Of a stretch of DNA of 64,000 nt, positions 1-64,000 are shown one piece after another. Made by a program: the position numbers and the translations under genes. Every line of letters starts with the position of its first letter. Within the stretch, counting starts at the first letter, position 1. Under the pieces are notes generated by a model. The model saw only the letters and a program-made list of their open reading frames with translations. It was not told where the DNA came from and did not search any database. Source of the DNA: Chloroflexi bacterium GWB2_49_20 (GTDB lineage Bacteria > Chloroflexota > Anaerolineae > Anaerolineales > Villigracilaceae); contig MGMF01000014.1 of the NCBI GenBank assembly GCA_001796335.1, positions 195,982 through 259,981 of the forward strand, in the 5' to 3' direction.

Positions 1-1613
1 TAAGGCATTTTGGGGCCGCTGCCCTGGGCTGCCAGGCGGGCGTTGTAATCCACTATATTGCGGGCGCCCACCTCGGCGAACCTGTGATAGCGGTTGTCCA
101 TCTCACGCGTCATCCATTGCAGCGCGCCCACCACGCGATCCATCTCCACCACCACTGGCGAAAGCAGGTGCGGAATACCATTGTACCCGGTCAGTTCCAC
201 GCGCTTGGGGTCGATCAAAACCATGCGCATGTCATCCGGGGTATTGTTGAGCAGTAAACAGGTCAGGATGGAGTTGACGCATACCGACTTGCCGGAGCCG
301 GTCGTGCCGGCGATGAGCAAATGCGGCATGGAGGCCAGGTCTGCCACCAGCGGGTGCCCAGCCACACCCTTGCCGAGGGCAAAGCGCAGGCTGGAGCGAA
401 TTCGCTTGAAATTGTCACTTTCCACCACATCCCTCAGCATCACCAGGCTCATCTCTTCGTTGGGGACTTCAATGCCAATGTAACTGCGTCCGGGCACTGG
501 CGCCTGGATGCGGATGCGCGGGGCTGCCAGGGCCAGGGCCAGGTCATCCGCCAGTGAGACGATCTTGCTGACGCGCACACGCGTACGTCCATTGCGGGTC
601 TCGACAAAGAGCGGTTCGACCCCAAACTGGGTGATGCTTGGTCCGCGGCTGATCTCCACCACCTGGCTGGGTGCTCCGAAGGATGCCAGGGTTTCTTCGA
701 TCAGACGGGCGCGTTTCTGGACATATTCTTCATTAATAGCGGGTGTCACTCCCACCTCAAGGATATCTTTTGCCTGGGGCAGCACCCAGGGTACGCTTGG
801 AGAACTGCTTAGGCCTGTTTTAATGACAACTCCCGGAGGGATTGTGCCTGCCTGCGCTAGATCAGGCGGGCGCTGCAGCGGGGTGTAGTCATCCGGTGGA
901 GCCTCCGGGGGAAAAGGAGTCGAATGGATGGGGTTGGCAGAGGCTGTGGAGGACCGATTTCCCAATTTCTGGCGCAAACGCTCCACCAACGGGACGGCCC
1001 ATTGGAACAACTCTTGGATGGAGATATCCAGGCTCATGGTCAGGGCGATCAATAGCCAGGCGATCACCAGGATGACAGCGCCGACCCCGCCCAATAGATC
1101 CAACAGCGTCTGCAGGAGTACTTTTCCAAAATAACCGCCTCCGCTGCCAGATATGGCTCCGGATAATCCCTGGAAAACCACCAGTAGGTTAACGAATAAC
1201 AACAGGATGCCTGTGATGCGTTCCACGGAGAGCTGTGGAAGATTGTCCACATTGCGTGCCACCAGCCAGATCCCCAAACCCATCAAGCCGATCGGCAGTA
1301 TGTACATTCCCCAGCCAAAGCCAGTCTCCAGTGTCTCGACCCATGAACCGCTCAGATCGCTGCGGTTGGCTGAGAACAGGCTCAGCAGGGTCAGCAAACC
1401 CACCAGCGCCAGGGCGATCCCAAGGATGTCGATCTTTCGCTCTGGAGAAATACCATTCGGCAGGGTCGGCTTTGATCGTTGTGCCTGTTTTCTGGGTGTA
1501 CGCGCGTTGGATGAACGCGGTGCGCTGGTTTTTTTGGATGAAACCCTGGCGGCAGTCTTTTTGGTATCTGCTGGTTTCCTGGTGGATGTTTTTTTTCTGC
1601 GGGTGTTGGGCAT
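1..1613 (-). CDS. ftsK: DNA translocase FtsK/SpoIIIE, N-terminal part (runs off the window)
   Basis: The reverse strand from an ATG at 1613 reads without a stop to the window edge. A basic Ser/Thr/Lys-rich tail is followed by several hydrophobic membrane segments (about 1000-1430), a Pro-rich linker, and the start of the FtsK motor domain with a Walker A (AGTTGSGKS) near 287-315 and a Walker B-like stretch (MVLIDPKRVEL). This is the expected FtsK order: membrane anchor, linker, RecA-like pump. FtsK is the septum-bound motor that moves chromosome ends during division. The C-terminal gamma domain lies outside the window. The short frames on the opposite strand here are shadows. Confidence 0.93.
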   Translation of the reverse strand, partial: MPNTRRKKTSTRKPADTKKTAARVSSKKTSAPRSSNARTPRKQAQRSKPTLPNGISPERKIDILGIALALVGLLTLLSLFSANRSDLSGSWVETLETGFGWGMYILPIGLMGLGIWLVARNVDNLPQLSVERITGILLLFVNLLVVFQGLSGAISGSGGGYFGKVLLQTLLDLLGGVGAVILVIAWLLIALTMSLDISIQELFQWAVPLVERLRQKLGNRSSTASANPIHSTPFPPEAPPDDYTPLQRPPDLAQAGTIPPGVVIKTGLSSSPSVPWVLPQAKDILEVGVTPAINEEYVQKRARLIEETLASFGAPSQVVEISRGPSITQFGVEPLFVETRNGRTRVRVSKIVSLADDLALALAAPRIRIQAPVPGRSYIGIEVPNEEMSLVMLRDVVESDNFKRIRSSLRFALGKGVAGHPLVADLASMPHLLIAGTTGSGKSVCVNSILTCLLLNNTPDDMRMVLIDPKRVELTGYNGIPHLLSPVVVEMDRVVGALQWMTREMDNRYHRFAEVGARNIVDYNARLAAQGSGPKMP

Positions 1614-1667
1614 CTGTGTGGTTCCTTCTGATGAATTATTATAGCACAAATGGTCTATGCGCAGAAC

Positions 1668-1852
1668 GTATCTACTCACGTCCATAATTGCGATTAATTC
1701 CACAGTGGCAGAACGCTGCTGTTCAATGCAAAAAAGCTCTATCTTCTGTCTTTGCGAGGAGCATCCTCCCAGCGACGTGGCAATCCCCTTGCTGGAGAGG
1801 AGACTGCCACGCTGCGCTCGCAGTGACAAAATCTGATATGGTGAGTAGATAC
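1668..1852. mobile_element. MITE-like element, copy 1
   Basis: A 185-bp non-coding element starts with GTATCTACTCAC and ends with the exact reverse complement GTGAGTAGATAC. It is flanked on both sides by the same 8 bases, CGCAGAAC (1660-1667 and 1853-1860), a perfect target-site duplication. A second copy in the opposite orientation lies at 13640-13870. The interior carries TGCGAGGAG / GCTCGCAGTGAC arms that can fold into a hairpin and resemble the repeat at 24180-24299. It encodes no protein, so it would be moved by a transposase elsewhere. It fills most of the gap between ftsK and rnz. Confidence 0.85.
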
Positions 1853-1930
1853 CGCAGAACCATAACCAGCCTGCAAGTTTCCCTCCCTGAATGAGGTAAA
1901 ATAGAGGGAAATTCTGGAAAGGATCCGCTT

Positions 1931-2848
1931 TTGTTTGAAATTGTTTTCTTAGGTACTTCCGCATCCGCCCCCTCGGTTCGGCGCGGGCTTTCGGCCCAGA
2001 TCCTCAAACACGATGAGTATCGCTTTCTCATCGATTGCGGTGAGGGTACCCAGCGCCAGATTTTGCAATCCGGGCTGGGGTTCAAGCATCTCAATCATAT
2101 TCTCATCACGCATGGGCATCTGGACCACATCCTGGGCCTGGGAGGGCTGCTTTCCACTTTCTCGCGTTGGGAGACGATCGATGATCTGAACATCTATGCC
2201 GGAAAATGGGCGCTCGAGCGCATCCATGACCTGCTCTACGGGGTTGTACTACGCGGCGCCAATGCGCCCATGTCCATCCAGCTGCATGAGCTTTCACCCG
2301 GTGTATTCTTTGAAGCGGATGATTTCAATATCAGCACCTTCCCTGTATATCACCGCGGAGCAGATTGCTTTGGTTTTTTGTTCGAGGAAAAATCCCGCCG
2401 ACCGTTCCTGGCGGAAAAAGCGGAAGCCCTGGGTGTACCAATGGGTCCCCAGCGGCGTGACCTGGTCAATGGGCAGGCCATCACCCTGCCGGATGGCACC
2501 CATATTTCCCCGGAGGATGTGCTGGGTGAGTTAAAGCCCGGTGTGCGTTTTGTGTACATTGGCGACACAGGCCGTACAGAAGACCTGGTGGAGCACTGCC
2601 TGAATGCGGACGGATTGGTGATCGAGTCCACCTATCTTGAAGAGGAAGCCGGGATGGCGCGCGAATTTTCACACCTGACTGCCCGGCAGGCTGCCGAACT
2701 GGCTGTCAGGGCTGGCGTAAAACAACTGATCCTGACCCATATTTCCCGCCGCTACCGTGAGAAGGATGTCCTGGCGGAAGCCCGGGCGGTTTTCCCGGAC
2801 GCCATTGTTGCACGGGATTTTGACGCTTTCCAGATCAAACAGAGGTAA
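1931..2848 (+). CDS. rnz: Ribonuclease Z (tRNase Z), metallo-beta-lactamase fold
   Basis: A 305-residue protein with the zinc-binding motif THGHLDH at about 60-66, an early DCGEGTQ motif, a GDTGR motif, a HLTARQAA stretch and a C-terminal LTHISRRY, the RNase Z/ElaC pattern. The enzyme cuts the 3' trailer from tRNA precursors. The start is a TTG at 1931 preceded by AAAGGA at the right distance; no better ATG exists at this end. The next gene (pfk) begins 4 bases after the stop, so the two are probably co-transcribed. Confidence 0.9.
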   Translation: MFEIVFLGTSASAPSVRRGLSAQILKHDEYRFLIDCGEGTQRQILQSGLGFKHLNHILITHGHLDHILGLGGLLSTFSRWETIDDLNIYAGKWALERIHDLLYGVVLRGANAPMSIQLHELSPGVFFEADDFNISTFPVYHRGADCFGFLFEEKSRRPFLAEKAEALGVPMGPQRRDLVNGQAITLPDGTHISPEDVLGELKPGVRFVYIGDTGRTEDLVEHCLNADGLVIESTYLEEEAGMAREFSHLTARQAAELAVRAGVKQLILTHISRRYREKDVLAEARAVFPDAIVARDFDAFQIKQR

Positions 2849-2852
2849 GGTT

Positions 2853-3833
2853 ATGACGGATAAAAATAAATTTACATTGGGAGTGCTCACCTCGGGTGGG
2901 GATGCACCCGGTATGAATGCAACCATCCGGGCAGTGGTTCGCACAGCCTTGTTCCACGATGCCACTGTTCTTGGGGTAATGAGCGGTTTTGAAGGCCTGA
3001 TAAATGGAGAGTACCGCACACTGGGAGCCCGTGATGTAGGCGGCATTTTACAGCGCGGCGGTACCATTCTGCAAACACGCCGCAGCCAGCGCTTCTTTGA
3101 AAAATCATACCAACGTGAAGCCATCCGCAACATGAGCCTGGCAGGGATGGATGGGTTAATTATCATTGGCGGTGAGGGTTCCATGCGCGGGGCACACGCC
3201 CTGGCTGAACAGGGCATCAAGGTGATCGGCATCCCGGCCAGTATCGACAACGATATCTGGGGTACAAACATGGCTGTTGGAGTGGATACGGCCATGAACA
3301 CTATCATGGATGCAGTTGATAAGCTGCGGGATACGGCCTCCTCCCACAGCCGGGCGTTCCTCATTGAAACCATGGGGCGCGGCTGCGGTTACCTGGCTGT
3401 CATGGCGGGCATCGTCTGTGGGGCTGAGATCGTACTGATCCCGGAAGTCCCCACCACTGTGGAAGAAGTTGCCTCTTCGCTGGAAGATGCCTACCGGCGC
3501 GGCAAGACACATGCCATTGTGATCGTGGCTGAGGGAGCCAATATCAAGACTACCGAGCTTTCCCAGGCCATTGATGCCATGGACGTGGGCTTCAAAACGC
3601 GCGTCACCATCCTGGGGCACATCCAGCGCGGCGGTGGGCCTACCGCCTTTGACCGCATCCTGGCTGCCCGCCTGGGATCCGCGGCTGTTCAAGCTATCCT
3701 GGCAGGTGAAACCGATGTCATGGTGGGTTTGAAAGGCCAAAGTACTGAACTGATCCCGTTCATCCAGGTGATGGGTCACCAACGTGCCGCCAACATGGAA
3801 TATTACGAAATGGCGCGCAAGTTGGCGCGCTGA
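2853..3833 (+). CDS. pfkA: 6-phosphofructokinase
   Basis: A 326-residue cytosolic glycolytic kinase that makes fructose-1,6-bisphosphate. Visible motifs are TSGGDAPG (14-20), GGEGSMRGA (106-114), PASIDND (catalytic Asp about 132) and an ETMGRGCGYLA block, all typical of the PfkA fold. The usual GGDGS is GGEGS here, with the glycine that marks ATP-dependent enzymes retained, so ATP is the likely donor; PPi use cannot be excluded. The frame is open further upstream, but ATG 2853 with AGAGG just before it, 4 bases after rnz, is the best start. A decayed copy of its C-terminus lies at 13915-14046. Confidence 0.92.
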   Translation: MTDKNKFTLGVLTSGGDAPGMNATIRAVVRTALFHDATVLGVMSGFEGLINGEYRTLGARDVGGILQRGGTILQTRRSQRFFEKSYQREAIRNMSLAGMDGLIIIGGEGSMRGAHALAEQGIKVIGIPASIDNDIWGTNMAVGVDTAMNTIMDAVDKLRDTASSHSRAFLIETMGRGCGYLAVMAGIVCGAEIVLIPEVPTTVEEVASSLEDAYRRGKTHAIVIVAEGANIKTTELSQAIDAMDVGFKTRVTILGHIQRGGGPTAFDRILAARLGSAAVQAILAGETDVMVGLKGQSTELIPFIQVMGHQRAANMEYYEMARKLAR

Positions 3834-4004
3834 ACATGGGAAACTTGGAAATTCTTAAACTCCTGGTCATTGGTTCCCCGGTTTGCATTGGCAGTGATGT
3901 CACTTTAGGATTGCATCCCGTGTATAAAAATGCTGTATTGAAAATTTGGTGATTCGATTTGATTCTGTGATCTCAAATTTGCAAACTTTCAAAACGTTGC
4001 TTGC

Positions 4005-7000
4005 GTGCAGATGAAAATTATGAATTCTATACCTGACTACCACATACGCAAATTTTGGTACGGGATCATGCTGTTAGGGGCGATTCTATCCCTTGGTTTT
4101 GGAATGAGCGACCCATCCACTCTCCACACCCAACAGGTGGTGACGGAAATACCATCAGACACGCCTGGTACGACCCCCATTTCTGCTCATGTTTTGTCAG
4201 ATGGGCAATTTGTCTATGGTCCGAATGTGGGGGATTTTAATCTAAAGGATTATCTGGACAATAACGCGCCTCACTTATCGAAATATGGAGATGATTTATA
4301 TGGTCGCTCAGAATATTTCAGTATTAATCCAAAAATTTATCTTACATTGCTTGAATTACATTCTCGTTTTTTAACAACCCCCAACAATGATGGAATAGAA
4401 AACCCATTTGGAATAGAGGGTAATAATTTCATTGCGCAAATCGACACTATCTCCAAAGTAATGGTGGATGCATATTATTTACACCTTTATTCTTACTCTT
4501 CGCTGCCAGATTCGGAGCGTAATCTGCCGTCAATTCAAACCAATGCTGGAGATAATGTACAGGTGGCACCGGAGACGAATGCGGGGACATATGCGGTTAT
4601 TGCCGCGCTGGCGAAGATTGAGAAAGTGAGCGATATTCCTTCGAAACTTGATACGGGTCAACCAGATGGTTTTTATCAAACCTATAGAAAACTATTTCCG
4701 GATGATCCTCTCAGTGAAGAAAATCATATTTACAATTCAGGCGAACTTAGCCTGTTGAGTGCTCCTGTTAATTTTCTGCAACTCCCTTATCCGCGTGGCG
4801 AATCCTGGTATTTTAATGGCGTCCATAATTGGAACGGAGGTAGTTATGGAGATGCATTTACGGATGCTTCCTCGATCGATTTCTTTTATGACTGGGGAGT
4901 TAAATGGGATGATGATACCAGCAATATGTGGGTTGTGGCCGCTGCTCCTGGAACTCCAAAAAAGATTTCCAATTGTTATTTTAAGATTATCCATTCTGAA
5001 GGATGGGAAACAGTCTATTACCATCTTGAGAACATCCAAAATTTCTCAGGGTCAATCCTCCAAAATGCTAGAATAGGTGTCATTGCAAACACTTTTGGTG
5101 AAGCCATATGTAATGGCGGATACTCATCTGGTCCCCATGTGCATCTTGCCCTCAAAAAAGATGGTGCCTTTGTTGCGCTGGATGGTAATCTTCTTTCTGG
5201 ATGGGTTATTCATAGTGGACGCTGGCAATATGATTTAGACAAGGACTATATGTGGTTGGAAAAGGACGGAGTAAGAAAATATGTGGGGGACAGGGTGCTG
5301 AGTGAAGCACCTGTACTCCCCCCGGCCAATGTTCAGGCCAGTGACGGCACCTACACCGACAAGGTGCGGGTCAGTTGGACTGCTTCCAGCGAGGCGACAT
5401 TCTACAAGGTCTACCGTTCGACCAGCGGGACAGCCACAAAGAGCCTGCTGGGCAGCCCGACAGGTACTGTTTTTGGTGATACCACGGCGACACCCGGCGT
5501 AACCTATTTCTACTGGGTGAAAGCCTGCAATATCTTCAACTGCAGTGTCTACAGCATTTCCAACACTGGCTGGCGCAACCTCTCAATACCGGTCAACCTG
5601 CAGGCGGGCGACGGTGCAGACACCAACAAGGTGCGGGTCAGCTGGGATGCATCCAGCCAGGCGACATTCTACAAGGTCTACCGTGCAACCGGCGCCTCAG
5701 AGATGAAGAGCCTGCTGGGCAGCCCGACTGCCACTTCGTTCGACGACAGCACAGCGTCGCCTGGCCTGACCTATTTCTACTGGGTGAAAGGCTGCAATGC
5801 TGTAATCTGCAGTGATTACAGCGTCGACAACACAGGCTGGCGCAACCTCTCGTTCCCAACCAACCTGCAAGCCAGCGACGGCACCTACACCGACAAGGTG
5901 CGGGTCAGTTGGAATGCATCCAGCGGAGCGACTTCCTACAACGTTTACCGTGCAACCAGCGCCTCAGAGACAAAAAGTCTGCTGGGCAGCCCGGCAGATA
6001 CGACTTTTGATGACACCACGGGGACACCCGGCCTGACCTATACCTACTGGGTGACAGCCTGCAATGCTGCAAACTGCAGTGACTTCAGCTACTATGACAC
6101 AGGCTGGCGCAACCTCTCCGCTCCGAGCAACCTGCAAGCCAGTGATGGCACCTACACCGACAAGGTGCGGGTCAGTTGGAACCCCTCCAGCGGGGCGACC
6201 TCCTACAAGGTCTACCGTGCGACCAGCGGGACAGCCACAAAGAGCCTGCTGGGCAACCCGGCAGGTACTGTTTTTGCTGACATCACGGCGATACCCGGTC
6301 TCACTTATTACTACTGGGTGCAAGCCTGCAGCGGTGTAAGATGCAGCGTTTATAGCACTGCCAACACAGGTTGGCGCAATCTCACCGCACCGTCGGGCCT
6401 GCAGGCGGGCGATGGTGCAGACACCAACAAGGTGCGGGTCAGTTGGAACGCCTCCAGCTCGGCGACTTCCTACAATGTATACCGTGCAACCAGTGCAACG
6501 GATACAAGAAGTCTGCTGGGCAGCCCGACTGCCACTTCGTTTGTTGACAGCACGGCGACACCCGGCGTCACCTATTTCTATTGGGTGAAAGCCTGCCGCG
6601 GTGTAAATTGCAGTGCCGACAGCACCTACGATACAGGTTGGCGCAACCTCTCGTTCCCAACCAATCTGCTGGCGGGCGATGGCACTTACCTGGACAGGGT
6701 GAGGGTCAGTTGGAATGCATCCAGCGGGGCAACCAATTACAACGTGTACCGTGCAACCAGCGCCTCAGAGACAAAAAGTCTGCTGGGCAGCCCGGCAGAT
6801 ACGACTTTTGATGACACCACGGGGACGCCCGGCCTGACCTATACCTACTGGGTGACAGCCTGCAATGCTGCAAACTGCAGTGACTTCAGCTACTATGACA
6901 CAGGCTGGCGCAACCTCTCCGCTCCGAGCAACCTGCAAGCCAGTGATGGCACCTACACCGACAAGGTGCGGGTCAGTTGGAACCCCTCCAGCGGGGCGAC

Positions 7001-7181
7001 CTCCTACAAGGTCTACCGTGCGACCAGCGGGACAACCACCAAGAGTCTGCTGGGCAGCCCGGCAGGGACTGCTTTCGCTGACATCACGGCCACACCCGGC
7101 CTGACCTATTACTATTGGGTGAAAGCCTGCAGCGGTACACTCTGCAGTGTTTACAGCACCGCCAACACAGGCTGGCGGTAA
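4005..7181 (+). CDS. Secreted LasA-like M23 peptidase with seven FN3-like repeats
   Basis: About 1058 residues. A hydrophobic N-terminal segment (residues 17-34) should act as signal or anchor. Residues ~265-395 match the M23A (LasA/staphylolysin) pattern: His274, Asp292 in SSIDF, His340 in YYHLEN, and His378-x-His380 in GPHVHLAL, so the zinc and catalytic residues are present. Such enzymes cut glycine-rich peptide cross-links or other proteins outside the cell. From ~437 to the end run seven 89-residue fibronectin-III-like repeats, each opening with a QASDGTYTDKV-like motif and ending NTGWR. The start is uncertain: GTG 4005, ATG 4011 or ATG 4020, none with a clear ribosome site. The same repeats recur in the next two genes. 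Confidence 0.85.
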   Translation: MQMKIMNSIPDYHIRKFWYGIMLLGAILSLGFGMSDPSTLHTQQVVTEIPSDTPGTTPISAHVLSDGQFVYGPNVGDFNLKDYLDNNAPHLSKYGDDLYGRSEYFSINPKIYLTLLELHSRFLTTPNNDGIENPFGIEGNNFIAQIDTISKVMVDAYYLHLYSYSSLPDSERNLPSIQTNAGDNVQVAPETNAGTYAVIAALAKIEKVSDIPSKLDTGQPDGFYQTYRKLFPDDPLSEENHIYNSGELSLLSAPVNFLQLPYPRGESWYFNGVHNWNGGSYGDAFTDASSIDFFYDWGVKWDDDTSNMWVVAAAPGTPKKISNCYFKIIHSEGWETVYYHLENIQNFSGSILQNARIGVIANTFGEAICNGGYSSGPHVHLALKKDGAFVALDGNLLSGWVIHSGRWQYDLDKDYMWLEKDGVRKYVGDRVLSEAPVLPPANVQASDGTYTDKVRVSWTASSEATFYKVYRSTSGTATKSLLGSPTGTVFGDTTATPGVTYFYWVKACNIFNCSVYSISNTGWRNLSIPVNLQAGDGADTNKVRVSWDASSQATFYKVYRATGASEMKSLLGSPTATSFDDSTASPGLTYFYWVKGCNAVICSDYSVDNTGWRNLSFPTNLQASDGTYTDKVRVSWNASSGATSYNVYRATSASETKSLLGSPADTTFDDTTGTPGLTYTYWVTACNAANCSDFSYYDTGWRNLSAPSNLQASDGTYTDKVRVSWNPSSGATSYKVYRATSGTATKSLLGNPAGTVFADITAIPGLTYYYWVQACSGVRCSVYSTANTGWRNLTAPSGLQAGDGADTNKVRVSWNASSSATSYNVYRATSATDTRSLLGSPTATSFVDSTATPGVTYFYWVKACRGVNCSADSTYDTGWRNLSFPTNLLAGDGTYLDRVRVSWNASSGATNYNVYRATSASETKSLLGSPADTTFDDTTGTPGLTYTYWVTACNAANCSDFSYYDTGWRNLSAPSNLQASDGTYTDKVRVSWNPSSGATSYKVYRATSGTTTKSLLGSPAGTAFADITATPGLTYYYWVKACSGTLCSVYSTANTGWR
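5317..7178 (+). repeat. Seven in-frame 267-bp tandem repeats (FN3-like)
   Basis: The repeat unit is 267 bp (89 codons), measured between equivalent bases at 5343, 5610 and 5877. Units are diverged except that unit 3-4 (from about 5950) and unit 6-7 (from about 6751, offset 801 bp, three units) are almost identical over more than 270 bp, which points to recent duplication or gene conversion. Related units occur at 9690-10741 and 12784-13578. Confidence 0.9.
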
Positions 7182-7423
7182 TCTTGGTAAGGGATCATAC
7201 CATTCACATGATCCAAGCCGGAATATCATGCACGTAAATCGAACGTTTACCACCCAAAAATAATAAATTACAGTATTTATGCTTTTTTGGGATGGAAGCA
7301 AGGAATAAAGTTCCTAAAAATATTATATATCACTCGATAAGATTTGCAACTTGGAGCCAATTATAAATAAATCGGGAAAGAAAACTCTGGGAAGAACAGA
7401 TAATCATATCAAGGAGTATCAGG

Positions 7424-10400
7424 ATGGAAAAACCCTCTCTCTATAAAAAATTTTTGTTGCCAGGTATTCTTTTGTTTTTCTTAATTCTCTTCAATGGCTG
7501 TGCAGGCAATAATAGCAAACCAACCTCACCTGTTTCCATAGATCTACAATTTAAAGAGCTTCCTGCATTAAATCAAGAAGTCAGCCTGGAAATTTCGATT
7601 TCTTCACTTATTTCTTTGGAAGACGTTCATGCCAAAATAATATTGCCACCGGAGCTTGCTCTGGTAAGCGGAGAAACTGAATGGAAATTTGATTTGGAAC
7701 CTGGTCAAATTAATAAAACAGAAATTTTACTTTTGGCTAACCAATTGGGAGAAACTCAAATCCAGGTGGAAGCGACTGGACAACAAGGCATATCCATCAG
7801 TGGAAACAAAAAAATAATATATATTAATGTACAGACAGATACCGCCAGCATCTCGACAGAACCATTTTCTCAGGTCCCAACCTCCGGGCCTGATGTTACA
7901 TCTTCCACCCCAAAAATGGAGGCCCCGGTTCAAATCGACTTGTATCCTGCATCTGAATTAAAATTGGGGGAAGCGTTCACCCTGCTATCCAAGGCCATAA
8001 CTCAGCAGAGTGCAGATGTGTGTGACTTGAAACTCCTGGTTCCAGAAAATGTACAAATTATCTCAGGCGCGACAACCTGGTCCGGCAGCGTAGTGGAGGG
8101 TCAGGAAATAAGTTTAACCAATTCCTTGATGATCTCAGCAGCAGGCGACTACACTTTTGTTGCGGATATCCTTTGTTCCACAGAGGATTTTACTTTTGGC
8201 CGGCAAAAAATATTTAAAGTTACAGCAACGGATACAGAGATAAACACCTTAAATATTCTTGAGACTCAAAACGCATCTCCAGATCTACCATCTCAAGATT
8301 TGGGTGGGTGGAGACAGCCTAAACCCCTCGATTCGCCTGATACAAGCTCTTCACTGTTTAAATTTGAATCTGATAACACAACACCGCAAAACGAGACTGC
8401 ACCCGAAGAACCCATTAATGTTCAGACATTTGGCGGTACAGTTCGTGTATATGGCTGGTTTAGTTATTTGGATCAGAATTCGAACTCTCTACCTGTCCGC
8501 GATGCGCGCATCGAGATTTGGGATGTTGATGCGGGGCCTTCGTATCAAAAACTCACAACTGTGTATACAGATAACTCTGGTTATTATTCTGCTTCCGTAT
8601 CGAATTCGGATTCCTCAGGGTCGAATGGGCAGGATATATTCGTGAAAGTGTTAACAACAGATGACTTTTCGGTCAAGGTTACAAATTTTAGCGGAAATAT
8701 TTATTTTGCGGATACAGAGGTTACAAACGATGTGCCAGATGGAGATTATTATGTTGGAAATAGGGTGGTAACAGACGCAACAAGACGCATGTCATATTTT
8801 ATTTACGACAAAATTGCCAACGATGCGTATGATTATTTCTTTGATCTGGGCTGGATAAGCAACTACAATTTACAGGTGAATTGGGATCCAAATAATACAT
8901 CGGATGGCACTCACTATCATTTTGGCGGCAGTATCGACCTTCTGGGAGGCGACAGGTGGGATGAGGATGTGATCCTGCATGAGTACGGTCATTTTGTCAT
9001 GTACAAAACATATGCAGCCTACCCAAATTCTCCAAGCTGCGATCCGCATTCCTGGGGAATCCACTCGAGCCAGGGTTGCGCATTGACGGAAGGCTGGGCC
9101 AACTTCATCCAGGGAGCGATACAAGGGCATCAAGACTATGTGGATACCGAAGATCAGATCCTCCATATATATATGGAACCACCCTCTCCAGCAGCACACC
9201 ATCCGGAGGATGAAGGCGCGGTGGCTGCGTCTCTATGGGATATTTTTGATGTGGGTTCATCTGAATCCTGGGATACTTTAACCAATGGAATTACCGGGAT
9301 TTGGGATGTGTTCAATAACTATGAGCCCAATACGATTATTGAATTTAATAGCGATTGGGTATCCAGCAGTAATGGAAATGATTGTAAAGTATATAACATT
9401 TTAAATCATCTCTTGATCACGGTAACAAATCCATGCATTCCTTATACCCTCACTATCAGCAAGAATGAGGCAGGCAGCGGTACGGTGACCAGTTCCCCGG
9501 CTGGCATCAATTGTGGTTCCACCTGTTCTTACGGTTTTTCGGAAGGCACCGTTGTCACACTGACTGCCACTCCTGCGGCTGGATTCACCTTCACAGGCTG
9601 GGTCGGTGTTTGCTCAGGCACTGGCTCCTGCCAGGTCACCATGACAGCAGCCGCTTCCATTACAGCGAACTTCACTCAAAACCCGATCAACGTTCAGGCC
9701 AGTGACGGCACCTACACCGACAAGGTGCGGGTCAGTTGGATTGCATCCAGCGGGGCGACCACTTACAATGTTTACCGTGCGGTCAACACAACGGATAGAA
9801 AGAGCCTGCTGGGAAGCCCGACAGGTACCGCTTTCGGTGACACCACGGCTACACCCGGACTCACCTATTACTATTGGGTGAAAGCCTGTAACGGAGTCAA
9901 CTGCACTGTCTACAGCACCGCCAACACGGGTTGGCGCAACTTCCCTGCCCCGACGGGCCTGCAAGGGAGCGATGGCACTTACACGGACAAGGTACAGGTC
10001 AGCTGGAACCCGATCAGCGGGGCAACCACATACAATGTTTACCGTGCAACCAGCGCATCAGGTACAAAGAGCCTGCTGGGCAGCCCGGCAGGTACTGCTT
10101 TCGCTGACACCACGGCAACACCCGGTCCCACATATTATTACTTTGTGAAGGCCTGCATGGGTGCGAATTGCAGCGGCTACAGTACCACCGATACAGGCTG
10201 GCGGAATCTCTCCGCTCCAGCCAACCTGCAAGCCAGCGACGGCACCTTCACCGACAAGGTGCGGGTCAGCTGGACAGCTTCCAGCGGAGCGACTTCCTAC
10301 AACGTTTACCGGGCAACCAGTGCGACAACCACAAAGAGCCTCGTAGGCAGCCTGGCAGGCGTTACTTTCTATGACACCACGGCGACTCCAGGCGTAACCT

Positions 10401-10747
10401 ATACCTATTGGGTGAAAGTCTGCAATGGAGCAAGCTGCAGTGTTTACAGCATTTCCAACACCGGCTGGCGCAACCTGTCCACCCCAACCAACCTGCAAGC
10501 CAGTGATGGCACCTATACCGACAAGGTGCGGGTCAGTTGGAACTCCTCCAGCGGGGCGACCTCCTACAAGGTATACCGTGCGACCAGCGGGACAACCACC
10601 AAGAGTCTGCTGGGCAGCCCGGCAGGGACTGCTTTCGCTGACATCACGGCCACACCCGGCCTGACCTATACCTACTGGGTGAAAGCCTGCAGAGGTACAC
10701 TCTGCAGTGTTTACAGCACCGTCAACACAGGCTGGCGCAAGCCTTAA
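7424..10747 (+). CDS. Lipoprotein zinc metalloprotease with InlB-type repeat and four FN3-like repeats
   Basis: 1107 residues, ATG after AAGGAG. A lipoprotein signal ends at LFNGC (Cys26). Residues ~30-280 look like two Ig-like/DUF11-type beta domains. Around 340-400 is a carboxypeptidase-regulatory-like domain (RVYGWFSYLD...RIEIWDVD). The peptidase core shows HEYGH (His519, Glu520, His523) and a third-ligand candidate Glu556 in LTEGWA, the gluzincin layout. Residues ~675-750 form a bacterial InlB B-like repeat (GTVTSSPAGINCG...GFTFTGW), then four 89-residue FN3-like repeats. It is probably surface-anchored and acts on extracellular protein. The exact peptidase family is not recognised. Confidence 0.82.
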   Translation: MEKPSLYKKFLLPGILLFFLILFNGCAGNNSKPTSPVSIDLQFKELPALNQEVSLEISISSLISLEDVHAKIILPPELALVSGETEWKFDLEPGQINKTEILLLANQLGETQIQVEATGQQGISISGNKKIIYINVQTDTASISTEPFSQVPTSGPDVTSSTPKMEAPVQIDLYPASELKLGEAFTLLSKAITQQSADVCDLKLLVPENVQIISGATTWSGSVVEGQEISLTNSLMISAAGDYTFVADILCSTEDFTFGRQKIFKVTATDTEINTLNILETQNASPDLPSQDLGGWRQPKPLDSPDTSSSLFKFESDNTTPQNETAPEEPINVQTFGGTVRVYGWFSYLDQNSNSLPVRDARIEIWDVDAGPSYQKLTTVYTDNSGYYSASVSNSDSSGSNGQDIFVKVLTTDDFSVKVTNFSGNIYFADTEVTNDVPDGDYYVGNRVVTDATRRMSYFIYDKIANDAYDYFFDLGWISNYNLQVNWDPNNTSDGTHYHFGGSIDLLGGDRWDEDVILHEYGHFVMYKTYAAYPNSPSCDPHSWGIHSSQGCALTEGWANFIQGAIQGHQDYVDTEDQILHIYMEPPSPAAHHPEDEGAVAASLWDIFDVGSSESWDTLTNGITGIWDVFNNYEPNTIIEFNSDWVSSSNGNDCKVYNILNHLLITVTNPCIPYTLTISKNEAGSGTVTSSPAGINCGSTCSYGFSEGTVVTLTATPAAGFTFTGWVGVCSGTGSCQVTMTAAASITANFTQNPINVQASDGTYTDKVRVSWIASSGATTYNVYRAVNTTDRKSLLGSPTGTAFGDTTATPGLTYYYWVKACNGVNCTVYSTANTGWRNFPAPTGLQGSDGTYTDKVQVSWNPISGATTYNVYRATSASGTKSLLGSPAGTAFADTTATPGPTYYYFVKACMGANCSGYSTTDTGWRNLSAPANLQASDGTFTDKVRVSWTASSGATSYNVYRATSATTTKSLVGSLAGVTFYDTTATPGVTYTYWVKVCNGASCSVYSISNTGWRNLSTPTNLQASDGTYTDKVRVSWNSSSGATSYKVYRATSGTTTKSLLGSPAGTAFADITATPGLTYTYWVKACRGTLCSVYSTVNTGWRKP

Positions 10748-11526
10748 CCCGGGATCATGACCCTCGCAGGGCACATCGCCACAAATATATTTTTTATAAA
10801 ACCATGAGGAGCGGGAACAGGTCGAATGGGGCTACTTGGCTGAGCTGGTAGCCCCAGTTCAGCAGACGCCGGGCAGCGCGCCACTGAAAGGGTCGCAGAA
10901 TGAACCTTGCGTTCCCAGCCAGACAATCTTTCTCCTGCTACCCTTTCCTCCAGCGCACCCTCGCGCCTGGGCAGTAATTCCGCGCTCGTACATCCTTATG
11001 GGGGTAGTCCCTTCACTCTTCAGGTACTCCGCCTGGGCGAATTCGCAAACAATGGGGCGGTTCAATACGTATTCTTTGTGAAAATATTCCCGAAATTGCA
11101 ATATCTGTTGGAAGTTGTATACTAATGTAATCCAAATCGCACATTGAATATGGATATTCTCTTAGTTATTGGGACATCTTCAGTCAGAAAGAAATTATTT
11201 TAGGGATTGGCTGAACGTGATTTTTTAATTTTATCCTTAAACCATTCAACCGCAAAATGGCGGCTGGTGCCTGCGGGGACGATCATGCGAAATACACAGT
11301 CATGGACAGAATCTTAACCTCGACCACGACAGTTACACCCCAAACGAGAGGAAAATAAATGAAGACCAGAAGATTTGTTAGTTTAGAGGCATGGCACATC
11401 ACCACGAAAAACTTAACACGCTGCGGGACAGGATAGTTCTTTCCTTCATTCCATCAATGAAAACTTGGGAACAAACGTTATCACCTGATTATAAAAACCT
11501 ATCTATTAAAAATATTGGAGATTAAG
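10748..11526. other. Long intergenic region between the second and third FN3-repeat genes
   Basis: About 780 bases with no convincing gene. The first ~50 bases match the region downstream of the third gene (13582 on; both carry CCGGGATCA then CGCCACA and a T/A-rich tail), showing that the 3' flank was copied along with the gene end. A 9-bp hairpin with arms TGGGGCTAC (10827-10835) and GTAGCCCCA (10848-10856) lacks a T run. Nothing else is recognised. Confidence 0.6.
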
Positions 11527-13581
11527 ATGAAAAATACTACTTCAACAATTTTGCGCTTTGTACTCTTGTTGGGACTCATGCTTGGAATCTTGCTGGCATT
11601 GGGAACGATAGGGGTCGTGCAAACACGCGCCGCCGAGCCGGTCCCACAACCGACACCGACCGGTTCTCCGCCCTCCCTCCCAGAAGCCCAACCTTTGGGG
11701 GATGTGACTGCTTTAAGCGGTTGGGATTGGTATGATGGAGGAATTGTATATTCCGTAGTCTATAACTGCGTTACCACCTACTTCGAGTATGGCACCGGTA
11801 CTTATGTTGGCTATTGGGCCAACCCGGATGGCGGGATCCCGTATCCAAATATAGTATATTATTTGCACGTGGTTGTTGAAGCCGTCGGGAATGATTGCAG
11901 CGGTCAGTATGCCTATATCGACATCTCTTTGCCTGCCAACACATCCCTGGCGATCAGCTCAACCAACCCGCTTTATTGCTTTGCCAACGGTGTTAGAGAT
12001 ACTGTAAATTGTCCTCAGACATTACCACTTTCTGCATTCGGAAATTCCGGCTATAGAGATATTAATGCTCCCGGCCCCTCCTACACTTGGCCGTTACCAC
12101 AAGGAATGCCCTGGGAGTTTCAGATCCCGGTAATTTCAACGACAACCTTGTCCGGCAGCTATTTTCAAGCCTTGGTCAAAATGTATGATGGGAGCGACGA
12201 CCCGTGGTTGAATCCTTACTTCGGTATCAACGTTTATACTCCCCCCCCCCCGGGGGCCTTCAGCAAGTCCAGCCCGGGCAACGGCGCCATCAACCAGGCG
12301 ACCAATCCCACCTTGAGTTGGGGAGCCAGCACTGGTGCCACCAGCTACAGTGTCTGCTACGACACCACCAATGATAATGCCTGCAGTTCCTGGGTTTCCA
12401 CCGGTACGACCACCAACAAACCCTTGAGCGGACTGACCCCCGGCGCCACCTATTACTGGCAAGTGCGGGCCAACAACCTGGGAGGCACCACTTATGCCAA
12501 CGCCGCGGCTTATTGGTTCTTCACCACTGCGAATCCCACCTTCCAGTTGAGCGTCAGCACGACCACCACGGCCAGCGGCACGGTGACCAGCAGTCCGGCG
12601 GGCATCAACTGCGGATTGGACTGTCTTGAAACCTATGTAAACAACACCAGCGTCACTTTGACCGCGGCAACTTCCGCCGGCTACACTTTCACAGGCTGGA
12701 GCGGCAGTGGCTGTTCCGGTACAGGAACCTGTATTGTTAGCATGACTGCTGCTCGATCTGTCGCAGCCAACTTCATCCAAATTCCGACCAACCTGCAGGC
12801 CAGCGACGGTACCTTCACCGACAAGGTCCAGTTGAGTTGGACCGCCTCCAGCGGGGCGACCTCCTACAATGTGTACCGTGCAACCAGCACATCAGGCACA
12901 AAGAGCCTGCTGGGCAGCCCGGTCACCACTACATTCGCTGACAGCACAGCCACACCTGGCGTCTCCTATGTCTACTGGGTAAGAGGCTGCAATGGTGCAA
13001 CCTGCAGCGGCTACAGCGCTTACAATTCAGGCTGGCGCAACCTGTCCGCCCCGACCAACCTGCTGGCCAGTGACGGCACCTATACCGACAAGGTGCGGGT
13101 CAGCTGGACTGCCTCCAGCGGGGCGACATCCTATAAGGTGATCCGTTCAACCAGCGCTGCAGGTGCAAAGACTCTCCTTGGCAGCCCGTCAGGTACAGCT
13201 CTAGGTGACACCACGGCGATTCCCGGTGTGACCTATTACTACTTTGTGAAGGCCTGCAGGGGTACAAGATGCAGTGTCTACAGCGCTTACAATACCGGCT
13301 GGCGCAACCTGTCCGCACCAGCCAACCTTCAAGCCAGTGATGGCACCTACACCTCTCTGGTAAGGGTCACCTGGACCGCTTCCAGCGGTGCAACTTCCTA
13401 CAAGCTGATCCGCTCGACTACCGCAACAGGACCAAAGACCCTGCTGGGCAGCCCGACAGTTACAACTTTCGATGACACCACAGCCACACCCGGCCTGACC
13501 TATTACTACTTTGTGAAGGCCTGCAGGGGTGCAAGATGCAGTGTCTACAGCGCTTACAACACAGGCTGGCGCAAGCCTTAG
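11527..13581 (+). CDS. Exported protein with FN3, InlB-type and three FN3-like repeats
   Basis: 684 residues from ATG 11527, chosen because GGAG at 11517-11520 is correctly spaced; a TTG 12 bases upstream is in frame but overlaps the ribosome site. A signal peptide (LLLGLMLGILLALGTIGVV...RAAEP) is followed by an unrecognised domain to ~240, a Pro run encoded by eleven consecutive C bases, a divergent FN3 domain (~243-338), an InlB B-like repeat (~339-417), and three 89-residue FN3-like repeats shared with the two upstream genes. No catalytic motif is seen; an adhesin or matrix protein is the likely role. Confidence 0.8.
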   Translation: MKNTTSTILRFVLLLGLMLGILLALGTIGVVQTRAAEPVPQPTPTGSPPSLPEAQPLGDVTALSGWDWYDGGIVYSVVYNCVTTYFEYGTGTYVGYWANPDGGIPYPNIVYYLHVVVEAVGNDCSGQYAYIDISLPANTSLAISSTNPLYCFANGVRDTVNCPQTLPLSAFGNSGYRDINAPGPSYTWPLPQGMPWEFQIPVISTTTLSGSYFQALVKMYDGSDDPWLNPYFGINVYTPPPPGAFSKSSPGNGAINQATNPTLSWGASTGATSYSVCYDTTNDNACSSWVSTGTTTNKPLSGLTPGATYYWQVRANNLGGTTYANAAAYWFFTTANPTFQLSVSTTTTASGTVTSSPAGINCGLDCLETYVNNTSVTLTAATSAGYTFTGWSGSGCSGTGTCIVSMTAARSVAANFIQIPTNLQASDGTFTDKVQLSWTASSGATSYNVYRATSTSGTKSLLGSPVTTTFADSTATPGVSYVYWVRGCNGATCSGYSAYNSGWRNLSAPTNLLASDGTYTDKVRVSWTASSGATSYKVIRSTSAAGAKTLLGSPSGTALGDTTAIPGVTYYYFVKACRGTRCSVYSAYNTGWRNLSAPANLQASDGTYTSLVRVTWTASSGATSYKLIRSTTATGPKTLLGSPTVTTFDDTTATPGLTYYYFVKACRGARCSVYSAYNTGWRKP
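12241..12251 (+). repeat. Homopolymeric C tract inside a coding sequence
   Basis: Eleven C bases followed by five G bases within the exported FN3 protein gene, encoding four prolines. Such tracts are prone to slippage, and a one-base change would shift the frame before the InlB and FN3 repeats. Confidence 0.8.
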
Positions 13582-13639
13582 CCCGGGATCACAAACCTGG
13601 TAGACCGCCTCGCCACATAGTATTTTATATAGGATCAGC

Positions 13640-13870
13640 GTATCTACCCACCATATCAGATTTTGTCACTGCGAGCGCAGCGTGGCAGTCTCCTCTCCGG
13701 CATGGGGATTGCCACCCCAAAAAGCATCGGGGTCTTCGGCGTCGCTGGGAGGACACGATAAGCCAGTGCGTATGTGCTCCTCGCAAAGACAGAAGATAGA
13801 GCTTTTTTGCATTGAACAGCAGCGTTCTACCACTGTGGAATTAATCACAATTATGGACGTGAGTAGATAC
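13640..13870. mobile_element. MITE-like element, copy 2 (inverted relative to copy 1)
   Basis: 231-bp relative of the element at 1668-1852 in the opposite orientation. Ends are GTATCTACCCAC (one mismatch) and GTGAGTAGATAC. Flanking octamers GGATCAGC and GAATCAGC match at 7 of 8 bases, consistent with an older 8-bp target duplication. It differs from copy 1 mainly by extra bases in the middle of the hairpin region. The two copies bracket rnz, pfkA and all three FN3-repeat genes. Confidence 0.82.
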
Positions 13871-13914
13871 GAATCAGCAGGAATATGACCGATCCATAAG
13901 TAAGGTTCACTCGC

Positions 13915-14046
13915 CTGTCTTTGCAGAAAGGGATCAATGCGCTGGTGGGGCTAAAATGTCGCATCCAGATGATGGTCCATAAGCACGCGGCCAATCAGGA
14001 ATATTACGATATCCCTGTCAACTGGCGCGCTGAAAAAGAAGTTTGA
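13915..14046 (+). pseudogene. Decayed C-terminal fragment of a phosphofructokinase
   Basis: The frame ending at the TGA 14044-14046 reads ...NALVGLKCR...HKHAANQEYYDIP. The last residues of the intact pfkA in this window read ...VMVGLKGQ...HQRAANMEYYEMA. The spacing and the shared H-x-x-A-A-N-x-E-Y-Y block indicate homology. There is no start codon or N-terminal part, and an in-frame stop lies just upstream at 13897. The fragment abuts the right end of the MITE copy. It is a relic, not a gene. Confidence 0.55.
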
Positions 14047-14167
14047 AATCACATGAACCCTGGTTTGATCTTCAAGGAGGTCTTTGGTCCAGCCATGCTA
14101 TAATTATATAAATTAATTGGGTGCATTTTCAAATGGCAATCGTGCCTTGATAAAGAGGGATAATTAA

Positions 14168-15115
14168 ATGAAACTCATAATTTACCTGCCTGCTCTAAAT
14201 GAGGAAGAGACTATTCCTTGTGTTATTGCAAGTCTTCCTAAAACACTGGATCAAATTGATACCATTCAGATCCTTGTTATTGACGACGGATGTATGGATG
14301 GGACAGTTTCGCTTGCACGATCTTTGGGCGCCCAGGTAGTTTCTCATAGATGGAATCGCGGGGTAGGGGCAGCGTTTCAATCTGCTGTCCAGTTTGCCTT
14401 GGAGAATAACGCCGATATTTTGGTAGGGATTGATGCCGATGGACAGTTTGACCCGGCAGAAATACCTGGTCTGATCAAGCCTATTCTTGCCGATCAGGCC
14501 GACATGGTAATTGGCAACCGTTTTCTTCAAGGTAAACCCAAGAGCATGCCCCGTCTCAAGTTCTGGGGTAATAATCAACTCGCTTCAGTCATTAGTTTTG
14601 TCGGCGGACAAAAATTTCGGGATGTTTCCTGTGGTTTCCGTGCGTACAATCGGGAGGCTTTATTACATCTCACTTTATTTGCAGACTTTACTTATACACA
14701 TGAGACCATCCTGTCCCTTATTTTTCAAGGATTGACGGTCGTTGAATCTCCGATCAAAGTTACATACAATTCTGAACGAAAGTCACGAGTGGCCGGGTCA
14801 ATCATAAAGTATGCCATACAGACCAGCAAAATCATTATGCGGGTTCTATTGGACTATCGCCCGATCTATTTATTTGGCAGCGCTGGAATGGCCTTTATAT
14901 CCATAGGGGTCTTTTTTGTGCTGTTTCTTATGGGGCATTATGTCCTTACCCAAAGTTTTACGCCGTATAAATCCTATGGTTTCATTGGATTGGGTTTTTT
15001 TATTTTTGGAATGCTGCTGCTTATAATTGCATTGGTGGCAGATATGTTAAATAGGTTGCGGAGCAATCAGGACGAGATGCTTTATTTAATGAAGATGGCA
15101 AGGTATAAAAAATAA
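14168..15115 (+). CDS. Family 2 glycosyltransferase, DPM1/polyprenyl-phosphate type
   Basis: 315 residues, ATG after GAGGGA. The N-terminal GT-A domain shows LPALNEEETI, VIDDGCMDGT and GIDADGQFDP (DxD-like metal site), then a conserved GNRF...GFRAYNREA block, as in dolichyl/polyprenyl-phosphate mannose synthases. Two C-terminal hydrophobic helices (about 238-262 and 272-296) anchor it. It should transfer a sugar from a nucleotide to a polyprenyl phosphate on the cytoplasmic face. The GT39-like enzymes encoded nearby on the other strand are plausible users of such lipid-linked sugars. Confidence 0.86.
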   Translation: MKLIIYLPALNEEETIPCVIASLPKTLDQIDTIQILVIDDGCMDGTVSLARSLGAQVVSHRWNRGVGAAFQSAVQFALENNADILVGIDADGQFDPAEIPGLIKPILADQADMVIGNRFLQGKPKSMPRLKFWGNNQLASVISFVGGQKFRDVSCGFRAYNREALLHLTLFADFTYTHETILSLIFQGLTVVESPIKVTYNSERKSRVAGSIIKYAIQTSKIIMRVLLDYRPIYLFGSAGMAFISIGVFFVLFLMGHYVLTQSFTPYKSYGFIGLGFFIFGMLLLIIALVADMLNRLRSNQDEMLYLMKMARYKK

Positions 15116-15133
15116 TTTCCAGGAGTCTTCATA

Positions 15134-16186
15134 TTGAAGCTATTATTTATTACACGTACCTATCCACCGCTTGTTGGAGGCATGGAGACGTTTGCCTGTG
15201 ATTTCTATGAGAATTATCGTAAGAAGGGAAATGTGGACCTTCTTGCAAATACAGGCGGAAAGAAAACAATCCCCTTCTTTTTTATCAAGGCGATATTTTC
15301 CCTTATTTTCTATTCGAAAAAATATGATGTTGTTCATATCTATGACGCGGTTTTATCTCCCCTGGCTTTGATCGTAAAAATATTTTCCAATGCGAAGGTT
15401 TCGTTTACGGTGAATGGTCTGGATATAGTGTACCCTCGTTTTGGATACCAAAAATTTATGCCATTTTTTCTTTGCAAAGCGGACAAGGTCTTTGCGATCA
15501 GCCATTACACCCTGGAACAATGTGTGCTTCGTGGGATACCAAAAGAAAAGCTGGCGGTCATTCCGGTGGGGCTTGACTCTAATAAAGCCGAGATCTTTTC
15601 GGAAGAGAAAAAGTCTGTGCTTATGGCAAGACTTAATGTTCCAGGAAAAGAAAAAAAAATATTGGTGACTGTGGGTAGGTTGGTAAAACGCAAGGGACAT
15701 GCCTGGTTTGTTGAACATGTCTTGAAAAAACTTCCAGATCAATATATCTACTTAATTGCAGGTGATGGACCGGAACGGGACTCGATTGTGGAGGTTGCGC
15801 GTCGTTTGGATTTATCGGATCGGGTGTATTTACTGGGACGTGTTTCTGAAGAAGAAAAAAACTGCCTTTATCAAATTGCAGACCTGTTCGTGATGCCAAA
15901 TATCCATGTGGAAAACGACCAGGAAGGCTTTGGGATCGTACTGTTGGAGGCAGGACGATACGGGCTGCCAGTGATCGCCTCCAACATTGAGGGGATCCGG
16001 GATGTTGTGATCGACCAGAAGACTGGCCGGCTTATTGAGGAAAAGGATGCCCAGGGATTTGTGAATGAAATTGTAAATTTTAACCCTGATCGTACCTCAA
16101 TTTCCGCTTCCCTGGCATCTTTATTTAATTGGGGTGGGATTGTGGATAGGTATTACAGAGAATTCGAGAAAATGAATTCGGGATAA
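15134..16186 (+). CDS. GT4-family glycosyltransferase (GT-B fold)
   Basis: 350 residues starting at TTG 15134, 18 bases after the GT2 gene, with AGGAG before it. N-terminal YPPLVGGMETFA is the usual acceptor-side loop of GT4 enzymes; the C-terminal half carries LVTVGRLVKRKG and the donor-binding EGFGIVLLEAGRYGLPVIAS with the E-x7-E motif. No membrane segment. It probably adds hexoses to a lipid-linked glycan together with the neighbouring transferases. The sugar cannot be told from sequence. Confidence 0.88.
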   Translation: MKLLFITRTYPPLVGGMETFACDFYENYRKKGNVDLLANTGGKKTIPFFFIKAIFSLIFYSKKYDVVHIYDAVLSPLALIVKIFSNAKVSFTVNGLDIVYPRFGYQKFMPFFLCKADKVFAISHYTLEQCVLRGIPKEKLAVIPVGLDSNKAEIFSEEKKSVLMARLNVPGKEKKILVTVGRLVKRKGHAWFVEHVLKKLPDQYIYLIAGDGPERDSIVEVARRLDLSDRVYLLGRVSEEEKNCLYQIADLFVMPNIHVENDQEGFGIVLLEAGRYGLPVIASNIEGIRDVVIDQKTGRLIEEKDAQGFVNEIVNFNPDRTSISASLASLFNWGGIVDRYYREFEKMNSG

Positions 16187-16280
16187 TTCTGGCGATTGTG
16201 GCGTGAAATTTGATGTCTGGTTTCGACCATACCTCTTCATGAGGGCAGTGGAAAACAGATTATTAGAGGAGTATTGGTTT

Positions 16281-16982
16281 ATGAGTAAAAAAAATTTGAA
16301 CATAAAATCCCCGGAGCAACTTAAGGAATTATATGGGAAAGAATATGTTGAAATGTATGCAAAAATACCTTCTCCTTTTCGTATTGAAAGGCTCATGAAA
16401 TATATCCATTTAAATGGCGACTATCATGTTGCTGACTTTGCATGTGGTGATGGAATGCTCATGCCTCTTGTTGCCTCCAAGGTTGCGTCGTATGTTGGGG
16501 TCGATTTTTCTGAAGAGTTCATAAGAAAAGCGAACGAGAGGAAACGCCTTTCAGGTATCACAAACGCGGATTTTTTTTGCTCCGACATTAATGACTTTTG
16601 CGATAACCACGCCGAATCCTTTGATTGTGCGTTTGCAATGGATTTTTCCGAGCATGTGTACGATGATGAGTGGGTAAAAATATTGACAGGTATTAGGAAG
16701 ACTTTGAAGAAAGGGGGGTGTCTTTATGTTCATACGCCAAACGCCTTGTTTTTTATTGAAGTATTAAAAAAGCATTCGTTATTTTTGAGCCATCATCCCG
16801 GGCATATTGCAGTACGTTCTCCCGATGAGAATACAAGATTGTTGATAAAGTCTGGATATAATATAAAGCAAGTTTTGCTAATACCACATTATAATATTTT
16901 AAGATTTATACACTTTCTTTCCAATATACCTTTCTATGGGAAGTATTTTAAAGCACGTGTGTTTATTGAGGCGATTAAATAA
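16281..16982 (+). CDS. Class I SAM-dependent methyltransferase
   Basis: 233 residues from ATG 16281, preferred because GAGGAG lies 9 bases upstream; a GTG at 16203 in the same frame is a weaker alternative. Motif I reads VADFACGDGMLMPL, followed by YVGVDFSEEFI, DFSEHV and a CLYVHTPN strand, the Methyltransf_11/23 layout. The acceptor is unknown; the position among glycosyltransferases suggests glycan or lipid methylation. The C-terminal ~60 residues are basic and hydrophobic. Confidence 0.8.
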   Translation: MSKKNLNIKSPEQLKELYGKEYVEMYAKIPSPFRIERLMKYIHLNGDYHVADFACGDGMLMPLVASKVASYVGVDFSEEFIRKANERKRLSGITNADFFCSDINDFCDNHAESFDCAFAMDFSEHVYDDEWVKILTGIRKTLKKGGCLYVHTPNALFFIEVLKKHSLFLSHHPGHIAVRSPDENTRLLIKSGYNIKQVLLIPHYNILRFIHFLSNIPFYGKYFKARVFIEAIK

Positions 16983-17044
16983 ACACCGTCTTAATCTTTC
17001 CTGTTGAGGATCTCGGTTTTAGAAAAACGCTACGAGGATAAGGT

Positions 17045-17866
17045 ATGAAAATAGAACCCACAACCGAAAGATTAATAGTTGAAAATTATCAATCTGATCA
17101 GAAATCTTATTTACTTTATTTAATGCATGTCGTAACCTATAAATACAGCCTGAATTATGTGGCGGGGAAAAAGGTCCTCGATTACGGCTGTGGCAGCGGG
17201 TATGGCACGGCTTTAATAGGCGATGCCTGCTTGCACATCACTGGGGTAGATATTTCCCCTGAAGCCATTGCTCATGCAAGCTCTCATTTTAGCGCTCCTA
17301 ACTTATCCTACTTACAGATCGAGCGGACTGAGGTTGCGCCGCTGCCTTTCCCCGATTCGTCCTTTGATGTTGTCCTGTCATTTCAGGTCATTGAGCATGT
17401 TGAGGACGTGTCCGCCTATCTTCGGGAAATAGATCGAGTTCTGGCACCGGGCGGGTCGGTAATAATTGCAACCCCAGATCGCTCTACCCGTTTATTTTCT
17501 TTTCAAAAACCATGGAACATGTGGCACTTAAGAGAATATTCACAGGATGAGCTTAATAAAACTATGACAATGTTTTTTTCAAATGTGTTCATTCGCCAAA
17601 TGGGTGGGCGACAAGAAGTTCTTAAAATAGAGTTGGATAGGACAAAGCAGCTAAAATGGATTATGCTTCCATTTACCTTACCCTTTATTCCGGAAATCGT
17701 TCGAGTAAATTGTCTTCGCTTAATAAAATATTTAGGGTATAGACTCTCCAGACATTCGAGTAATTCTATCAAGCCAGATGTTAATGAAACTGCGTTACGA
17801 ATATCTGATAGTGAAAAGTTTAGTGTTAATCTGGTAGCCATCGCCAATAAAACAGTCTCTGGATAG
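17045..17866 (+). CDS. Class I SAM-dependent methyltransferase
   Basis: 273 residues, ATG after GAGGATAAGG. Motif I is VLDYGCGSGYGTAL, then TGVDISPEAI, FDVVLSFQVIEHV and LAPGGSVIIATPD, a textbook Methyltransf_11 domain. A basic C-terminal part with a short hydrophobic stretch follows. It is not closely similar to the preceding methyltransferase, so the pair is unlikely to be a recent duplication. A role in methylating a surface glycan or its lipid carrier is inferred from context only. Confidence 0.82.
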   Translation: MKIEPTTERLIVENYQSDQKSYLLYLMHVVTYKYSLNYVAGKKVLDYGCGSGYGTALIGDACLHITGVDISPEAIAHASSHFSAPNLSYLQIERTEVAPLPFPDSSFDVVLSFQVIEHVEDVSAYLREIDRVLAPGGSVIIATPDRSTRLFSFQKPWNMWHLREYSQDELNKTMTMFFSNVFIRQMGGRQEVLKIELDRTKQLKWIMLPFTLPFIPEIVRVNCLRLIKYLGYRLSRHSSNSIKPDVNETALRISDSEKFSVNLVAIANKTVSG

Positions 17867-17948
17867 ATGATTTTTTAATATATTCCTGGTGTAAAGAAGA
17901 GTGGAATAAATTGAATATTATTTATTTTTCTATACCATTAGAGGAACT

Positions 17949-18905
17949 GTGAAATTTAAAGGTTCTCGCCCAATCATTATCTCAATCGTATACATATTAA
18001 TAATATCAGCTTTCGTGTATTATGTTTACACTAACGCTGACAAATACGTTGAGTTAATGCAAATCTCGCCTCTTGCAGTGTTCTCTCTCATGGTTATATC
18101 CATGCTGTTATTGATTGTAAATGGGTATATAACTCAATATCAAATAATAGGTCTGGGTGCGAAATTATCTTATCGGGATGGTTTTTTACTGGCTGCAGCT
18201 TCAACCCTGGCGAATCAACTCCCGATCTCGGGTGGATTAATAACTAAAGGATTGTACTTAAAGCGCAAACACAATCTCTCTTATTCTCATTTCTTTAGCT
18301 CAACTTTGGTGCTTTTCTTTTGTTTTGTTGCTGTCAATGGGTTAATTGGAACAGCAATTCTGCTTTACAGATTTTTTTTCAATAAAATGGTTATATCACC
18401 AGTATTATGGATCGGATTTATCGTGATGGCAGCCTGTTTATTAATTTTTTGGTTGCCATTGGAGCGGATCAATACCCCGATTTGGATCCGGAAATGGGTG
18501 AACCAGGCAGTCGAAGGATGGACCGTAATCAGCAAAAATCCCATCCTGGTAGCGCAACTAGTAGGGTTACAGACCATTATGATGTTACTATTAGCGCTAA
18601 GATACTGGGTTGCTTTTCATATGTTGTCACAAAATGTCAGCCCGGGTGATGTGGTTTTGTTTTCATCTGCAACCGTTCTGACCCAACTGGTAAGTATTGC
18701 CCCCGGGGGGGTTGGCATAAGAGAGGCTATCGTTACAGCGATTGCTTCGATATTAGGTCTCGATATCGGTGTGAGCTTGGTTGCGCTTGGAATGGATCGC
18801 CTGGTTGAGACTTTTATCATTATGCTGATTGGTGGCATTTGTACTGTTGTTTTGGGAAAACAGGTCTCAGAACCTTTGGCGGAACACGAGAAACAAGACG
18901 TATAA
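17949..18905 (+). CDS. UPF0104/lysylphosphatidylglycerol-synthase-TM family membrane protein (AglD-like)
   Basis: 318 residues from GTG 17949 with AGAGGAAC just before it. Eight or so hydrophobic helices, the conserved LANQLPISGGLITKG stretch and the APGGVGIREAI motif identify the membrane domain shared by MprF and archaeal AglD. Members without the soluble synthase domain, like this one, are linked to polyprenyl-lipid handling and glycan assembly. It closes the plus-strand glycan cluster; the next genes converge on it. Confidence 0.82.
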   Translation: MKFKGSRPIIISIVYILIISAFVYYVYTNADKYVELMQISPLAVFSLMVISMLLLIVNGYITQYQIIGLGAKLSYRDGFLLAAASTLANQLPISGGLITKGLYLKRKHNLSYSHFFSSTLVLFFCFVAVNGLIGTAILLYRFFFNKMVISPVLWIGFIVMAACLLIFWLPLERINTPIWIRKWVNQAVEGWTVISKNPILVAQLVGLQTIMMLLLALRYWVAFHMLSQNVSPGDVVLFSSATVLTQLVSIAPGGVGIREAIVTAIASILGLDIGVSLVALGMDRLVETFIIMLIGGICTVVLGKQVSEPLAEHEKQDV

Positions 18906-19181
18906 AATCGATGCCCTATTACCCTTTTAAATTATTTTACAAAACCACATATGCAGCATATCCACAATGATTCGAAGCCCAAGGTTAAATAAATAGCGCA
19001 AGTTCGGGGTTAAATAACCGAGGCAGGACATCTAAGTTTGTGGAGGGGGTTACGCTATAGCTGTAACAATATTATGAACGCAGATCAGGAAATTATAATA
19101 AGCTGAATTGATTGGTTTGACATATTCAATACTAAATTTAAAATGGAATATTCAGTAATAAAGAGGTCGTTCCAAGATCAC

Positions 19182-21935
19182 TCATGGTGAACGATACTCT
19201 CCCGGGAAGGTTGCCTCGAACTGGCAACCTTGCCAATTTTGAAATGCTTTCATATCCTGCTCAGTTAGTCCCATCCAGGGACCAAATTCATCGCGCAGCC
19301 GGGCTTCAAAACGCATGGGGTTGGATTCTTCAAGATTTTTCAGATATTCTGGCGTTCCCACCCCAAGGCAGGTTTCAAAACGAATATGTGGGTAAGCTGA
19401 GATCGGCTGGACCGGACGGTTTACACGAAAAATCGCGAAATTCCCCACGACGGCAAGCTCTTCAAAATCCGGGTGAACTTTGAGGTAATAATAGAGTGAA
19501 TAAATCCGAGGAGTGACAATAACGTAGCTTACATTTTTGTCATTAATAGTCGAAAGGATGGATGGTTCAGAGAGTCCAAGCAGGATATCTCTGGGATTAT
19601 TTGGGTCAGTGGTCCCTTTATTAATCCAGAATAAAATGTAAGGGGGGGCACAGGCTACTGCTGGCCAGGTAGCCCATTCACCTCGGCAATCATTTATAAT
19701 TTCAAAAGTTCTGTTGCCAGTTGTCAGGATATGTAAGATGTCTCCCTCACGTTCGGAAATCAGGATTTTTTCATCTGGTTTAATATTGTTCTCCACCCAG
19801 GTTGCTACTTTTTGATAGTCGCTAAAGTAGTTCAAGGTTTCCTGGTTCGTGATAGTGGTGGGTTTGCGAACAGCATTGTTTCCGGATATCTGTATAAAAA
19901 CCAGGGCTGCGGAAATGGCCAGCACCAAGGCGCTTGAAGCTATCTTTGACCCTACCTTGTTAAATAGCCGCTCAATCATTGCGACAATGCAAATCATTCC
20001 AATAATATAAAAATACAGATTCTGCCTGAAGCCAAAATTAGCGATCACCTGGATCGGGATCATGGAACTGAATAGCAGCAATCCCATGCCCAGGTGAAAA
20101 TCAGGTTTACTTTTCTTAAAAAATGCCTGGAATGCTGTGTAGATCACTGCCACCAGAAAAAAGGGTGCAATCCTGAAATATCTTACAATGTCCCGGTTGT
20201 AAAAAGTAGCCAGGATTTGCGGGAGCGACATCGCATAGTTTTTTGGGCTCACCGTTTGAGTGAAAGAATTTTGTCCGATATTTAAAAGGGAAGTAAGACG
20301 TGAGAAAATAGAAAGTACTATATTAAAGTCGGACGCCACCTGGTTGGGAGAACCACCTGCCAGGTACACATATCCCATCCAGCCAAAATAGAAAAGGGCA
20401 AATACCATGTAAAAGATGAATAACTTCAAAAGCGTGCGGCGGGTACGGTATTCAGAAAACACAATCCATATGAGCAGCGGCAACGGGGCGATAAAGATCG
20501 CGGTTTGTTTCAGCAAATAGGCTGTCCCCATCAGCACTCCCATAAGGAGATACCATTTATTGCCGCGTTGTTTGCTAAAGGCTTCCCAGAACATCCATTG
20601 CAGCGCCAGGATGAAAAATATGAGCGGGCCATCTGTCCAGACTAAACGGAAAGCTACATTGATAACGAATGTTGACAAGACAAAAAATGAAGCGAAAAAA
20701 CCAACCCTCTGATTAAATAATTGCCCGCCCAGGATATAGGTTATTAGTATTGTTAATGCCCAGAAAATACGTTCCAGGATCACAGCACTGCGAAAGCTTT
20801 CTCCAAATAGGGAGTAACTTAAGGAAATTAAAAGAGGAAAAATGGGCCCGCGGTATATACTTGGAGATAGATCAGGATTGACATACCCATTTCCATGAAA
20901 CAGGTTTTTGGCCAGGGAAAGATAATAAGACACATCTGAGGATGTGTAGCCTCCGGGTGGCCAGAACAGGATGGCGATGCCAATTGCAATCGGTGCAAAG
21001 TTAACCCAGGGGTGTTTTTCTACCAGGGCAGATAATGCTGAAATTTGTTTCGGTACAAAGCTCATCCAGGGATGTTTTTCAACCAGGGCAGATAATTTTG
21101 AAATTAGTTTTGGAAGTTGTATAATTTTAAGCAACAAAGTGAACATCATCGACAAAACGATAAGGATGGCTGCCCAGCCAGCAGTTCCAATGATATTCCA
21201 AAAAAGCAATGCATTATTACCAAGTGGAATATGGATGGATTCCGGTTGAGATCCTTCCAGTTTGGAATGGATCAACACATTGGCTACCCGCTCTCCATTA
21301 ATCGAAACAATTGCCCGCCGGCTCTCCATATTTTCTCGGAAATAGATTGTGATAGCTTCGCTGGTTGTTCCTGTCAGGGAGAATTTCAGGCTTCCCGGAG
21401 TGGTCCCTGGTGAGAAATACTGGCAACCTTCGCTATTTAGAACCCAGTCTCCTGTAAGCAGGAACGCGGAAGCTGAATTATTTTCTGGCTGGATCTTTTT
21501 TCCGTGATCATCTTCGATTTCGAGAATACAAATAGTTCCCCATGAATTCTGGTCATATGGGTAGGGAGTGATTTCCATTTCGTATTTGAAAAGGAATGTG
21601 TTGGGAATTTCATTTCCCCCAAAATTGCTCCACCCGTAGTAGATGGCTGCAATTAGGGGGATCAGGGCAGCCAACAATAATAAATACATCCGCCAGCCTG
21701 TTTTGATCCCTTTGTTTTTAAGCCATTTTAAGAAATGATCGGTTATGAACCAAATCCACCCAATGATCAGGATAAAAATGATGGAAGCAGCACTCCCCGC
21801 ATCCTTGAGGGAAAAATCCTTGTCCAGCAGTTTGACCCAGGCTGTGGCTGCAATCAAAGCAATTGGAAGGCTGAGTAAAACACTCAACAAGAAAGAAACC
21901 CATTTCGCCTGGATGAAGCCGGTTAATCGTTTCAT
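19182..21935 (-). CDS. Multi-spanning glycosyltransferase, GT39/PMT-like
   Basis: 917 residues, ATG after GGAGGT. Three N-terminal helices with a beta-rich extracytoplasmic insert (about 125-250) precede a GT39/ArnT-like core: SSDVSYYLSLAKNLFHGNGYVN has the acidic residue pair in the first loop, and about ten further helices follow. The C-terminal ~200 residues are soluble and probably extracytoplasmic. Such enzymes move a sugar from polyprenyl phosphate to protein or lipid outside the membrane. A 20-residue segment (SALVEKHPW...) is repeated in tandem near 290-330, encoded by a 60-bp DNA duplication at 20996-21115. Confidence 0.78.
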   Translation of the reverse strand: MKRLTGFIQAKWVSFLLSVLLSLPIALIAATAWVKLLDKDFSLKDAGSAASIIFILIIGWIWFITDHFLKWLKNKGIKTGWRMYLLLLAALIPLIAAIYYGWSNFGGNEIPNTFLFKYEMEITPYPYDQNSWGTICILEIEDDHGKKIQPENNSASAFLLTGDWVLNSEGCQYFSPGTTPGSLKFSLTGTTSEAITIYFRENMESRRAIVSINGERVANVLIHSKLEGSQPESIHIPLGNNALLFWNIIGTAGWAAILIVLSMMFTLLLKIIQLPKLISKLSALVEKHPWMSFVPKQISALSALVEKHPWVNFAPIAIGIAILFWPPGGYTSSDVSYYLSLAKNLFHGNGYVNPDLSPSIYRGPIFPLLISLSYSLFGESFRSAVILERIFWALTILITYILGGQLFNQRVGFFASFFVLSTFVINVAFRLVWTDGPLIFFILALQWMFWEAFSKQRGNKWYLLMGVLMGTAYLLKQTAIFIAPLPLLIWIVFSEYRTRRTLLKLFIFYMVFALFYFGWMGYVYLAGGSPNQVASDFNIVLSIFSRLTSLLNIGQNSFTQTVSPKNYAMSLPQILATFYNRDIVRYFRIAPFFLVAVIYTAFQAFFKKSKPDFHLGMGLLLFSSMIPIQVIANFGFRQNLYFYIIGMICIVAMIERLFNKVGSKIASSALVLAISAALVFIQISGNNAVRKPTTITNQETLNYFSDYQKVATWVENNIKPDEKILISEREGDILHILTTGNRTFEIINDCRGEWATWPAVACAPPYILFWINKGTTDPNNPRDILLGLSEPSILSTINDKNVSYVIVTPRIYSLYYYLKVHPDFEELAVVGNFAIFRVNRPVQPISAYPHIRFETCLGVGTPEYLKNLEESNPMRFEARLRDEFGPWMGLTEQDMKAFQNWQGCQFEATFPGEYRSP
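20996..21115. repeat. 60-bp tandem duplication inside the GT39-like gene
   Basis: Two consecutive 60-bp units, beginning at 20996 and 21056 (both with GCAAAG/ACAAAG then CCAGGG-TGTTTTT and CCAGGGCAGATAAT), encode two copies of a SALVEKHPW-containing segment. The period is a multiple of three, so the frame is kept. Confidence 0.85.
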
Positions 21936-22302
21936 TCTTTGCGACCTCCCTGGGAATATCGGTCATTGGGCAATAACGCAAAAAAACTTTTAGACTGAAA
22001 TAATAAAGTTTAAGGCAAACTACAATTTGACTGCGTGGCCAGGAGCAGAAAGCGAAAGCCCCCAGAACATTATACCAAATAACACTTATTCTTGAATGGA
22101 CGAATTGAACTGTTGCAACAAAGTACCCGCGGGTAAATGCGGGATTTAAGCTCCAAGAATTGAACTACAAGCAGGGTCTCTAAACAATTCATAGGTTGAC
22201 CCAGACTTAACCCTCTTTCTTTTGAATGAACATCGGCTGGCCATTGGGGCAGGAATTTGTAGAGGTTGGATTTATGGAATTCAAGAACCATCTGGATCGC
22301 CA
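21936..22302. other. Intergenic region between two minus-strand glycosyltransferases
   Basis: About 370 bases. It must hold the promoter of the 917-residue transferase, but no clear -35/-10 pair, repeat or RNA gene is seen. Confidence 0.4.
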
Positions 22303-24081
22303 TTATTTTTCTATGATATAGAAATCGAATTCTGGATCCCAGAAGGTTTTCTTAATATTATTAGGGGTGCGATGGAGAATATAGGTTTTAATTTGCCCGT
22401 TTCCTTGATCAAATTTTATGACCAGATATTGTGATATGTCATTAGAGTAATACATTTCGGCAGCCTCTTTATCGATATATTCAATGTTCGTAAAACCTCT
22501 CACCAGAAAGGCTCCACCGGCTCGATGGTAAGTCGTGCCGGTGTTTGCCGGGTTGTATATGACGGTCAGATGGGAGTCGTAATTAACAGGACGGTTACCT
22601 GCCAGGATTCTATCCACAGTTATTTTTACCGGGTAGTTGATCTCCCGGCTTTTATTGATCATATAATCATAAATACCCGGAAAAGCCATCAAATAGGCCA
22701 GCCCAAACCCAATTGGAAGGGCTATGCTGGCCAGAAACGGGATCTTTTTCCAACGAATTAACAGAAATAATTGTAAAACGGCAGCCAGAATAATAAATAA
22801 CAGCCCATTCCCGAATATTATTATGGCTCCATCCACTGAGGTAAAACTAAATAATGCTTTATGATCAGATAAAAATTTAAAGGAAAGGATTAAACACGAC
22901 ACTGATATTATTAAAATGAAGATATTCATTTTCTTGCCCTGGTACAGGTTCGGATATTTACTCAAAACCGTCAGGGCAGTGATTAAAAATAACGGTGAAA
23001 AAATGATCAAATATCGGCCTTGCAACTTGAGCGGGTCCGGAAAATTATAAGCGGCTGACCAGGAATGCCGGATGGTGATCGCCAGGAACAAGCCTGCAAT
23101 CAGGATCACCGCCACCAGCCAGCGGTAGGGTTCCTCCCGCCAATGCTTAAGATCAAATTTGAATATGCCGGCGAATAATAAACCGATTACCGGAGCGGCG
23201 ATGGCAAGCGTATACAGCCCATAATAAGTCGTCCAAAGGAACAAGCGCTGGAGGGTTAATTGGGGTGCACCGATAAAGGGACCCGTTGAAATAAATCCCA
23301 GGAGTTGGGAGGCCGGCAGACCAAACCTGGCTCCAATCCCGATCCAGAGCGAGGCCAGCAGGGTTATCTCCAAGACCATGACACTCAGATAAATCAGTTT
23401 TTTCCAGGAGAATAAGAACACTCCTTTTTCGCCGGAGAAGGGTTGCAGCCACCAGATCAGTAAAAGGGCCGGGATTACCCCCAGGGTAATATAGCGCGTC
23501 AGGTAGCATAAACCGATCAATAACCCTATAATAACCGTCTCGACCCACCTGGTTTTACCATAGGCTGATTGTTTTCTTGGGGGAATCAACCCGGTAAAGC
23601 TGAATGCCACCGCCCACATAAATAGGGGCAAATAGATATTCTCGCTCAGGATTAGCCTTGAAAAGACAAAGTAGAATGGATGAAATAGAATGATCGTGGC
23701 GCCGGCCAGGCTCAGGCGATTATTTTTGGTCAATTTTTTTAATAGAATATATATGGGGAAAATAATACTGGTCAGGTACAATTGGCTTAATAATAACGCG
23801 GCCGGGTAGATGAGGTTTTTTGGCAATAAAAAAGCCGGCGCTATGGAAAGTGGATACAAGGGCGGGATGATCAATTCGGGCGTAAATATTTTATTTGCAT
23901 TCCCCGACACAAGATCTTGTGCGAACTGCCAGTAGGTGATCTCGTCTGTATAATGGATCGGGCCATAGACAGTGGATGTATTAAATATCATCGTAATTGC
24001 GATTGCGCTGATATAAATCAATAAAAGAATTCCCCGGTTACCTTTATCTGAATCTATGAGCCGTTTTAAAAGTGTAATCAC
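22303..24081 (-). CDS. Multi-spanning membrane glycosyltransferase, GT39/PMT-like
   Basis: 592 residues starting with GTG at 24081. The first extracytoplasmic loop contains HYTDEITYWQFAQDL, with the acidic pair typical of PMT_2/ArnT-like enzymes; about 12 hydrophobic helices follow, then a soluble C-terminal tail of ~100 residues. It shares architecture but not close sequence with the 917-residue neighbour on the same strand. It likely uses a polyprenyl-phosphate sugar such as that made by the GT2 enzyme. Acceptor unknown. Confidence 0.75.
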   Translation of the reverse strand: MITLLKRLIDSDKGNRGILLLIYISAIAITMIFNTSTVYGPIHYTDEITYWQFAQDLVSGNANKIFTPELIIPPLYPLSIAPAFLLPKNLIYPAALLLSQLYLTSIIFPIYILLKKLTKNNRLSLAGATIILFHPFYFVFSRLILSENIYLPLFMWAVAFSFTGLIPPRKQSAYGKTRWVETVIIGLLIGLCYLTRYITLGVIPALLLIWWLQPFSGEKGVFLFSWKKLIYLSVMVLEITLLASLWIGIGARFGLPASQLLGFISTGPFIGAPQLTLQRLFLWTTYYGLYTLAIAAPVIGLLFAGIFKFDLKHWREEPYRWLVAVILIAGLFLAITIRHSWSAAYNFPDPLKLQGRYLIIFSPLFLITALTVLSKYPNLYQGKKMNIFILIISVSCLILSFKFLSDHKALFSFTSVDGAIIIFGNGLLFIILAAVLQLFLLIRWKKIPFLASIALPIGFGLAYLMAFPGIYDYMINKSREINYPVKITVDRILAGNRPVNYDSHLTVIYNPANTGTTYHRAGGAFLVRGFTNIEYIDKEAAEMYYSNDISQYLVIKFDQGNGQIKTYILHRTPNNIKKTFWDPEFDFYIIEK

Positions 24082-24179
24082 ATTAACCCCATAACCCTTC
24101 TAATAAGTTCCTCTCCCCTATTCAATTTGCTAAAAAATACTATTTAAGTAATTCGTCATAAGTACCTTAACTTATGATG

Positions 24180-24299
24180 GTCATTGCGAGACCCCGGTGT
24201 TCTTCCGGGGTCGTGGCAATCTCCTCACCGAAAATGGGATTGCTCACCTGCCCTGGCGGGCTGGTGCCAGGGTCAGTCGCTCCGCTCCTTCGCAATGAC
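24180..24299. repeat. REP/MITE-like palindromic repeat
   Basis: A 120-bp intergenic element with ends GTCATTGCGA and TCGCAATGAC (perfect 10-bp inverted repeat) and internal CCCCGG-rich hairpin. The sequence CGTGGCAATCTCCTC resembles the interior of the two MITE copies (GTGGCAGTCTCCTC), so the elements are related. No coding capacity and no obvious target duplication. Confidence 0.7.
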
Positions 24300-24366
24300 A
24301 GTTTATTAAAATTACATTCGACCGCCTATTTAGTGGAATTATATAGTTATTATACTGCCACATCTT

Positions 24367-24816
24367 TTATCGCTTGCTCCTGTTTTCATACCAACCCGTG
24401 CGGGTATTCAGCCGGACATCAAAATCTTCCACGTAGGGTTTTATGTCCAGTAGCGGGGTGGCGTTCAATACATCCACGCCTTCTATTTCGAGGATATTGC
24501 CTTCCCTTTTCAGTAATCTGACCACCGACAGGCCAATCGGGTTGGGGCGGTACGGGTAACGCGTCGAAAACAGGCCGCGCAGTTGATCGTCCAGGAATGG
24601 TTTGACCTGCAGCTCATAACCGCTGGATTCATGGAAGACGTACAAGAGTATGATGTGCGAGAATCCCTCGATATCTTTCAAACCATCCGAAAATTCCGGG
24701 TTTACTTCCACTCTGCCGATGGCCTGTGAGCGCGCGGCCTGGATCGGGGTTTGAGATTTTTCTGTAAAGGGTGAATAAATAAACCCGATGGGTTGCATGC
24801 TGAATTCTATGCTCAT
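24367..24816 (-). CDS. trmO: TrmO/TsaA-family tRNA (N6-threonylcarbamoyladenosine-37-N6)-methyltransferase-like protein
   Basis: 149 residues, covering only the TsaA beta-barrel domain. Typical segments are [48 protein letters not shown] and [10 protein letters not shown], which form the SAM site. E. coli TrmO methylates t6A37 in tRNA-Thr and carries an extra C-terminal domain that is absent here; short versions are common in archaea and some bacteria. The ATG overlaps the TGA of the upstream mutase gene (ATGA), so the two are translationally coupled although their functions look unrelated. Confidence 0.83.
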
Positions 24817-26492
24817 ATCCAGGTGGGTTCCTCGTAGCCGCCGAAGATCCCTTTCATTACATCCACGATCTCACCCAGGGTGGCATAAGCGCGCACCGCC
24901 TCCAGGATGTGGGGCATGGTATTTTCGGTACCCTGGCAGGCAATGCGCAGCCTGTCCAGGCACTGACCGACGCGCCCGTTGTCACGTTCCTGGCGGGTCT
25001 GCTCCAGGCGGTTGACCTGGCGCTGGTAACCCTGCGGGTCCATCACCAGCAGCGGAATGCTGAAGTGCTTGTCTTCGGCATAGGCATTTACACCCACCAC
25101 TCTGCGGATGTTCTGGTCGATCTCGCGCTGGTAGCGGTAGGCTGAATCTGATATTTCACTCTGAAAAAAGCCTTTATCAATGGCAGGCAGGACGCCACCC
25201 AGGTCGTTAATGCGGCGGAAGTAATCGTAAGCCTGCTTCTCCATGCGATTGGTTTGGGCTTCCACAAAGTAGGAGCCGCCCAGCGGATCGATGGTATTGG
25301 CCACACCGGATTCCTCGGCGATGATCTGCTGGGTGCGCAGGGCTATGGTTACCGCCTGTTCGGAGGGCAGCGCCAGGGCTTCATCCCGGCTGTTGGTATG
25401 CAGGGATTGCGTCCCGCCCAGCACGGCTGCCAGGGCTTGCAGAGCCACCCGCACCACGTTGATCTCAGGCTGCTGGGCAGTCAAAGAAGCTCCCGCGGTC
25501 TGGGTATGGAAGCGCATCAGCCAGGAGCGCGGATTTTTGGCGCCAAAGGTTTCCTTCATCTCGCGTGCCCAGATGCGGCGGGCGGCGCGATACTTGGCGA
25601 TCTCCTCAAAGAAGTCATTGTGAGCATTAAAGAAATAAGACAGACGTGGCGCAAAGTCATCAATATCCAGTCCGCGCTGCAGCCCCCAGCGTACATACTC
25701 CATGCCATCCGCCAGGGTGAAAGCCAGCTCCTGGGCCGCGGTTGCGCCCGCCTCACGGATGTGGTATCCGGAGATGGAGATGGTATTCCACTGCGGCACG
25801 CTGTTGGAGCCAAATTCAATGGTATCCACCACCAGGCGCATGGAAGGCTCGGGTGGAAAAATGTATTCCTTCTGGGCAATGTATTCTTTAAGAATGTCAT
25901 TCTGGATGGTACCGCGCAACTGGTTGGGACGTACGCCCTGCTTCTCGGCGGCGGCGATATACATGGCCCAGATGATCGCAGCAGGAGAATTGATGGTCAT
26001 GCTGGTGGAGACTTTATCCAGCGGGATGCCATCCAGCAGGATCTCCATGTCTTTCAAGGAGGAGATGGCCACACCGCACTTGCCGAATTCCCCCAGGGCT
26101 GCCGGGGCATCGCTATCATAGCCCATCAGGGTGGCCAAGTCAAAGGCAACCGAGAGCCCGGTCTGGCCCTGCTCCAAAAGATATTTGAAGCGTGCGTTGG
26201 TCTCTTCTGCGGTTCCAAACCCTGCAAACATGCGCATGGTCCACAGTTTGCCGCGGTGCATGGTAGGATGGATACCGCGCGTATATGGATATTCACCCGG
26301 CAGACCCAGGTCACGTTCGTGATCCGTATTTTCCAGGTCAAGCGGCGTATAAAGACGATTAATTGGCTCGGAGGAAGTGGTGGTAAATTCTTCCTGCCGT
26401 TCGGGGAAACGTTCCAAAGTCTTCTTGAGCTGGTTGTGTTCCCAGTCTTCCAGCGATTTGCGGACCTGATTGAGTTGTTCGCGATCGGGCAT
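24813..26492 (-). CDS. B12-dependent acyl-CoA mutase large subunit, isobutyryl-CoA-mutase-like
   Basis: 559 residues from the ATG at 26492, chosen because AAGGAG sits 6-7 bases upstream. The whole protein is the TIM-barrel catalytic domain of the methylmalonyl-CoA mutase family ([56 protein letters not shown]). The B12-binding domain is missing, so it needs a separate small subunit, not found here. Numbering runs parallel to the Propionibacterium MutB enzyme: Arg87 and His244 are kept, but Tyr89 is Phe and Arg207 is Gln. This pair is the known signature of isobutyryl-CoA mutase (IcmA), so n-butyryl/isobutyryl-CoA is the likely substrate rather than methylmalonyl-CoA. Confidence 0.85.
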
Positions 26493-26591
26493 CAAGTTCT
26501 CCTTTGGCTTATGCAAAACTTGAGTGTTTGGATATTGAGGGTGATTTTCAGAAAAATATGTTGGGAATTATAGCACGATGGAAATTAAAAT

Positions 26592-27734
26592 TCACGAGAG
26601 CTGGCTTGCACCGGTTTCTGCGCTACAGATATACACTTTGGCGGTCAGGCCGCTTTTCTGCTGGTAAGCCTCACTTACTCTGGCAGTGAACTCAGAAGTT
26701 GCTTCCTTCCGGATAAGCGCCACGGCACAACCTCCAAACCCGGCGCCGGTCATGCGTGCCCCCAGGCAGCCGGGAGCTTGCAAGGCGCTCTCCACGATCT
26801 GGTTGAGTGCCGGGCTGGAGACTTCAAAATCATCCCGCAGGCTGGCGTGACTGGCATTTAAGATTTCCCCCAGTTCTTCCAAACGATTATTGCGAAGAGC
26901 ATCCACCGCTTGCATAACACGCCGGTTTTCAGTGATGACATGCCTGGTTCTGCGAGCGGGCAGCGCATCCATGTCTCCCATGCGTTGCGCAAATGTCGTT
27001 TCATCCACATCCCGTAAAGCAGACACACCCAAGAAGCGGGCCGCGGCCTGGCATTCGTTCACGCGCTGGTCATAGGCAGAATCCACCAGTATGCGGCGCG
27101 TGGAGGTATCCAGGACCGCCACCAGCACCTGGGAGGGCATGGGAATATGCTCCACCTGCAGCGAACGGCAATCCAACCAGAGGGCATGCCCGCCTCGGGC
27201 GGCTGCGGAGACCATTTGATCCATGATCCCGGATTGAATGCCCACCCATTCCTTTTCCGCCTGCCTTCCGGCTTTCGCCATCTGCACCGGCTCCCAATCC
27301 CACCCTCCGACGGATGCAAAGGCGCGTGCGGTAGCCATCTCGGTGGCAGCCGAGGAGGAAAGCCCGGCTCCAATGGGCACATCTCCGGCCATGACCCCTT
27401 CCCAACCCTGCAGGGGATAGCCCTGCTGCGCCAGAACCCAGGCTGTTCCTTTAATATAATCCGCCCAGCTTTTTCGCGTGCGCTGGGGGCGATCAGCTGC
27501 AAAAGATACGGTTTCTTTGAAATCCAGGGAGTGCAATTTCACCTGTGCATCCGAACGTGGACGCAAGGCGATCCAGACCGCCCGGTTGATCGCCATGGGC
27601 AGCACGAAGCCATCGTTGTAATCCGTATGTTCGCCGATCAGGTTCACTCTGCCGGGGGCGCGTACCAGGATGGGCGGCTGGCTTTTGTATATATCCACAA
27701 AGGCGGATGTGACTGCGGCGGCTGTCTGGTTCAT
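26592..27734 (-). CDS. galK: Galactokinase
   Basis: 380 residues of the GHMP kinase fold: signature GRVNLIGEHTDYNDGFVLP near the N-terminus, ATP loop PIGAGLSSSAATEMA, and a C-terminal MTGAGFGGCAVAL. It phosphorylates galactose at C1 to start the Leloir pathway. Its ATG overlaps the TGA of the upstream aminotransferase gene by four bases, so the two form an operon. No galT or galE is present in the window. Confidence 0.9.
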   Translation of the reverse strand: MNQTAAAVTSAFVDIYKSQPPILVRAPGRVNLIGEHTDYNDGFVLPMAINRAVWIALRPRSDAQVKLHSLDFKETVSFAADRPQRTRKSWADYIKGTAWVLAQQGYPLQGWEGVMAGDVPIGAGLSSSAATEMATARAFASVGGWDWEPVQMAKAGRQAEKEWVGIQSGIMDQMVSAAARGGHALWLDCRSLQVEHIPMPSQVLVAVLDTSTRRILVDSAYDQRVNECQAAARFLGVSALRDVDETTFAQRMGDMDALPARRTRHVITENRRVMQAVDALRNNRLEELGEILNASHASLRDDFEVSSPALNQIVESALQAPGCLGARMTGAGFGGCAVALIRKEATSEFTARVSEAYQQKSGLTAKVYICSAETGASQLS

Positions 27735-28990
27735 GCACTGATTTTTAACAGGACAGCCTTCAGGCGATCAATTTCGTCCAGGGTGTTGTAGTGGACAGCC
27801 CCTACCCGCAGCATGCCACCGCTGGGTTCCACACCCAGGCATTCGCTGACGTTGAGGGCGTAGTAGTTGCCATCCCAGGCATAGATGTTTTCTGCAGCCA
27901 GTTTTTCGGCCAGAAGGCGCGGCGGAATATCTTTCAACCTGAAGGAGAAAGTGGCCACACGGTCTTCCAGGCGGCGCGCATCGGTAAGCCCGTACAATCT
28001 AATCCCGGGAATCGATTCGAGTGCCGAAAGCATGGCACGGTTGAGTTCAAACTCGTAAGCACGGATGGCGCTCATGGCTTGCTTCAATAGCAGTCTCCTG
28101 CCGGTGTAGCCGCGCTCGAGCAGGGCTTCGGCGTGTTCTCCACCGAATTTCTTTCCCACCCATTCAAAGTATTCAACTGCACCCAAAACCCCGGCAATAC
28201 CCTCGTGATTCTGTGTGCCGGTCTCAAACTTTCCGGGCAGACTGTTGGGTGCCGGGCGGATTTTGTAAGCGAACAATTCATCCAGCAAAATACGCTTGCC
28301 GTATAAAATGCCGCTGTGATTGCCGAAGAATTTATAACTCGAAGAGACCAGAAAATCACAATCCAGATTCTGCACATCGATCGGCCCATGTGGGGCGAAT
28401 TGAACGGCATCCACATAAACCAGCGTACCGGCGGCGTGTGCCATCTGGATGATTTTGGATATCGGGTTGATGGTCCCCAGGGAATTGGAGGCATAGCCCA
28501 CAGCCAACAGGCGCGGCTTGCGCTCGAGGGCTTTCTGCAGCTCATCCAATTTCAAGGTTCCATCTTCCACGTCAAAATTTACCCAGTTGACCTTGCAGCC
28601 CCGGTCCCGGGCAGCCAGAACCCATGGGCTGACATTGGCGTCGTGATCCAGACGGGTGACCACGATCTCACCCCCGGCCTGCCAGTTGCGTGAGATCGAA
28701 CGACTGATGTGCAGGGTCAGGCTGGTCATGTTGTTGCCAAAGATGATCTCATCCGGGCTGGAGGCATTGTAAAAATCAGCCATGGCTTTGTGGGCTTCAT
28801 CTAAAACGGCATCAGAGGCGATACTGGTGGCAAAAGCGCCGCCATGATTTGCGTTGCATTCCAACAAGTAACTGGTAATTCGTTCAAGGGATTGCCTGGC
28901 AATCTGGGTGCCGCCCGGGTTATCCAGAAAAATTACATTGCGGTTGAGGGATGGAAACTGGGCGCGAATGGCAGAGAGGTCAAGAGTCAT
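27731..28990 (-). CDS. Class V aminotransferase, cysteine-desulfurase-like (VC1184 subfamily)
   Basis: 419 residues, ATG after AAGGAG. A PLP enzyme of fold type I: FLDNPGGTQIA, FGNNMTSLTLHISRSI, TRLDHDANVSPW, VDAVQFAPHG, and the PLP lysine in SSYKFFGNHSG. It resembles the NifS/SufS-like group annotated as cysteine desulfurase family VC1184, whose physiological reaction is not settled; no iron-sulfur assembly genes are nearby. A promoter and a strong leader hairpin lie upstream (29113-29186). First gene of an operon with galK. Confidence 0.82.
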   Translation of the reverse strand: MTLDLSAIRAQFPSLNRNVIFLDNPGGTQIARQSLERITSYLLECNANHGGAFATSIASDAVLDEAHKAMADFYNASSPDEIIFGNNMTSLTLHISRSISRNWQAGGEIVVTRLDHDANVSPWVLAARDRGCKVNWVNFDVEDGTLKLDELQKALERKPRLLAVGYASNSLGTINPISKIIQMAHAAGTLVYVDAVQFAPHGPIDVQNLDCDFLVSSSYKFFGNHSGILYGKRILLDELFAYKIRPAPNSLPGKFETGTQNHEGIAGVLGAVEYFEWVGKKFGGEHAEALLERGYTGRRLLLKQAMSAIRAYEFELNRAMLSALESIPGIRLYGLTDARRLEDRVATFSFRLKDIPPRLLAEKLAAENIYAWDGNYYALNVSECLGVEPSGGMLRVGAVHYNTLDEIDRLKAVLLKISA

Positions 28991-29112
28991 AAAGAGTTCT
29001 CCTTGCAGAGGGTTATTGGGAGGTTTTCCGTGTTATTATAGTCCATCCTGAAATTTATTCCCGCCTGTACCAGGGAAAGAAGTGACCGGAATCTGAAATG
29101 CCTGTTAAAAGC

Positions 29113-29151
29113 AGCAAACGCCTGGGTGAGGGGGGCACCCAAACGTTTGCT
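29113..29151 (-). promoter_or_regulatory. Leader stem-loop (attenuator candidate) of the aminotransferase-galK operon
   Basis: On the minus strand the transcript would begin with AGCAAACGTTTGGGTG, a 7-base C-rich loop, then CACCCAGGCGTTTGCT: a 16-bp stem with two G-U pairs, followed by GCTTTT. It sits just after the predicted -10 box and about 120 bases before the start codon. It could be an attenuator, a 5' stabiliser or a protein target. Confidence 0.5.
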
Positions 29152-29157
29152 ATCAAT

Positions 29158-29186
29158 ATAATACACTAAGATGTAATTTTTTGCAA
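29158..29186 (-). promoter_or_regulatory. Sigma-70-type promoter of the aminotransferase-galK operon
   Basis: Reverse strand TTGCAA (29181-29186), 17-base spacer, TATTAT (29158-29163). The transcript would carry a ~160-base leader before the ATG at 28990. Confidence 0.55.
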
Positions 29187-29390
29187 GTACCAATATTACA
29201 CTTTATGCAATTATAATGTGCTGATTGTCTATATTATCCATTACATTATTTTAATATCGTAGACAATTGTACCGGGATATATTTGCTTTGTATTTCAAGA
29301 TTTTATTGACAGTAATCCTAAGAATAAACAAATAAGAGCATCTACAATAAAGCATGTGTTGATAACGTTTACCGGTCGTCTCAGTGTCTC

Positions 29391-29419
29391 TTGACCAGCC
29401 TCAGTATTTGGGATAAAAT
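29391..29419 (+). promoter_or_regulatory. Promoter of tRNA-Arg
   Basis: TTGACC (29391-29396), exactly 17 bases, TAAAAT (29414-29419), placing the transcript start a few bases upstream of the tRNA. Confidence 0.65.
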
Positions 29420-29440
29420 CCCTACGCTTTATAACAGACT

Positions 29441-29514
29441 GGCCCTGTAGCTCAGTGGATTAGAGCGATTGCTTGCGGAGCAAAAGGTCGCGTGTTCGAA
29501 TCACGCCAGGGTCA
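29441..29514 (+). tRNA. tRNA-Arg (anticodon GCG)
   Basis: 74-nt cloverleaf. Acceptor GGCCCTG pairs with CAGGGTC (one G-T) and discriminator A; D stem GCTC/GAGC; anticodon stem ATTGC/GCAAA with an A-A mismatch at its outer end and loop TTGCGGA giving anticodon GCG (positions 29475-29477); T stem GCGTG/CACGC with loop TTCGAAT. CCA is not encoded. GCG reads CGC/CGU arginine codons, where most bacteria use ACG. The last six bases of this gene begin the 272-bp repeat A1. Confidence 0.92.
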
Positions 29515-29780
29515 CTCGCGTCAGATATAACCAGTCAGAATTTCGCGAATATTGAGGAGTTCCTGGCTGGTTTGCGTTTTGAGCAGAGGTGGAAATTAGA
29601 GGGATTGCCAGTCACCCTCAAGGTGAGTTCTAGGTGATATATTTTTACCAAACATTATCCCTATTAGTAGAACTCAATAATCACATATCTGTCAAAGAGG
29701 AGTCCTCTATACCTGTTACAGCCACCCTATATACCCATTATACGAAAAACGACAGAAATGGTAAGAAACTTGTGGTTAAA
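29509..29780. repeat. Direct repeat A, copy 1 (left end of module 1)
   Basis: 272 bp starting inside the 3' end of tRNA-Arg (GGGTCAC). It matches 43242-43513 without gaps and with three mismatches by eye. It contains an imperfect 44-bp palindrome (29529-29572, arms AACCAG/CTGGTT around a TTCGCGAA core) followed by a T-rich stretch, which may terminate the tRNA transcript, and a short frame (IYFYQTLSLLVELNN...) closed by a stop in this copy. The rest of the region to 30128 shows no gene. Confidence 0.95.
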
Positions 29781-30128
29781 TAAAACCAATTATGTTTGAA
29801 GAGGGGGTAATTTGATACTTACCTTGAAAAAACCAAAGTAAATAATGATCGGTGTTTTGGGACCATGTGATTATTCAACAGTAATGAACTAATAGAATCC
29901 AAAAGAAGTGGTGAAGTTATGAAATTGTCAGTCTCGATCCCTGAATATTTTTTTCAGTCGAAAACCAAAGGTCCTCATGAGCCATGGTCGGAGGTTCCCC
30001 AAAAAATGGGACTTCGCAAATCCCCCTCCGCAACTTCCATCAAACATGTTACCCCCTGATTTAAGGACTTCCCATACATCGAATGAGATATTATCGAGTA
30101 AAATTCTTAACAAAGGAAAGGATTGCTT

Positions 30129-31703
30129 TTGCCAAACGATAAAATAATAAGAACGCAGTATTTTGACTGGGGTACATTGGAATGGTTGTATGAACCGCAA
30201 GACAGAATTTCGGGACATCCCAGTACTGCATTTGCTACACTAGATATTGGAAAGATTCAAAAAACGCATTTTCATGCAGGATTTGAACAATTCTTATATA
30301 TCGTGTCTGGTGTTGGCACACAGTGGCTTTCTGGTGAGGCTATTGCCATAAGCCAGGGTATGTTCATTCATAATCCAGGATATATCGAGCATGCTCTTGC
30401 CAACACAGGTGATATACCGCTCAAAGTATTAACTATTTATCTACCCTTACCTTTCCCTTCAATTAATTCCGAAAGTTTGAGGGAATCGGTTATTTATCAA
30501 GAGCCAAAATTGGATTTACATGAAGATTCCAATGTCCAAGCCTTACAATTATTACAGGATAGAGTATCGCTGGCGATGAATATGGCCTCGATTACAATTG
30601 ATTCCGAAGGGATTCCTGTTACACAAGGAAGCGGGTATTCTAAATTCTGCCAATTGGTACAATCTATACCTGAAGGGAAAAAACGCTGTGCTTATTCAGA
30701 GCTGGAAGCTGGGCTGAAATCTGCAAAACAAAAAACCTCTTTGGTATTCCAATGTTATCTCGGAGTAACAAATGTTGCTACACCGATTATGGATAAAGAG
30801 GAAAGCGTCGGTTGTGTTGTTTGTGGACAAGTGCTATTAGAAGACCCCGCAGATTCTGATTATACCAATATCACAAATGAAGGATTCTTGATTGATCAAT
30901 TAAGAACTGAGTTCGAGAAATTACAAGTGGTATCGAAAAGCAGAATATATACCGCTGCGGAATTAATTTCAAGTCTCTCCAATCAATTCTTGGAATTAAG
31001 TAAACGTTATCAATCCCAACTTCGTATTGCGGATGAATTAAAAGCAAAAGCGGGAATTGTAGAGTTACTGAAGCAAACAGAACTACAGGCACTTCAATCT
31101 CAAATCAACCCGCATTTTCTATTTAATACGTTAAATTCCATTGCCAATTTAGCATTGCTTGAAGAGGCACCTCAGACCCAAGAGGTAGTATTTACACTTT
31201 CTGAGTTGATGCGTTATGCTTTACGATCAGCGAATCAAATGGTTTCAGTTAGTGAAGAGATTGATTACATAAAGAATTATTTAATAATCCAACGTGCAAG
31301 GTTCAAAGACCAGATAGAACTGATAATTAGTATCGCACCTGAGATCATGGAGTTTCCACTCCCCCCTCTTACATTACAACCTCTTGTTGAAAATTCTATT
31401 CTTCACGGATTAAAAGGGCGTAATAGTGGCGAAATAAGAATAAATGGGATACTTGATGGAGGTTGGATAATCTTTGAAGTTCATGACGATGGTATTGGTA
31501 TCGAAAAAGAGAAAATTAATAAGATCTTACGGGCTGCAGATGCTAACTTTCAAGCAAAAAGTGTTAATAGTATTGGAATTAGTAATGTTATTCGGCGCAT
31601 GAGGCATCATTTTGGCTCAGAATTTTCATTTAATATTGAAAGTTCAGGAAACAATGGAACAAAATTCTATCTCAAGGTTCCTTATAAGAATTACATAAGT
31701 TAA
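30129..31703 (+). CDS. Cytosolic histidine kinase with cupin and PocR sensor domains (LytS/YesM type)
   Basis: About 524 residues; TTG 30129 is preferred because AAAGGAAAGG ends eight bases before it. Residues ~30-115 form a cupin (HFHAGFEQFLYIVSG...). Residues ~150-270 match the PocR ligand-binding domain with its cysteines (FCQLVQ, KRCAYSE, FQCYLGV, GCVVCGQ). A coiled-coil-like linker leads to the LytS-type phosphoacceptor QINPHFLFNTL (His329) and an HATPase with GIGISNV. No membrane helix, so it senses a cytoplasmic ligand. It lies four bases before its response regulator. PocR domains are thought to bind small organic metabolites. Confidence 0.85.
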   Translation: MPNDKIIRTQYFDWGTLEWLYEPQDRISGHPSTAFATLDIGKIQKTHFHAGFEQFLYIVSGVGTQWLSGEAIAISQGMFIHNPGYIEHALANTGDIPLKVLTIYLPLPFPSINSESLRESVIYQEPKLDLHEDSNVQALQLLQDRVSLAMNMASITIDSEGIPVTQGSGYSKFCQLVQSIPEGKKRCAYSELEAGLKSAKQKTSLVFQCYLGVTNVATPIMDKEESVGCVVCGQVLLEDPADSDYTNITNEGFLIDQLRTEFEKLQVVSKSRIYTAAELISSLSNQFLELSKRYQSQLRIADELKAKAGIVELLKQTELQALQSQINPHFLFNTLNSIANLALLEEAPQTQEVVFTLSELMRYALRSANQMVSVSEEIDYIKNYLIIQRARFKDQIELIISIAPEIMEFPLPPLTLQPLVENSILHGLKGRNSGEIRINGILDGGWIIFEVHDDGIGIEKEKINKILRAADANFQAKSVNSIGISNVIRRMRHHFGSEFSFNIESSGNNGTKFYLKVPYKNYIS

Positions 31704-31707
31704 GATT

Positions 31708-33312
31708 ATGATCAGACTACTTATTGTTGATGATGACGATTTACAAAGAAAAGCTTTGCGTCATATCCTTGAAAAGACTCAACCACCTATCATTGAGGTG
31801 ATTGGTGAAGCCGAAGATGGTCAAAGTGCGATAAATCTTTCAGTAGAACTCAACCCAGATATCGTCCTCATGGATATCGAGATGCCCGAAATGAATGGTT
31901 TGCTTGCGATTAAAGAGATTAGAGAAAACAACCCAAATACGTATATTATTGTGATAACCGCCTATGATTATTTTGAATATGCTCAGCAAACGCTAAAACT
32001 GGGGGCAGTCGATTACTTACTAAAACCTGTTCGGCCTGAAAAATTACTGGCTGCCATTAAAAAAGCATCCATTTTTATGAAAAGGGAATCGTCAAAAATT
32101 GAAGAAGAAAAAAAATTACGAGAACAAGTCGCACATGCAATGCCGTATATCACCATGGCATTCGTTCAAGATTTGATTCTGGGAGATCTAATAAACTTGG
32201 ATGAAATCCAAGATCGGGCGAATTTTCTTGGCTTAGAAAATTTGCCAGCAATGGTGATGATATTTGATATTGATAATTTTTCCTTTATTACTAATCAAAC
32301 TAGTGAAACAGAAAAACAGATCCTAAAGACACAAGTCAGTAATGTTATTACTTCTACAATAAAGCACTTACCATCAGCATTGCTGGTACCTTGGAGTGGA
32401 GATGAATTATTGGTCCTGTTACCCCAAGGTGATCTTCAAAAAAAAGAACCCGCACAGCAGCAGGTTATGTCCATAGCTGATGAAATTCGGACAGCAGTAG
32501 CGCAGCATACATCTGTAACCGTTAGCGTTGGCGTCGGACGATCATATTTAGATGTAAGGGAAATTCGAAAGTCTTATCAAGAAGCATTAATAGCACTACA
32601 AGATACTGTCTTTGCAGGTCAGAACATTTCCATACATATTGACGACTTCCAAGAATATAATTCGTCCATGTACCTTTACCCTCTGGAGAAAGAACAACAT
32701 TTAGTGTCATTTGTTCGCATGGGAAACCAAGACAAAGCTCTCAATACACTGGACGATATCATAAATAGCTTTCATAATGTATCTGTGGAAATAGCCAAGG
32801 TTCGTCTCTTGGAATTATTGATTGTAACATCCAGAGGGGCAGCAGAAGGCGGTGTTGATAGCGCTCAATTATTTGTGATCAACCAACATTATCTTGAACA
32901 ATTATCGGCTTCAATGAATTTCCTTGAATTGAAGGAGATAGCAAGCTGGGCTATCAGTCAATTTACTAATCATGTTGCTACCCGAAGAAAGGATCGCAAT
33001 TGGAGGTTGTTAAAAGATTCCCAGGTTTATATTGAGGCGAATTACCAACAGAATTTGACTCTTGTACAAGTGGCAGCAGCAGTACACTTGAGTCCTGAAT
33101 ATTTCAGCCGGTTATTTCGACAAGAGCAAGGTGAGACTTTTACGGAGTATTTGTCTTCTCTTCGTCTGGAGAAGGCTAAACAGTTCTTAACAACATCAAA
33201 TAGGAGTGTCGGTGAGATATCAATGACCGTTGGTTATAGTGACCAAAACTACTTCAGTCGCGTATTTCGAAAGGCTACAGGCATGTCGCCCACCGAATTT
33301 AGAAACAGATAG
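31708..33312 (+). CDS. YesN-type response regulator: receiver, degenerate GGDEF-like, AraC DNA-binding domain
   Basis: 534 residues. The receiver (1-118) has the acidic pocket DDDD at 8-11 and phosphoacceptor Asp56 in VLMDIEMP, with Lys in LLKPVRP. The middle (about 165-320) is a GGDEF-like regulatory domain with WSGDELL in place of GGDEF, so no cyclase activity is expected. The last ~100 residues are an AraC double helix-turn-helix (YIEANYQQNLTLVQVAAAVHLSPEYFSRLFRQ). Partner of the preceding kinase; the obvious target is the downstream liv-type operon. Confidence 0.9.
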   Translation: MIRLLIVDDDDLQRKALRHILEKTQPPIIEVIGEAEDGQSAINLSVELNPDIVLMDIEMPEMNGLLAIKEIRENNPNTYIIVITAYDYFEYAQQTLKLGAVDYLLKPVRPEKLLAAIKKASIFMKRESSKIEEEKKLREQVAHAMPYITMAFVQDLILGDLINLDEIQDRANFLGLENLPAMVMIFDIDNFSFITNQTSETEKQILKTQVSNVITSTIKHLPSALLVPWSGDELLVLLPQGDLQKKEPAQQQVMSIADEIRTAVAQHTSVTVSVGVGRSYLDVREIRKSYQEALIALQDTVFAGQNISIHIDDFQEYNSSMYLYPLEKEQHLVSFVRMGNQDKALNTLDDIINSFHNVSVEIAKVRLLELLIVTSRGAAEGGVDSAQLFVINQHYLEQLSASMNFLELKEIASWAISQFTNHVATRRKDRNWRLLKDSQVYIEANYQQNLTLVQVAAAVHLSPEYFSRLFRQEQGETFTEYLSSLRLEKAKQFLTTSNRSVGEISMTVGYSDQNYFSRVFRKATGMSPTEFRNR

Positions 33313-33356
33313 TCAAAAGAATCCAGAAACATGTGAAGAAAATCCAGTTGAAAAAG

Positions 33357-33391
33357 CTACAATCTGAAATACTGCAGGTTGTGGTTTTTTT
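33357..33391 (+). terminator. Intrinsic terminator after the response regulator
   Basis: Ten-pair stem CTACAATCTG / CAGGTTGTGG with two G-U pairs and an 8-base loop, followed by seven T. It separates the two-component genes from the transporter operon. The rest of 33313-33636 is AT-rich with no firm promoter call. Confidence 0.75.
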
Positions 33392-33636
33392 ATTTACGTT
33401 AAATTGCTAATAGTCCTCGGTTTGTATCATAACCTTCCGCATATTGATATATATATAATTAGAAGGTGAACGGAGAATTATTTAGGGATGATTAGTTTTC
33501 GGATTCTCACTATTTTTTATAATTTAGGCTTCCCAATAACGGGAAACGGGAAAGGGGGTGGGATATCCAATTAAATTTCTAGTATTTGTTTATGGTCAAT
33601 AAAGAATATGAAAGTGATATCCAAAGGAGAGAAAAA

Positions 33637-34863
33637 ATGCATAAGAAAATTTTAATCGCTGCTTTGATACTTGGTATGGTCTTGACTGCATGTGGACCTG
33701 CCGTTCAGGAGCAGACAACACAAGAAATTCCAACAGAGCAACCCACACAACTAGCGGCTACGGAATCAACTCAAGCTACAACTGAACCAACCCAAGCTGC
33801 AACTGTGCCGGACACAATCAAGATTGGCTTTGTTGCACCCCTCACAACAGCTAATGCCCTGATGGGTTGGAGTATGCAACAAGGTGCGCAGTTAGCTGCC
33901 CAAGAAATTAATGATGCTGGTGGTATCAATGGTGTTCCGCTGGAGTTAATCATTGAGGACAACTCCAATACAGCCGATGTAGCGGTTAACGCGATTAATA
34001 GAGTGTTATCAGAGAATCCCGTTGCGCTCATCCTCGGAAGCACCAGCGCTCAAACATTAGCCATGGAACCAATCATCCTGGAAAATACGTTACCAACCAT
34101 TATTATGGGAAGTAGCCCTTCATTAACGGATCAAGGAAACCCCTGGGTGTTTGCAACGCGTGCAGATGATGGATTTGCAGCTACTGCTGCCGTCAAATTT
34201 GCCGTAGAGGATTTGGGTGCGAAAAAGGTCGGAATTTTTCATGCAGCAGAAGAGTTTGGAACTAGCGTTGCTCCGATCATTATTTCTGCTTTGGCTGAAT
34301 ATGGATTGGAACCAGCTGCAGTCGTGAGCGCACCTTCTACTGATAAAGATTATTCGGCTCAACTCTTAGAACTGCAGGCAGCTGATGTGGATGTTATATT
34401 AGTCTGGGTATTACCGGCGCCAGGTATTCTGCTTGCAAGGCAGATGAAACAGTTGGGTATGGACACACCTGTTGTAGCAAATCCAGTATTTGGCTTGTCT
34501 CAGGTGTTGGTATTAATGACTCCTGAAGAATTGGCTGGGATTTACTCGATGACAGATTGTGTACCTAGCCAAAGTACAGATGAAAAGATTCTGGCTTTTG
34601 TACAGGCTTATAAGGATCGAACTGGTACAACTCCTGATTTGTTTGGTGCATTATCATATGATAGTGTAAAACTCTTCGCGGACGTCATCACACAAGTAGG
34701 GACAGATCTCGCTGCTATTCAAGCGGGTCTTTTTGCGGTTACCGGCTGGCCGGGCGTCTGCCATAATTATTCTTTCGACGCGAAAGGTCGTGGAGGTTAC
34801 GATATTTCCACGGTAGATATTTCAACTGGAACCCTTAAGGTCGTTGGGACAGTTTCCAAATAG
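33637..34863 (+). CDS. Branched-chain-amino-acid-type ABC substrate-binding lipoprotein
   Basis: 408 residues from ATG 33637, which follows AAGGAGA at ideal distance; the frame is open 51 bases upstream but without a ribosome site. Lipobox LTACG (Cys19), a Thr/Gln/Glu-rich tether to ~55, then a type I periplasmic-binding fold (Peripla_BP_6): IKIGFVAPLTTANALMGWSMQQGAQLAAQEIN and DNSNTADVAVNAINRVLSE. The Liv/HAA family also binds amides, urea and aromatic or short carboxylates, so the ligand is open. Given the cargo, a small carboxylic acid is likely. Confidence 0.9.
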   Translation: MHKKILIAALILGMVLTACGPAVQEQTTQEIPTEQPTQLAATESTQATTEPTQAATVPDTIKIGFVAPLTTANALMGWSMQQGAQLAAQEINDAGGINGVPLELIIEDNSNTADVAVNAINRVLSENPVALILGSTSAQTLAMEPIILENTLPTIIMGSSPSLTDQGNPWVFATRADDGFAATAAVKFAVEDLGAKKVGIFHAAEEFGTSVAPIIISALAEYGLEPAAVVSAPSTDKDYSAQLLELQAADVDVILVWVLPAPGILLARQMKQLGMDTPVVANPVFGLSQVLVLMTPEELAGIYSMTDCVPSQSTDEKILAFVQAYKDRTGTTPDLFGALSYDSVKLFADVITQVGTDLAAIQAGLFAVTGWPGVCHNYSFDAKGRGGYDISTVDISTGTLKVVGTVSK

Positions 34864-34875
34864 AATTTATTTCGA

Positions 34876-34906
34876 GAAGTGGCCACTCCAATTGAGTGGC
34901 CACTTC
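34876..34906 (+). promoter_or_regulatory. Stem-loop between binding-protein and permease genes
   Basis: Perfect 13-bp arms GAAGTGGCCACTC / GAGTGGCCACTTC with a 5-base loop and no T run. Placed just after the binding-protein stop, it probably protects the upstream mRNA so that the binding protein is made in excess over the permeases. Confidence 0.6.
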
Positions 34907-34956
34907 CAATACTAAAATAGAGTTCCGATTGAATCCGTAAGATAAATGGTAGGAAC

Positions 34957-35829
34957 ATGCAACAATTAACTCAATTAATAGTAAATGGCTTAACGATGGG
35001 TTGCATTTACGCTCTTATAGCACTAGGTTTTGTGCTTATATATAGAACTGTTGGGGTAATTAATTTTGCTCAGGGTGAACTTGTAATGCTGGCTGCTTAT
35101 TTTGGAGTTACCGCAATATCAATTGGGTTGTCTTTGATTTGGGCTTATGTATTTGTTATTGCTGCTATGGCAATCTTTGGTTACCTTTTTCAATGGATGA
35201 TTTATTACCCGTTAAGAGGAAAACCATTTATCACAATCATAATCAGCACAATTGGAGTTAGTATAATTCTTCAGAACCTAGCGCGCATTATTTGGGGGCC
35301 AGCACCTCTGATGTTTCCTTCCTTCTTTAGCCTAAAACCTTTGAATATTGGCGGTGTCTTGGTTCAACCCCAAAACATTTTTGTTTTTGTGGTAACCGTA
35401 GTGCTTTTTTCGTTGGTTTACTTGTTACTTTCCAAAACAATGATAGGTCACAAGATGCAGGCGGTTGCCCAAGATCCAGAAACAGCCAAGTTGATGGGGA
35501 TCAAGGTAGATCAGGTGGTGGCGGGGGTATTTGTTCTTAATTCAATACTTGCCGGCGCAGCAGGGTTATTGCTGGCTCCTATTTTCCTTGTCACACTGGA
35601 TATGGGTAGCTCGGTATTGATGAAATCCTTTTCCGCATCTATTATTGGAGGATTTGGTAGTGTTCCTGGGGCAATTGTAGGTGGATTGTTCCTGGGTGTA
35701 GTGGAAATATTAGGTGCACGTTACATTTCTTCCCATTTTAAAGATGGAATTGCTTTTGTTGTGTTGCTTCTGGTATTGCTTATCATACCCAAAGGTCTTT
35801 TTGGTGAACGGGTAAACGAGAGGTCATAA
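34957..35829 (+). CDS. livH: Liv-type ABC permease (LivH family)
   Basis: 290 residues, AGGA before the ATG. About eight hydrophobic helices, the family start NGLTMGCIYALIALGFVLIYRTVGVINFAQGE, and the cytoplasmic coupling segment AVAQDPETAKLMGI. Together with the LivM-type partner it forms the membrane channel of the importer. It follows the binding protein by 93 bases and lies 13 bases before the second permease. Confidence 0.92.
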   Translation: MQQLTQLIVNGLTMGCIYALIALGFVLIYRTVGVINFAQGELVMLAAYFGVTAISIGLSLIWAYVFVIAAMAIFGYLFQWMIYYPLRGKPFITIIISTIGVSIILQNLARIIWGPAPLMFPSFFSLKPLNIGGVLVQPQNIFVFVVTVVLFSLVYLLLSKTMIGHKMQAVAQDPETAKLMGIKVDQVVAGVFVLNSILAGAAGLLLAPIFLVTLDMGSSVLMKSFSASIIGGFGSVPGAIVGGLFLGVVEILGARYISSHFKDGIAFVVLLLVLLIIPKGLFGERVNERS

Positions 35830-35842
35830 AGGGAGATTCGTC

Positions 35843-36805
35843 ATGGGAAGATATGGTCGTTATATTCCTTGGATAATATTGGGGTGCACAATTTTACTTT
35901 TCCCCTTAAGAACAAGTAATTATTATTTACAGATCGCCTGTTTAGCCGGGATCTATATCATCCTGATTATTGGTTATGACTTTATCCTTGGGTGGGCGGG
36001 GCTTCTTTCATTAAGTCATGCTGCTTTTTATGGGATAGGAGCTTACACATCCGCATTATTATCGGTAAACTTTTCCATCCCTTTTTGGGTAACTCTGCCT
36101 GCAGCTGCTATCGTTGCTGGTTTGTTCGGGTTAGTAGTCGGCTTTCCAACATTGCGATTACGGGGGCATTATCTCGCATTGGGAACATTAGCCTTTGGAG
36201 AGATTGTCGTATTGGTTTTGATGCGATGGCGGGCAGTGACTCGAGGAGTTGACGGTGTTACGGGAATCGTTCCAGCAAGTTTTGGGTTATTTGTGTTTGA
36301 TAATAATAAATCCTATTATTACTTATTGATTTTCTTTATTTTGATATTGGCTATTTTTGCCAGACGGATCCATCAATCTCGTTTTGGTAGAGCGCTGATT
36401 GCAATTCGCACAGCAGAAGTAACTGCCGAGGTTAGCGGTATCGACACAAATCGAATTAAACTTTTGGCTTTTATCCTGAGTGCAGTATATGCAGGTATCG
36501 CCGGTAGTCTATATGCTTACCTTTTTCGGTATATCAGCCCAGAGACATTTGGATTACACCAATCCATCACGATTTTGACTATGTTGCTGATTGGCGGGGG
36601 TGGTTCTATCGGAGGATCGGTTTTGGGCGCAATCTTATTGTCATTCCTCCCAGAGTGGCTTAGGTTTCTAAAAGATTACTATTTATTACTTTATGGAGTT
36701 GGTATTGTGTTAATGATGGCTTTTATGCCAGATGGAGTAATTGGATTAGCCAAGAAGATCATTTCCAAGATTAAATTCCGGCTGCCTTTGCGGAGAAATG
36801 TATGA
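35843..36805 (+). CDS. livM: Liv-type ABC permease (LivM family)
   Basis: 320 residues with about ten helices. Family marks are GYDFILGWAGLLSLSHAAFYGIGAYTSALL and the coupling region AIRTAEVTAEVSGIDTNRIKLLAFILSA. Its stop overlaps the ATG of the next gene by four bases (ATGA), so permease and ATPase are made together. Substrate specificity rests with the binding protein. Confidence 0.92.
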   Translation: MGRYGRYIPWIILGCTILLFPLRTSNYYLQIACLAGIYIILIIGYDFILGWAGLLSLSHAAFYGIGAYTSALLSVNFSIPFWVTLPAAAIVAGLFGLVVGFPTLRLRGHYLALGTLAFGEIVVLVLMRWRAVTRGVDGVTGIVPASFGLFVFDNNKSYYYLLIFFILILAIFARRIHQSRFGRALIAIRTAEVTAEVSGIDTNRIKLLAFILSAVYAGIAGSLYAYLFRYISPETFGLHQSITILTMLLIGGGGSIGGSVLGAILLSFLPEWLRFLKDYYLLLYGVGIVLMMAFMPDGVIGLAKKIISKIKFRLPLRRNV

Positions 36806-37581
36806 CTTTCATACTCGAAACCAGGCAATTATGCAAGCAATTTGGTGGGGTTCATGCCTTGCGCCCATTTGATTTTAAGATCTCGCCAGGAGAAATTCGT
36901 GCCTTGATAGGTCCAAATGGGGCTGGTAAAACAACCTTTCTTAATCTACTAAGTGGAATATACACTCCGACCGATGGGGATATATTATTTAAAGGACAAC
37001 AAATTACAAAGATCAAACCGCATGTTGTGACCAGACTTGGCGTTGGTCGCACTTTTCAAACAGTAAAACCATTTGGAAAGTTGTCAGTGCTTGAAAATGT
37101 TATGTTGGGGTATGATTGCCGCGCTGAGAAAGGAATCTTCCATATTTTGATCAAAAGTTCATCAGCCAAGCAAGAGGAGGAGGAAACAAAAGAAAAAGCG
37201 AGAAAAGCTTTGGGATTTGTCGGCATGCTTGATAAGCAAAATATGATAATTACCAGTTTGCCCTATGGGCAACAACGATTGGTTGACTTGGCTCGCGCTT
37301 TGGTGCATGATCCTGACTTGCTCTTGTTAGATGAACCGGCGGCAGGAATGACCCGCCAAGAAGGATCTGATCTTGTAGCCTGTATCCGACGAATTCGAGA
37401 TCTCGGGATTACCGTTCTACTTGTTGAGCACAACATGCGGCTGGTGATGGATGTCTCTGATCGAATAACCGTTTTAGATTTTGGATATTTGATCGCTGAA
37501 GGTATCCCAGAAGAAATACGATCTAATCCCAAAGTAATTGAAGCTTATTTAGGGAAAAAAACCAATGATGCTATCAATTGA
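36802..37581 (+). CDS. livG: Liv-type ABC ATPase (LivG family)
   Basis: 259 residues. Walker A GPNGAGKTT, Q-loop GRTFQTVKPF, signature LPYGQQRLVDLARAL in the LivG form, Walker B LLLLDEPAAGM, H-loop LLVEHNM and the C-terminal EAYLGKK. All catalytic residues are present. Overlaps livF by 17 bases. Confidence 0.93.
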   Translation: MTFILETRQLCKQFGGVHALRPFDFKISPGEIRALIGPNGAGKTTFLNLLSGIYTPTDGDILFKGQQITKIKPHVVTRLGVGRTFQTVKPFGKLSVLENVMLGYDCRAEKGIFHILIKSSSAKQEEEETKEKARKALGFVGMLDKQNMIITSLPYGQQRLVDLARALVHDPDLLLLDEPAAGMTRQEGSDLVACIRRIRDLGITVLLVEHNMRLVMDVSDRITVLDFGYLIAEGIPEEIRSNPKVIEAYLGKKTNDAIN

Positions 37582-38275
37582 GAATCTCGTTGTTAACTAC
37601 GGAAATATTATTGCGTTGAAGAGCATTTCAATGCAAATAAATGAGGCTGAAATCGTCGCTTTGATCGGAGCTAATGGTGCTGGTAAAACAACCACACTAC
37701 GTACGATTAGTGGTTTATTGAGGCCTGCTTCAGGGAGTATTACCTACAATGGGGAAAAGATAGATACCTGGCCTGTAGAGAAAATTGTGGCAGCCGGATT
37801 GTCTCACGTGCCTGAAGGTCGGCGAATATTCCCTGGTTTGACAGTTCTTGAAAACCTAAAAGTTGCAACCAGTACCTGGGCTGGAAGAGGACAAAGTATT
37901 CAGCCGGAACTGGAAAAAGTATATAGACTATTCCCCAAATTGCGCGAACGTACCAGTCAATTGGGATGGTCTCTTAGTGGGGGAGAGCAGCAAATGCTCG
38001 CAATTGGACGAGCCATGATGTCCCGCCCAAAATTACTTATGCTAGATGAGGTATCTCTTGGCTTAGCTCCTAATTTGGTTCAAGACATTTTCCAAACAAT
38101 AAAAGAAATCAATCAATCAGGTTTAACAATTCTCTTAATTGAGCAAAATGCAAATTTGGCGCTTGAGTATGCTCACCGAGTTTATATTCTAGAAAATGGT
38201 GAAGTTGTGATGACTGATACTGCCATAAATTTAGCAAAAAACCCACAAATCCAAGATTCGTATTTGGGTAGTTAG
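37565..38275 (+). CDS. livF: Liv-type ABC ATPase (LivF family)
   Basis: 236 residues. Walker A GANGAGKTTT, SHVPEGRRIFPGLTVLENL, signature LSGGEQQMLAIGRA, Walker B LLMLDEVSLGLAP (Val where Pro is common) and H-loop replaced by LIEQNANLAL, as is normal for LivF. ATG 37565 and 37568 are both possible starts. It completes a five-gene importer. Confidence 0.93.
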   Translation: MMLSIENLVVNYGNIIALKSISMQINEAEIVALIGANGAGKTTTLRTISGLLRPASGSITYNGEKIDTWPVEKIVAAGLSHVPEGRRIFPGLTVLENLKVATSTWAGRGQSIQPELEKVYRLFPKLRERTSQLGWSLSGGEQQMLAIGRAMMSRPKLLMLDEVSLGLAPNLVQDIFQTIKEINQSGLTILLIEQNANLALEYAHRVYILENGEVVMTDTAINLAKNPQIQDSYLGS

Positions 38276-38323
38276 ATTTTGGTGAAGGATTATTCATAAC
38301 CTTCCATATACAGGGAACCATTA

Positions 38324-39484
38324 ATGGATATAAGACAAAGTCTAACCACTCGATTTGATAATTTTGTTGCAGCGATGAAAGGTGAGCCTTCCTGTGTTCC
38401 CATTTTTGCGCAGATTCATGATCATGCAGCCAAATTAGCTGGTGTATCCATTTACGATTTTTTTACGAATCCCAAAACGTTCGTGGACACAACTATTCTT
38501 GCAAGTGAATATTACCAATTTGATTTTCCTCGCTTAATTTACGATGGATATAACATTGAAGCTGAAGCCCTTGGCGCAAAAATTGTTTTTCCAAATAATG
38601 CAATCCCTGATATCGATCGCGTAGAACCGTTAATTAAACAACCCAGTGATCTGGCTAAATTAATACCACCTGATCCTTATTCATCTGGACGAATGCCTTT
38701 CGTACTTGAAGCGAATCGTCGTTATGTTGAAGTAACCGGTTTGGCACCTAACCTGACCTACTGTGCACCGCTTAGCCTGGCCATACAAGTTCGTGGATAT
38801 ACCAACTTGATTATGGATATCTACAAACGTCCTTCGTTTGTCCATGAGTTGCTAGTGTTTTTAACAGAGCAAGTTCTCATACCCTGGGTGAATATTCTAA
38901 GGAAGGAGGCTGGGGGAAATTTATTGGTATTGGGTGCTGATGCCTGGGCTTCTCCGCCAAACTTTTCTATTGAAATGTTAGAGGAGTTTGATGTACCTTA
39001 TGTGCTGAAGATAAAAGAAATTTGTGGAACTGGGTCTGCAAGTGGGTGGTGGGGCGACAGTAAAATCAAAGATCCCCAGCGATTAATTGACCTGAAAGCA
39101 AAGGTACCACCTGGTTACCTTTATGGATTTGATCCTGACCCCAATGTTTTGGGTCCTGAAATATATAAAAACACTGCTCTACAGCACAATCTTCCACTTG
39201 CTCTTGGGATTGATGCTGGGCTCCTGTGTGATGGCCCGGTTGAAATACTAACCGAACGAATAAGACGATATATTAAAATTGGTGCACCAGGAGGAAAGTT
39301 CTTTATCTTGCTGAACAGTATACCTGCCATTACTCCCCCAGAACATATTCATTTAGCCGTAAAAGCTGTACATACATTCGGAAAATATCCTATTGAAGAT
39401 CTAGATAAAAATTTTGTTTCTCCAACTCTTGCGCCGGCTGAGAAATGGACTGATTTTATCGCTCGAGTAGGGCTGCTGGAATGA
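38324..39484 (+). CDS. Uroporphyrinogen-decarboxylase-family protein
   Basis: 386 residues, 48 bases after livF. The overall UroD/MtaA/CmuA barrel is recognisable (ATG then TRFDNFVAAMKGEPSCVPIF; a TYCAPLSLAIQVRGYTN region; GIDAGLLCDGPVEILTERIRRYIKIGAPGGKFFI; TPPEHI). Corrinoid methyltransferases of this family hold zinc with His-x-Cys and a distant Cys; here the first site reads EICG and the distant one NSIP, so the metal site looks altered. It is not in a haem operon, so a role in the catabolic pathway (methyl transfer or decarboxylation) is more likely than haem synthesis. The reaction is unknown. Confidence 0.75.
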   Translation: MDIRQSLTTRFDNFVAAMKGEPSCVPIFAQIHDHAAKLAGVSIYDFFTNPKTFVDTTILASEYYQFDFPRLIYDGYNIEAEALGAKIVFPNNAIPDIDRVEPLIKQPSDLAKLIPPDPYSSGRMPFVLEANRRYVEVTGLAPNLTYCAPLSLAIQVRGYTNLIMDIYKRPSFVHELLVFLTEQVLIPWVNILRKEAGGNLLVLGADAWASPPNFSIEMLEEFDVPYVLKIKEICGTGSASGWWGDSKIKDPQRLIDLKAKVPPGYLYGFDPDPNVLGPEIYKNTALQHNLPLALGIDAGLLCDGPVEILTERIRRYIKIGAPGGKFFILLNSIPAITPPEHIHLAVKAVHTFGKYPIEDLDKNFVSPTLAPAEKWTDFIARVGLLE

Positions 39485-39805
39485 TTGATAGCCTGACCAT
39501 AAGTGGAATTTTTTTATTCAACAGAGATTTGAAAAGCCATATATGTTCCCAGACCCCAATAAGCTTACCCGGATCCTTCATCGTAGCTGGATAGAGATAT
39601 CGCTGAAGAAATAACGATTATTAGCTCAGGAAATAACGACAAACGGCGTTGATAAACTATCCAAAATGGACAAACATTGATCATTTATTATTAAGTTTGT
39701 TATTTTCACGGTAAGTAATTTACTTGCACAGCGGTTTGATAAGTGATTTGGAATGCAGGTTTTGAATCTAATTATATTAAATGATTTGAAACATTGGAGA
39801 ATTTT
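39485..39805. other. Intergenic region before the CoA-ligase pair, with a 22-bp-period direct repeat
   Basis: About 320 AT-rich bases. The decamer GAAATAACGA occurs at 39608-39617 and again at 39630-39639, two helical turns apart, as expected for a site bound by a dimeric activator such as the AraC-type regulator upstream. No gene is seen. Confidence 0.4.
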
Positions 39806-40942
39806 ATGTTTCTACGCGAACATCAAGCAAAATTTATTTTAAGCAGCTTTGGGATTTCAATACCAAAGGGACACATTATCACAAAGGTTGAAGATATTTG
39901 TATTGCGAGTACTAAATTAGGTAAAGAAACGGTTTTAAAAGCCCAGGTACCAGTCGGCGGGCGTGGAAAAGCTGGAGGTATAAAGTTCGCTTCTTCAGAG
40001 AAAGAGGCTGAGGAATGTTTGCGAACTATGTTAGGGAGTCAACTAAAGGGATACCCGGTGACAGAGGTGTTGATCGAAGAAACCTTGGATATTCAAGCAG
40101 AGTATTATGTTGGAGTCATTACTGATACAGTTAAATCTTGTCCTTTGGTTATTGTTAGTACTCAAGGAGGAATGGATATCGAAGAGGTCGCACGGGAAAG
40201 CCCACAAGCAGTCGTGAGAATTGCCGTAGATCCATATTTCGGTTTAACTGATTATCAAACCCGCTTTCTTGTCAACCGGGCTGGATTTGAAAAACCAATA
40301 AAAGACAAAATTGCCAAGTGGCTACAACAACTCTATCGGGTCTATTGGGAAACGGATGCTCAATTGGTAGAAATCAACCCATTGGTATTGACCGCTGATG
40401 GAAATCTTGTTGCTGCAGACGCGAAGATGGTTATTGATGACAATGCTCTATTTCGTCACTCGCTGATAAGCGAGTTGCGTGTATTGAGCGAACCCGAACT
40501 GAAAGCAGAAACTGCCAATATCAATTATGTTCCACTGGACGGCGAGATTGGTATTATCGGAACCGGTGCTGGAATGGCGATGGCAATTATGGATCAAGTT
40601 GCCTTTTTTGGGGGAAAACCTGCGAATTTTATGGATGTAGGTCCTGGAATCAATAACGGTGGTGGTCGCGTGGGTCTTGATATCCTTTTACGGCGTCCAG
40701 AGTTGAAAGGAATTCTTATCAGTGGATATTCTGGCGGACGATTAGAATTATTTGCCAGCGATATTGTGGCTACATTAGCGGAGCATGTGACTGCCAAGTT
40801 GCCTATCGTTGTGCGCCTGCAAGGGATCAACGATGATGAAGCACAAGAAATTCTTCAACAGTGTCCTTATGAAAATTTGCATTTTAGCCAGGGTTTTGAT
40901 GAGGCGGCATTAAAGATAGTTGAATTGAGCAAAAAGGAATAA
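39806..40942 (+). CDS. Succinyl-CoA-synthetase-beta-like acyl-CoA ligase subunit (ADP-forming)
   Basis: 378 residues from ATG 39806 with GGAGA five bases ahead; a TTG 12 bases upstream overlaps that site. ATP-grasp domain with LREHQAKFILSSFGI, KAQVPVGGRGKAGGIK, EINPLVLTADGNLVAADAK and the C-terminal CoA-ligase half GTGAGMAMAIMDQVAFFGGKPANFMDVGPG. It pairs with the next gene. The island context suggests activation of a carboxylate other than succinate, for example malate, citramalate or hydroxymethylglutarate. Confidence 0.88.
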   Translation: MFLREHQAKFILSSFGISIPKGHIITKVEDICIASTKLGKETVLKAQVPVGGRGKAGGIKFASSEKEAEECLRTMLGSQLKGYPVTEVLIEETLDIQAEYYVGVITDTVKSCPLVIVSTQGGMDIEEVARESPQAVVRIAVDPYFGLTDYQTRFLVNRAGFEKPIKDKIAKWLQQLYRVYWETDAQLVEINPLVLTADGNLVAADAKMVIDDNALFRHSLISELRVLSEPELKAETANINYVPLDGEIGIIGTGAGMAMAIMDQVAFFGGKPANFMDVGPGINNGGGRVGLDILLRRPELKGILISGYSGGRLELFASDIVATLAEHVTAKLPIVVRLQGINDDEAQEILQQCPYENLHFSQGFDEAALKIVELSKKE

Positions 40943-40964
40943 TTTCCTAAAAAGAAGAGGCATT

Positions 40965-41846
40965 ATGAGTATTTTAGTAAATCGGGAAACGAGGTTAATC
41001 GTCCAGGGCATAACTGGACGATATGGAAATTTCTATAGTCAGAAATTCTTAGATTATGGCACCCATATAGTGGCTGGAGTGACTCCAGGCAAAGGGGGAA
41101 TGTCTATTCACGAAATACCCGTTTTTGATACTGTAGCAGAAGCATTACAGGAATATCAAGCTGATGCTTCGATTATATTCGCCCCGGGATCGGTAGCAAA
41201 AGACGCTATTTTGGAAGCTGTGGATTCTGGAATTAAGTTAATCCTTTGTATAGTTGATGGCCTACCAGTACGTGACGTCATGGTGGTAAAACGACGTCTG
41301 CGTGAAAGCCAGACAATCCTAATAGGACCAAATACACCAGGTATCATAACTCCCGGAGAATTTCTAGCTGGATTTATGCCTGCTCACGCCTTCAAGCCGG
41401 GAAAAGTTGGAATAGCATCACGAAGTGGAACACTCACTTATCAGACCGCTGATTTGCTTTGTAAAAATGGTGTTGGTCAATCTACCGCACTTGGAATTGG
41501 CGGGGATCCAATTGTGGGTTTTGGTTTTATTGACGCACTTTCTTACTTTGAAGCCGATCCTGCGACAAAGACGATTCTATTGATTGGTGAGATCGGTGGC
41601 ATCCAGGAGGAACAAGCAGCAGCATTCATTAAGGAGAAGGTTACGAAACCTGTAATTGCATTCATAGGGGGAAGAATGGCTCCACCTGGAAGCAAAATGG
41701 GACATGCGGGGGCAATTGTAAATGAAGGACGAGTTGGGAATTTCGCGTCCAAGCTGGCTGCCTTTGAAGCTGTAGGCGTACCGGTAGCAAAACTACTTTC
41801 CGAAATACCGGGATTGGTAAAGAAATCTCTTGTGAAAGGATTTTAA
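40965..41846 (+). CDS. Succinyl-CoA-synthetase-alpha-like acyl-CoA ligase subunit
   Basis: 293 residues, 22 bases after the beta-like gene. Rossmann CoA-binding domain (VQGITGRYGNFYSQKFLDYGTHIVAGVTPGKGG), LIGPNTPGIITPGE, and the phosphohistidine loop GSKMGHAGAIV, whose His carries the phosphate between ATP and the acyl group. Full length for SucD, so the enzyme should be active. Forms a heteromer with the preceding product. Confidence 0.88.
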   Translation: MSILVNRETRLIVQGITGRYGNFYSQKFLDYGTHIVAGVTPGKGGMSIHEIPVFDTVAEALQEYQADASIIFAPGSVAKDAILEAVDSGIKLILCIVDGLPVRDVMVVKRRLRESQTILIGPNTPGIITPGEFLAGFMPAHAFKPGKVGIASRSGTLTYQTADLLCKNGVGQSTALGIGGDPIVGFGFIDALSYFEADPATKTILLIGEIGGIQEEQAAAFIKEKVTKPVIAFIGGRMAPPGSKMGHAGAIVNEGRVGNFASKLAAFEAVGVPVAKLLSEIPGLVKKSLVKGF

Positions 41847-41851
41847 TCAAA

Positions 41852-42796
41852 ATGGATTGTAAGGTCTTACCCTCCCAGGTAACCGTTATTGAGGTTGGTC
41901 TAAGAGATGGTTTGCAAATCATTGATCAAAAAGTTACAACAGAAGATAAACTTCGATTATTAATGTCTTTAATAGAAACCGGATTAAGTGATCTCGAGGT
42001 GACCTCCTTCGTGCATCCCAAAGGTGTTCCCCAACTTTCAGATGCCGAGGAGTTGCTTCTGGCGGCTCCTCGGGATACTGGTGTAAATTACTGGGCGTTA
42101 GTACCAAATGAAAAAGGTGTAGAACGTGCTGTGAAATGCCAGTTGAATGGCATTTCAGTGGCGCTCTCGGTAAGTGAAAGTCATAATCTAGCGAACATGC
42201 GGATGAGTACGGAGGAAAGTATCGCCCGTATTCCTCGCATGGTAAGTTTAGCATGGGAGGCGGGATTAAATGTGCGGGCTGGTATTGGAACATCCTTTGG
42301 TTGTCCATTTGAAGGGAATGTACCACCAGATCGTGTCATAGAGATTATTTCTCGATTTGTTGACTTAGGTGTGGATAATATCCTGCTTGCTGATACGACA
42401 GGAATGGCTGATCCAATAAAGGTAACAAAACTATTACAGAAGGTAAGATTTGCGTTTCCTGAAATAACACTGGCTGTCCATTTCCATAATACAAGAGGGG
42501 CAGGCATGGCCAATGTTTTGGCAGCACTACTTTCCGGAATTACCATCTTTGATTCGTCAATTGGTGGATTGGGGGGATGTCCATTTGCACCAAATGCAGC
42601 AGGTAATGTATGTACGGAAGATATGGTAAACATGTTTCATCAGATGGGAATTAACACGGGAATTAATATTGATAAACTCATCACATCAGCTCACCTTGCA
42701 CAAGAAATTTTAGGGTTTGAGTTGCCAGGTCAAGTGATGAAAGCTGGACCAACAGATCAACTTCACCCTTTGCCACATAGGGAAGTTCCCGGTTAA
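41852..42796 (+). CDS. HMG-CoA-lyase-family (HMGL-like) acyl-CoA lyase
   Basis: 314 residues, five bases after the alpha subunit. TIM barrel with EVGLRDGLQ (metal and catalytic Arg-Asp), EVTSFVHPKGVPQLSDAEE, the metal-binding VHFHNTRG and the cysteine loop GLGGCPFAPNAAGN, all present as in HMG-CoA lyases. These enzymes split 3-hydroxy-3-methylglutaryl-CoA or close analogues into acetyl-CoA and a ketoacid. Next to a CoA-ligase pair, the likely flow is uptake of a 3-hydroxy-acid, CoA activation, then cleavage. Confidence 0.87.
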   Translation: MDCKVLPSQVTVIEVGLRDGLQIIDQKVTTEDKLRLLMSLIETGLSDLEVTSFVHPKGVPQLSDAEELLLAAPRDTGVNYWALVPNEKGVERAVKCQLNGISVALSVSESHNLANMRMSTEESIARIPRMVSLAWEAGLNVRAGIGTSFGCPFEGNVPPDRVIEIISRFVDLGVDNILLADTTGMADPIKVTKLLQKVRFAFPEITLAVHFHNTRGAGMANVLAALLSGITIFDSSIGGLGGCPFAPNAAGNVCTEDMVNMFHQMGINTGINIDKLITSAHLAQEILGFELPGQVMKAGPTDQLHPLPHREVPG

Positions 42797-42889
42797 TATT
42801 CCTATTAACGAGTGCACTCTATATACATGGAAATATGCCGGATACAACACTTTAATTCCACGTGTGGTGGTTTCTAAGTGAGATTTTGA

Positions 42890-43241
42890 ATGGGGTTCTT
42901 AAACGTCTTTGGTCAGGGGCGAATTCCCCTCCGTTACAATTCAAGCAAGTGTAGTTCCCAGGCTCTTTAATTAACTAGTAGCAATCACCCTATCAGAATT
43001 GATATATGTTGTACCAATGGTCTTATCGGTTATCATTTTCTATTTCTTCAACTCATAATCCGGAGATCGCAGGTTTAGAACTAAGCAACATAGTCTGGCC
43101 GAAGACTTCTATTTATAAATAGGTAACCATGGCAATACTTGACGAAACCCGCAGTTTCAATTAGATTCTAAAAGGTAATTCTTTTGTTCCGTATTTTTTT
43201 CTGAATTCAGGAAAGGGTGTGGTTCGGAACAGATTCGCTTG
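42890..43241. repeat. Repeat B, copy 1 (right end of module 1)
   Basis: About 350 bp, a partly conserved relative of 52940-53283. It begins with a sequence like the 3' half of a tRNA (AGGGG...CCCCT then TCCGTTAC), continues with patchy similarity, and has a 56-bp core identical in both copies (43131-43186). It ends GATTCGCTTGGGGTC directly against repeat A2. It fills the gap between the lyase gene and A2 and encodes no protein. Confidence 0.8.
43139..43167 (+). promoter_or_regulatory. Promoter-like pair in repeat B1
   Basis: TTGACG, 17 bases, TAGATT, reading rightward, within the perfectly conserved core. The same pair recurs at 53179-53207. Confidence 0.4.
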
Positions 43242-43513
43242 GGGTCACTCGCGTCAGATATAACCAGTCAGAATTTCGCGAATATTGAGGAGTTCCTGGC
43301 TGGTTTGCGTTTTGAGCAGAGGTGGAAATTAGAGGGATTGCCAGTCACCCTCAAAGTGAGTTCTAGGTGATATATTTTTACCAAACATTATCCCTATTAG
43401 TAGAACTCAATAATCACATATCTGTCAAAGAGGAGTCCTCTATACCTGTTACAGCCATCATATATACCCATTATACGAAAAACGACAGAAATGGTAAGAA
43501 ACTTGTGGTTAAA
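43242..43513. repeat. Direct repeat A, copy 2 (left end of module 2)
   Basis: 272 bp matching 29509-29780 with three substitutions and no gaps (offset 13733). It starts at the same GGGTCAC core. Here the internal short frame stays open a little longer and runs into the end of the ADP-ribosylglycohydrolase gene on the other strand, which is not taken as evidence of coding. Confidence 0.95.
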
Positions 43514-43527
43514 AAAGCCAATTATGA

Positions 43528-44526
43528 TTATGGATTATCAATCACTGCAACCAATTGCTTTGCCTGCATTGTCAGATCAAAATGATTAACCTGCTCCAAC
43601 AAGTTCAACCAAGAATTCGGGAATGCTGAAGACCCTTTCCAAGCTCCGCAAACAGCGCCAGCGATCGCCCCGATCGTATCAGTATCCCCGCCAATATTAG
43701 CGCACAAGGTAACTGCCTGCACCGGGTCACCTTGTGCCAGTTTCACGATACCAAAAGCTACAGCAACTGACTCGGCTACCAGGAGGTCAACCCCGATAAA
43801 GTTATAAAGTTCATCTAAGGCTTCTTCTGTACTTGAAGCTTGATTTACCAGATGTAATGCGAGGAAGATGCGTTTCTCCAGGGATGTTCCCCAGACGATA
43901 TGGCCAAGTTGAGCGCCAAGCAGAGCGCCTTTTAGGGCTGCCTGCAATACCGACTGTAAACTTGTGTTGGGCAGGAACGCTTGGGATACAGCGCAAGCGA
44001 CTGCGCCGGCGCCAGCAATGGCAAGATTGGTGCCATGGGTAGGGAGGCTGATTAAATAAGCCGTTTCCAACGCGGCCTGTATATCTCCTGGATGCAACAG
44101 GCCAGCGATCGGTGCGCGCATGGCGGCCCCATTGGTTCGTCCTTCCCACCCCGCCTCTTCAAGAGCCCTCCCTTGTTCCAATAATTCCAAAGCCCGGAGC
44201 GTGCTTGGACCAACAATATGATCAAATTCTGCCCCTAAAGATTTTTTCCATTCTATTAGCGCATTGGCGATTATCTGTGAAGTAATGTGTCCATTATTCT
44301 GTACAACTGTCCGTACAATAGCCAGTGCCTGACCTGTATCATCTGTTATACACCCAGCAGGCATATCAGCATGAAAATGATCTTTATGAGGAGCTAGGAA
44401 GCGATCTACCCATCCATATTGGGTTTTGATCTTTTCGGGGGTCATAAATTCGGTTGGCATTCCAAATGCATCGCCACTAGCCAACCCCAGTAAACAACCA
44501 AGGATGCGATCTTCTATATCATCCAT
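43528..44526 (-). CDS. ADP-ribosylglycohydrolase family protein (DraG-like)
   Basis: 332 residues. All-helical ARH fold with the metal-binding motifs at the start (GLASGDAFGMP), GCITDDTGQA (the D-D-T metal triad) and ANIGGDTDTIGAIAGA near the C-terminus. Family members hydrolyse N- or O-ribosyl bonds in ADP-ribosylated proteins, ADP-ribose or small ribosides. It is the last gene of the cargo 2 operon, 6 bases after the PfkB kinase, which favours a role on an imported riboside rather than on a protein. The stop is 15 bases from repeat A2. Confidence 0.85.
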   Translation of the reverse strand: MDDIEDRILGCLLGLASGDAFGMPTEFMTPEKIKTQYGWVDRFLAPHKDHFHADMPAGCITDDTGQALAIVRTVVQNNGHITSQIIANALIEWKKSLGAEFDHIVGPSTLRALELLEQGRALEEAGWEGRTNGAAMRAPIAGLLHPGDIQAALETAYLISLPTHGTNLAIAGAGAVACAVSQAFLPNTSLQSVLQAALKGALLGAQLGHIVWGTSLEKRIFLALHLVNQASSTEEALDELYNFIGVDLLVAESVAVAFGIVKLAQGDPVQAVTLCANIGGDTDTIGAIAGAVCGAWKGSSAFPNSWLNLLEQVNHFDLTMQAKQLVAVIDNP

Positions 44527-44532
44527 TGATAT

Positions 44533-45471
44533 TTACTCCAAAGGATAAGAAGATATAAAAAGATCCAACTGTTTACGGGAGGGCAATCCGCTTCGAGCAC
44601 CGGGGTGGCCTATTTTGATGGCAGCCGCGGCACAACCGTAACGAATGGAATCCTTTAATGAGTCACCCAAAAGCAACCCTGCGATCAACCCGCCTGCCAG
44701 CGCATCGCCAGCTCCTGTAGTATCCACGACAGAGTCAACCGGAAATATTGGAAGAAGGAAGAATTGTTCTGCATTAACACAGATAACCCCCTGTTGACCC
44801 AGGGTGATCACCACGTTTCGCGCACCCCTTGCGAAAAATTCCCTAGCTGCCAACTCTGGGGGATAATCAGGCAATAGACTATTAGATTCACTTTGATTGA
44901 GTAAAAGCACATCAACTTCAGGTAATACTCCGATAAGAGACTCCAATCCTTTCGAAGCAATTATCCCGCCCGGGCTATAGACCAATATACTTCTTTGTGT
45001 ACGGGCAATTCCCGCTGCGAATTGAAGAATATCGTGTCCTACATCAGTTAAATAGAACAGGCGCGCCCTTGATAAATATTCATAATCGAGTTCTTCGTGG
45101 TTCTCAACTGGACCCGCGCCTCCAAAAGCAACAATGCTGCGATCGCCGAAAGAATCAATGGCGATAAAACAAATCGCTGTGGGAAGGTCATGAACAATGC
45201 GGCATGCAACAGTATCAACTTTTTCGTGAACGAATTCATTAAGGAGGGTCTGCCCATTCTCATCAGAACCAATTCGAGCAATGAATCCAACCTTCAAGCC
45301 CAACCGTGAAACTGCGACCGCCACATTTGCACCTGCCCCGCCTGGCTGCATCTCAACATTGCGAGCCAGTTCGATGCTGTCCCTGGCAGGCAGATGATCG
45401 ACCCAGGCCAGGATATCCATCGCAGCCGCACCAATTACGACCGCGTCCAGATCAGGCGCGAATGGGGTCAC
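44533..45471 (-). CDS. PfkB-family carbohydrate kinase
   Basis: 312 residues starting with GTG at 45471, overlapping the EcfT stop (GTGA). Ribokinase fold: AWVDHLPARDS, GGAGANVAVAVSRLG, and the catalytic DTTGAGDALAGGLIAG. It phosphorylates a sugar or nucleoside; ribose or a riboside is plausible next to an ADP-ribosylglycohydrolase. The substrate cannot be fixed from sequence. Confidence 0.88.
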   Translation of the reverse strand: MTPFAPDLDAVVIGAAAMDILAWVDHLPARDSIELARNVEMQPGGAGANVAVAVSRLGLKVGFIARIGSDENGQTLLNEFVHEKVDTVACRIVHDLPTAICFIAIDSFGDRSIVAFGGAGPVENHEELDYEYLSRARLFYLTDVGHDILQFAAGIARTQRSILVYSPGGIIASKGLESLIGVLPEVDVLLLNQSESNSLLPDYPPELAAREFFARGARNVVITLGQQGVICVNAEQFFLLPIFPVDSVVDTTGAGDALAGGLIAGLLLGDSLKDSIRYGCAAAAIKIGHPGARSGLPSRKQLDLFISSYPLE

Positions 45472-46286
45472 TGTCCGCTTCCGAGTAACCCTAACTGTAA
45501 AACGCCAAAGCCAAATATGCGCAACAAGATACTGAAAACCAGGAAGACTGCCATGCTGATCAAGATGACCTTATCGGAACGCTTCATCTTTAACTCTCGT
45601 ACGAAGGTTCTCGGTGTGTAAGGGTCATACGCTCTGGATTCCATGGCGATACTCAAATCGCTCACGATCTTAAGCGCCCGCAGGGTTAATGGAATGATGT
45701 ATGCTGTATGTTTGCGAAAGCGGGTTATCAAACCACCTTTATCAAATTCTGTGGCCCTTGATCTCTGAGCCTCCATAATGGTGGAGTGTTCAGACTGGAA
45801 TTGAGGAATCAATCTCAGGATGATCCCGATCACCATCGAGAACACCATTGACACCCGCAACCCGTATAAGCCGGTGATGATATCGCGGGTGGGAGTTGTC
45901 ATTGCGACGATCAGGAAAGCAAACAGAACCGAAGTGATGCGCAAGGCCACAGACAAACCTTTCAGAACGCCATAATCTGTCACTGACCAGCCAAAAACAT
46001 GAAACAAGGGGACGCCCTCATTCCGAAGAAAAATAGTCCAGATTACCCAGCTTGTCAGGCCGACATAAATTCCGAGCTTTCCGGCATTGACCACTTTACC
46101 CAAGGAAAGACCGCCCGCAATGGAGGCCAGCAATAAAGAGGCCATGGTGAAGGATTGAAAGACGGGGTCTGTGAACACCATGATCATGGCGAATACCCAT
46201 AGAATGTACAAAAGCTTAATGCGCGGGTCGATCCGCGAAAGAAATGACTCATTACCTTCATAAAAAGAAGTTCGAATCGATGACAT
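45468..46286 (-). CDS. ecfT: ECF transporter transmembrane subunit EcfT
   Basis: 272 residues from ATG 46286, which follows the ATPase stop by one base and has GGGAG in the end of that gene; an in-frame ATG further upstream would overlap the ATPase by 40 bases. Five or so helices and the Arg-containing coupling motifs (AQRSRATEFDKGG and SDLSIAMESRAYD), the usual Ala-Arg-Gly/Ala type. It links the ATPases to the S subunit in the energy-coupling module. Confidence 0.87.
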   Translation of the reverse strand: MSSIRTSFYEGNESFLSRIDPRIKLLYILWVFAMIMVFTDPVFQSFTMASLLLASIAGGLSLGKVVNAGKLGIYVGLTSWVIWTIFLRNEGVPLFHVFGWSVTDYGVLKGLSVALRITSVLFAFLIVAMTTPTRDIITGLYGLRVSMVFSMVIGIILRLIPQFQSEHSTIMEAQRSRATEFDKGGLITRFRKHTAYIIPLTLRALKIVSDLSIAMESRAYDPYTPRTFVRELKMKRSDKVILISMAVFLVFSILLRIFGFGVLQLGLLGSGQ

Positions 46287-46287
46287 G

Positions 46288-48000
46288 CTATTGGACTCCC
46301 TCAAAAAGCGAAACCATATCCTGCACACGGATGACCTGTTGTTTTAGATTGTAGGAGGCAAGGGTATTGCTGAGTTCTGCGACTTCAGGCAACGAGATAT
46401 TGCACTCATTCAAAAGCTCTTTCTGTTGAAAGATACTTTCAGGCGACCCCGCTATCTTAATGGCTCCATCGCGCATGGCGATCACCCGACTTGCATAATT
46501 AGCCGCCAGGGAAACATCGTGTGTGATGATGATAACGGTCAGGCCGCGGTCGTGCAAAGAAGAGATATAACGCATGATGCGCAAGGCGACATTGTAATCA
46601 GCTCCGGTCGCAGGTTCATCCAGGACAAGTACATGAGGTTCCATGATCAGCACAGACGCGATAGCGATCAGTTTCCGCTCTGCGAGTCCCATAAAGTAAG
46701 GTTCTGCCTCGCGCCGGTCCTCCATTTCGATGTCATGCAGGGCGCGCTGGACTGCCTGTTCGATGCGATCCGCTGACCAACCCAGATTTTTTGGACCAAA
46801 GGATAATTCATCCCCGACAGTTTTTGAAAAGATCTGGTGGTCGGGATTTTGGAAAACATATCCAACGCGGGTTGCCAGGTGTGCGACGGATTCTTTTTGA
46901 GTATCCAACCCCTCGACAAGCACCTGCCCCTTGTTGGGTTTTAGCAGTCCATTTAGATGTTTTGCCAAAGTAGTTTTACCAGCACCATTCTGACCCATGA
47001 TCGCAAGAAAATCCCCACTGTCGATGTTGAGATCAATTCCTTGCAGGACCATTCTTCCATTCGGGTATCCGAATGAAACATTTTTTATTTCGATTAAATG
47101 TTTTTCAGGCGCTGGCGTTTCAACACGCGGCATGACCTGAAGGCTCACCCCCTGGATCATCGCACCAAATTTTTCCGTGGCCTGTGCGATACTGATCGGC
47201 AGGGTACCGATCCATAGTTTTCGTTTTCGTAACTGGTAACTTATTTCGGTCACATCCGGCAACTTTACACCGGAACCACGGACCAACTCTGCCTGGTCCA
47301 ATACGATTTCAGGAGTATCGATCACAAGCACTTTGCCGTCATCAAGGATGAGCAGTCGATGAGCATATGGCAGGACCTCGTGTAATTCCTGATCAACAAT
47401 AAAGATCGTAATGCCATGTTCCCGATTCAAAAAGGATATGGTTTCCAACACATCCTGTTTGCCGATCGGATCCAATTCAGCAGTCGGGTTATCCAGCACC
47501 AATAACTGGGGACGGAACGCCAGGGCTGATGCAATTGCAAGGCGCTGTTTCTGACCTCCTGAAAGATTCCATGGGGAAGAATTTTGCAAATGGCTTAACT
47601 TGACCACATCGAGCGCCCAATCTACGCGTTCCCTGATTTCTTCGCGCGGCAACATGATATTCTCAAGGCCAAATTCCACGTCTTCGCGGACAGTCAATCC
47701 CACCAACTGGGACTCTGCACTTTGCAGAACGATTCCTACCTTGGAAGCAAGGACGGCAGGTGCGGCGTCACGGGTATTCAATCCATAGATCAGGACAAAG
47801 CCTTCCATTTTCCCACCGAAACTATGAGGCACAAGGCCATTCAGGGTGTAACAAAGCGTACTTTTGCCGGAACCTGTACGGCCAGCGACCGCGATGAATT
47901 CTCCAGGTTGGATCTGAAAAGTGATATCCCGTAATACCCATTTGTTTTCAAAACCGCGGTAAGCGTAACTCAAACCCTGTATGTCTACAATTGGATCCAT
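46288..48000 (-). CDS. ecfA: ECF transporter ATPase, two fused nucleotide-binding domains
   Basis: 570 residues. NBD1 (1-240): Walker A GRTGSGKST (40-48), signature LSGGQ (146-150), Walker B VLDNPTAELD with Asn171 where the catalytic Glu belongs, and Gln204 at the switch-His position. NBD2 (300-570): Walker A GQNGAGKTT, signature degenerated to MGLAE (437-441), normal Walker B Asp461-Glu462, switch His494. The substitutions pair up: one composite site keeps every catalytic element, the other loses Glu, His and signature. Energises uptake with EcfT and the S subunit. Confidence 0.9.
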   Translation of the reverse strand: MDPIVDIQGLSYAYRGFENKWVLRDITFQIQPGEFIAVAGRTGSGKSTLCYTLNGLVPHSFGGKMEGFVLIYGLNTRDAAPAVLASKVGIVLQSAESQLVGLTVREDVEFGLENIMLPREEIRERVDWALDVVKLSHLQNSSPWNLSGGQKQRLAIASALAFRPQLLVLDNPTAELDPIGKQDVLETISFLNREHGITIFIVDQELHEVLPYAHRLLILDDGKVLVIDTPEIVLDQAELVRGSGVKLPDVTEISYQLRKRKLWIGTLPISIAQATEKFGAMIQGVSLQVMPRVETPAPEKHLIEIKNVSFGYPNGRMVLQGIDLNIDSGDFLAIMGQNGAGKTTLAKHLNGLLKPNKGQVLVEGLDTQKESVAHLATRVGYVFQNPDHQIFSKTVGDELSFGPKNLGWSADRIEQAVQRALHDIEMEDRREAEPYFMGLAERKLIAIASVLIMEPHVLVLDEPATGADYNVALRIMRYISSLHDRGLTVIIITHDVSLAANYASRVIAMRDGAIKIAGSPESIFQQKELLNECNISLPEVAELSNTLASYNLKQQVIRVQDMVSLFEGVQ

Positions 48001-48026
48001 AATTCCTCAGTTGTGCAATAGAAGGA

Positions 48027-48048
48027 GGGAGGACCGAGAGGTCCTCCC
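48027..48048 (-). promoter_or_regulatory. Stem-loop between the S-subunit and ATPase genes
   Basis: Perfect 9-bp arms GGGAGGACC / GGTCCTCCC around a 4-base loop, without a strong T run. Likely an mRNA-stability or partial-termination element inside the operon. Confidence 0.5.
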
Positions 48049-48081
48049 CATTGATATAACCCATTGACCAGGCGAGGGATG

Positions 48082-48822
48082 TTAACCCTTTTCGTACTGC
48101 ATTTCATCACGGGACAAGCCATAGCGCTTGGCTGCTGGACCGATCACACGCGCCACAATTGGACCCAACAGACCGCCTATGAAAGTGGTTACAATCACGG
48201 CAGGGAATACAGCTGTCCAGACGACCTCTGTTGGCAGCAAGTTGAGCAACTGGAAATTCGTGCAAAGGTAGAAGGCGCCAAGGAAGCACCACAGGATGGT
48301 GGTCAGGTAATATTTACCCCACGCGTTAGCCTTCAACATGGAATATTCTTCAGATGACTTATAGAAGCGATAGAACAGATAAGCCATCCACCAGGAGATA
48401 ATGAAACCGGCGATGGAGCCTGGTCCAAGTGTTCCAGCTAAGGCATCACCAATGATGTTGGAAATCATGACACCCCAGACGGCGGGCATGCCAAAGATCG
48501 CACCAAACGGGAATCTTATCAAGGCATCTGCCCGGAATGTAATCGTGCCAGGCACCAGTACAATGACCGCACCGACAGCCTGGAGGATTACCGAAAGCGC
48601 TGCGGTCATTGCTACCACTGCCACTGCCTTCACATTCCAGCGACGCTCCACCTTCACAAAGAACGGTGCGTGCAGGACGAATTGATAATTGAATATCTCG
48701 CCGATGAAGATGATCGACATTGGGATACTTAGAATGATTCCCAATACGAACATTCCATTGAAGGTAACCAACGAAGCGAGTTTGCTGAAAAAGCCTAACA
48801 GGGAAGTAAGAAATGCTTGCAT
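48082..48822 (-). CDS. ECF transporter substrate-binding (S) subunit, specificity unknown
   Basis: 246 residues, ATG after AAAGGAG. An extra N-terminal helix, then the S-subunit core: VKAVAVVAMTAALSVILQAVG (Ala-rich first helix that docks on EcfT), PGTITFRADALIRFPFGAIFGMPAVWGVMISNIIGDAL, and four more helices. The long second half and the insert between helices are unusual for the small vitamin S subunits. It does not match thiamine, biotin, riboflavin or folate types that I recognise. Operon partners suggest a ribosylated or sugar-like ligand. Confidence 0.78.
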   Translation of the reverse strand: MQAFLTSLLGFFSKLASLVTFNGMFVLGIILSIPMSIIFIGEIFNYQFVLHAPFFVKVERRWNVKAVAVVAMTAALSVILQAVGAVIVLVPGTITFRADALIRFPFGAIFGMPAVWGVMISNIIGDALAGTLGPGSIAGFIISWWMAYLFYRFYKSSEEYSMLKANAWGKYYLTTILWCFLGAFYLCTNFQLLNLLPTEVVWTAVFPAVIVTTFIGGLLGPIVARVIGPAAKRYGLSRDEMQYEKG

Positions 48823-48925
48823 GTCTGTCTCCTTTGGTCTATATAAGATAATTTTTCACGAATATCAGTTCTTTCCTTCATTTGTATAATTACCGATTCA
48901 ATATGGTGTCAGGCACCTCCTTGGT

Positions 48926-49951
48926 TTAAGCTGGAAATTCAACCAGATATTTAATCCCGCGATACTCCGCCATATCCATCAATGCGTTACGAATATTATC
49001 CATTTTCACAGTACCACTTATGATATGGCCCAATTCCTCGCGCATCGACCCCAACAAGTCGACGGCCTGGCGAAAGTGGTGAGGGGCAAAACCAAATGTC
49101 CCGACCAGGCTGACCTCATTGTAGTGAATCAGGTTTGGATCCAGACTCATCATTTGCCCTTTGGGCATGCCGGCATAAATATTTAGAATGCCTCCTTTGC
49201 GAACAAATTGCATGGAAGACTCAACCACACGAGTATCTCCAACAGAAACCATCATTTTGTCAGCGCCAGCTGGCGCGACTTTTTTAATTTCAACAGCCAG
49301 ATCCTGCCGACCGGCATCAATGACCAAATCTGCTATTGCGCGTGCCTTGGCCAGGCGCTCCGGAATCATTCCAGTCAGGATGATTTTCTGCACTCCCATT
49401 TTTCTTGCTAATAGGGATTGCAATAGTCCCATTGTGCCATCGCCAATAACTATTAAGGTATCTTCTGGTTGCAGGTGCAGAACCTCCAAGCCGTGAATAC
49501 AGCATGCCAGCGGTTCCGCGAGAGAGCCCAGGGAAAAGGAGATATCGTCTGGCAAATGAATCAAATCTTGGGCAACTATGCGATCAGGAACACGAACATA
49601 TTCGGAAAAACCGCCCGGATCAATCCCCTGTTCCATTAGTCGATCACAGGTGGTATATGATTTTCTCTTGCATTGCGGACATTCAAGACAGGGAGCATAC
49701 GGAGCAACCGCAACTCGGTCGCCAAGCTGCCAACCATCCACACGGTTGACTTCTATGATCACACCGGCAATTTCATGGCCAATCACTGAACCAGGCTGGA
49801 TCTTTGGATGGCCGCGTAGGAAGGTTTTAACATCCGTGGCACATATACCCGCTGAACGAACTTGAACTTTCACCTCGCCGGAGCAAAGATCAGGAATGGG
49901 GGTTTCTTCAACGCGAATTTCACCAGGTCCGTAATAGCGCAGGGCTTTCAT
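48926..49951 (-). CDS. Zinc-dependent medium-chain alcohol/polyol dehydrogenase
   Basis: 341 residues. Catalytic zinc site GICATDV (Cys) and GHEIAG (His-Glu), structural zinc lobe CLECPQCKRKSYTTC with four Cys, and a nucleotide-binding strand VIGDGTMGLLQSLLARK. Resembles sorbitol/threonine dehydrogenases. Start ATG overlaps the stop of the kinase upstream by four bases. Oxidises an alcohol in the cargo 2 pathway; substrate unknown. Confidence 0.87.
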   Translation of the reverse strand: MKALRYYGPGEIRVEETPIPDLCSGEVKVQVRSAGICATDVKTFLRGHPKIQPGSVIGHEIAGVIIEVNRVDGWQLGDRVAVAPYAPCLECPQCKRKSYTTCDRLMEQGIDPGGFSEYVRVPDRIVAQDLIHLPDDISFSLGSLAEPLACCIHGLEVLHLQPEDTLIVIGDGTMGLLQSLLARKMGVQKIILTGMIPERLAKARAIADLVIDAGRQDLAVEIKKVAPAGADKMMVSVGDTRVVESSMQFVRKGGILNIYAGMPKGQMMSLDPNLIHYNEVSLVGTFGFAPHHFRQAVDLLGSMREELGHIISGTVKMDNIRNALMDMAEYRGIKYLVEFPA

Positions 49952-50973
49952 AGTATTCTTTTTTGTTCCTTTTTAATTTTGATTGATCGAACAGCATTCG
50001 TACAAACACCGAAGGAAACTTCTTGGTCAGTTACTAAGAGTCGCAATGGCGTTCCATCCACACATAATCCAGTGCCTCCACGCACCCCCCGCACGTGAAT
50101 GCGATCCTGTTCACTAAAACTGAGATAGGAGGAATGAATGATTGGCAGCGCTAGAACGTCATTGGAATTCAATTCAACCTGTACCAGTGGCTGGTCAGCC
50201 ACGAGGCAACCTGCTTGCAAACCGCTAAAAGCAGTCAGGCAAACGCCCCCGGTGATTGCTTTGGCAATGAAGGATGATTCGGCCAACCCTATAATTACCG
50301 TACTGACAGATTTACCGAAGGCGATCATTTGTCGGCCTTGTGGGCCAATACGCTCCACTTGTGTTTGATCTAACCCGATTGAAGCGGGAAGGGCAGGAAC
50401 GGTTTGCCCGGAAAACTTTTTTGCGACACCTACATTGCGTAATTTCCCATCCAGCGTGGCAACTACCGTAAGGCCCAAGACGCAATCATTGAATCCGACA
50501 CCTATCAGGTCATCACCGACATACGCCATTAGAGCGGGTACTGGTATTTCATTTAACATGTCAGGGTTAAGGTGATCGATTTGATCTGAGGTACAAGTGA
50601 TTAATTCGCCTGCATTGGTCGAACCAGCACCAATCCCAAGCAAGGGAGGAGAGTTTTTGAACTGAGAAAAAATATAGGCGACATCTGCCAGTGTACCGTC
50701 GCCGCCCACTACCATGACTGCATCCAGACTTCGATTCACGAGCTTGACCGCCAGTTCCAGAGTTTGATCGCGGGAGACATCTTCCTGGATCGGGATAATT
50801 TCATGTTTGAAAGATAACCCTATTAAAGCATCAGCTCCGATCACGCCAATGCCTGTGATAACTTTACTAACACCAAGCGCTGTTAATCCTTTTTGAGCAA
50901 GGTTTATATTTACTGCTGCACCCTGCCCGGCAAAAGGATTAACAATCAAACCGATGGTCTGGAATCGCATCAT
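49948..50973 (-). CDS. ATP-NAD kinase-like (AcoX-type) protein
   Basis: 341 residues. N-terminal GLIVNPFAGQGAAVN and the NAD-kinase/diacylglycerol-kinase nucleotide motif VVGGDGTLADV, with GIGAGSTNAGE further on. The AcoX branch is found in acetoin and other catabolic operons and its real phosphoacceptor is unclear. It overlaps both neighbours by four bases, so it is tightly coupled to the aldolase and dehydrogenase. It may act on the carbon substrate rather than on NAD. Confidence 0.75.
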   Translation of the reverse strand: MMRFQTIGLIVNPFAGQGAAVNINLAQKGLTALGVSKVITGIGVIGADALIGLSFKHEIIPIQEDVSRDQTLELAVKLVNRSLDAVMVVGGDGTLADVAYIFSQFKNSPPLLGIGAGSTNAGELITCTSDQIDHLNPDMLNEIPVPALMAYVGDDLIGVGFNDCVLGLTVVATLDGKLRNVGVAKKFSGQTVPALPASIGLDQTQVERIGPQGRQMIAFGKSVSTVIIGLAESSFIAKAITGGVCLTAFSGLQAGCLVADQPLVQVELNSNDVLALPIIHSSYLSFSEQDRIHVRGVRGGTGLCVDGTPLRLLVTDQEVSFGVCTNAVRSIKIKKEQKRIL

Positions 50974-51722
50974 TTCGAGTGTATTGCCTTAACCAACCGG
51001 GTTAAAATCTGACCTGGTTGTTCCGTCTGCCAGAGGTTCCTTCCTACTGCAACTCCACGGGCTCCCGCCAGTTGAGATTGTTTTATCTCTTGGATCAAAT
51101 CCTCAGGGGATTGCCTGGATCCTCCAAGAATTACCAGAGGCACGTAACAGGCACTGGTGACAGCCTGATATGATTCGGCCGGACCCTGATAACGCATTTT
51201 TACAATATCTGCCCCGAGTTCAGCGCCCAGGCGGGCAGAAATGATCAGTTGATCAAACGTTACCTCTTTGGCTGCGAATCCCCCAGGCAGCATTTCCGCC
51301 ACCAGAGGTATACCCCACTCATCACAGCATGCGGCTACCTGCCCCATTGTGGCCAGGCTATGGGCTTCATCCGAGGTGCCAGTAATACCCATCAAAATGA
51401 CGGCATCTGCCCCCAGCCTCAACGCATCTTCCACTGAGCGGATAATCTCCATCTTTCCCCAATCCCCAGTCAGGGAGCTGGGACCACCATCAATGCGCAG
51501 GATCAACCCCGCGCCTATAAATAGGTCAGGGCAATGACGGGCAATCCCCGGGGTGGTAATGATCGCATCCGCACCATTTTGGACAAGTTCAGGAATCAAG
51601 ACTCGTGGGAACTCAAGATGTGCAAGCGGTGTAATTCCAGCGATCCCATGATCCATAGCAGCAATAACGGTTTTGCCATCCTGTTTAAAAATGCGATTAA
51701 GGCGAATTTGTTTATTTGTCAT
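50970..51722 (-). CDS. DhnA/LsrF-type class I aldolase
   Basis: 250 residues, TIM barrel of the DeoC/FbaB/LsrF superfamily: AAMDHGIAG, LRIDGGPSSLTGDW, AVILMGITGTSDEA, GADIVKMRYQGP (Schiff-base Lys) and ILGGSRQSPEDLIQEI. Enzymes of this group cleave or condense phosphorylated ketoses, including the AI-2 thiolase LsrF. With a SorC regulator upstream and a kinase and dehydrogenase downstream, it probably performs the C-C cleavage of a phosphorylated intermediate. Confidence 0.83.
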   Translation of the reverse strand: MTNKQIRLNRIFKQDGKTVIAAMDHGIAGITPLAHLEFPRVLIPELVQNGADAIITTPGIARHCPDLFIGAGLILRIDGGPSSLTGDWGKMEIIRSVEDALRLGADAVILMGITGTSDEAHSLATMGQVAACCDEWGIPLVAEMLPGGFAAKEVTFDQLIISARLGAELGADIVKMRYQGPAESYQAVTSACYVPLVILGGSRQSPEDLIQEIKQSQLAGARGVAVGRNLWQTEQPGQILTRLVKAIHSK

Positions 51723-52692
51723 TATTTTTTTCTTCTTTCAGGATAGAAAGTATCGTCCGGGCTGTTAAATCATCAGTAATGAGGGTTTGAATATATTTCC
51801 CCTTGATGGCACTCAAGATCGCTTGTGCTTTGGATGACCCGCTTGCAATTGCAATGACGTTTGGAACACGCCGTAACTGTTCGAGGGAGATACCGATCAC
51901 TCCTCTTAAACCATCCGTGATTGCATAACCATTCCGGTCAAAAAACTGCATGCAGATATCCCCCGTTGCGTCAGCAGACAGCAATCTTTGCCGAGTTTCC
52001 ACATCTAAATAATTGACGAACAGGACACTTAATTCAGTTTCAAAATCCACATTGCCGATACCAACCAAGGCTGTTGTAAGATGATCCCAAATACTTGTTA
52101 TCATTTTGCTGTCTTCTGACGCCATCAAATTGGATTTGGCCTCTTCGTTCTCAACAATTGCAGGTAAAAATAGCTGATACGAGGTACCCTTGAAGTTTTT
52201 TGCGAAGATCCTGATCAGTTCATTGACTTGAAAATGCGGCGAAATCTGCCCCAATCCACCCGTTAATGGCACAAGTGTGACATCGGTAACCGATTGCGGT
52301 TGCAGGGATTGCACAATGGCATATAAGGTTCGTCCCCAACCAACACCAACCACATCCTGCGGTTTTATATTTTTTTCGAGATACCTTGCTGCTGAAATTC
52401 CTACACGCTTCAAATTCAAATCAGGTGCGCTTGAAATTGCGGACGTAATAACAGCTTCTTTAAGCCCTGTCTCCCGACAGAACTCATCAACTAATTCTTG
52501 ATTGATCGCAAACGGATCCACCACAGTGATTGTTACAATATGTTCCTCGCGCGCTCGAACGAGAAGCCGGGAGATGGTAGGACGAGAAATTCCCATTGCT
52601 ACCGCAACTTCTTGTTGTGTGCACCCACCTTCATAGTACAGATGGGCAGCCATAGCCATTTGTTGCATTTCTTCGCGAAGTGTGATTGCCAT
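51712..52692 (-). CDS. SorC/DeoR-family transcriptional regulator
   Basis: 326 residues. N-terminal helix-turn-helix (AHLYYEGGCTQQEVAVAMGISRPTISRLLVRARE, about 16-50), then a SorC sugar-phosphate-binding domain (VGVGWGRTLYAI, GGLGQISPHFQVNEL, IASGSSKAQAILSAIKGKYIQTLITD). These regulators respond to phosphorylated sugars. First gene of the cargo 2 operon and only a few bases from a perfect palindrome, so autoregulation and control of the whole operon are likely. Overlaps the aldolase by 11 bases. Confidence 0.9.
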   Translation of the reverse strand: MAITLREEMQQMAMAAHLYYEGGCTQQEVAVAMGISRPTISRLLVRAREEHIVTITVVDPFAINQELVDEFCRETGLKEAVITSAISSAPDLNLKRVGISAARYLEKNIKPQDVVGVGWGRTLYAIVQSLQPQSVTDVTLVPLTGGLGQISPHFQVNELIRIFAKNFKGTSYQLFLPAIVENEEAKSNLMASEDSKMITSIWDHLTTALVGIGNVDFETELSVLFVNYLDVETRQRLLSADATGDICMQFFDRNGYAITDGLRGVIGISLEQLRRVPNVIAIASGSSKAQAILSAIKGKYIQTLITDDLTARTILSILKEEKNNDK

Positions 52693-52695
52693 AAT

Positions 52696-52734
52696 TAATA
52701 TTGAACAAATGTAATTTACATTTGTTCAATATTA
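52696..52734. promoter_or_regulatory. Perfect 18-bp-arm palindromic operator for the SorC-type regulator
   Basis: Arms of 18 bases (left arm reads TAATATTGAACAAATGTA) separated by ATT, fully symmetric. It ends 3 bases before the regulator start codon on the minus strand, so bound protein would block transcription or initiation of the operon. Confidence 0.8.
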
Positions 52735-52939
52735 GCATTTATTTACATTCGAGTCAAGAAGGAAACTAACAGAAGGAAACTTCAGAGTATTTGTCCCATA
52801 AAAGGTTGGTGATTATTTAGACGCAAGATGTTGGGAAAAATGATTGTGATCGCCTACTGTATCAACTGGTTTTTCATTATTTATGTGAAAACCTAATACC
52901 TAAGGGACAAATACACTTCAGAGGGGGGTTATAATTAGA
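52735..52939. other. Spacer between the operator and repeat B2
   Basis: AT-rich non-coding stretch; the cargo 2 promoter should lie here reading leftward. No repeat or gene recognised. Confidence 0.4.
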
Positions 52940-53283
52940 CCCCAAACAGGATTCTCATAAGTCTACAGTCAGAGGTTCAAATCCCCCGCTACACCATTCA
53001 AATCCGTTGAACCCAGTCTTTTTTTCGAAACAAATCTCCTTTCCAAAAATGATGGATGTGATACAAATCAACTTGTTTTCTAGCGCTTCAAATCATAGCC
53101 CAGTGGTTGCAGGTGTAGACCTAAGAATTATGTCCAGCTGAAAGCTTCTATTTTAGGAATAGGTAACACTGGCAATACTTGACGAAACCCGCAGTTTCAA
53201 TTAGATTCTAAAAGGTAATTCTTTTGCGCCATATATTCCCCTGATCTCAGGGAAGGGCGTAGTTCGGAAAAGATTCGCGTTGG
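52940..53283. repeat. Repeat B, copy 2 (right end of module 2)
   Basis: Relative of 42890-43241. Opens with a tRNA-like 3' half (CTCATAA loop-like, AGAGGTTCAAATCCC, ending GCTACACCA at about 52995) that lacks a matching 5' half, continues with patchy similarity (TTCTAGCG/TTCAAATCATA region) and the 56-bp identical core 53171-53226, and ends GATTCGCGTTGGGTC. No protein is encoded. Confidence 0.8.
53179..53207 (+). promoter_or_regulatory. Promoter-like pair in repeat B2
   Basis: TTGACG (53179-53184), 17 bases, TAGATT (53202-53207). A transcript from here would end about 105 bases later at the terminator 53295-53320. Confidence 0.45.
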
Positions 53284-53320
53284 GTCTCCAGTTGGAAGCG
53301 GGAACACCCCGCTTCTTTTT
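53214..53320 (+). ncRNA. Candidate small RNA at the right end of module 2
   Basis: Bounded by the promoter-like pair upstream and an intrinsic terminator downstream, with no open frame. It contains a stem around CCCTGATCTCAGGG; the same stem in copy B1 is built from different bases (CTGAATTCAG flanked by T and A runs), one pair having changed from T-A to C-G, which suggests a conserved RNA fold. No known RNA family is recognised. Confidence 0.3.
53295..53320 (+). terminator. Intrinsic terminator before surE
   Basis: GAAGCGGG, 5-base loop, CCCGCTTC, then five T. Confidence 0.85.
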
Positions 53321-53346
53321 GTTCAAATCAATGTCAAGGTGTTGTC

Positions 53347-54150
53347 ATGGAAAAAAAACAGATCCTGTTAACCAATGATGATGGCATTCAATCCCCCGGT
53401 TTGTGGGCGGCGGCTGAAGTGCTTTCAACCCTGGGTTATGTGACAGTGGTTGCACCGCGCCTGCAATCCTCCGGGATGGGTCGCAGCCTGCCGTCTTCAT
53501 CGGATGGCATCATCCGCAAAGAGACAGTTCAAGTATCCGGAAAGGATTGGACAGTGTATGCAGTGGGTGGATCTCCTGCCCAGGCTGTCCAGCATGGCCT
53601 GTTGGAGATCATGCCGCAGCATCCACACCTGGTGGTTTCGGGCATCAATTATGGTGAGAATGTTGCCACGGGCATTACCATCTCGGGTACAGTGGGAGCA
53701 GCCCTCGAAGCCGCCTCAATGGGTATCCCCGCCCTGGCCATCTCCCTTCAAACCGCAACCCATTTGCATCTGTCTTATTCAACCGAAGTGGATTTTTCCA
53801 TAGCAGCCCATTTTGCAGCTTATTTTGGCCGGCTGTTGCTTGAAAGGAACTTTCCGCAGGATGTGGATCTTCTCAAAGTGGATGTGCCTGCACAGGCCGG
53901 CAAACAAACACCCTGGCAGCTTACCCGTGTTGCCCGCCAGCGTTATTATGACCCGGATCCGCCACTAAGAGAATCCTGGGATCAGCCGGCTAATGTGCGT
54001 TATCACGAAAATATGATTATTGATCAGCAGAATGAAAACAGTGATGTGTATGTACTGCGCACCAGGGGGTTGGTGTCAGTCACTCCTATCAGCCTGGATA
54101 TGACCTCCCGGACTGATTTTACAACCCTGGATAAGTTCATGCGGGATTGA
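53347..54150 (+). CDS. surE: 5'/3'-nucleotidase SurE
   Basis: 267 residues. Metal-binding start ILLTNDDGIQSPG (Asp-Asp), SSGMGRSL, GGSPAQAVQHGL and the Asn of SGINYGEN, the full SurE set. It removes phosphate from nucleoside monophosphates. It lies just right of the two-module island and has the more GC-rich composition of the flanking chromosome. Confidence 0.93.
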   Translation: MEKKQILLTNDDGIQSPGLWAAAEVLSTLGYVTVVAPRLQSSGMGRSLPSSSDGIIRKETVQVSGKDWTVYAVGGSPAQAVQHGLLEIMPQHPHLVVSGINYGENVATGITISGTVGAALEAASMGIPALAISLQTATHLHLSYSTEVDFSIAAHFAAYFGRLLLERNFPQDVDLLKVDVPAQAGKQTPWQLTRVARQRYYDPDPPLRESWDQPANVRYHENMIIDQQNENSDVYVLRTRGLVSVTPISLDMTSRTDFTTLDKFMRD

Positions 54151-54526
54151 AGCGAACTTTGAATATGTTCCTTTATTACGCACGTAAGAATATCGTCCCG
54201 CCGATGGGACCCGGAGGTGAATGTTTGATCACATACCAGGATCTTTAAACACAAGCCTTCGGGATGGTTGTTTGACGGGTTATTTCCATGTCATCTCGGG
54301 ATGGGACATTGTCCCTGTTGGGGAGTGATAATAGACAATTTGTAAGCCTCCGACTCGCCCAAATTTCATATTGACCCCGTTCTCATTTCCTAATACAATC
54401 ATTTTATGGCAACAGATAAATCTCTTTGCGGGGGTTTTTTTCTGACCGATCATGATCCTCCGAGGTGATCCGTCATCTGCTGAATTGTTGTTTTATCCAG
54501 AAATTCAAGTTACCGAGGAGAAAACC
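54151..54526. other. Intergenic region between surE and kamA
   Basis: About 375 bases. Two small inverted repeats are visible: GTCCC/GGGAC (54195-54210) and GGGACA-T-TGTCCC (54303-54315), the latter with the symmetry of a repressor site. No T run follows either. No gene seen. Confidence 0.4.
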
Positions 54527-55858
54527 ATGCCTTTACCTTTTACTTCCCGCCGTGCCCCATTCTATGCGGATATACCCGACGAAAAATGGAATGATTGGCG
54601 CTGGCAGTTAAGCCACCGCCTGAACACAGTTGAAGAAATAGAAAAAGTGATCACACTGACAGACAGTGAACGCAAGGCATTGAATGCCAGCGGCTTGTTT
54701 CGTGTGGAAGTCACCCCATACTTTATTTCTCTTATCCGTCCGGAAGATCCGAACGATCCCATTCGCAAGCAGATCATTCCCACCGCCTCCGAGATGGTAT
54801 CTTTCACTTCCATGATGGAAGATTCACTGGCAGAAGATCGTCACTCACCGGTGCCCGGGCTTGTTCATCGTTACCCCGACCGCGTCTTGATGCTGGTCAC
54901 CACACAGTGTGCTTCCTACTGCCGTTACTGCACCCGCTCGCGCATTGTAGGTGACCCCACTGCCACCTTCTCGCGCAACGAATTTGAGATGCAAATTGAT
55001 TACATCAAACGCACCCCGCAGGTGCGGGATGTCCTGCTCTCCGGGGGGGATCCGCTTGTACTGGCGCCCAAGATCCTGGAAGAGATATTAACCCGCCTGC
55101 GGGAGATCCCGCATGTAGAGATCGTGCGCATTGGCTCGCGCGTGCCGGTCTTCCTGCCCATGCGTGTCACCCAGGAATTGTGTGACATGCTCGAAAAATT
55201 CCACCCGCTCTGGTTGAACATCCATGTCAACCATCCAAACGAGATCAGCCAGGAATTGGCGGATGCCACCAATCGTATGGCTAAAGCCGGCATTCCACTT
55301 GGCAACCAGTCGGTTCTGCTGGCCGGAGTGAACGATTGCGTGCATATCCAGCGCAAACTGGTGCACGATCTGGTGCGCATCCGGGTACGCCCGTACTATC
55401 TCTACCAGGCTGACCTGGTGGAGGGGGGTGGCCACTTCCGCACTGCAGTTGCCAAAGGTATTGAGATCATCGAGGGCTTGCGTGGACACACCTCCGGTTA
55501 TGCGGTACCCCAATTCATCGTGGATGCTCCCGGGGGCGGCGGAAAGATCCCGCTCATGCCCAATTACCTTCTCAGCTATTCCGATCACAAGGTCGTGGTG
55601 CGCAATTATGAAGGCTACGTCACCACTTATGAAGAACCGCTCGATTACAAACCGCATGACCCTAAAACTTGCTCCTTCTGCCAGAATAAACGCCTGGAAC
55701 CCGGTCAGACCGGTATAACAGGCTTGCTGGATGGTGACCATATGTTCATCAAACCGAAAGATTTCGATGAGGTGCATGACAGGCACGGCATTCAACATCG
55801 CCTCAAAGATGAAAGCAAGTGGAAACCACTTGGCATCGGTGATGGCACGGAAGTTTAG
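54527..55858 (+). CDS. kamA: Lysine 2,3-aminomutase
   Basis: 443 residues from ATG 54527 with GAGGAG six bases ahead; the frame is open 75 bases upstream without a ribosome site. Radical-SAM cluster C128-x3-C132-x2-C135 (CASYCRYC), DVLLSGGDPLVL (SAM/PLP region), LLAGVND, YLYQADLVEGGGHFRT, APGGGGKIPLMPNY with the PLP Lys, and a C-terminal CSFCQNKR zinc pair. It converts L-lysine to beta-lysine, used in lysine fermentation or osmolyte synthesis. No other lysine-fermentation genes are adjacent. Confidence 0.92.
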   Translation: MPLPFTSRRAPFYADIPDEKWNDWRWQLSHRLNTVEEIEKVITLTDSERKALNASGLFRVEVTPYFISLIRPEDPNDPIRKQIIPTASEMVSFTSMMEDSLAEDRHSPVPGLVHRYPDRVLMLVTTQCASYCRYCTRSRIVGDPTATFSRNEFEMQIDYIKRTPQVRDVLLSGGDPLVLAPKILEEILTRLREIPHVEIVRIGSRVPVFLPMRVTQELCDMLEKFHPLWLNIHVNHPNEISQELADATNRMAKAGIPLGNQSVLLAGVNDCVHIQRKLVHDLVRIRVRPYYLYQADLVEGGGHFRTAVAKGIEIIEGLRGHTSGYAVPQFIVDAPGGGGKIPLMPNYLLSYSDHKVVVRNYEGYVTTYEEPLDYKPHDPKTCSFCQNKRLEPGQTGITGLLDGDHMFIKPKDFDEVHDRHGIQHRLKDESKWKPLGIGDGTEV

Positions 55859-55870
55859 AAAGGAACTGAC

Positions 55871-56962
55871 ATGCCCAGGAAGACTTTAGGTGTTGTTTCA
55901 TTAGGATGGCGCTGTCCAAATTGCAGCTCCATGAATCCCGGTCCGCAGAAGACCTGCGCTGCCTGCGGATCGCCGCAGCCGGATAATGTTGAATTTGAGA
56001 ATATGCCCCAGCAGGACCTGGTCACCGACACATCTGCGCTTGAAAATGCAAAAAAAGGAGCGGATATTCACTGCCCATATTGTGATACCCGCAACCCGGT
56101 TGATGCCAGGCAGTGTAAACAGTGTGGTGGTGACCTGACTGGGGGACAGCAGCGTAAGAGTGGCTCGGTGCTTGGGGCTTACACGAGCGGGCCTGCGGAG
56201 CAGGTACCCTGCCCAACCTGTGGCAAACCCAACCCTGCCAATGCCGGACGTTGCAGTTCATGTGGAGCAGCAATGACAGCAGGTACGCTTCAGCCCACCC
56301 CCCCCGCTCCAGCAGTCGCCCGCCCCACTGTTGGCAAAAGATCCCCGGCTCTGATCGCAGGACTGGTTGTTTTATTCTGCCTTTTGGCTGTTGGTTGCTT
56401 TGCATTGATATCCTTCCTGACACGAACGCGGGAGATTACCGGGACAGTCTCAGGCGCTGAATGGATGCTCAGCATCCATGTTGAGCAATTAGCGCAAGTC
56501 ACCAAAAGTGATTGGCGGGAGTCCATCCCGGCTGGAGCCCAGGTAGGTACCTGCGAACAAAGAGTTAACCGCACCCAGGATCAACCTGAAGGGAATTATA
56601 AGGAAGTATGCGGCACACCGTATACGGTGGATACTGGCACTGGATATGGCGAAGTCGTCCAGGACTGCCAGTATGAGATCTATATGGATTACTGTGATTA
56701 CACTGCCCAGGAATGGCAGGTTGTCCAGAAATATGATCAGACCGGGCAGGACTTTACCCCCATCTGGCCTCAGGTTGTGTTGGCTGCCGGTCAACGCGAG
56801 GGTACCCGAACTGAAACCTATACGGTGTTTTTTGACACTGAAAATGGGCAGTTGGACTATATTACTGAGGATGCAGCTGTATTTCAACAATTTCAACCTG
56901 CCAGTCTTTGGTTCTTGGAAGTCAACACACTTGGCAATATCACTGATTTCAGGTCAAAATAA
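55871..56962 (+). CDS. Membrane protein with three zinc ribbons
   Basis: 363 residues, 12 bases after kamA. A RanBP2-type finger (WRCPNCSSMNPGPQKTCAACGS), a second ribbon (IHCPYCDTRN...CKQCGG) and a third (VPCPTCGKPN...CSSCGA) occupy the first ~135 residues. A single membrane helix follows (about 160-183), then a ~180-residue beta-rich domain predicted outside the cell, with paired Cys (GTCEQR, EVCGTPY, DCQYEIYMDYC). Function unknown. Zinc-ribbon/one-helix proteins of this build are frequent in Chloroflexota. Confidence 0.7.
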   Translation: MPRKTLGVVSLGWRCPNCSSMNPGPQKTCAACGSPQPDNVEFENMPQQDLVTDTSALENAKKGADIHCPYCDTRNPVDARQCKQCGGDLTGGQQRKSGSVLGAYTSGPAEQVPCPTCGKPNPANAGRCSSCGAAMTAGTLQPTPPAPAVARPTVGKRSPALIAGLVVLFCLLAVGCFALISFLTRTREITGTVSGAEWMLSIHVEQLAQVTKSDWRESIPAGAQVGTCEQRVNRTQDQPEGNYKEVCGTPYTVDTGTGYGEVVQDCQYEIYMDYCDYTAQEWQVVQKYDQTGQDFTPIWPQVVLAAGQREGTRTETYTVFFDTENGQLDYITEDAAVFQQFQPASLWFLEVNTLGNITDFRSK

Positions 56963-57040
56963 TACCGACGATCAGGTGGTTTCCTGGGTGTATACTGGCT
57001 GAAGCAGCCACCTTCCTGCTAAACGAAAAGGATGTGAGAC

Positions 57041-57703
57041 ATGAACAAAAATAGGCTCAAAATAATTCCCCTGGCTATTTCGGCTGTTTTCATGTTTGCC
57101 TGCGGGATAACACCAGCCCCGGTCATAATCCCACCTGAGAAACTTGGTACAGCTATTGTGCAGACTGCTGCTGCCCTGGCAACCCAGACCGCCCTCTATG
57201 CGCCTCCGACAATACCCGGTATGGATAACACAGCTACTGCATCCAGTGTGCCCTCTTCGACTCCCACATTAACTGAAACTGTTACACCCTTTATTATTAT
57301 TGTTCCCACCCGAACTGCCACCATTACCCCAACAAGAACTGCCACAGCTTCGGAAACCCCCACAAAGACCCCGAACCAGCCCTGTACGGTTTCAGCACAG
57401 GTGCCCATAAATAACACTCAATTTGCAGCAGGTGCCTTTTTTGATGCGACCTGGACGTTGGTTAACACCGGTTCAGTTACCTGGGCGATGGGAAATGTGG
57501 ATTTTATGTATATGGGTGGCACAAAGATGCACTTGAATAAGGATGTTTTAGACATACCTGCCACTGCCAATCCAGGCCAAAGCCTTGTTTTAGTCATCGA
57601 TATGCAAGCCCCTGCAACCAAAGGTACTTATTCCGAAACCTGGTCGATTATAGAAGGAAATTCCACGTACTGTACCATGAGCGTGACAATTGACGTCAAA
57701 TAA
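57041..57703 (+). CDS. Lipoprotein with NBR1-type Ig-like domain
   Basis: 220 residues. Lipobox MFACG (Cys21), a Thr/Pro-rich linker of ~80 residues, then an Ig-like domain of the NBR1 central type (FDATWTLVNTGSVTWAMGNVDFMYMGG...PGQSLVLVIDMQAPATKGTYSETWSI). The domain binds proteins or sugars in other settings; here it is a surface-tethered module of unknown partner. Confidence 0.78.
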   Translation: MNKNRLKIIPLAISAVFMFACGITPAPVIIPPEKLGTAIVQTAAALATQTALYAPPTIPGMDNTATASSVPSSTPTLTETVTPFIIIVPTRTATITPTRTATASETPTKTPNQPCTVSAQVPINNTQFAAGAFFDATWTLVNTGSVTWAMGNVDFMYMGGTKMHLNKDVLDIPATANPGQSLVLVIDMQAPATKGTYSETWSIIEGNSTYCTMSVTIDVK

Positions 57704-57840
57704 TCAAGATTAGTCTTATCGTATCAAATTATGGCTTCACTGATGAGTTTTTAGAATATTCTGTGTACAAGTGATGCCCCCTGCCGGGGACAGGGAAATG
57801 ACAACATTCTATAAAATAATCGAATTTGATACATTGAAGA

Positions 57841-57887
57841 CTTACCAATAATATGGCGGGATTAAATCCTACCATATTATTGGTAAG
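57841..57887. promoter_or_regulatory. Perfect 16-bp inverted repeat upstream of the aldo/keto reductase
   Basis: CTTACCAATAATATGG and CCATATTATTGGTAAG separated by 15 bases, ending 20 bases before the start codon. Could be a repressor site or an RNA stem hiding the ribosome site. Confidence 0.65.
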
Positions 57888-57907
57888 CCACTGAAATGGA
57901 GGTTGAA

Positions 57908-58876
57908 ATGCATTATCGAAGATTAGGCCGTTCAGGCTTGAAGGTTAGCGAAATATCTTTGGGGGCCTGGATCACATTCGGTGCACAGGTTGGTCAGGAG
58001 ACCACCTCCAGCCTGGTGCATGCAGCCTATGAGGCCGGGGTGAATTTTTTTGACAATGCGGATGTTTATGCCAATGGCCAGGCAGAGATTGAATTGGGAA
58101 AGGCCATTCAGGATCTGCCGCGTGAAGCCCTGGTGCTTTCCAGCAAGGTCTTCTGGCCGACCATGCCGGGGCCCAATGGGCGCGGACTTTCGCGCAAGCA
58201 CATCACTGAATCGGTACATGCCTCCCTGAAGCGCCTCGGTACCGACTACCTGGACCTGTACTTCTGCCATCGTTTTGACCCCGATGCGCCTGTTGATGAG
58301 ATTGTCCGTACCATGGACGACCTGATCCACCAGGGCAAGATCCTATACTGGGGTACATCCGAGTGGCGTGCCTGGCAGATCTCGCTGGCTTTTGGGGCAG
58401 CCAACAATCATCACCTGGCTGCACCCAGCATGGAACAGCCGCAATACAACATGTTCCACCGCCAACGCCTGGAAACAGAACTGGCTCCTATTTGCAAGGA
58501 CCTGGGCATTGGTCTGACTACCTGGAGTCCGTTGTATGGCGGCATCCTGAGCGGCAAGTATAAAGAGGGTGTTCCAGCAGGAACACGCGCCTCACTGGAT
58601 AAAATGGACTGGTTCCGTGACCGTATTACCCCTGAGCGTCTCGCCACTGTGCAGGCCCTGGATGGAATTGCCGGGGACCTGGGAATTTCGGTTGCTCAAC
58701 TGGCGATTGCCTGGTTGTTGCGCCGCAAGGAAGTCAGCAGTGTCATAACCGGGGCAACACGGATGGAACAGCTCCAGCAGAACCTGGGAGCTGCAGACGC
58801 AGTTGATAAATTAACAGATGCTGTTCTCGAGCGGATTGAGCAAGTGTTGGGAAACCAACCGGACGAAGAAGATTAG
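57908..58876 (+). CDS. Aldo/keto reductase (Kv-beta/YghZ-like)
   Basis: 322 residues from ATG 57908, five bases after TGGAGG; an ATG 12 bases upstream overlaps that site. Catalytic tetrad residues are visible: Asp in FDNADVY, Tyr in the same motif, Lys in LSSKVFW and His in LYFCHRFD. The C-terminal SSVITGATRMEQLQQNLGA binds NADPH. Reduces aldehydes or ketones; natural substrate unknown. Confidence 0.9.
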   Translation: MHYRRLGRSGLKVSEISLGAWITFGAQVGQETTSSLVHAAYEAGVNFFDNADVYANGQAEIELGKAIQDLPREALVLSSKVFWPTMPGPNGRGLSRKHITESVHASLKRLGTDYLDLYFCHRFDPDAPVDEIVRTMDDLIHQGKILYWGTSEWRAWQISLAFGAANNHHLAAPSMEQPQYNMFHRQRLETELAPICKDLGIGLTTWSPLYGGILSGKYKEGVPAGTRASLDKMDWFRDRITPERLATVQALDGIAGDLGISVAQLAIAWLLRRKEVSSVITGATRMEQLQQNLGAADAVDKLTDAVLERIEQVLGNQPDEED

Positions 58877-58899
58877 CAGACCACTAACCCGGGTAAAAA

Positions 58900-58938
58900 A
58901 AAGCAGGGATCATCTTATAAGATAATCCCTGCTTTTGT
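58900..58938. terminator. Bidirectional terminator
   Basis: AAAGCAGGGAT and ATCCCTGCTTT with an A run on one side and T run on the other; serves the converging reductase and diguanylate cyclase genes. Confidence 0.85.
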
Positions 58939-58958
58939 AAAAGACGTAATACCCTGTT

Positions 58959-60425
58959 CTACGGATACTGTTCATTCATTTTAAGATGTTTTTGCTGATA
59001 TAGATTTTCATCCGCTTCGCCCAATAATGCCTGCTCGGTTATGCCTGAGTGGTAGGCGGCTATACCTATACTGACTCCCAGCCCTTCTTTCGAAAACTTT
59101 TCACTCACCATAGTTTGAATTTTTTGGGAAACCACCCCGGCTTCTTTCAGACTGGTTTCTGGAAGGATCACCACAAACTCGTCCCCGCCATAACGGGCCA
59201 GAAAATCTGATTTACGGATGCTATCCTTTAAGGCCAGGGCAATATCATGCAGCATCAGATCACCTTTTAAATGACCGAAAGAATCATTAAATATTTTGAA
59301 ATTATCCACATCGATCATCAGGAGACTAAGGTCCCTGCCATGCCGTTTTGTCCGGTTGGTCTCCCGGAAAATGGTTTCGTTGAACGAATGCCGGTTATAC
59401 AGGGTGGTTAAAGCATCTGTTATGGCCAGGTGTTCCATCTTTTGGTAGAGTTGTCGATTATCGTGCAGCACAATACCCTGGCGGGTATATATCAGGATCA
59501 ATAAGAGAAAAGTCAGAAATAATGTTCCGGCAAGTTGGTGATCCAGGCTCAAAGCATGCGCCAATCCGGTAAAAGCCAACAGCAGTCCAAGCAAGGGGGT
59601 GAAATAGACATTGTAATGTCGCAACAATGGAATGAAAGTATCATTCGTTGTGTTTGCATCTGTAGTTGGGATAAGGATCTGCCACCCGGCTGCCATCAAA
59701 ATGGCCCAACTGGAGAGCAGCCACATGCCGTTCATGTATGCAAGTGGGATATTGGCGCCTTCATTTTCAACAATGGCAAACAGCAGATCTGCCAGGCCGG
59801 TGCTGGCCATACTGATCGCCAGTAATACCACAAAAGTGCGTCCAATTCTATCCAGGTCGCGCTGAATTAGAGAGATCAGTCCTGCCAGGATCAGGAAATC
59901 ACCCGCAGGATAAGCCAGAGAAATCAACCCGCTCAGGCCGGTTTCGTGCTGAACGACAATCGGCCCAAGAAGGTATACCCAGATCAACAGGCACCCAACC
60001 ACCATGATAATGCCGATATCCAATCCGATCATCAAGCGATGTTCGCGCTTGGATGGCAGGTATGGCAGGCTGAGTACTCCTGCCAGCAGGAGTGGATAGA
60101 AAAGCAGGTAAAACACATCTGCCAGTGATGGGAAAGGATCGATGCCCCGGATGTTGGCAAAGTAGTACCAGAGCACTTCGGCGATACAGTTGCTCAAGCT
60201 GGCCAGGCCGATCAACCCCCAGGTGCGGCGGATGGCTGTTGGGTGTTTTGGCGAAAATGCAATATACCCACCCAGGCTCGCACCCAGTAGAGCCAGCAGG
60301 ATCAGTCCCATGCTGGAGACAAAATCCTCGCTGGATGCGGAAAATTTAAAACCAAGGAACCAAATTAAGTAGAGCAGAACACCAAGCGTGCTTACTGTAA
60401 GAGTCGCTTTTACCGCAGTGCGCAT
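58959..60425 (-). CDS. Membrane diguanylate cyclase (GGDEF)
   Basis: 488 residues. About ten N-terminal hydrophobic helices (to ~315), a short linker, then a GGDEF domain with DALTTLYNRHSFN, LLMIDVDNFKIFND and the intact GGDEF at 413-417. RKSD five residues before it is a complete inhibitory I-site, so the enzyme should be feedback-controlled by c-di-GMP. No EAL or receiver. The membrane part probably senses an envelope signal. Confidence 0.9.
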   Translation of the reverse strand: MRTAVKATLTVSTLGVLLYLIWFLGFKFSASSEDFVSSMGLILLALLGASLGGYIAFSPKHPTAIRRTWGLIGLASLSNCIAEVLWYYFANIRGIDPFPSLADVFYLLFYPLLLAGVLSLPYLPSKREHRLMIGLDIGIIMVVGCLLIWVYLLGPIVVQHETGLSGLISLAYPAGDFLILAGLISLIQRDLDRIGRTFVVLLAISMASTGLADLLFAIVENEGANIPLAYMNGMWLLSSWAILMAAGWQILIPTTDANTTNDTFIPLLRHYNVYFTPLLGLLLAFTGLAHALSLDHQLAGTLFLTFLLLILIYTRQGIVLHDNRQLYQKMEHLAITDALTTLYNRHSFNETIFRETNRTKRHGRDLSLLMIDVDNFKIFNDSFGHLKGDLMLHDIALALKDSIRKSDFLARYGGDEFVVILPETSLKEAGVVSQKIQTMVSEKFSKEGLGVSIGIAAYHSGITEQALLGEADENLYQQKHLKMNEQYP

Positions 60426-60457
60426 GGGAGATCCGGTGATTTATTCATTAAATTAAA

Positions 60458-60495
60458 GAAGAACCTGCCTTTATTTGGAATTGGACAGGTTCTTC
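60458..60495 (-). terminator. Terminator of the small membrane protein gene
   Basis: GAAGAACCTG / CAGGTTCTTC with 18-base loop; on the minus strand followed by TTTAATTT. Confidence 0.7.
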
Positions 60496-60507
60496 ATTTA
60501 TTTTGAG

Positions 60508-60816
60508 TTAGGATGCTGGCGGCAGAGGTTCGTCGCTGGAAGAGACAACTGCCTTGGGTTTCTTGTCACGCAGGGTCATTAAACCCACCACGACCGGGAT
60601 GGCGATCAGGAGAATGGACACACACAGCATGGCATATCCCGCCCACGAAGGCATCACGCCCCCACCGGTGTAGTCGTTAAATGTTGTGGTATAGGGCATT
60701 TTTCCGGTTGCTGTCAAAACACCGAAAAGGCACAGGAAAAGTCCCGGGCAGCCACATAAAAATACAGCCGCCAGGGTCCCAATGATCCCACCCGTTTTTG
60801 ACTTTTTATTCTCCAT
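60508..60816 (-). CDS. Small two-helix membrane protein
   Basis: 102 residues, ATG after AGGAG. Basic N-terminus, a Gly/Cys-rich helix (IGTLAAVFLCGCPGLFLCLFGVLTA), a short loop, a second helix (AMLCVSILLIAIPVVVGLMTL) and a charged tail. No family recognised. It stands alone between a terminator and pheT. Confidence 0.65.
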   Translation of the reverse strand: MENKKSKTGGIIGTLAAVFLCGCPGLFLCLFGVLTATGKMPYTTTFNDYTGGGVMPSWAGYAMLCVSILLIAIPVVVGLMTLRDKKPKAVVSSSDEPLPPAS

Positions 60817-60884
60817 TGCGTTCTCCTTTTCTAAATAGTTTACTTTCCTTTAAGTATACAGTTTACAGACTATGAGTCAAGCCA

Positions 60885-63407
60885 TTAACCGCGCAGCCTG
60901 GCGCCGATTTCATATTCCAGGCGCTTGATGATCTTGCCACGCAGTTGGGCGGCTTCCTTGTCGGTCAGGGTGCGGTCAGGCGCCTGGTAGGTCAGGGCAT
61001 AGGCCAGTGATTTCTTACCCTCTCCAATTTGCTCGCCGCGGAATACATCGAACAGGCGTACCCCGCTCAACAAAGCTCCACCGGTCTGGCGGATGAGCGC
61101 CTCCACTTTGCTGGCCGGGATGGATTCGTCCACCACCAGGGCAATGTCTTCGAGCATGGGTGGAAAACTGAATACAGGCTGGATGCCAAATGCCGGTTGA
61201 ACCTCCAACAAGGCTGCCAGGTCAAATTCCGCCGCCAGAACAGGTGAGCTGCCAAATTCGTATCTGGCTTTTACCAGCGGGTGAATCTCACCGAAAACAC
61301 CCAGCGACCGTTGTTTGTAAAGCAGGCGGGCGCACTTGCCGGGATGGAACCTTGAGTCATTTTCCAATGGTTCAAAGCTTACCTCGCGCAGTCCCAGGCC
61401 CTTCAGAAGGCCTTCGATAACGCCTTTCAAATCGAAGAAATTCAGCAAGGGCCCTGCTTTTACATCCCAGGCGGGCAATTGGCGCAACCCGCTGAGTGCA
61501 ATCACCAGCATGTTTTTTTCCATTGGCAGGTCACCGATCGGCATGGGAAGGAAGACCGGGCCCAGTTCGAAAAAGGCCATTGAATCTTGCAGGCGTGCGT
61601 TTCGCTCCAATGTGTCCAGCACGTTTGCCAGCAGACTGCGGCGCAGCACCCGCTTCTCCGGGGCGATCGGGTTGGCCAATTGCACATACCCATTTTGTGG
61701 ACCCAGGCGTTCCTGTCGTTCGGGCGAGGTCATGCGGTAGGTGATCACTTCCTGCAAGCCAAGGGCCACCAGCAGGTTGCGCAGATTCTCTTCCTTCTCC
61801 AGCTCCGGGTTACCAGCCTGGGGTGGCAGCTCGTCCGCTATGCGCGTTTCAGGGATGCGGTCGTAGCCGTACATGCGCGCCACTTCCTCCATCACATCCG
61901 CCAGCCCGACCACTCCCTGCCCGATATCCATTCGGAAAGGCGGCGCTTTGGTGGTAACCGTATCTTCCTTAATACTGACTTCAAATTCGAGCGGTTTTAA
62001 CAGTTCGGCGATTTCAGACGCAGACAGTTCAATGCCCAGCAGGCGTCGTACATCCTGCGGACCGATCTTTACAATTGCATCCTCAGGAGGATTTGGATAT
62101 TCATCCACCAATCCGGGCGCAACCTGGCCGCCGCTCCAGGCAGCCATCCATTGCAGGCCGCGCCGAACGCCGGTCTCAGCCAGGCTTGGATGGACACCAC
62201 GTGAGAAACGATAGGAGGCTTCGGAGTGCAAGCCATGAGTATTGGAGGTACGTCGAATGTTGATGAAGTTCCAGGCGGCGCCCTCCAGCAGGACGTTGTG
62301 CGTTTTTTCTGTGACCTCGGATTCAGCACCTCCCATCACGCCTGCGATGGATAAAGCCCCCTGGCTGTCACACACCAGCACCTGGGTGGGCTGCAGCAGG
62401 CGTTCCACACCATCCAGGGTGGTCAATTTTTCACCCGGGTTGGCGGTGCGGGTCAGGATCGTAACCGGATTGCCTTTGGCGCGTTCCAGCAGGACATCAT
62501 AATCAAAGGCGTGCAGGGGTTCTCCCATCTCGAACATGGCGTAATTGGTGGCATCCACAACGCAATTGATCGGCCGGGTTCCAGACAGGCGCAGGCGGCG
62601 CTGCACAAAATATGGGCTGGGAGTGATGTTCACATTCCGCACCAGTCCCAGCACAAAGCGCGGGTTGAGCTGCGTATCGCGGATCTCAATGCAGACTTTT
62701 CCCTGAATGCTTTCTCCTCTGGTGGGCGGGTTGATCTCGGGTCGTTTGAGGCTCTTGCCGGTCAAGGCAGCCAACTCGCGGGCGATCCCATACACATTAA
62801 CATTACGTGCCATGTTGGGCAGGATGTCAATGCTGAAGACAGCATCACCCATGTAATCTGCCAGGGGCATGCCCACAGGTGCGTCCGCGTCCAGGAAGAT
62901 GACGCCCTCATGTTCCTCGGAGATGCCCAACTCCTTCTCGGAACAGACCATCGAATAAGATTCCACGCCGCGGATCTTGGTACGCTTGAGAGTGGTCAAC
63001 ACCTGCCCATCGGCATGACCATCATACAAGGTGGCGCCTTCGCGGGCATAAGCCACCTTGAGCGGTGTGGGCAGCGCTCCCAGGCCTTTGTACTCGTACA
63101 GGTTGGGGGCGCCCGTCAGGACGACATGCTCCTGAACGCCATCCAGCAGCTTGCACAACACCAGCCGGTCGGCAGCCGGGTGCGGCATGACTTCTGTGAT
63201 GGCAGCCACCACCAGTTTATCGGGCTGCCACTCCAGGCCATAGGTTTTAAATTCATGTTTGGATTGTGAGCCGCTTTCCGGCATCTTCCAGCCTACATAG
63301 CGGATCTCTTCCACTTCCAGCCCTGCCAGCGTCAGCTTGCGGGCCACTTCTTCCACGCTGATATCGATATCAACGAAATCTTTTAACCAGGATAGGGGTA
63401 ATTTCAT
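60885..63407 (-). CDS. pheT: Phenylalanyl-tRNA synthetase beta chain
   Basis: 840 residues from ATG 63407, placed by AAGGAGACCTC; the frame is open 45 bases upstream. Domains in order: N-terminal B1 (LPLSWLKDFVDIDIS), EMAP-like tRNA-binding domain (~45-200, PHPAADRLVLCKLLDG), B3/B4 editing domain (~210-400), B5 DNA-binding-like domain, catalytic-like core, and the C-terminal FDX-ACB anticodon-binding domain (FSFPPMLEDIALVVDE...). Full length. It follows pheS by 16 bases in the usual pheST order. Confidence 0.95.
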   Translation of the reverse strand: MKLPLSWLKDFVDIDISVEEVARKLTLAGLEVEEIRYVGWKMPESGSQSKHEFKTYGLEWQPDKLVVAAITEVMPHPAADRLVLCKLLDGVQEHVVLTGAPNLYEYKGLGALPTPLKVAYAREGATLYDGHADGQVLTTLKRTKIRGVESYSMVCSEKELGISEEHEGVIFLDADAPVGMPLADYMGDAVFSIDILPNMARNVNVYGIARELAALTGKSLKRPEINPPTRGESIQGKVCIEIRDTQLNPRFVLGLVRNVNITPSPYFVQRRLRLSGTRPINCVVDATNYAMFEMGEPLHAFDYDVLLERAKGNPVTILTRTANPGEKLTTLDGVERLLQPTQVLVCDSQGALSIAGVMGGAESEVTEKTHNVLLEGAAWNFINIRRTSNTHGLHSEASYRFSRGVHPSLAETGVRRGLQWMAAWSGGQVAPGLVDEYPNPPEDAIVKIGPQDVRRLLGIELSASEIAELLKPLEFEVSIKEDTVTTKAPPFRMDIGQGVVGLADVMEEVARMYGYDRIPETRIADELPPQAGNPELEKEENLRNLLVALGLQEVITYRMTSPERQERLGPQNGYVQLANPIAPEKRVLRRSLLANVLDTLERNARLQDSMAFFELGPVFLPMPIGDLPMEKNMLVIALSGLRQLPAWDVKAGPLLNFFDLKGVIEGLLKGLGLREVSFEPLENDSRFHPGKCARLLYKQRSLGVFGEIHPLVKARYEFGSSPVLAAEFDLAALLEVQPAFGIQPVFSFPPMLEDIALVVDESIPASKVEALIRQTGGALLSGVRLFDVFRGEQIGEGKKSLAYALTYQAPDRTLTDKEAAQLRGKIIKRLEYEIGARLRG

Positions 63408-63423
63408 GAGGTCTCCTTTCTCG

Positions 63424-64000
63424 TTAGAACTGTTCCAGGAATCGGACGTCATTTCCCCAGAAATAACGGATGTCTTCTATCTTGTAGCGCAGCATGGCCT
63501 GGCGTTCGGGTCCCATGCCAAAAGCAAAGCCGGTATATCTTAATGGATCGTAACCGCCATTTTGCAGCACCAGCGGATGCACCATGCCGCAGCCCAGGAT
63601 CTCCAGCCAGCCGGATTGCTTGCAGACCGGGCAGCCCTTGCCGCCGCACACGAAGCATTCCACATCCATTTCAGCGGAAGGCTCGGTGAATGGGAAGTGC
63701 TGGGCACGGAAGCGCGTGCGTGCATTTTGGCCAAACATGCGGCGGGCAAAGTCATTCAGGGTGCCTTTCAGGTCGCTGAAGGTGATGCTCCTGCCAACCG
63801 CCAGCCCCTCCACCTGGTTGAACTGTACCTCGGAGCGGGCCGTGATCTGTTCATAGCGGAAACACATGCCCGGCAGGGCGATGCGGATGGGCGGCGGGTT
63901 ATTTGGGTCTGTGGCAGCCGCGGCACGCATGGCACGGATCTGCCCGGGGGAGGTGTGGGTTCTCAACAGCACCGGGTTGTCACCGCGCTCGCCCGCTTCC
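63424..64000 (-). CDS. pheS: Phenylalanyl-tRNA synthetase alpha chain, C-terminal part (runs off the window)
   Basis: The reverse-strand frame is open from the window edge to the stop at 63424. It contains motif 2 ([14 protein letters not shown]...[22 protein letters not shown]), the phenylalanine-pocket region [15 protein letters not shown], a Cys-rich loop [12 protein letters not shown] and motif 3 ([16 protein letters not shown]). It is the catalytic subunit of PheRS; about the last 190 residues are in view. Confidence 0.95.

Follow-up and report, generated by a model that had tools for sequence, protein, structure and literature searches.

A repeat-bounded nine-gene cluster from a Chloroflexota bacterium joins an ECF importer to a dehydrogenase, a kinase and an aldolase of predicted catabolic function

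In the 64,000-nucleotide stretch of Chloroflexota DNA analyzed here (the window), open reading frames and profile searches define nine minus-strand genes at 43528-52692, which form one co-directional cluster. From the regulator end they encode a SorC regulator, an aldolase, a kinase, a dehydrogenase, the S, fused A-A and T subunits of an ECF importer, a PfkB kinase and a hydrolase (Table 1). Genes, order and place agree with the original prediction, and its proposal of one operon of catabolic appearance with its own ECF importer is supported. That the genes are joined mostly by 4-bp overlaps was overstated, because such overlaps, measured from the longest open reading frames, occur at only three of the eight junctions (aldolase/kinase, kinase/dehydrogenase and T/PfkB). 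The regulator and aldolase genes overlap by 11 bp, a gap of 6 bp lies between the PfkB and hydrolase genes, and gaps of 103 and 81 bp are found at the dehydrogenase/S and S/A junctions, respectively. A 41-bp overlap of the A and T genes disappears if T starts at an ATG 14 codons further in, and this ATG at 46286 is its likely start. The S/A gap contains a hairpin with a 10-bp stem; the stretch 47990-48090 folds with a z-score of -2.6, and 2 of 200 shuffled sequences fold equally well. This hairpin is possibly an attenuator or a processing site. At Rfam gathering cut-offs, the 64-kb window yielded tRNA only and no riboswitch. The operon constitutes the content of a tandem module anchored at tRNA-Arg, in which a search for a recombinase gene found none.

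Table 1. Features of the operon and its surroundings (positions in the 64-kb window).
Feature	Position	Strand	Evidence
Left-end cargo-module repeat	43242..43516	+	99% identical to 29509-29783 at tRNA-Arg(gcg)
ADP-ribosylglycohydrolase-family protein, YegU-like	43528..44526	-	ADP_ribosyl_GH 6.1e-63
PfkB-family kinase, ribokinase-like	44533..45471	-	PfkB 2e-56
ECF T subunit, CbiQ-type	45468..46328	-	2.5e-29
Fused ECF ATPase A-A, two ABC stretches	46288..48000	-	Pfam, NCBIfam
G+C-rich hairpin between S and A	48001..48081	-	Folding versus shuffles
ECF S subunit with N-terminal extension, remotely QueT-like	48082..48822	-	Pfam
Zn-dependent medium-chain dehydrogenase, threonine/sorbitol dehydrogenase-like	48926..49951	-	ADH_N and ADH_zinc_N
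Kinase, diacylglycerol/NAD kinase superfamily	49948..50973	-	DAGK_cat 4.5e-9 / NAD_kinase 4.1e-8
Class I aldolase, DhnA/LsrF/ADH-synthase group	50970..51722	-	DeoC/LacD 1.7e-31
SorC-family regulator, B. subtilis DeoR-like sugar-binding domain	51712..52692	-	Pfam Sugar-bind 5e-62
Perfect inverted repeat, 19-nt arms, 1-nt spacer	52696..52734	.	Window sequence
Right-end cargo-module repeat	53076..53286	+	81% identical to 43036-43246

The regulator scores 238 bits with the NCBIfam DeoR model, under the cut-off of 420, and 138 bits with the LsrR model. Three nucleotides ahead of its start codon ends the inverted repeat, whose outer edge coincides with the end of the operon as originally predicted. 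In 20 random 64-kb sequences built with the dinucleotide transitions of the window, the longest such arm measured 8-11 nt. The 39-bp palindrome is probably the operator to which the SorC regulator would bind.

Alignment of the aldolase to MJ0400 and to an archaeal FBP aldolase places Lys175 within VKxxYxG and shows the GGS and GRN motifs, which we take to be the Schiff-base lysine and the phosphate site; in this alignment the hallmarks of class I enzymes of the DhnA group are kept. The protein stays under the equivalog cut-offs for ADH synthase (195.7 versus 299.45 bits), archaeal FBP aldolase (130.7 versus 430) and the LsrF thiolase (129.1 versus 297), and scores closer to MJ0400 than to LsrF. 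The kinase shows the GGDGT motif (at residue 90), the domain matches and the fold of the diacylglycerol/NAD kinase superfamily, and has no NCBIfam match. Its structure model (pLDDT 69.6) has NAD kinases and DAG-kinase-like proteins as best PDB matches, with TM-scores over the query of only 0.40-0.52 among the 50 matches listed. Matches in three further Chloroflexota genomes span only 62-64 residues around GGDGT; searches of viral contigs and of plasmids gave no relative of the kinase, and nothing on a catabolic use of this kinase branch was evident in a literature search. The dehydrogenase carries Cys88, Cys91, Cys94 and Cys102 as well as GHE at position 58.

The importer has S, two A domains and T in one cluster, as in group I ECF transporters. 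The fused A-A protein scores 479 bits with the ECF ATPase model TIGR04520 (cut-off 315). Its first domain reads DNP, with Asn in place of the Walker B Glu, and has Gln at the switch His, and its second domain has LAERK at the signature. Both first-domain residues are replaced in all four close homologues, giving a consensus-degenerate ATP site; the ATPase would probably hydrolyse ATP at only one of its two sites. A check of the T subunit for coupling motifs of the Ala-Arg-Gly type showed two SRA motifs (residues 190 and 231). With Pfam and NCBIfam, the S subunit stays short of every family cut-off, those of vitamin families included, and its type forms a clade of its own in the tree (support 100/99, long branch), in line with the original prediction. 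Its structure model (mean pLDDT 48) was too poor for a fold search, and plasmids searched with S contained no relative.

The sole Pfam relation of S is a weak one to QueT (PF06177; 3.4e-5, 24.6 bits, cut-off 33.7); the Terriglobales homologue described below scores 21.9 bits. Among the ten other S relatives scanned, six exceed the QueT cut-off (L003, L004, L009, L010, L041, L042), one stays under it (L008) and three gave no match (L005, L006, L007). These scores would suit salvage of a vitamin or cofactor, in which S is a diverged queuosine/queuine-type importer, the hydrolase and PfkB free the base from its riboside, with the other genes as passengers. We regard this as improbable, given the sub-threshold score and separate long-branched clade of S, and given that the genes for dehydrogenase, kinase and S have stayed linked across two phyla, which passengers would not do.

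This linkage was analyzed in four genomes: that of the window, that behind contig L027, a Terriglobales genome (G525, contig L028) and a second Chloroflexota bin (contigs L029 and L030). Core co-conservation is real, because both the second Chloroflexota bin and the Terriglobales genome again combine kinase, dehydrogenase and importer. The dehydrogenase gene adjoins S on all four contigs whose sequence extends upstream of it (window, L027, L028, L029), the order S-AA-T is found on all four that extend downstream (window, L027, L028, L030), and the kinase gene adjoins the dehydrogenase gene on 3/3 contigs extending past the latter. No kinase match was found in the genome behind L027, which may be an assembly effect; the nearest DeoC-family protein examined there is 32% identical and lies on another contig. 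An aldolase gene lies within the cluster in three of the four genomes, the other two proteins being 55% and 33% identical to that of the window. On L029 the regulator gene directly abuts the kinase gene, and the aldolase of this bin is encoded instead on L030 (33-35% identity), where the contig end cuts the gene before the lysine motif. L029 and L030 overlap with two residues different and may therefore stem from two strains. The 20.7-kb Terriglobales locus contains no SorC match. In the Acidobacteriota sample, S matches occurred in 8 of 297 genomes and were strong only in G525. Co-conservation with S holds for kinase and dehydrogenase and, less tightly, for the aldolase, whereas hydrolase and PfkB are variable: PfkB lies beside the ECF genes in two of the four genomes, and the hydrolases belong to two subfamilies and are not orthologous between genomes (23% identity). 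The sole hydrolase of the Terriglobales locus is of the second subfamily and is encoded on the other strand, with a putative leader-like start.

The variable pair is central to the riboside scheme originally proposed. Spelled out, a riboside resembling a nucleoside would enter the cell and be cleaved by the hydrolase, the ribokinase-like PfkB would phosphorylate the ribose, and the remaining enzymes would break down the aglycone or a derivative of ribose. ADP-ribosylglycohydrolases act on ribofuranosides. The window's hydrolase is a full-length, YegU-like family member with both Asp-rich metal motifs (TDDT and GGDTDT), and stays under the equivalog cut-offs for DraG (92.2 versus 337.05 bits) and the ADP-ribosylarginine hydrolase Tri1 (55.8 versus 490). 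The best-scoring model for PfkB is that of ribokinase, TIGR02152 (161.5 bits, cut-off 299.65). Among 40 matches listed, plasmid relatives of the hydrolase are 35-41% identical to it, and in six of seven plasmid regions opened a YegU-like hydrolase and a PfkB-type kinase adjoin various importers; in the seventh (Enterococcus) the YegU-like gene adjoins a beta-glucoside PTS with no listed PfkB. Some of these hydrolases neighbour PfkB and nucleoside or cytosine permeases, and for this reason the riboside scheme stays under consideration; others adjoin an MFS transporter, ABC importers or the beta-glucoside PTS. The window's PfkB shares only 20-30% identity with the YegU-linked kinases. For one S relative (G224), genes for a nucleoside hydrolase and a PfkB lie 3-4 kb upstream. 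We nevertheless consider the riboside scheme unlikely, since the two enzymes it requires are the variable ones, the operon has no isomerase or phosphorylase, and ribose as product would need no dehydrogenase, second kinase or aldolase.

Five further, more distant Chloroflexota relatives of S all have a GntR-type gene in the cluster (5/5, by our own profile), and PfkB and SIS genes are present in the 4/4 whose contigs extend; GntR, PfkB and SIS occur in none of three QueT-like loci. In G224, PfkB beside T consists of two partial matches only, and a full one is found some 3 kb ahead of S. In the tree this clade is not joined to that of the window S, and a sister relation is left undecided. The layout of importer, PfkB and cleaving enzyme in G261, G352, G369 and G224, with SIS replacing the hydrolase, would fit a glycosylamine or fructosamine-like conjugate as the imported substrate; PfkB would phosphorylate its bound sugar and the hydrolase would then cleave the phosphorylated conjugate, as SIS deglycases would in the related GntR clusters. 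Cleavage after phosphorylation would also agree with the PTS-linked YegU-like gene that has no listed PfkB. Of the three SIS proteins tested, however, two fit the fructoselysine 6-phosphate deglycase model only weakly (18.9 and 24.3 bits versus 430) and the third has no match, so that this identity was rejected. The reading also leaves the aldolase, the dehydrogenase and the second kinase without explanation, and we give it little credence.

As a whole explanation we favor, with modest confidence, the import of a polyol, ketose or glycoside and its breakdown by oxidation, phosphorylation and aldol cleavage, with hydrolase and PfkB as accessory enzymes. The SorC regulator would sit on the palindrome and be released once a phosphorylated intermediate accumulates. 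The dedicated ECF importer would take up a polyhydroxylated compound (a polyol or ketose, or a glycoside of such a compound); the dehydrogenase would oxidize a secondary alcohol to the ketone, the GGDGT kinase would phosphorylate this product, and the aldolase would cleave the ketose phosphate into a piece of triose phosphate size and an aldehyde. In an accessory step, the hydrolase would open a glycoside, most likely a furanoside going by the chemistry of its fold, and PfkB would phosphorylate the freed or still bound sugar. Hydrolysis followed by phosphorylation, oxidation and aldol cleavage is one of several possible orders.

Polyol pathways employ a dehydrogenase, a kinase and an aldolase in the same logic; the operon differs in its DAG/NAD-kinase-fold kinase and in ECF uptake. 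In the lsr operon for autoinducer-2 processing, a SorC-family regulator and a DhnA/LsrF-type aldolase likewise accompany an importer and a kinase, whereas kinase fold, importer class and the dehydrogenase set the present operon apart, as does the greater proximity of its aldolase to MJ0400. Group I ECF transporters with a QueT-like S share the joint encoding of S, two ABC domains and a CbiQ-type T, as well as the remote resemblance of S; the window's S, however, is below the QueT cut-off and linked to catabolic enzymes, and the first ATPase domain is degenerate. E. coli yegTUV (transporter, ADP-ribosylglycohydrolase and PfkB-type kinase, with the regulator YegW/GgaR) resembles the present operon in that a YegU-like hydrolase and PfkB adjoin an importer. 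The yegTUV genes are without clear function, their repressor senses ADP-glucose and loss of the repressor raises glycogen (PMC10819704). The present operon has an ECF importer instead of YegT and a SorC instead of a GntR regulator, and adds the dehydrogenase, second kinase and aldolase. A literature search of titles and opening abstracts found no description of this gene combination.

Gene content, gene order, core co-conservation and repeat-bounded ends suggest, at the sequence level, a self-contained catabolic unit that would move as cargo. More tentatively, at a likelihood we place just short of even, the S clade and its relatives may represent a class of ECF importers for carbon-source sugar conjugates rather than micronutrients, here with an asymmetric fused ATPase that has one dead site, and may spread on tRNA-anchored modules as their cargo, the present module having no recombinase gene of its own. 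Because the operon comprises few genes and its candidate operator is clear, the question of the substrate can be answered at the bench. ECF transporters are regarded as scavengers of vitamins and metals. If our proposal is true, a dedicated ECF importer tied to a dehydrogenase, a kinase and an aldolase would extend the role of this transporter family to carbon nutrition, and would provide a role for a kinase branch and an aldolase branch that reach no model cut-off.

The nine genes were found where the original prediction had placed them, all on the minus strand (see table), with 4-bp overlaps at three of the eight junctions. The regulator start codon is preceded, at a distance of 3 nt, by a perfect palindrome with arms of 19 nt; in 20 random sequences of 64 kb, the longest arms measured 8-11 nt. 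A stable hairpin lies between the S and A genes. Aligned to MJ0400 and to an archaeal FBP aldolase, the aldolase shares a lysine (Lys175) within VKxxYxG as well as GGS and GRN motifs. TDDT and GGDTDT are present in the hydrolase, and GHE plus a four-cysteine cluster in the dehydrogenase. The predicted model of the GGDGT kinase (pLDDT 69.6) matched DAG-kinase-like proteins and NAD kinases in fold; TM-scores were modest, at 0.40-0.52 over the query among the 50 matches listed. Since hydrolase, PfkB protein, aldolase, dehydrogenase and regulator all stay below the equivalog cut-offs of the NCBIfam models, and the T subunit scores below the CbiQ model cut-off, the family names give no substrates.

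Features and their coordinates
Feature	Sequence	Coordinates	Family or remark
Operon	window	43528-52692 (-)	nine genes
Regulator	window		SorC
Aldolase	window		DeoC/LacD type
GGDGT kinase	window		DAG/NAD-kinase type
Dehydrogenase	window		Zn-dependent
ECF S	window		QueT match only, sub-threshold
ECF A-A	window	46288-48000	fused ATPase
ECF T	window		CbiQ type
PfkB-family kinase	window		PfkB
Hydrolase	window		ADP-ribosylglycohydrolase family
Tandem modules 1 and 2	window	29441-53286	behind tRNA-Arg(gcg)
Left end, module 1	window	29509-29783	starts 7 nt inside tRNA 3' end
Left end, module 2	window	43242-43516	275 nt
Right end, module 1	window	43036-43246	
Right end, module 2	window	53076-53286	
tRNA 3'-end-like stretch	window	52968-52997	ends CCA, just outside operon
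Further module	L073 (same genome, contig 13)	1455-15576	~14 kb, behind tRNA-Arg(cct)
tRNA-Glu(ctc)	L074	3728-3801	left end behind it, near contig end
735-residue protein	L028	4959-7166	directly before aldolase, same direction

An S match was obtained in two of 150 sampled genomes of the family (the window's own and G054, 93%) and in 11 of 400 genomes of the phylum, where all except the window's own show at most 33% identity. Of 301 genomes, that of the window alone gave a full-length kinase match. The scan of 84,980 species genomes, in which a single-protein query retrieves close relatives only, yielded four contigs. L027, apparently contig 13 of G054, carries dehydrogenase (cut by the contig end), S, A-A, T, PfkB and hydrolase genes, 64-93% identical to the window; a kinase match was not found in the genome behind it. 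L028, from a Terriglobales metagenome genome, carries aldolase, kinase, dehydrogenase, S, A-A and T genes (38-63%), and no PfkB or SorC match was found in its 20.7 kb. L029 (SorC, kinase, dehydrogenase, S) and L030 (S, A-A, T, a hydrolase of another subfamily, an aldolase at 33%) belong to one Chloroflexi bin. The 735-residue protein of L028 ends in an FGE-sulfatase domain; its N-terminal half matched nothing in Pfam.

By these comparisons, the core consists of kinase, dehydrogenase and importer and, less tightly, aldolase. An ADP-ribosylglycohydrolase-family protein is encoded on the opposite strand of L028, about 6 kb before the aldolase; it did not fit the pattern used for the metal motifs and gave no match to the window hydrolase at E 0.01. 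It is related to the L030 hydrolase (29%, 118 bits), which in turn is 23% identical to that of the window. Co-conservation with S held for the kinase; a hydrolase is usual in the cluster but exchangeable, and PfkB is present in two of the four genomes.

Relatives of the hydrolase occur in 93 plasmid records, and the neighbourhoods of seven were examined. A PfkB-type kinase accompanies them together with a cytosine permease (Plesiomonas, L. plantarum), a nucleoside permease (Pantoea), an MFS transporter (Salmonella) or an ABC importer (Mesorhizobium, Rhizobium). The Enterococcus relative stands beside a beta-glucoside PTS, with no PfkB in the incomplete list of genes. These neighbourhoods suggest that the enzyme hydrolyses a glycoside and is paired with a kinase, except where phosphorylation is done by the importer. 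According to PMC10819704, no gene of E. coli yegTUV has a clear function; its repressor YegW/GgaR is described as sensing ADP-glucose, and loss of YegW/GgaR as raising glycogen.

All four fused ATPases (window, L027, L028 and L030) carry, in their first ABC domain, Asn in place of the Walker B Glu and Gln in place of the switch His; the signature of their second domain reads LAERK. The Walker B Glu is present in all five readable comparison first domains (G224, G261, G352, G321 and G329; G369, cut out of frame, and G296, unmatched by the pattern, were left out). Because the second-domain signatures of the comparison proteins also depart from LSGGQ (LGRG or LTK forms), the special feature is the first domain. 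Both changes lie on one composite ATP site, which would probably be dead.

More distant S relatives (24-33% identity), aligning over nearly the full length including the N-terminal extension, were found in five Chloroflexota genomes (G224, G261, G352, G369, G503). By our own profile, a GntR-type gene is present in all five loci, scoring weakest in G224 (48.6 bits), lying at the far end of the cluster in G352 and confirmed by Pfam in G261, the single one tested. PfkB and SIS were detected by profile in all four loci whose contigs extend, and BtpA in two of them. Confirmation by Pfam or NCBIfam was obtained for PfkB in G261, in G352 and for the copy upstream in G224, and for SIS in G369, G352 and G224; next to T in G224, PfkB showed up as no more than two partial matches (42 and 53 bits). 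As these loci supplied part of the sequences behind the profiles, member scores are not independent. With the same profiles, no PfkB, SIS, GntR, hydrolase or nucleoside hydrolase was found in the few QueT-like control loci (n=3; G321, G329, G296). The tree of S places the window (support 100/99), GntR/PfkB/SIS (87/83) and QueT-like (91/97) sequences in three distinct groups, without deciding which pair is closest. With GntR, S-A-A-T, PfkB, SIS and, in some, BtpA/SgcQ, the Chloroflexota loci L014, L016, L017, L018 and L006 make up a second type of ECF cluster that looks catabolic; that of G224 also has a nucleoside hydrolase upstream.

The operon lies in module 2, whose left end is 99% and right end 81% identical to those of module 1. 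Besides ORFs overlapping the ends, only the nine genes lie between, with no recombinase among them. The five module 1 genes scanned include a sensor kinase, a response regulator and branched-chain-type ABC parts. The 25-nt core of the tRNA-like stretch occurs once in the genome, allowing up to 3 mismatches. Elsewhere in this genome, copies of the left end follow tRNA-Arg(cct) and tRNA-Glu(ctc). The L073 module carries genes for an oligopeptide-type ABC importer, a creatininase-like protein and an amidohydrolase, with no recombinase in the eight of ten larger ORFs scanned. Across the family the left end is present in 8 of 150 genomes, this one included; at seven of 11 loci in the other seven genomes, a called tRNA-Arg(cct) or tRNA-Glu(ctc) adjoins it. 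G071 contig 353 carries two copies, separated by 10 kb that hold other genes. The module has presumably moved, and the repeat data are compatible with horizontal spread of an operon of scattered distribution.

In the literature searched, with subscription papers mostly outside it, no description of this gene combination was found. The sequence itself shows the importer, the regulator, the enzyme families and the co-conservation; each reaction and the substrate are inferred. The operon would be an inducible carbon-source operon in which a dedicated ECF importer feeds a pathway that may oxidise, then phosphorylate, then cleave, with the glycoside-opening step probably optional. It is a variant on known kinds, namely ECF transport and polyol/ketose catabolism.
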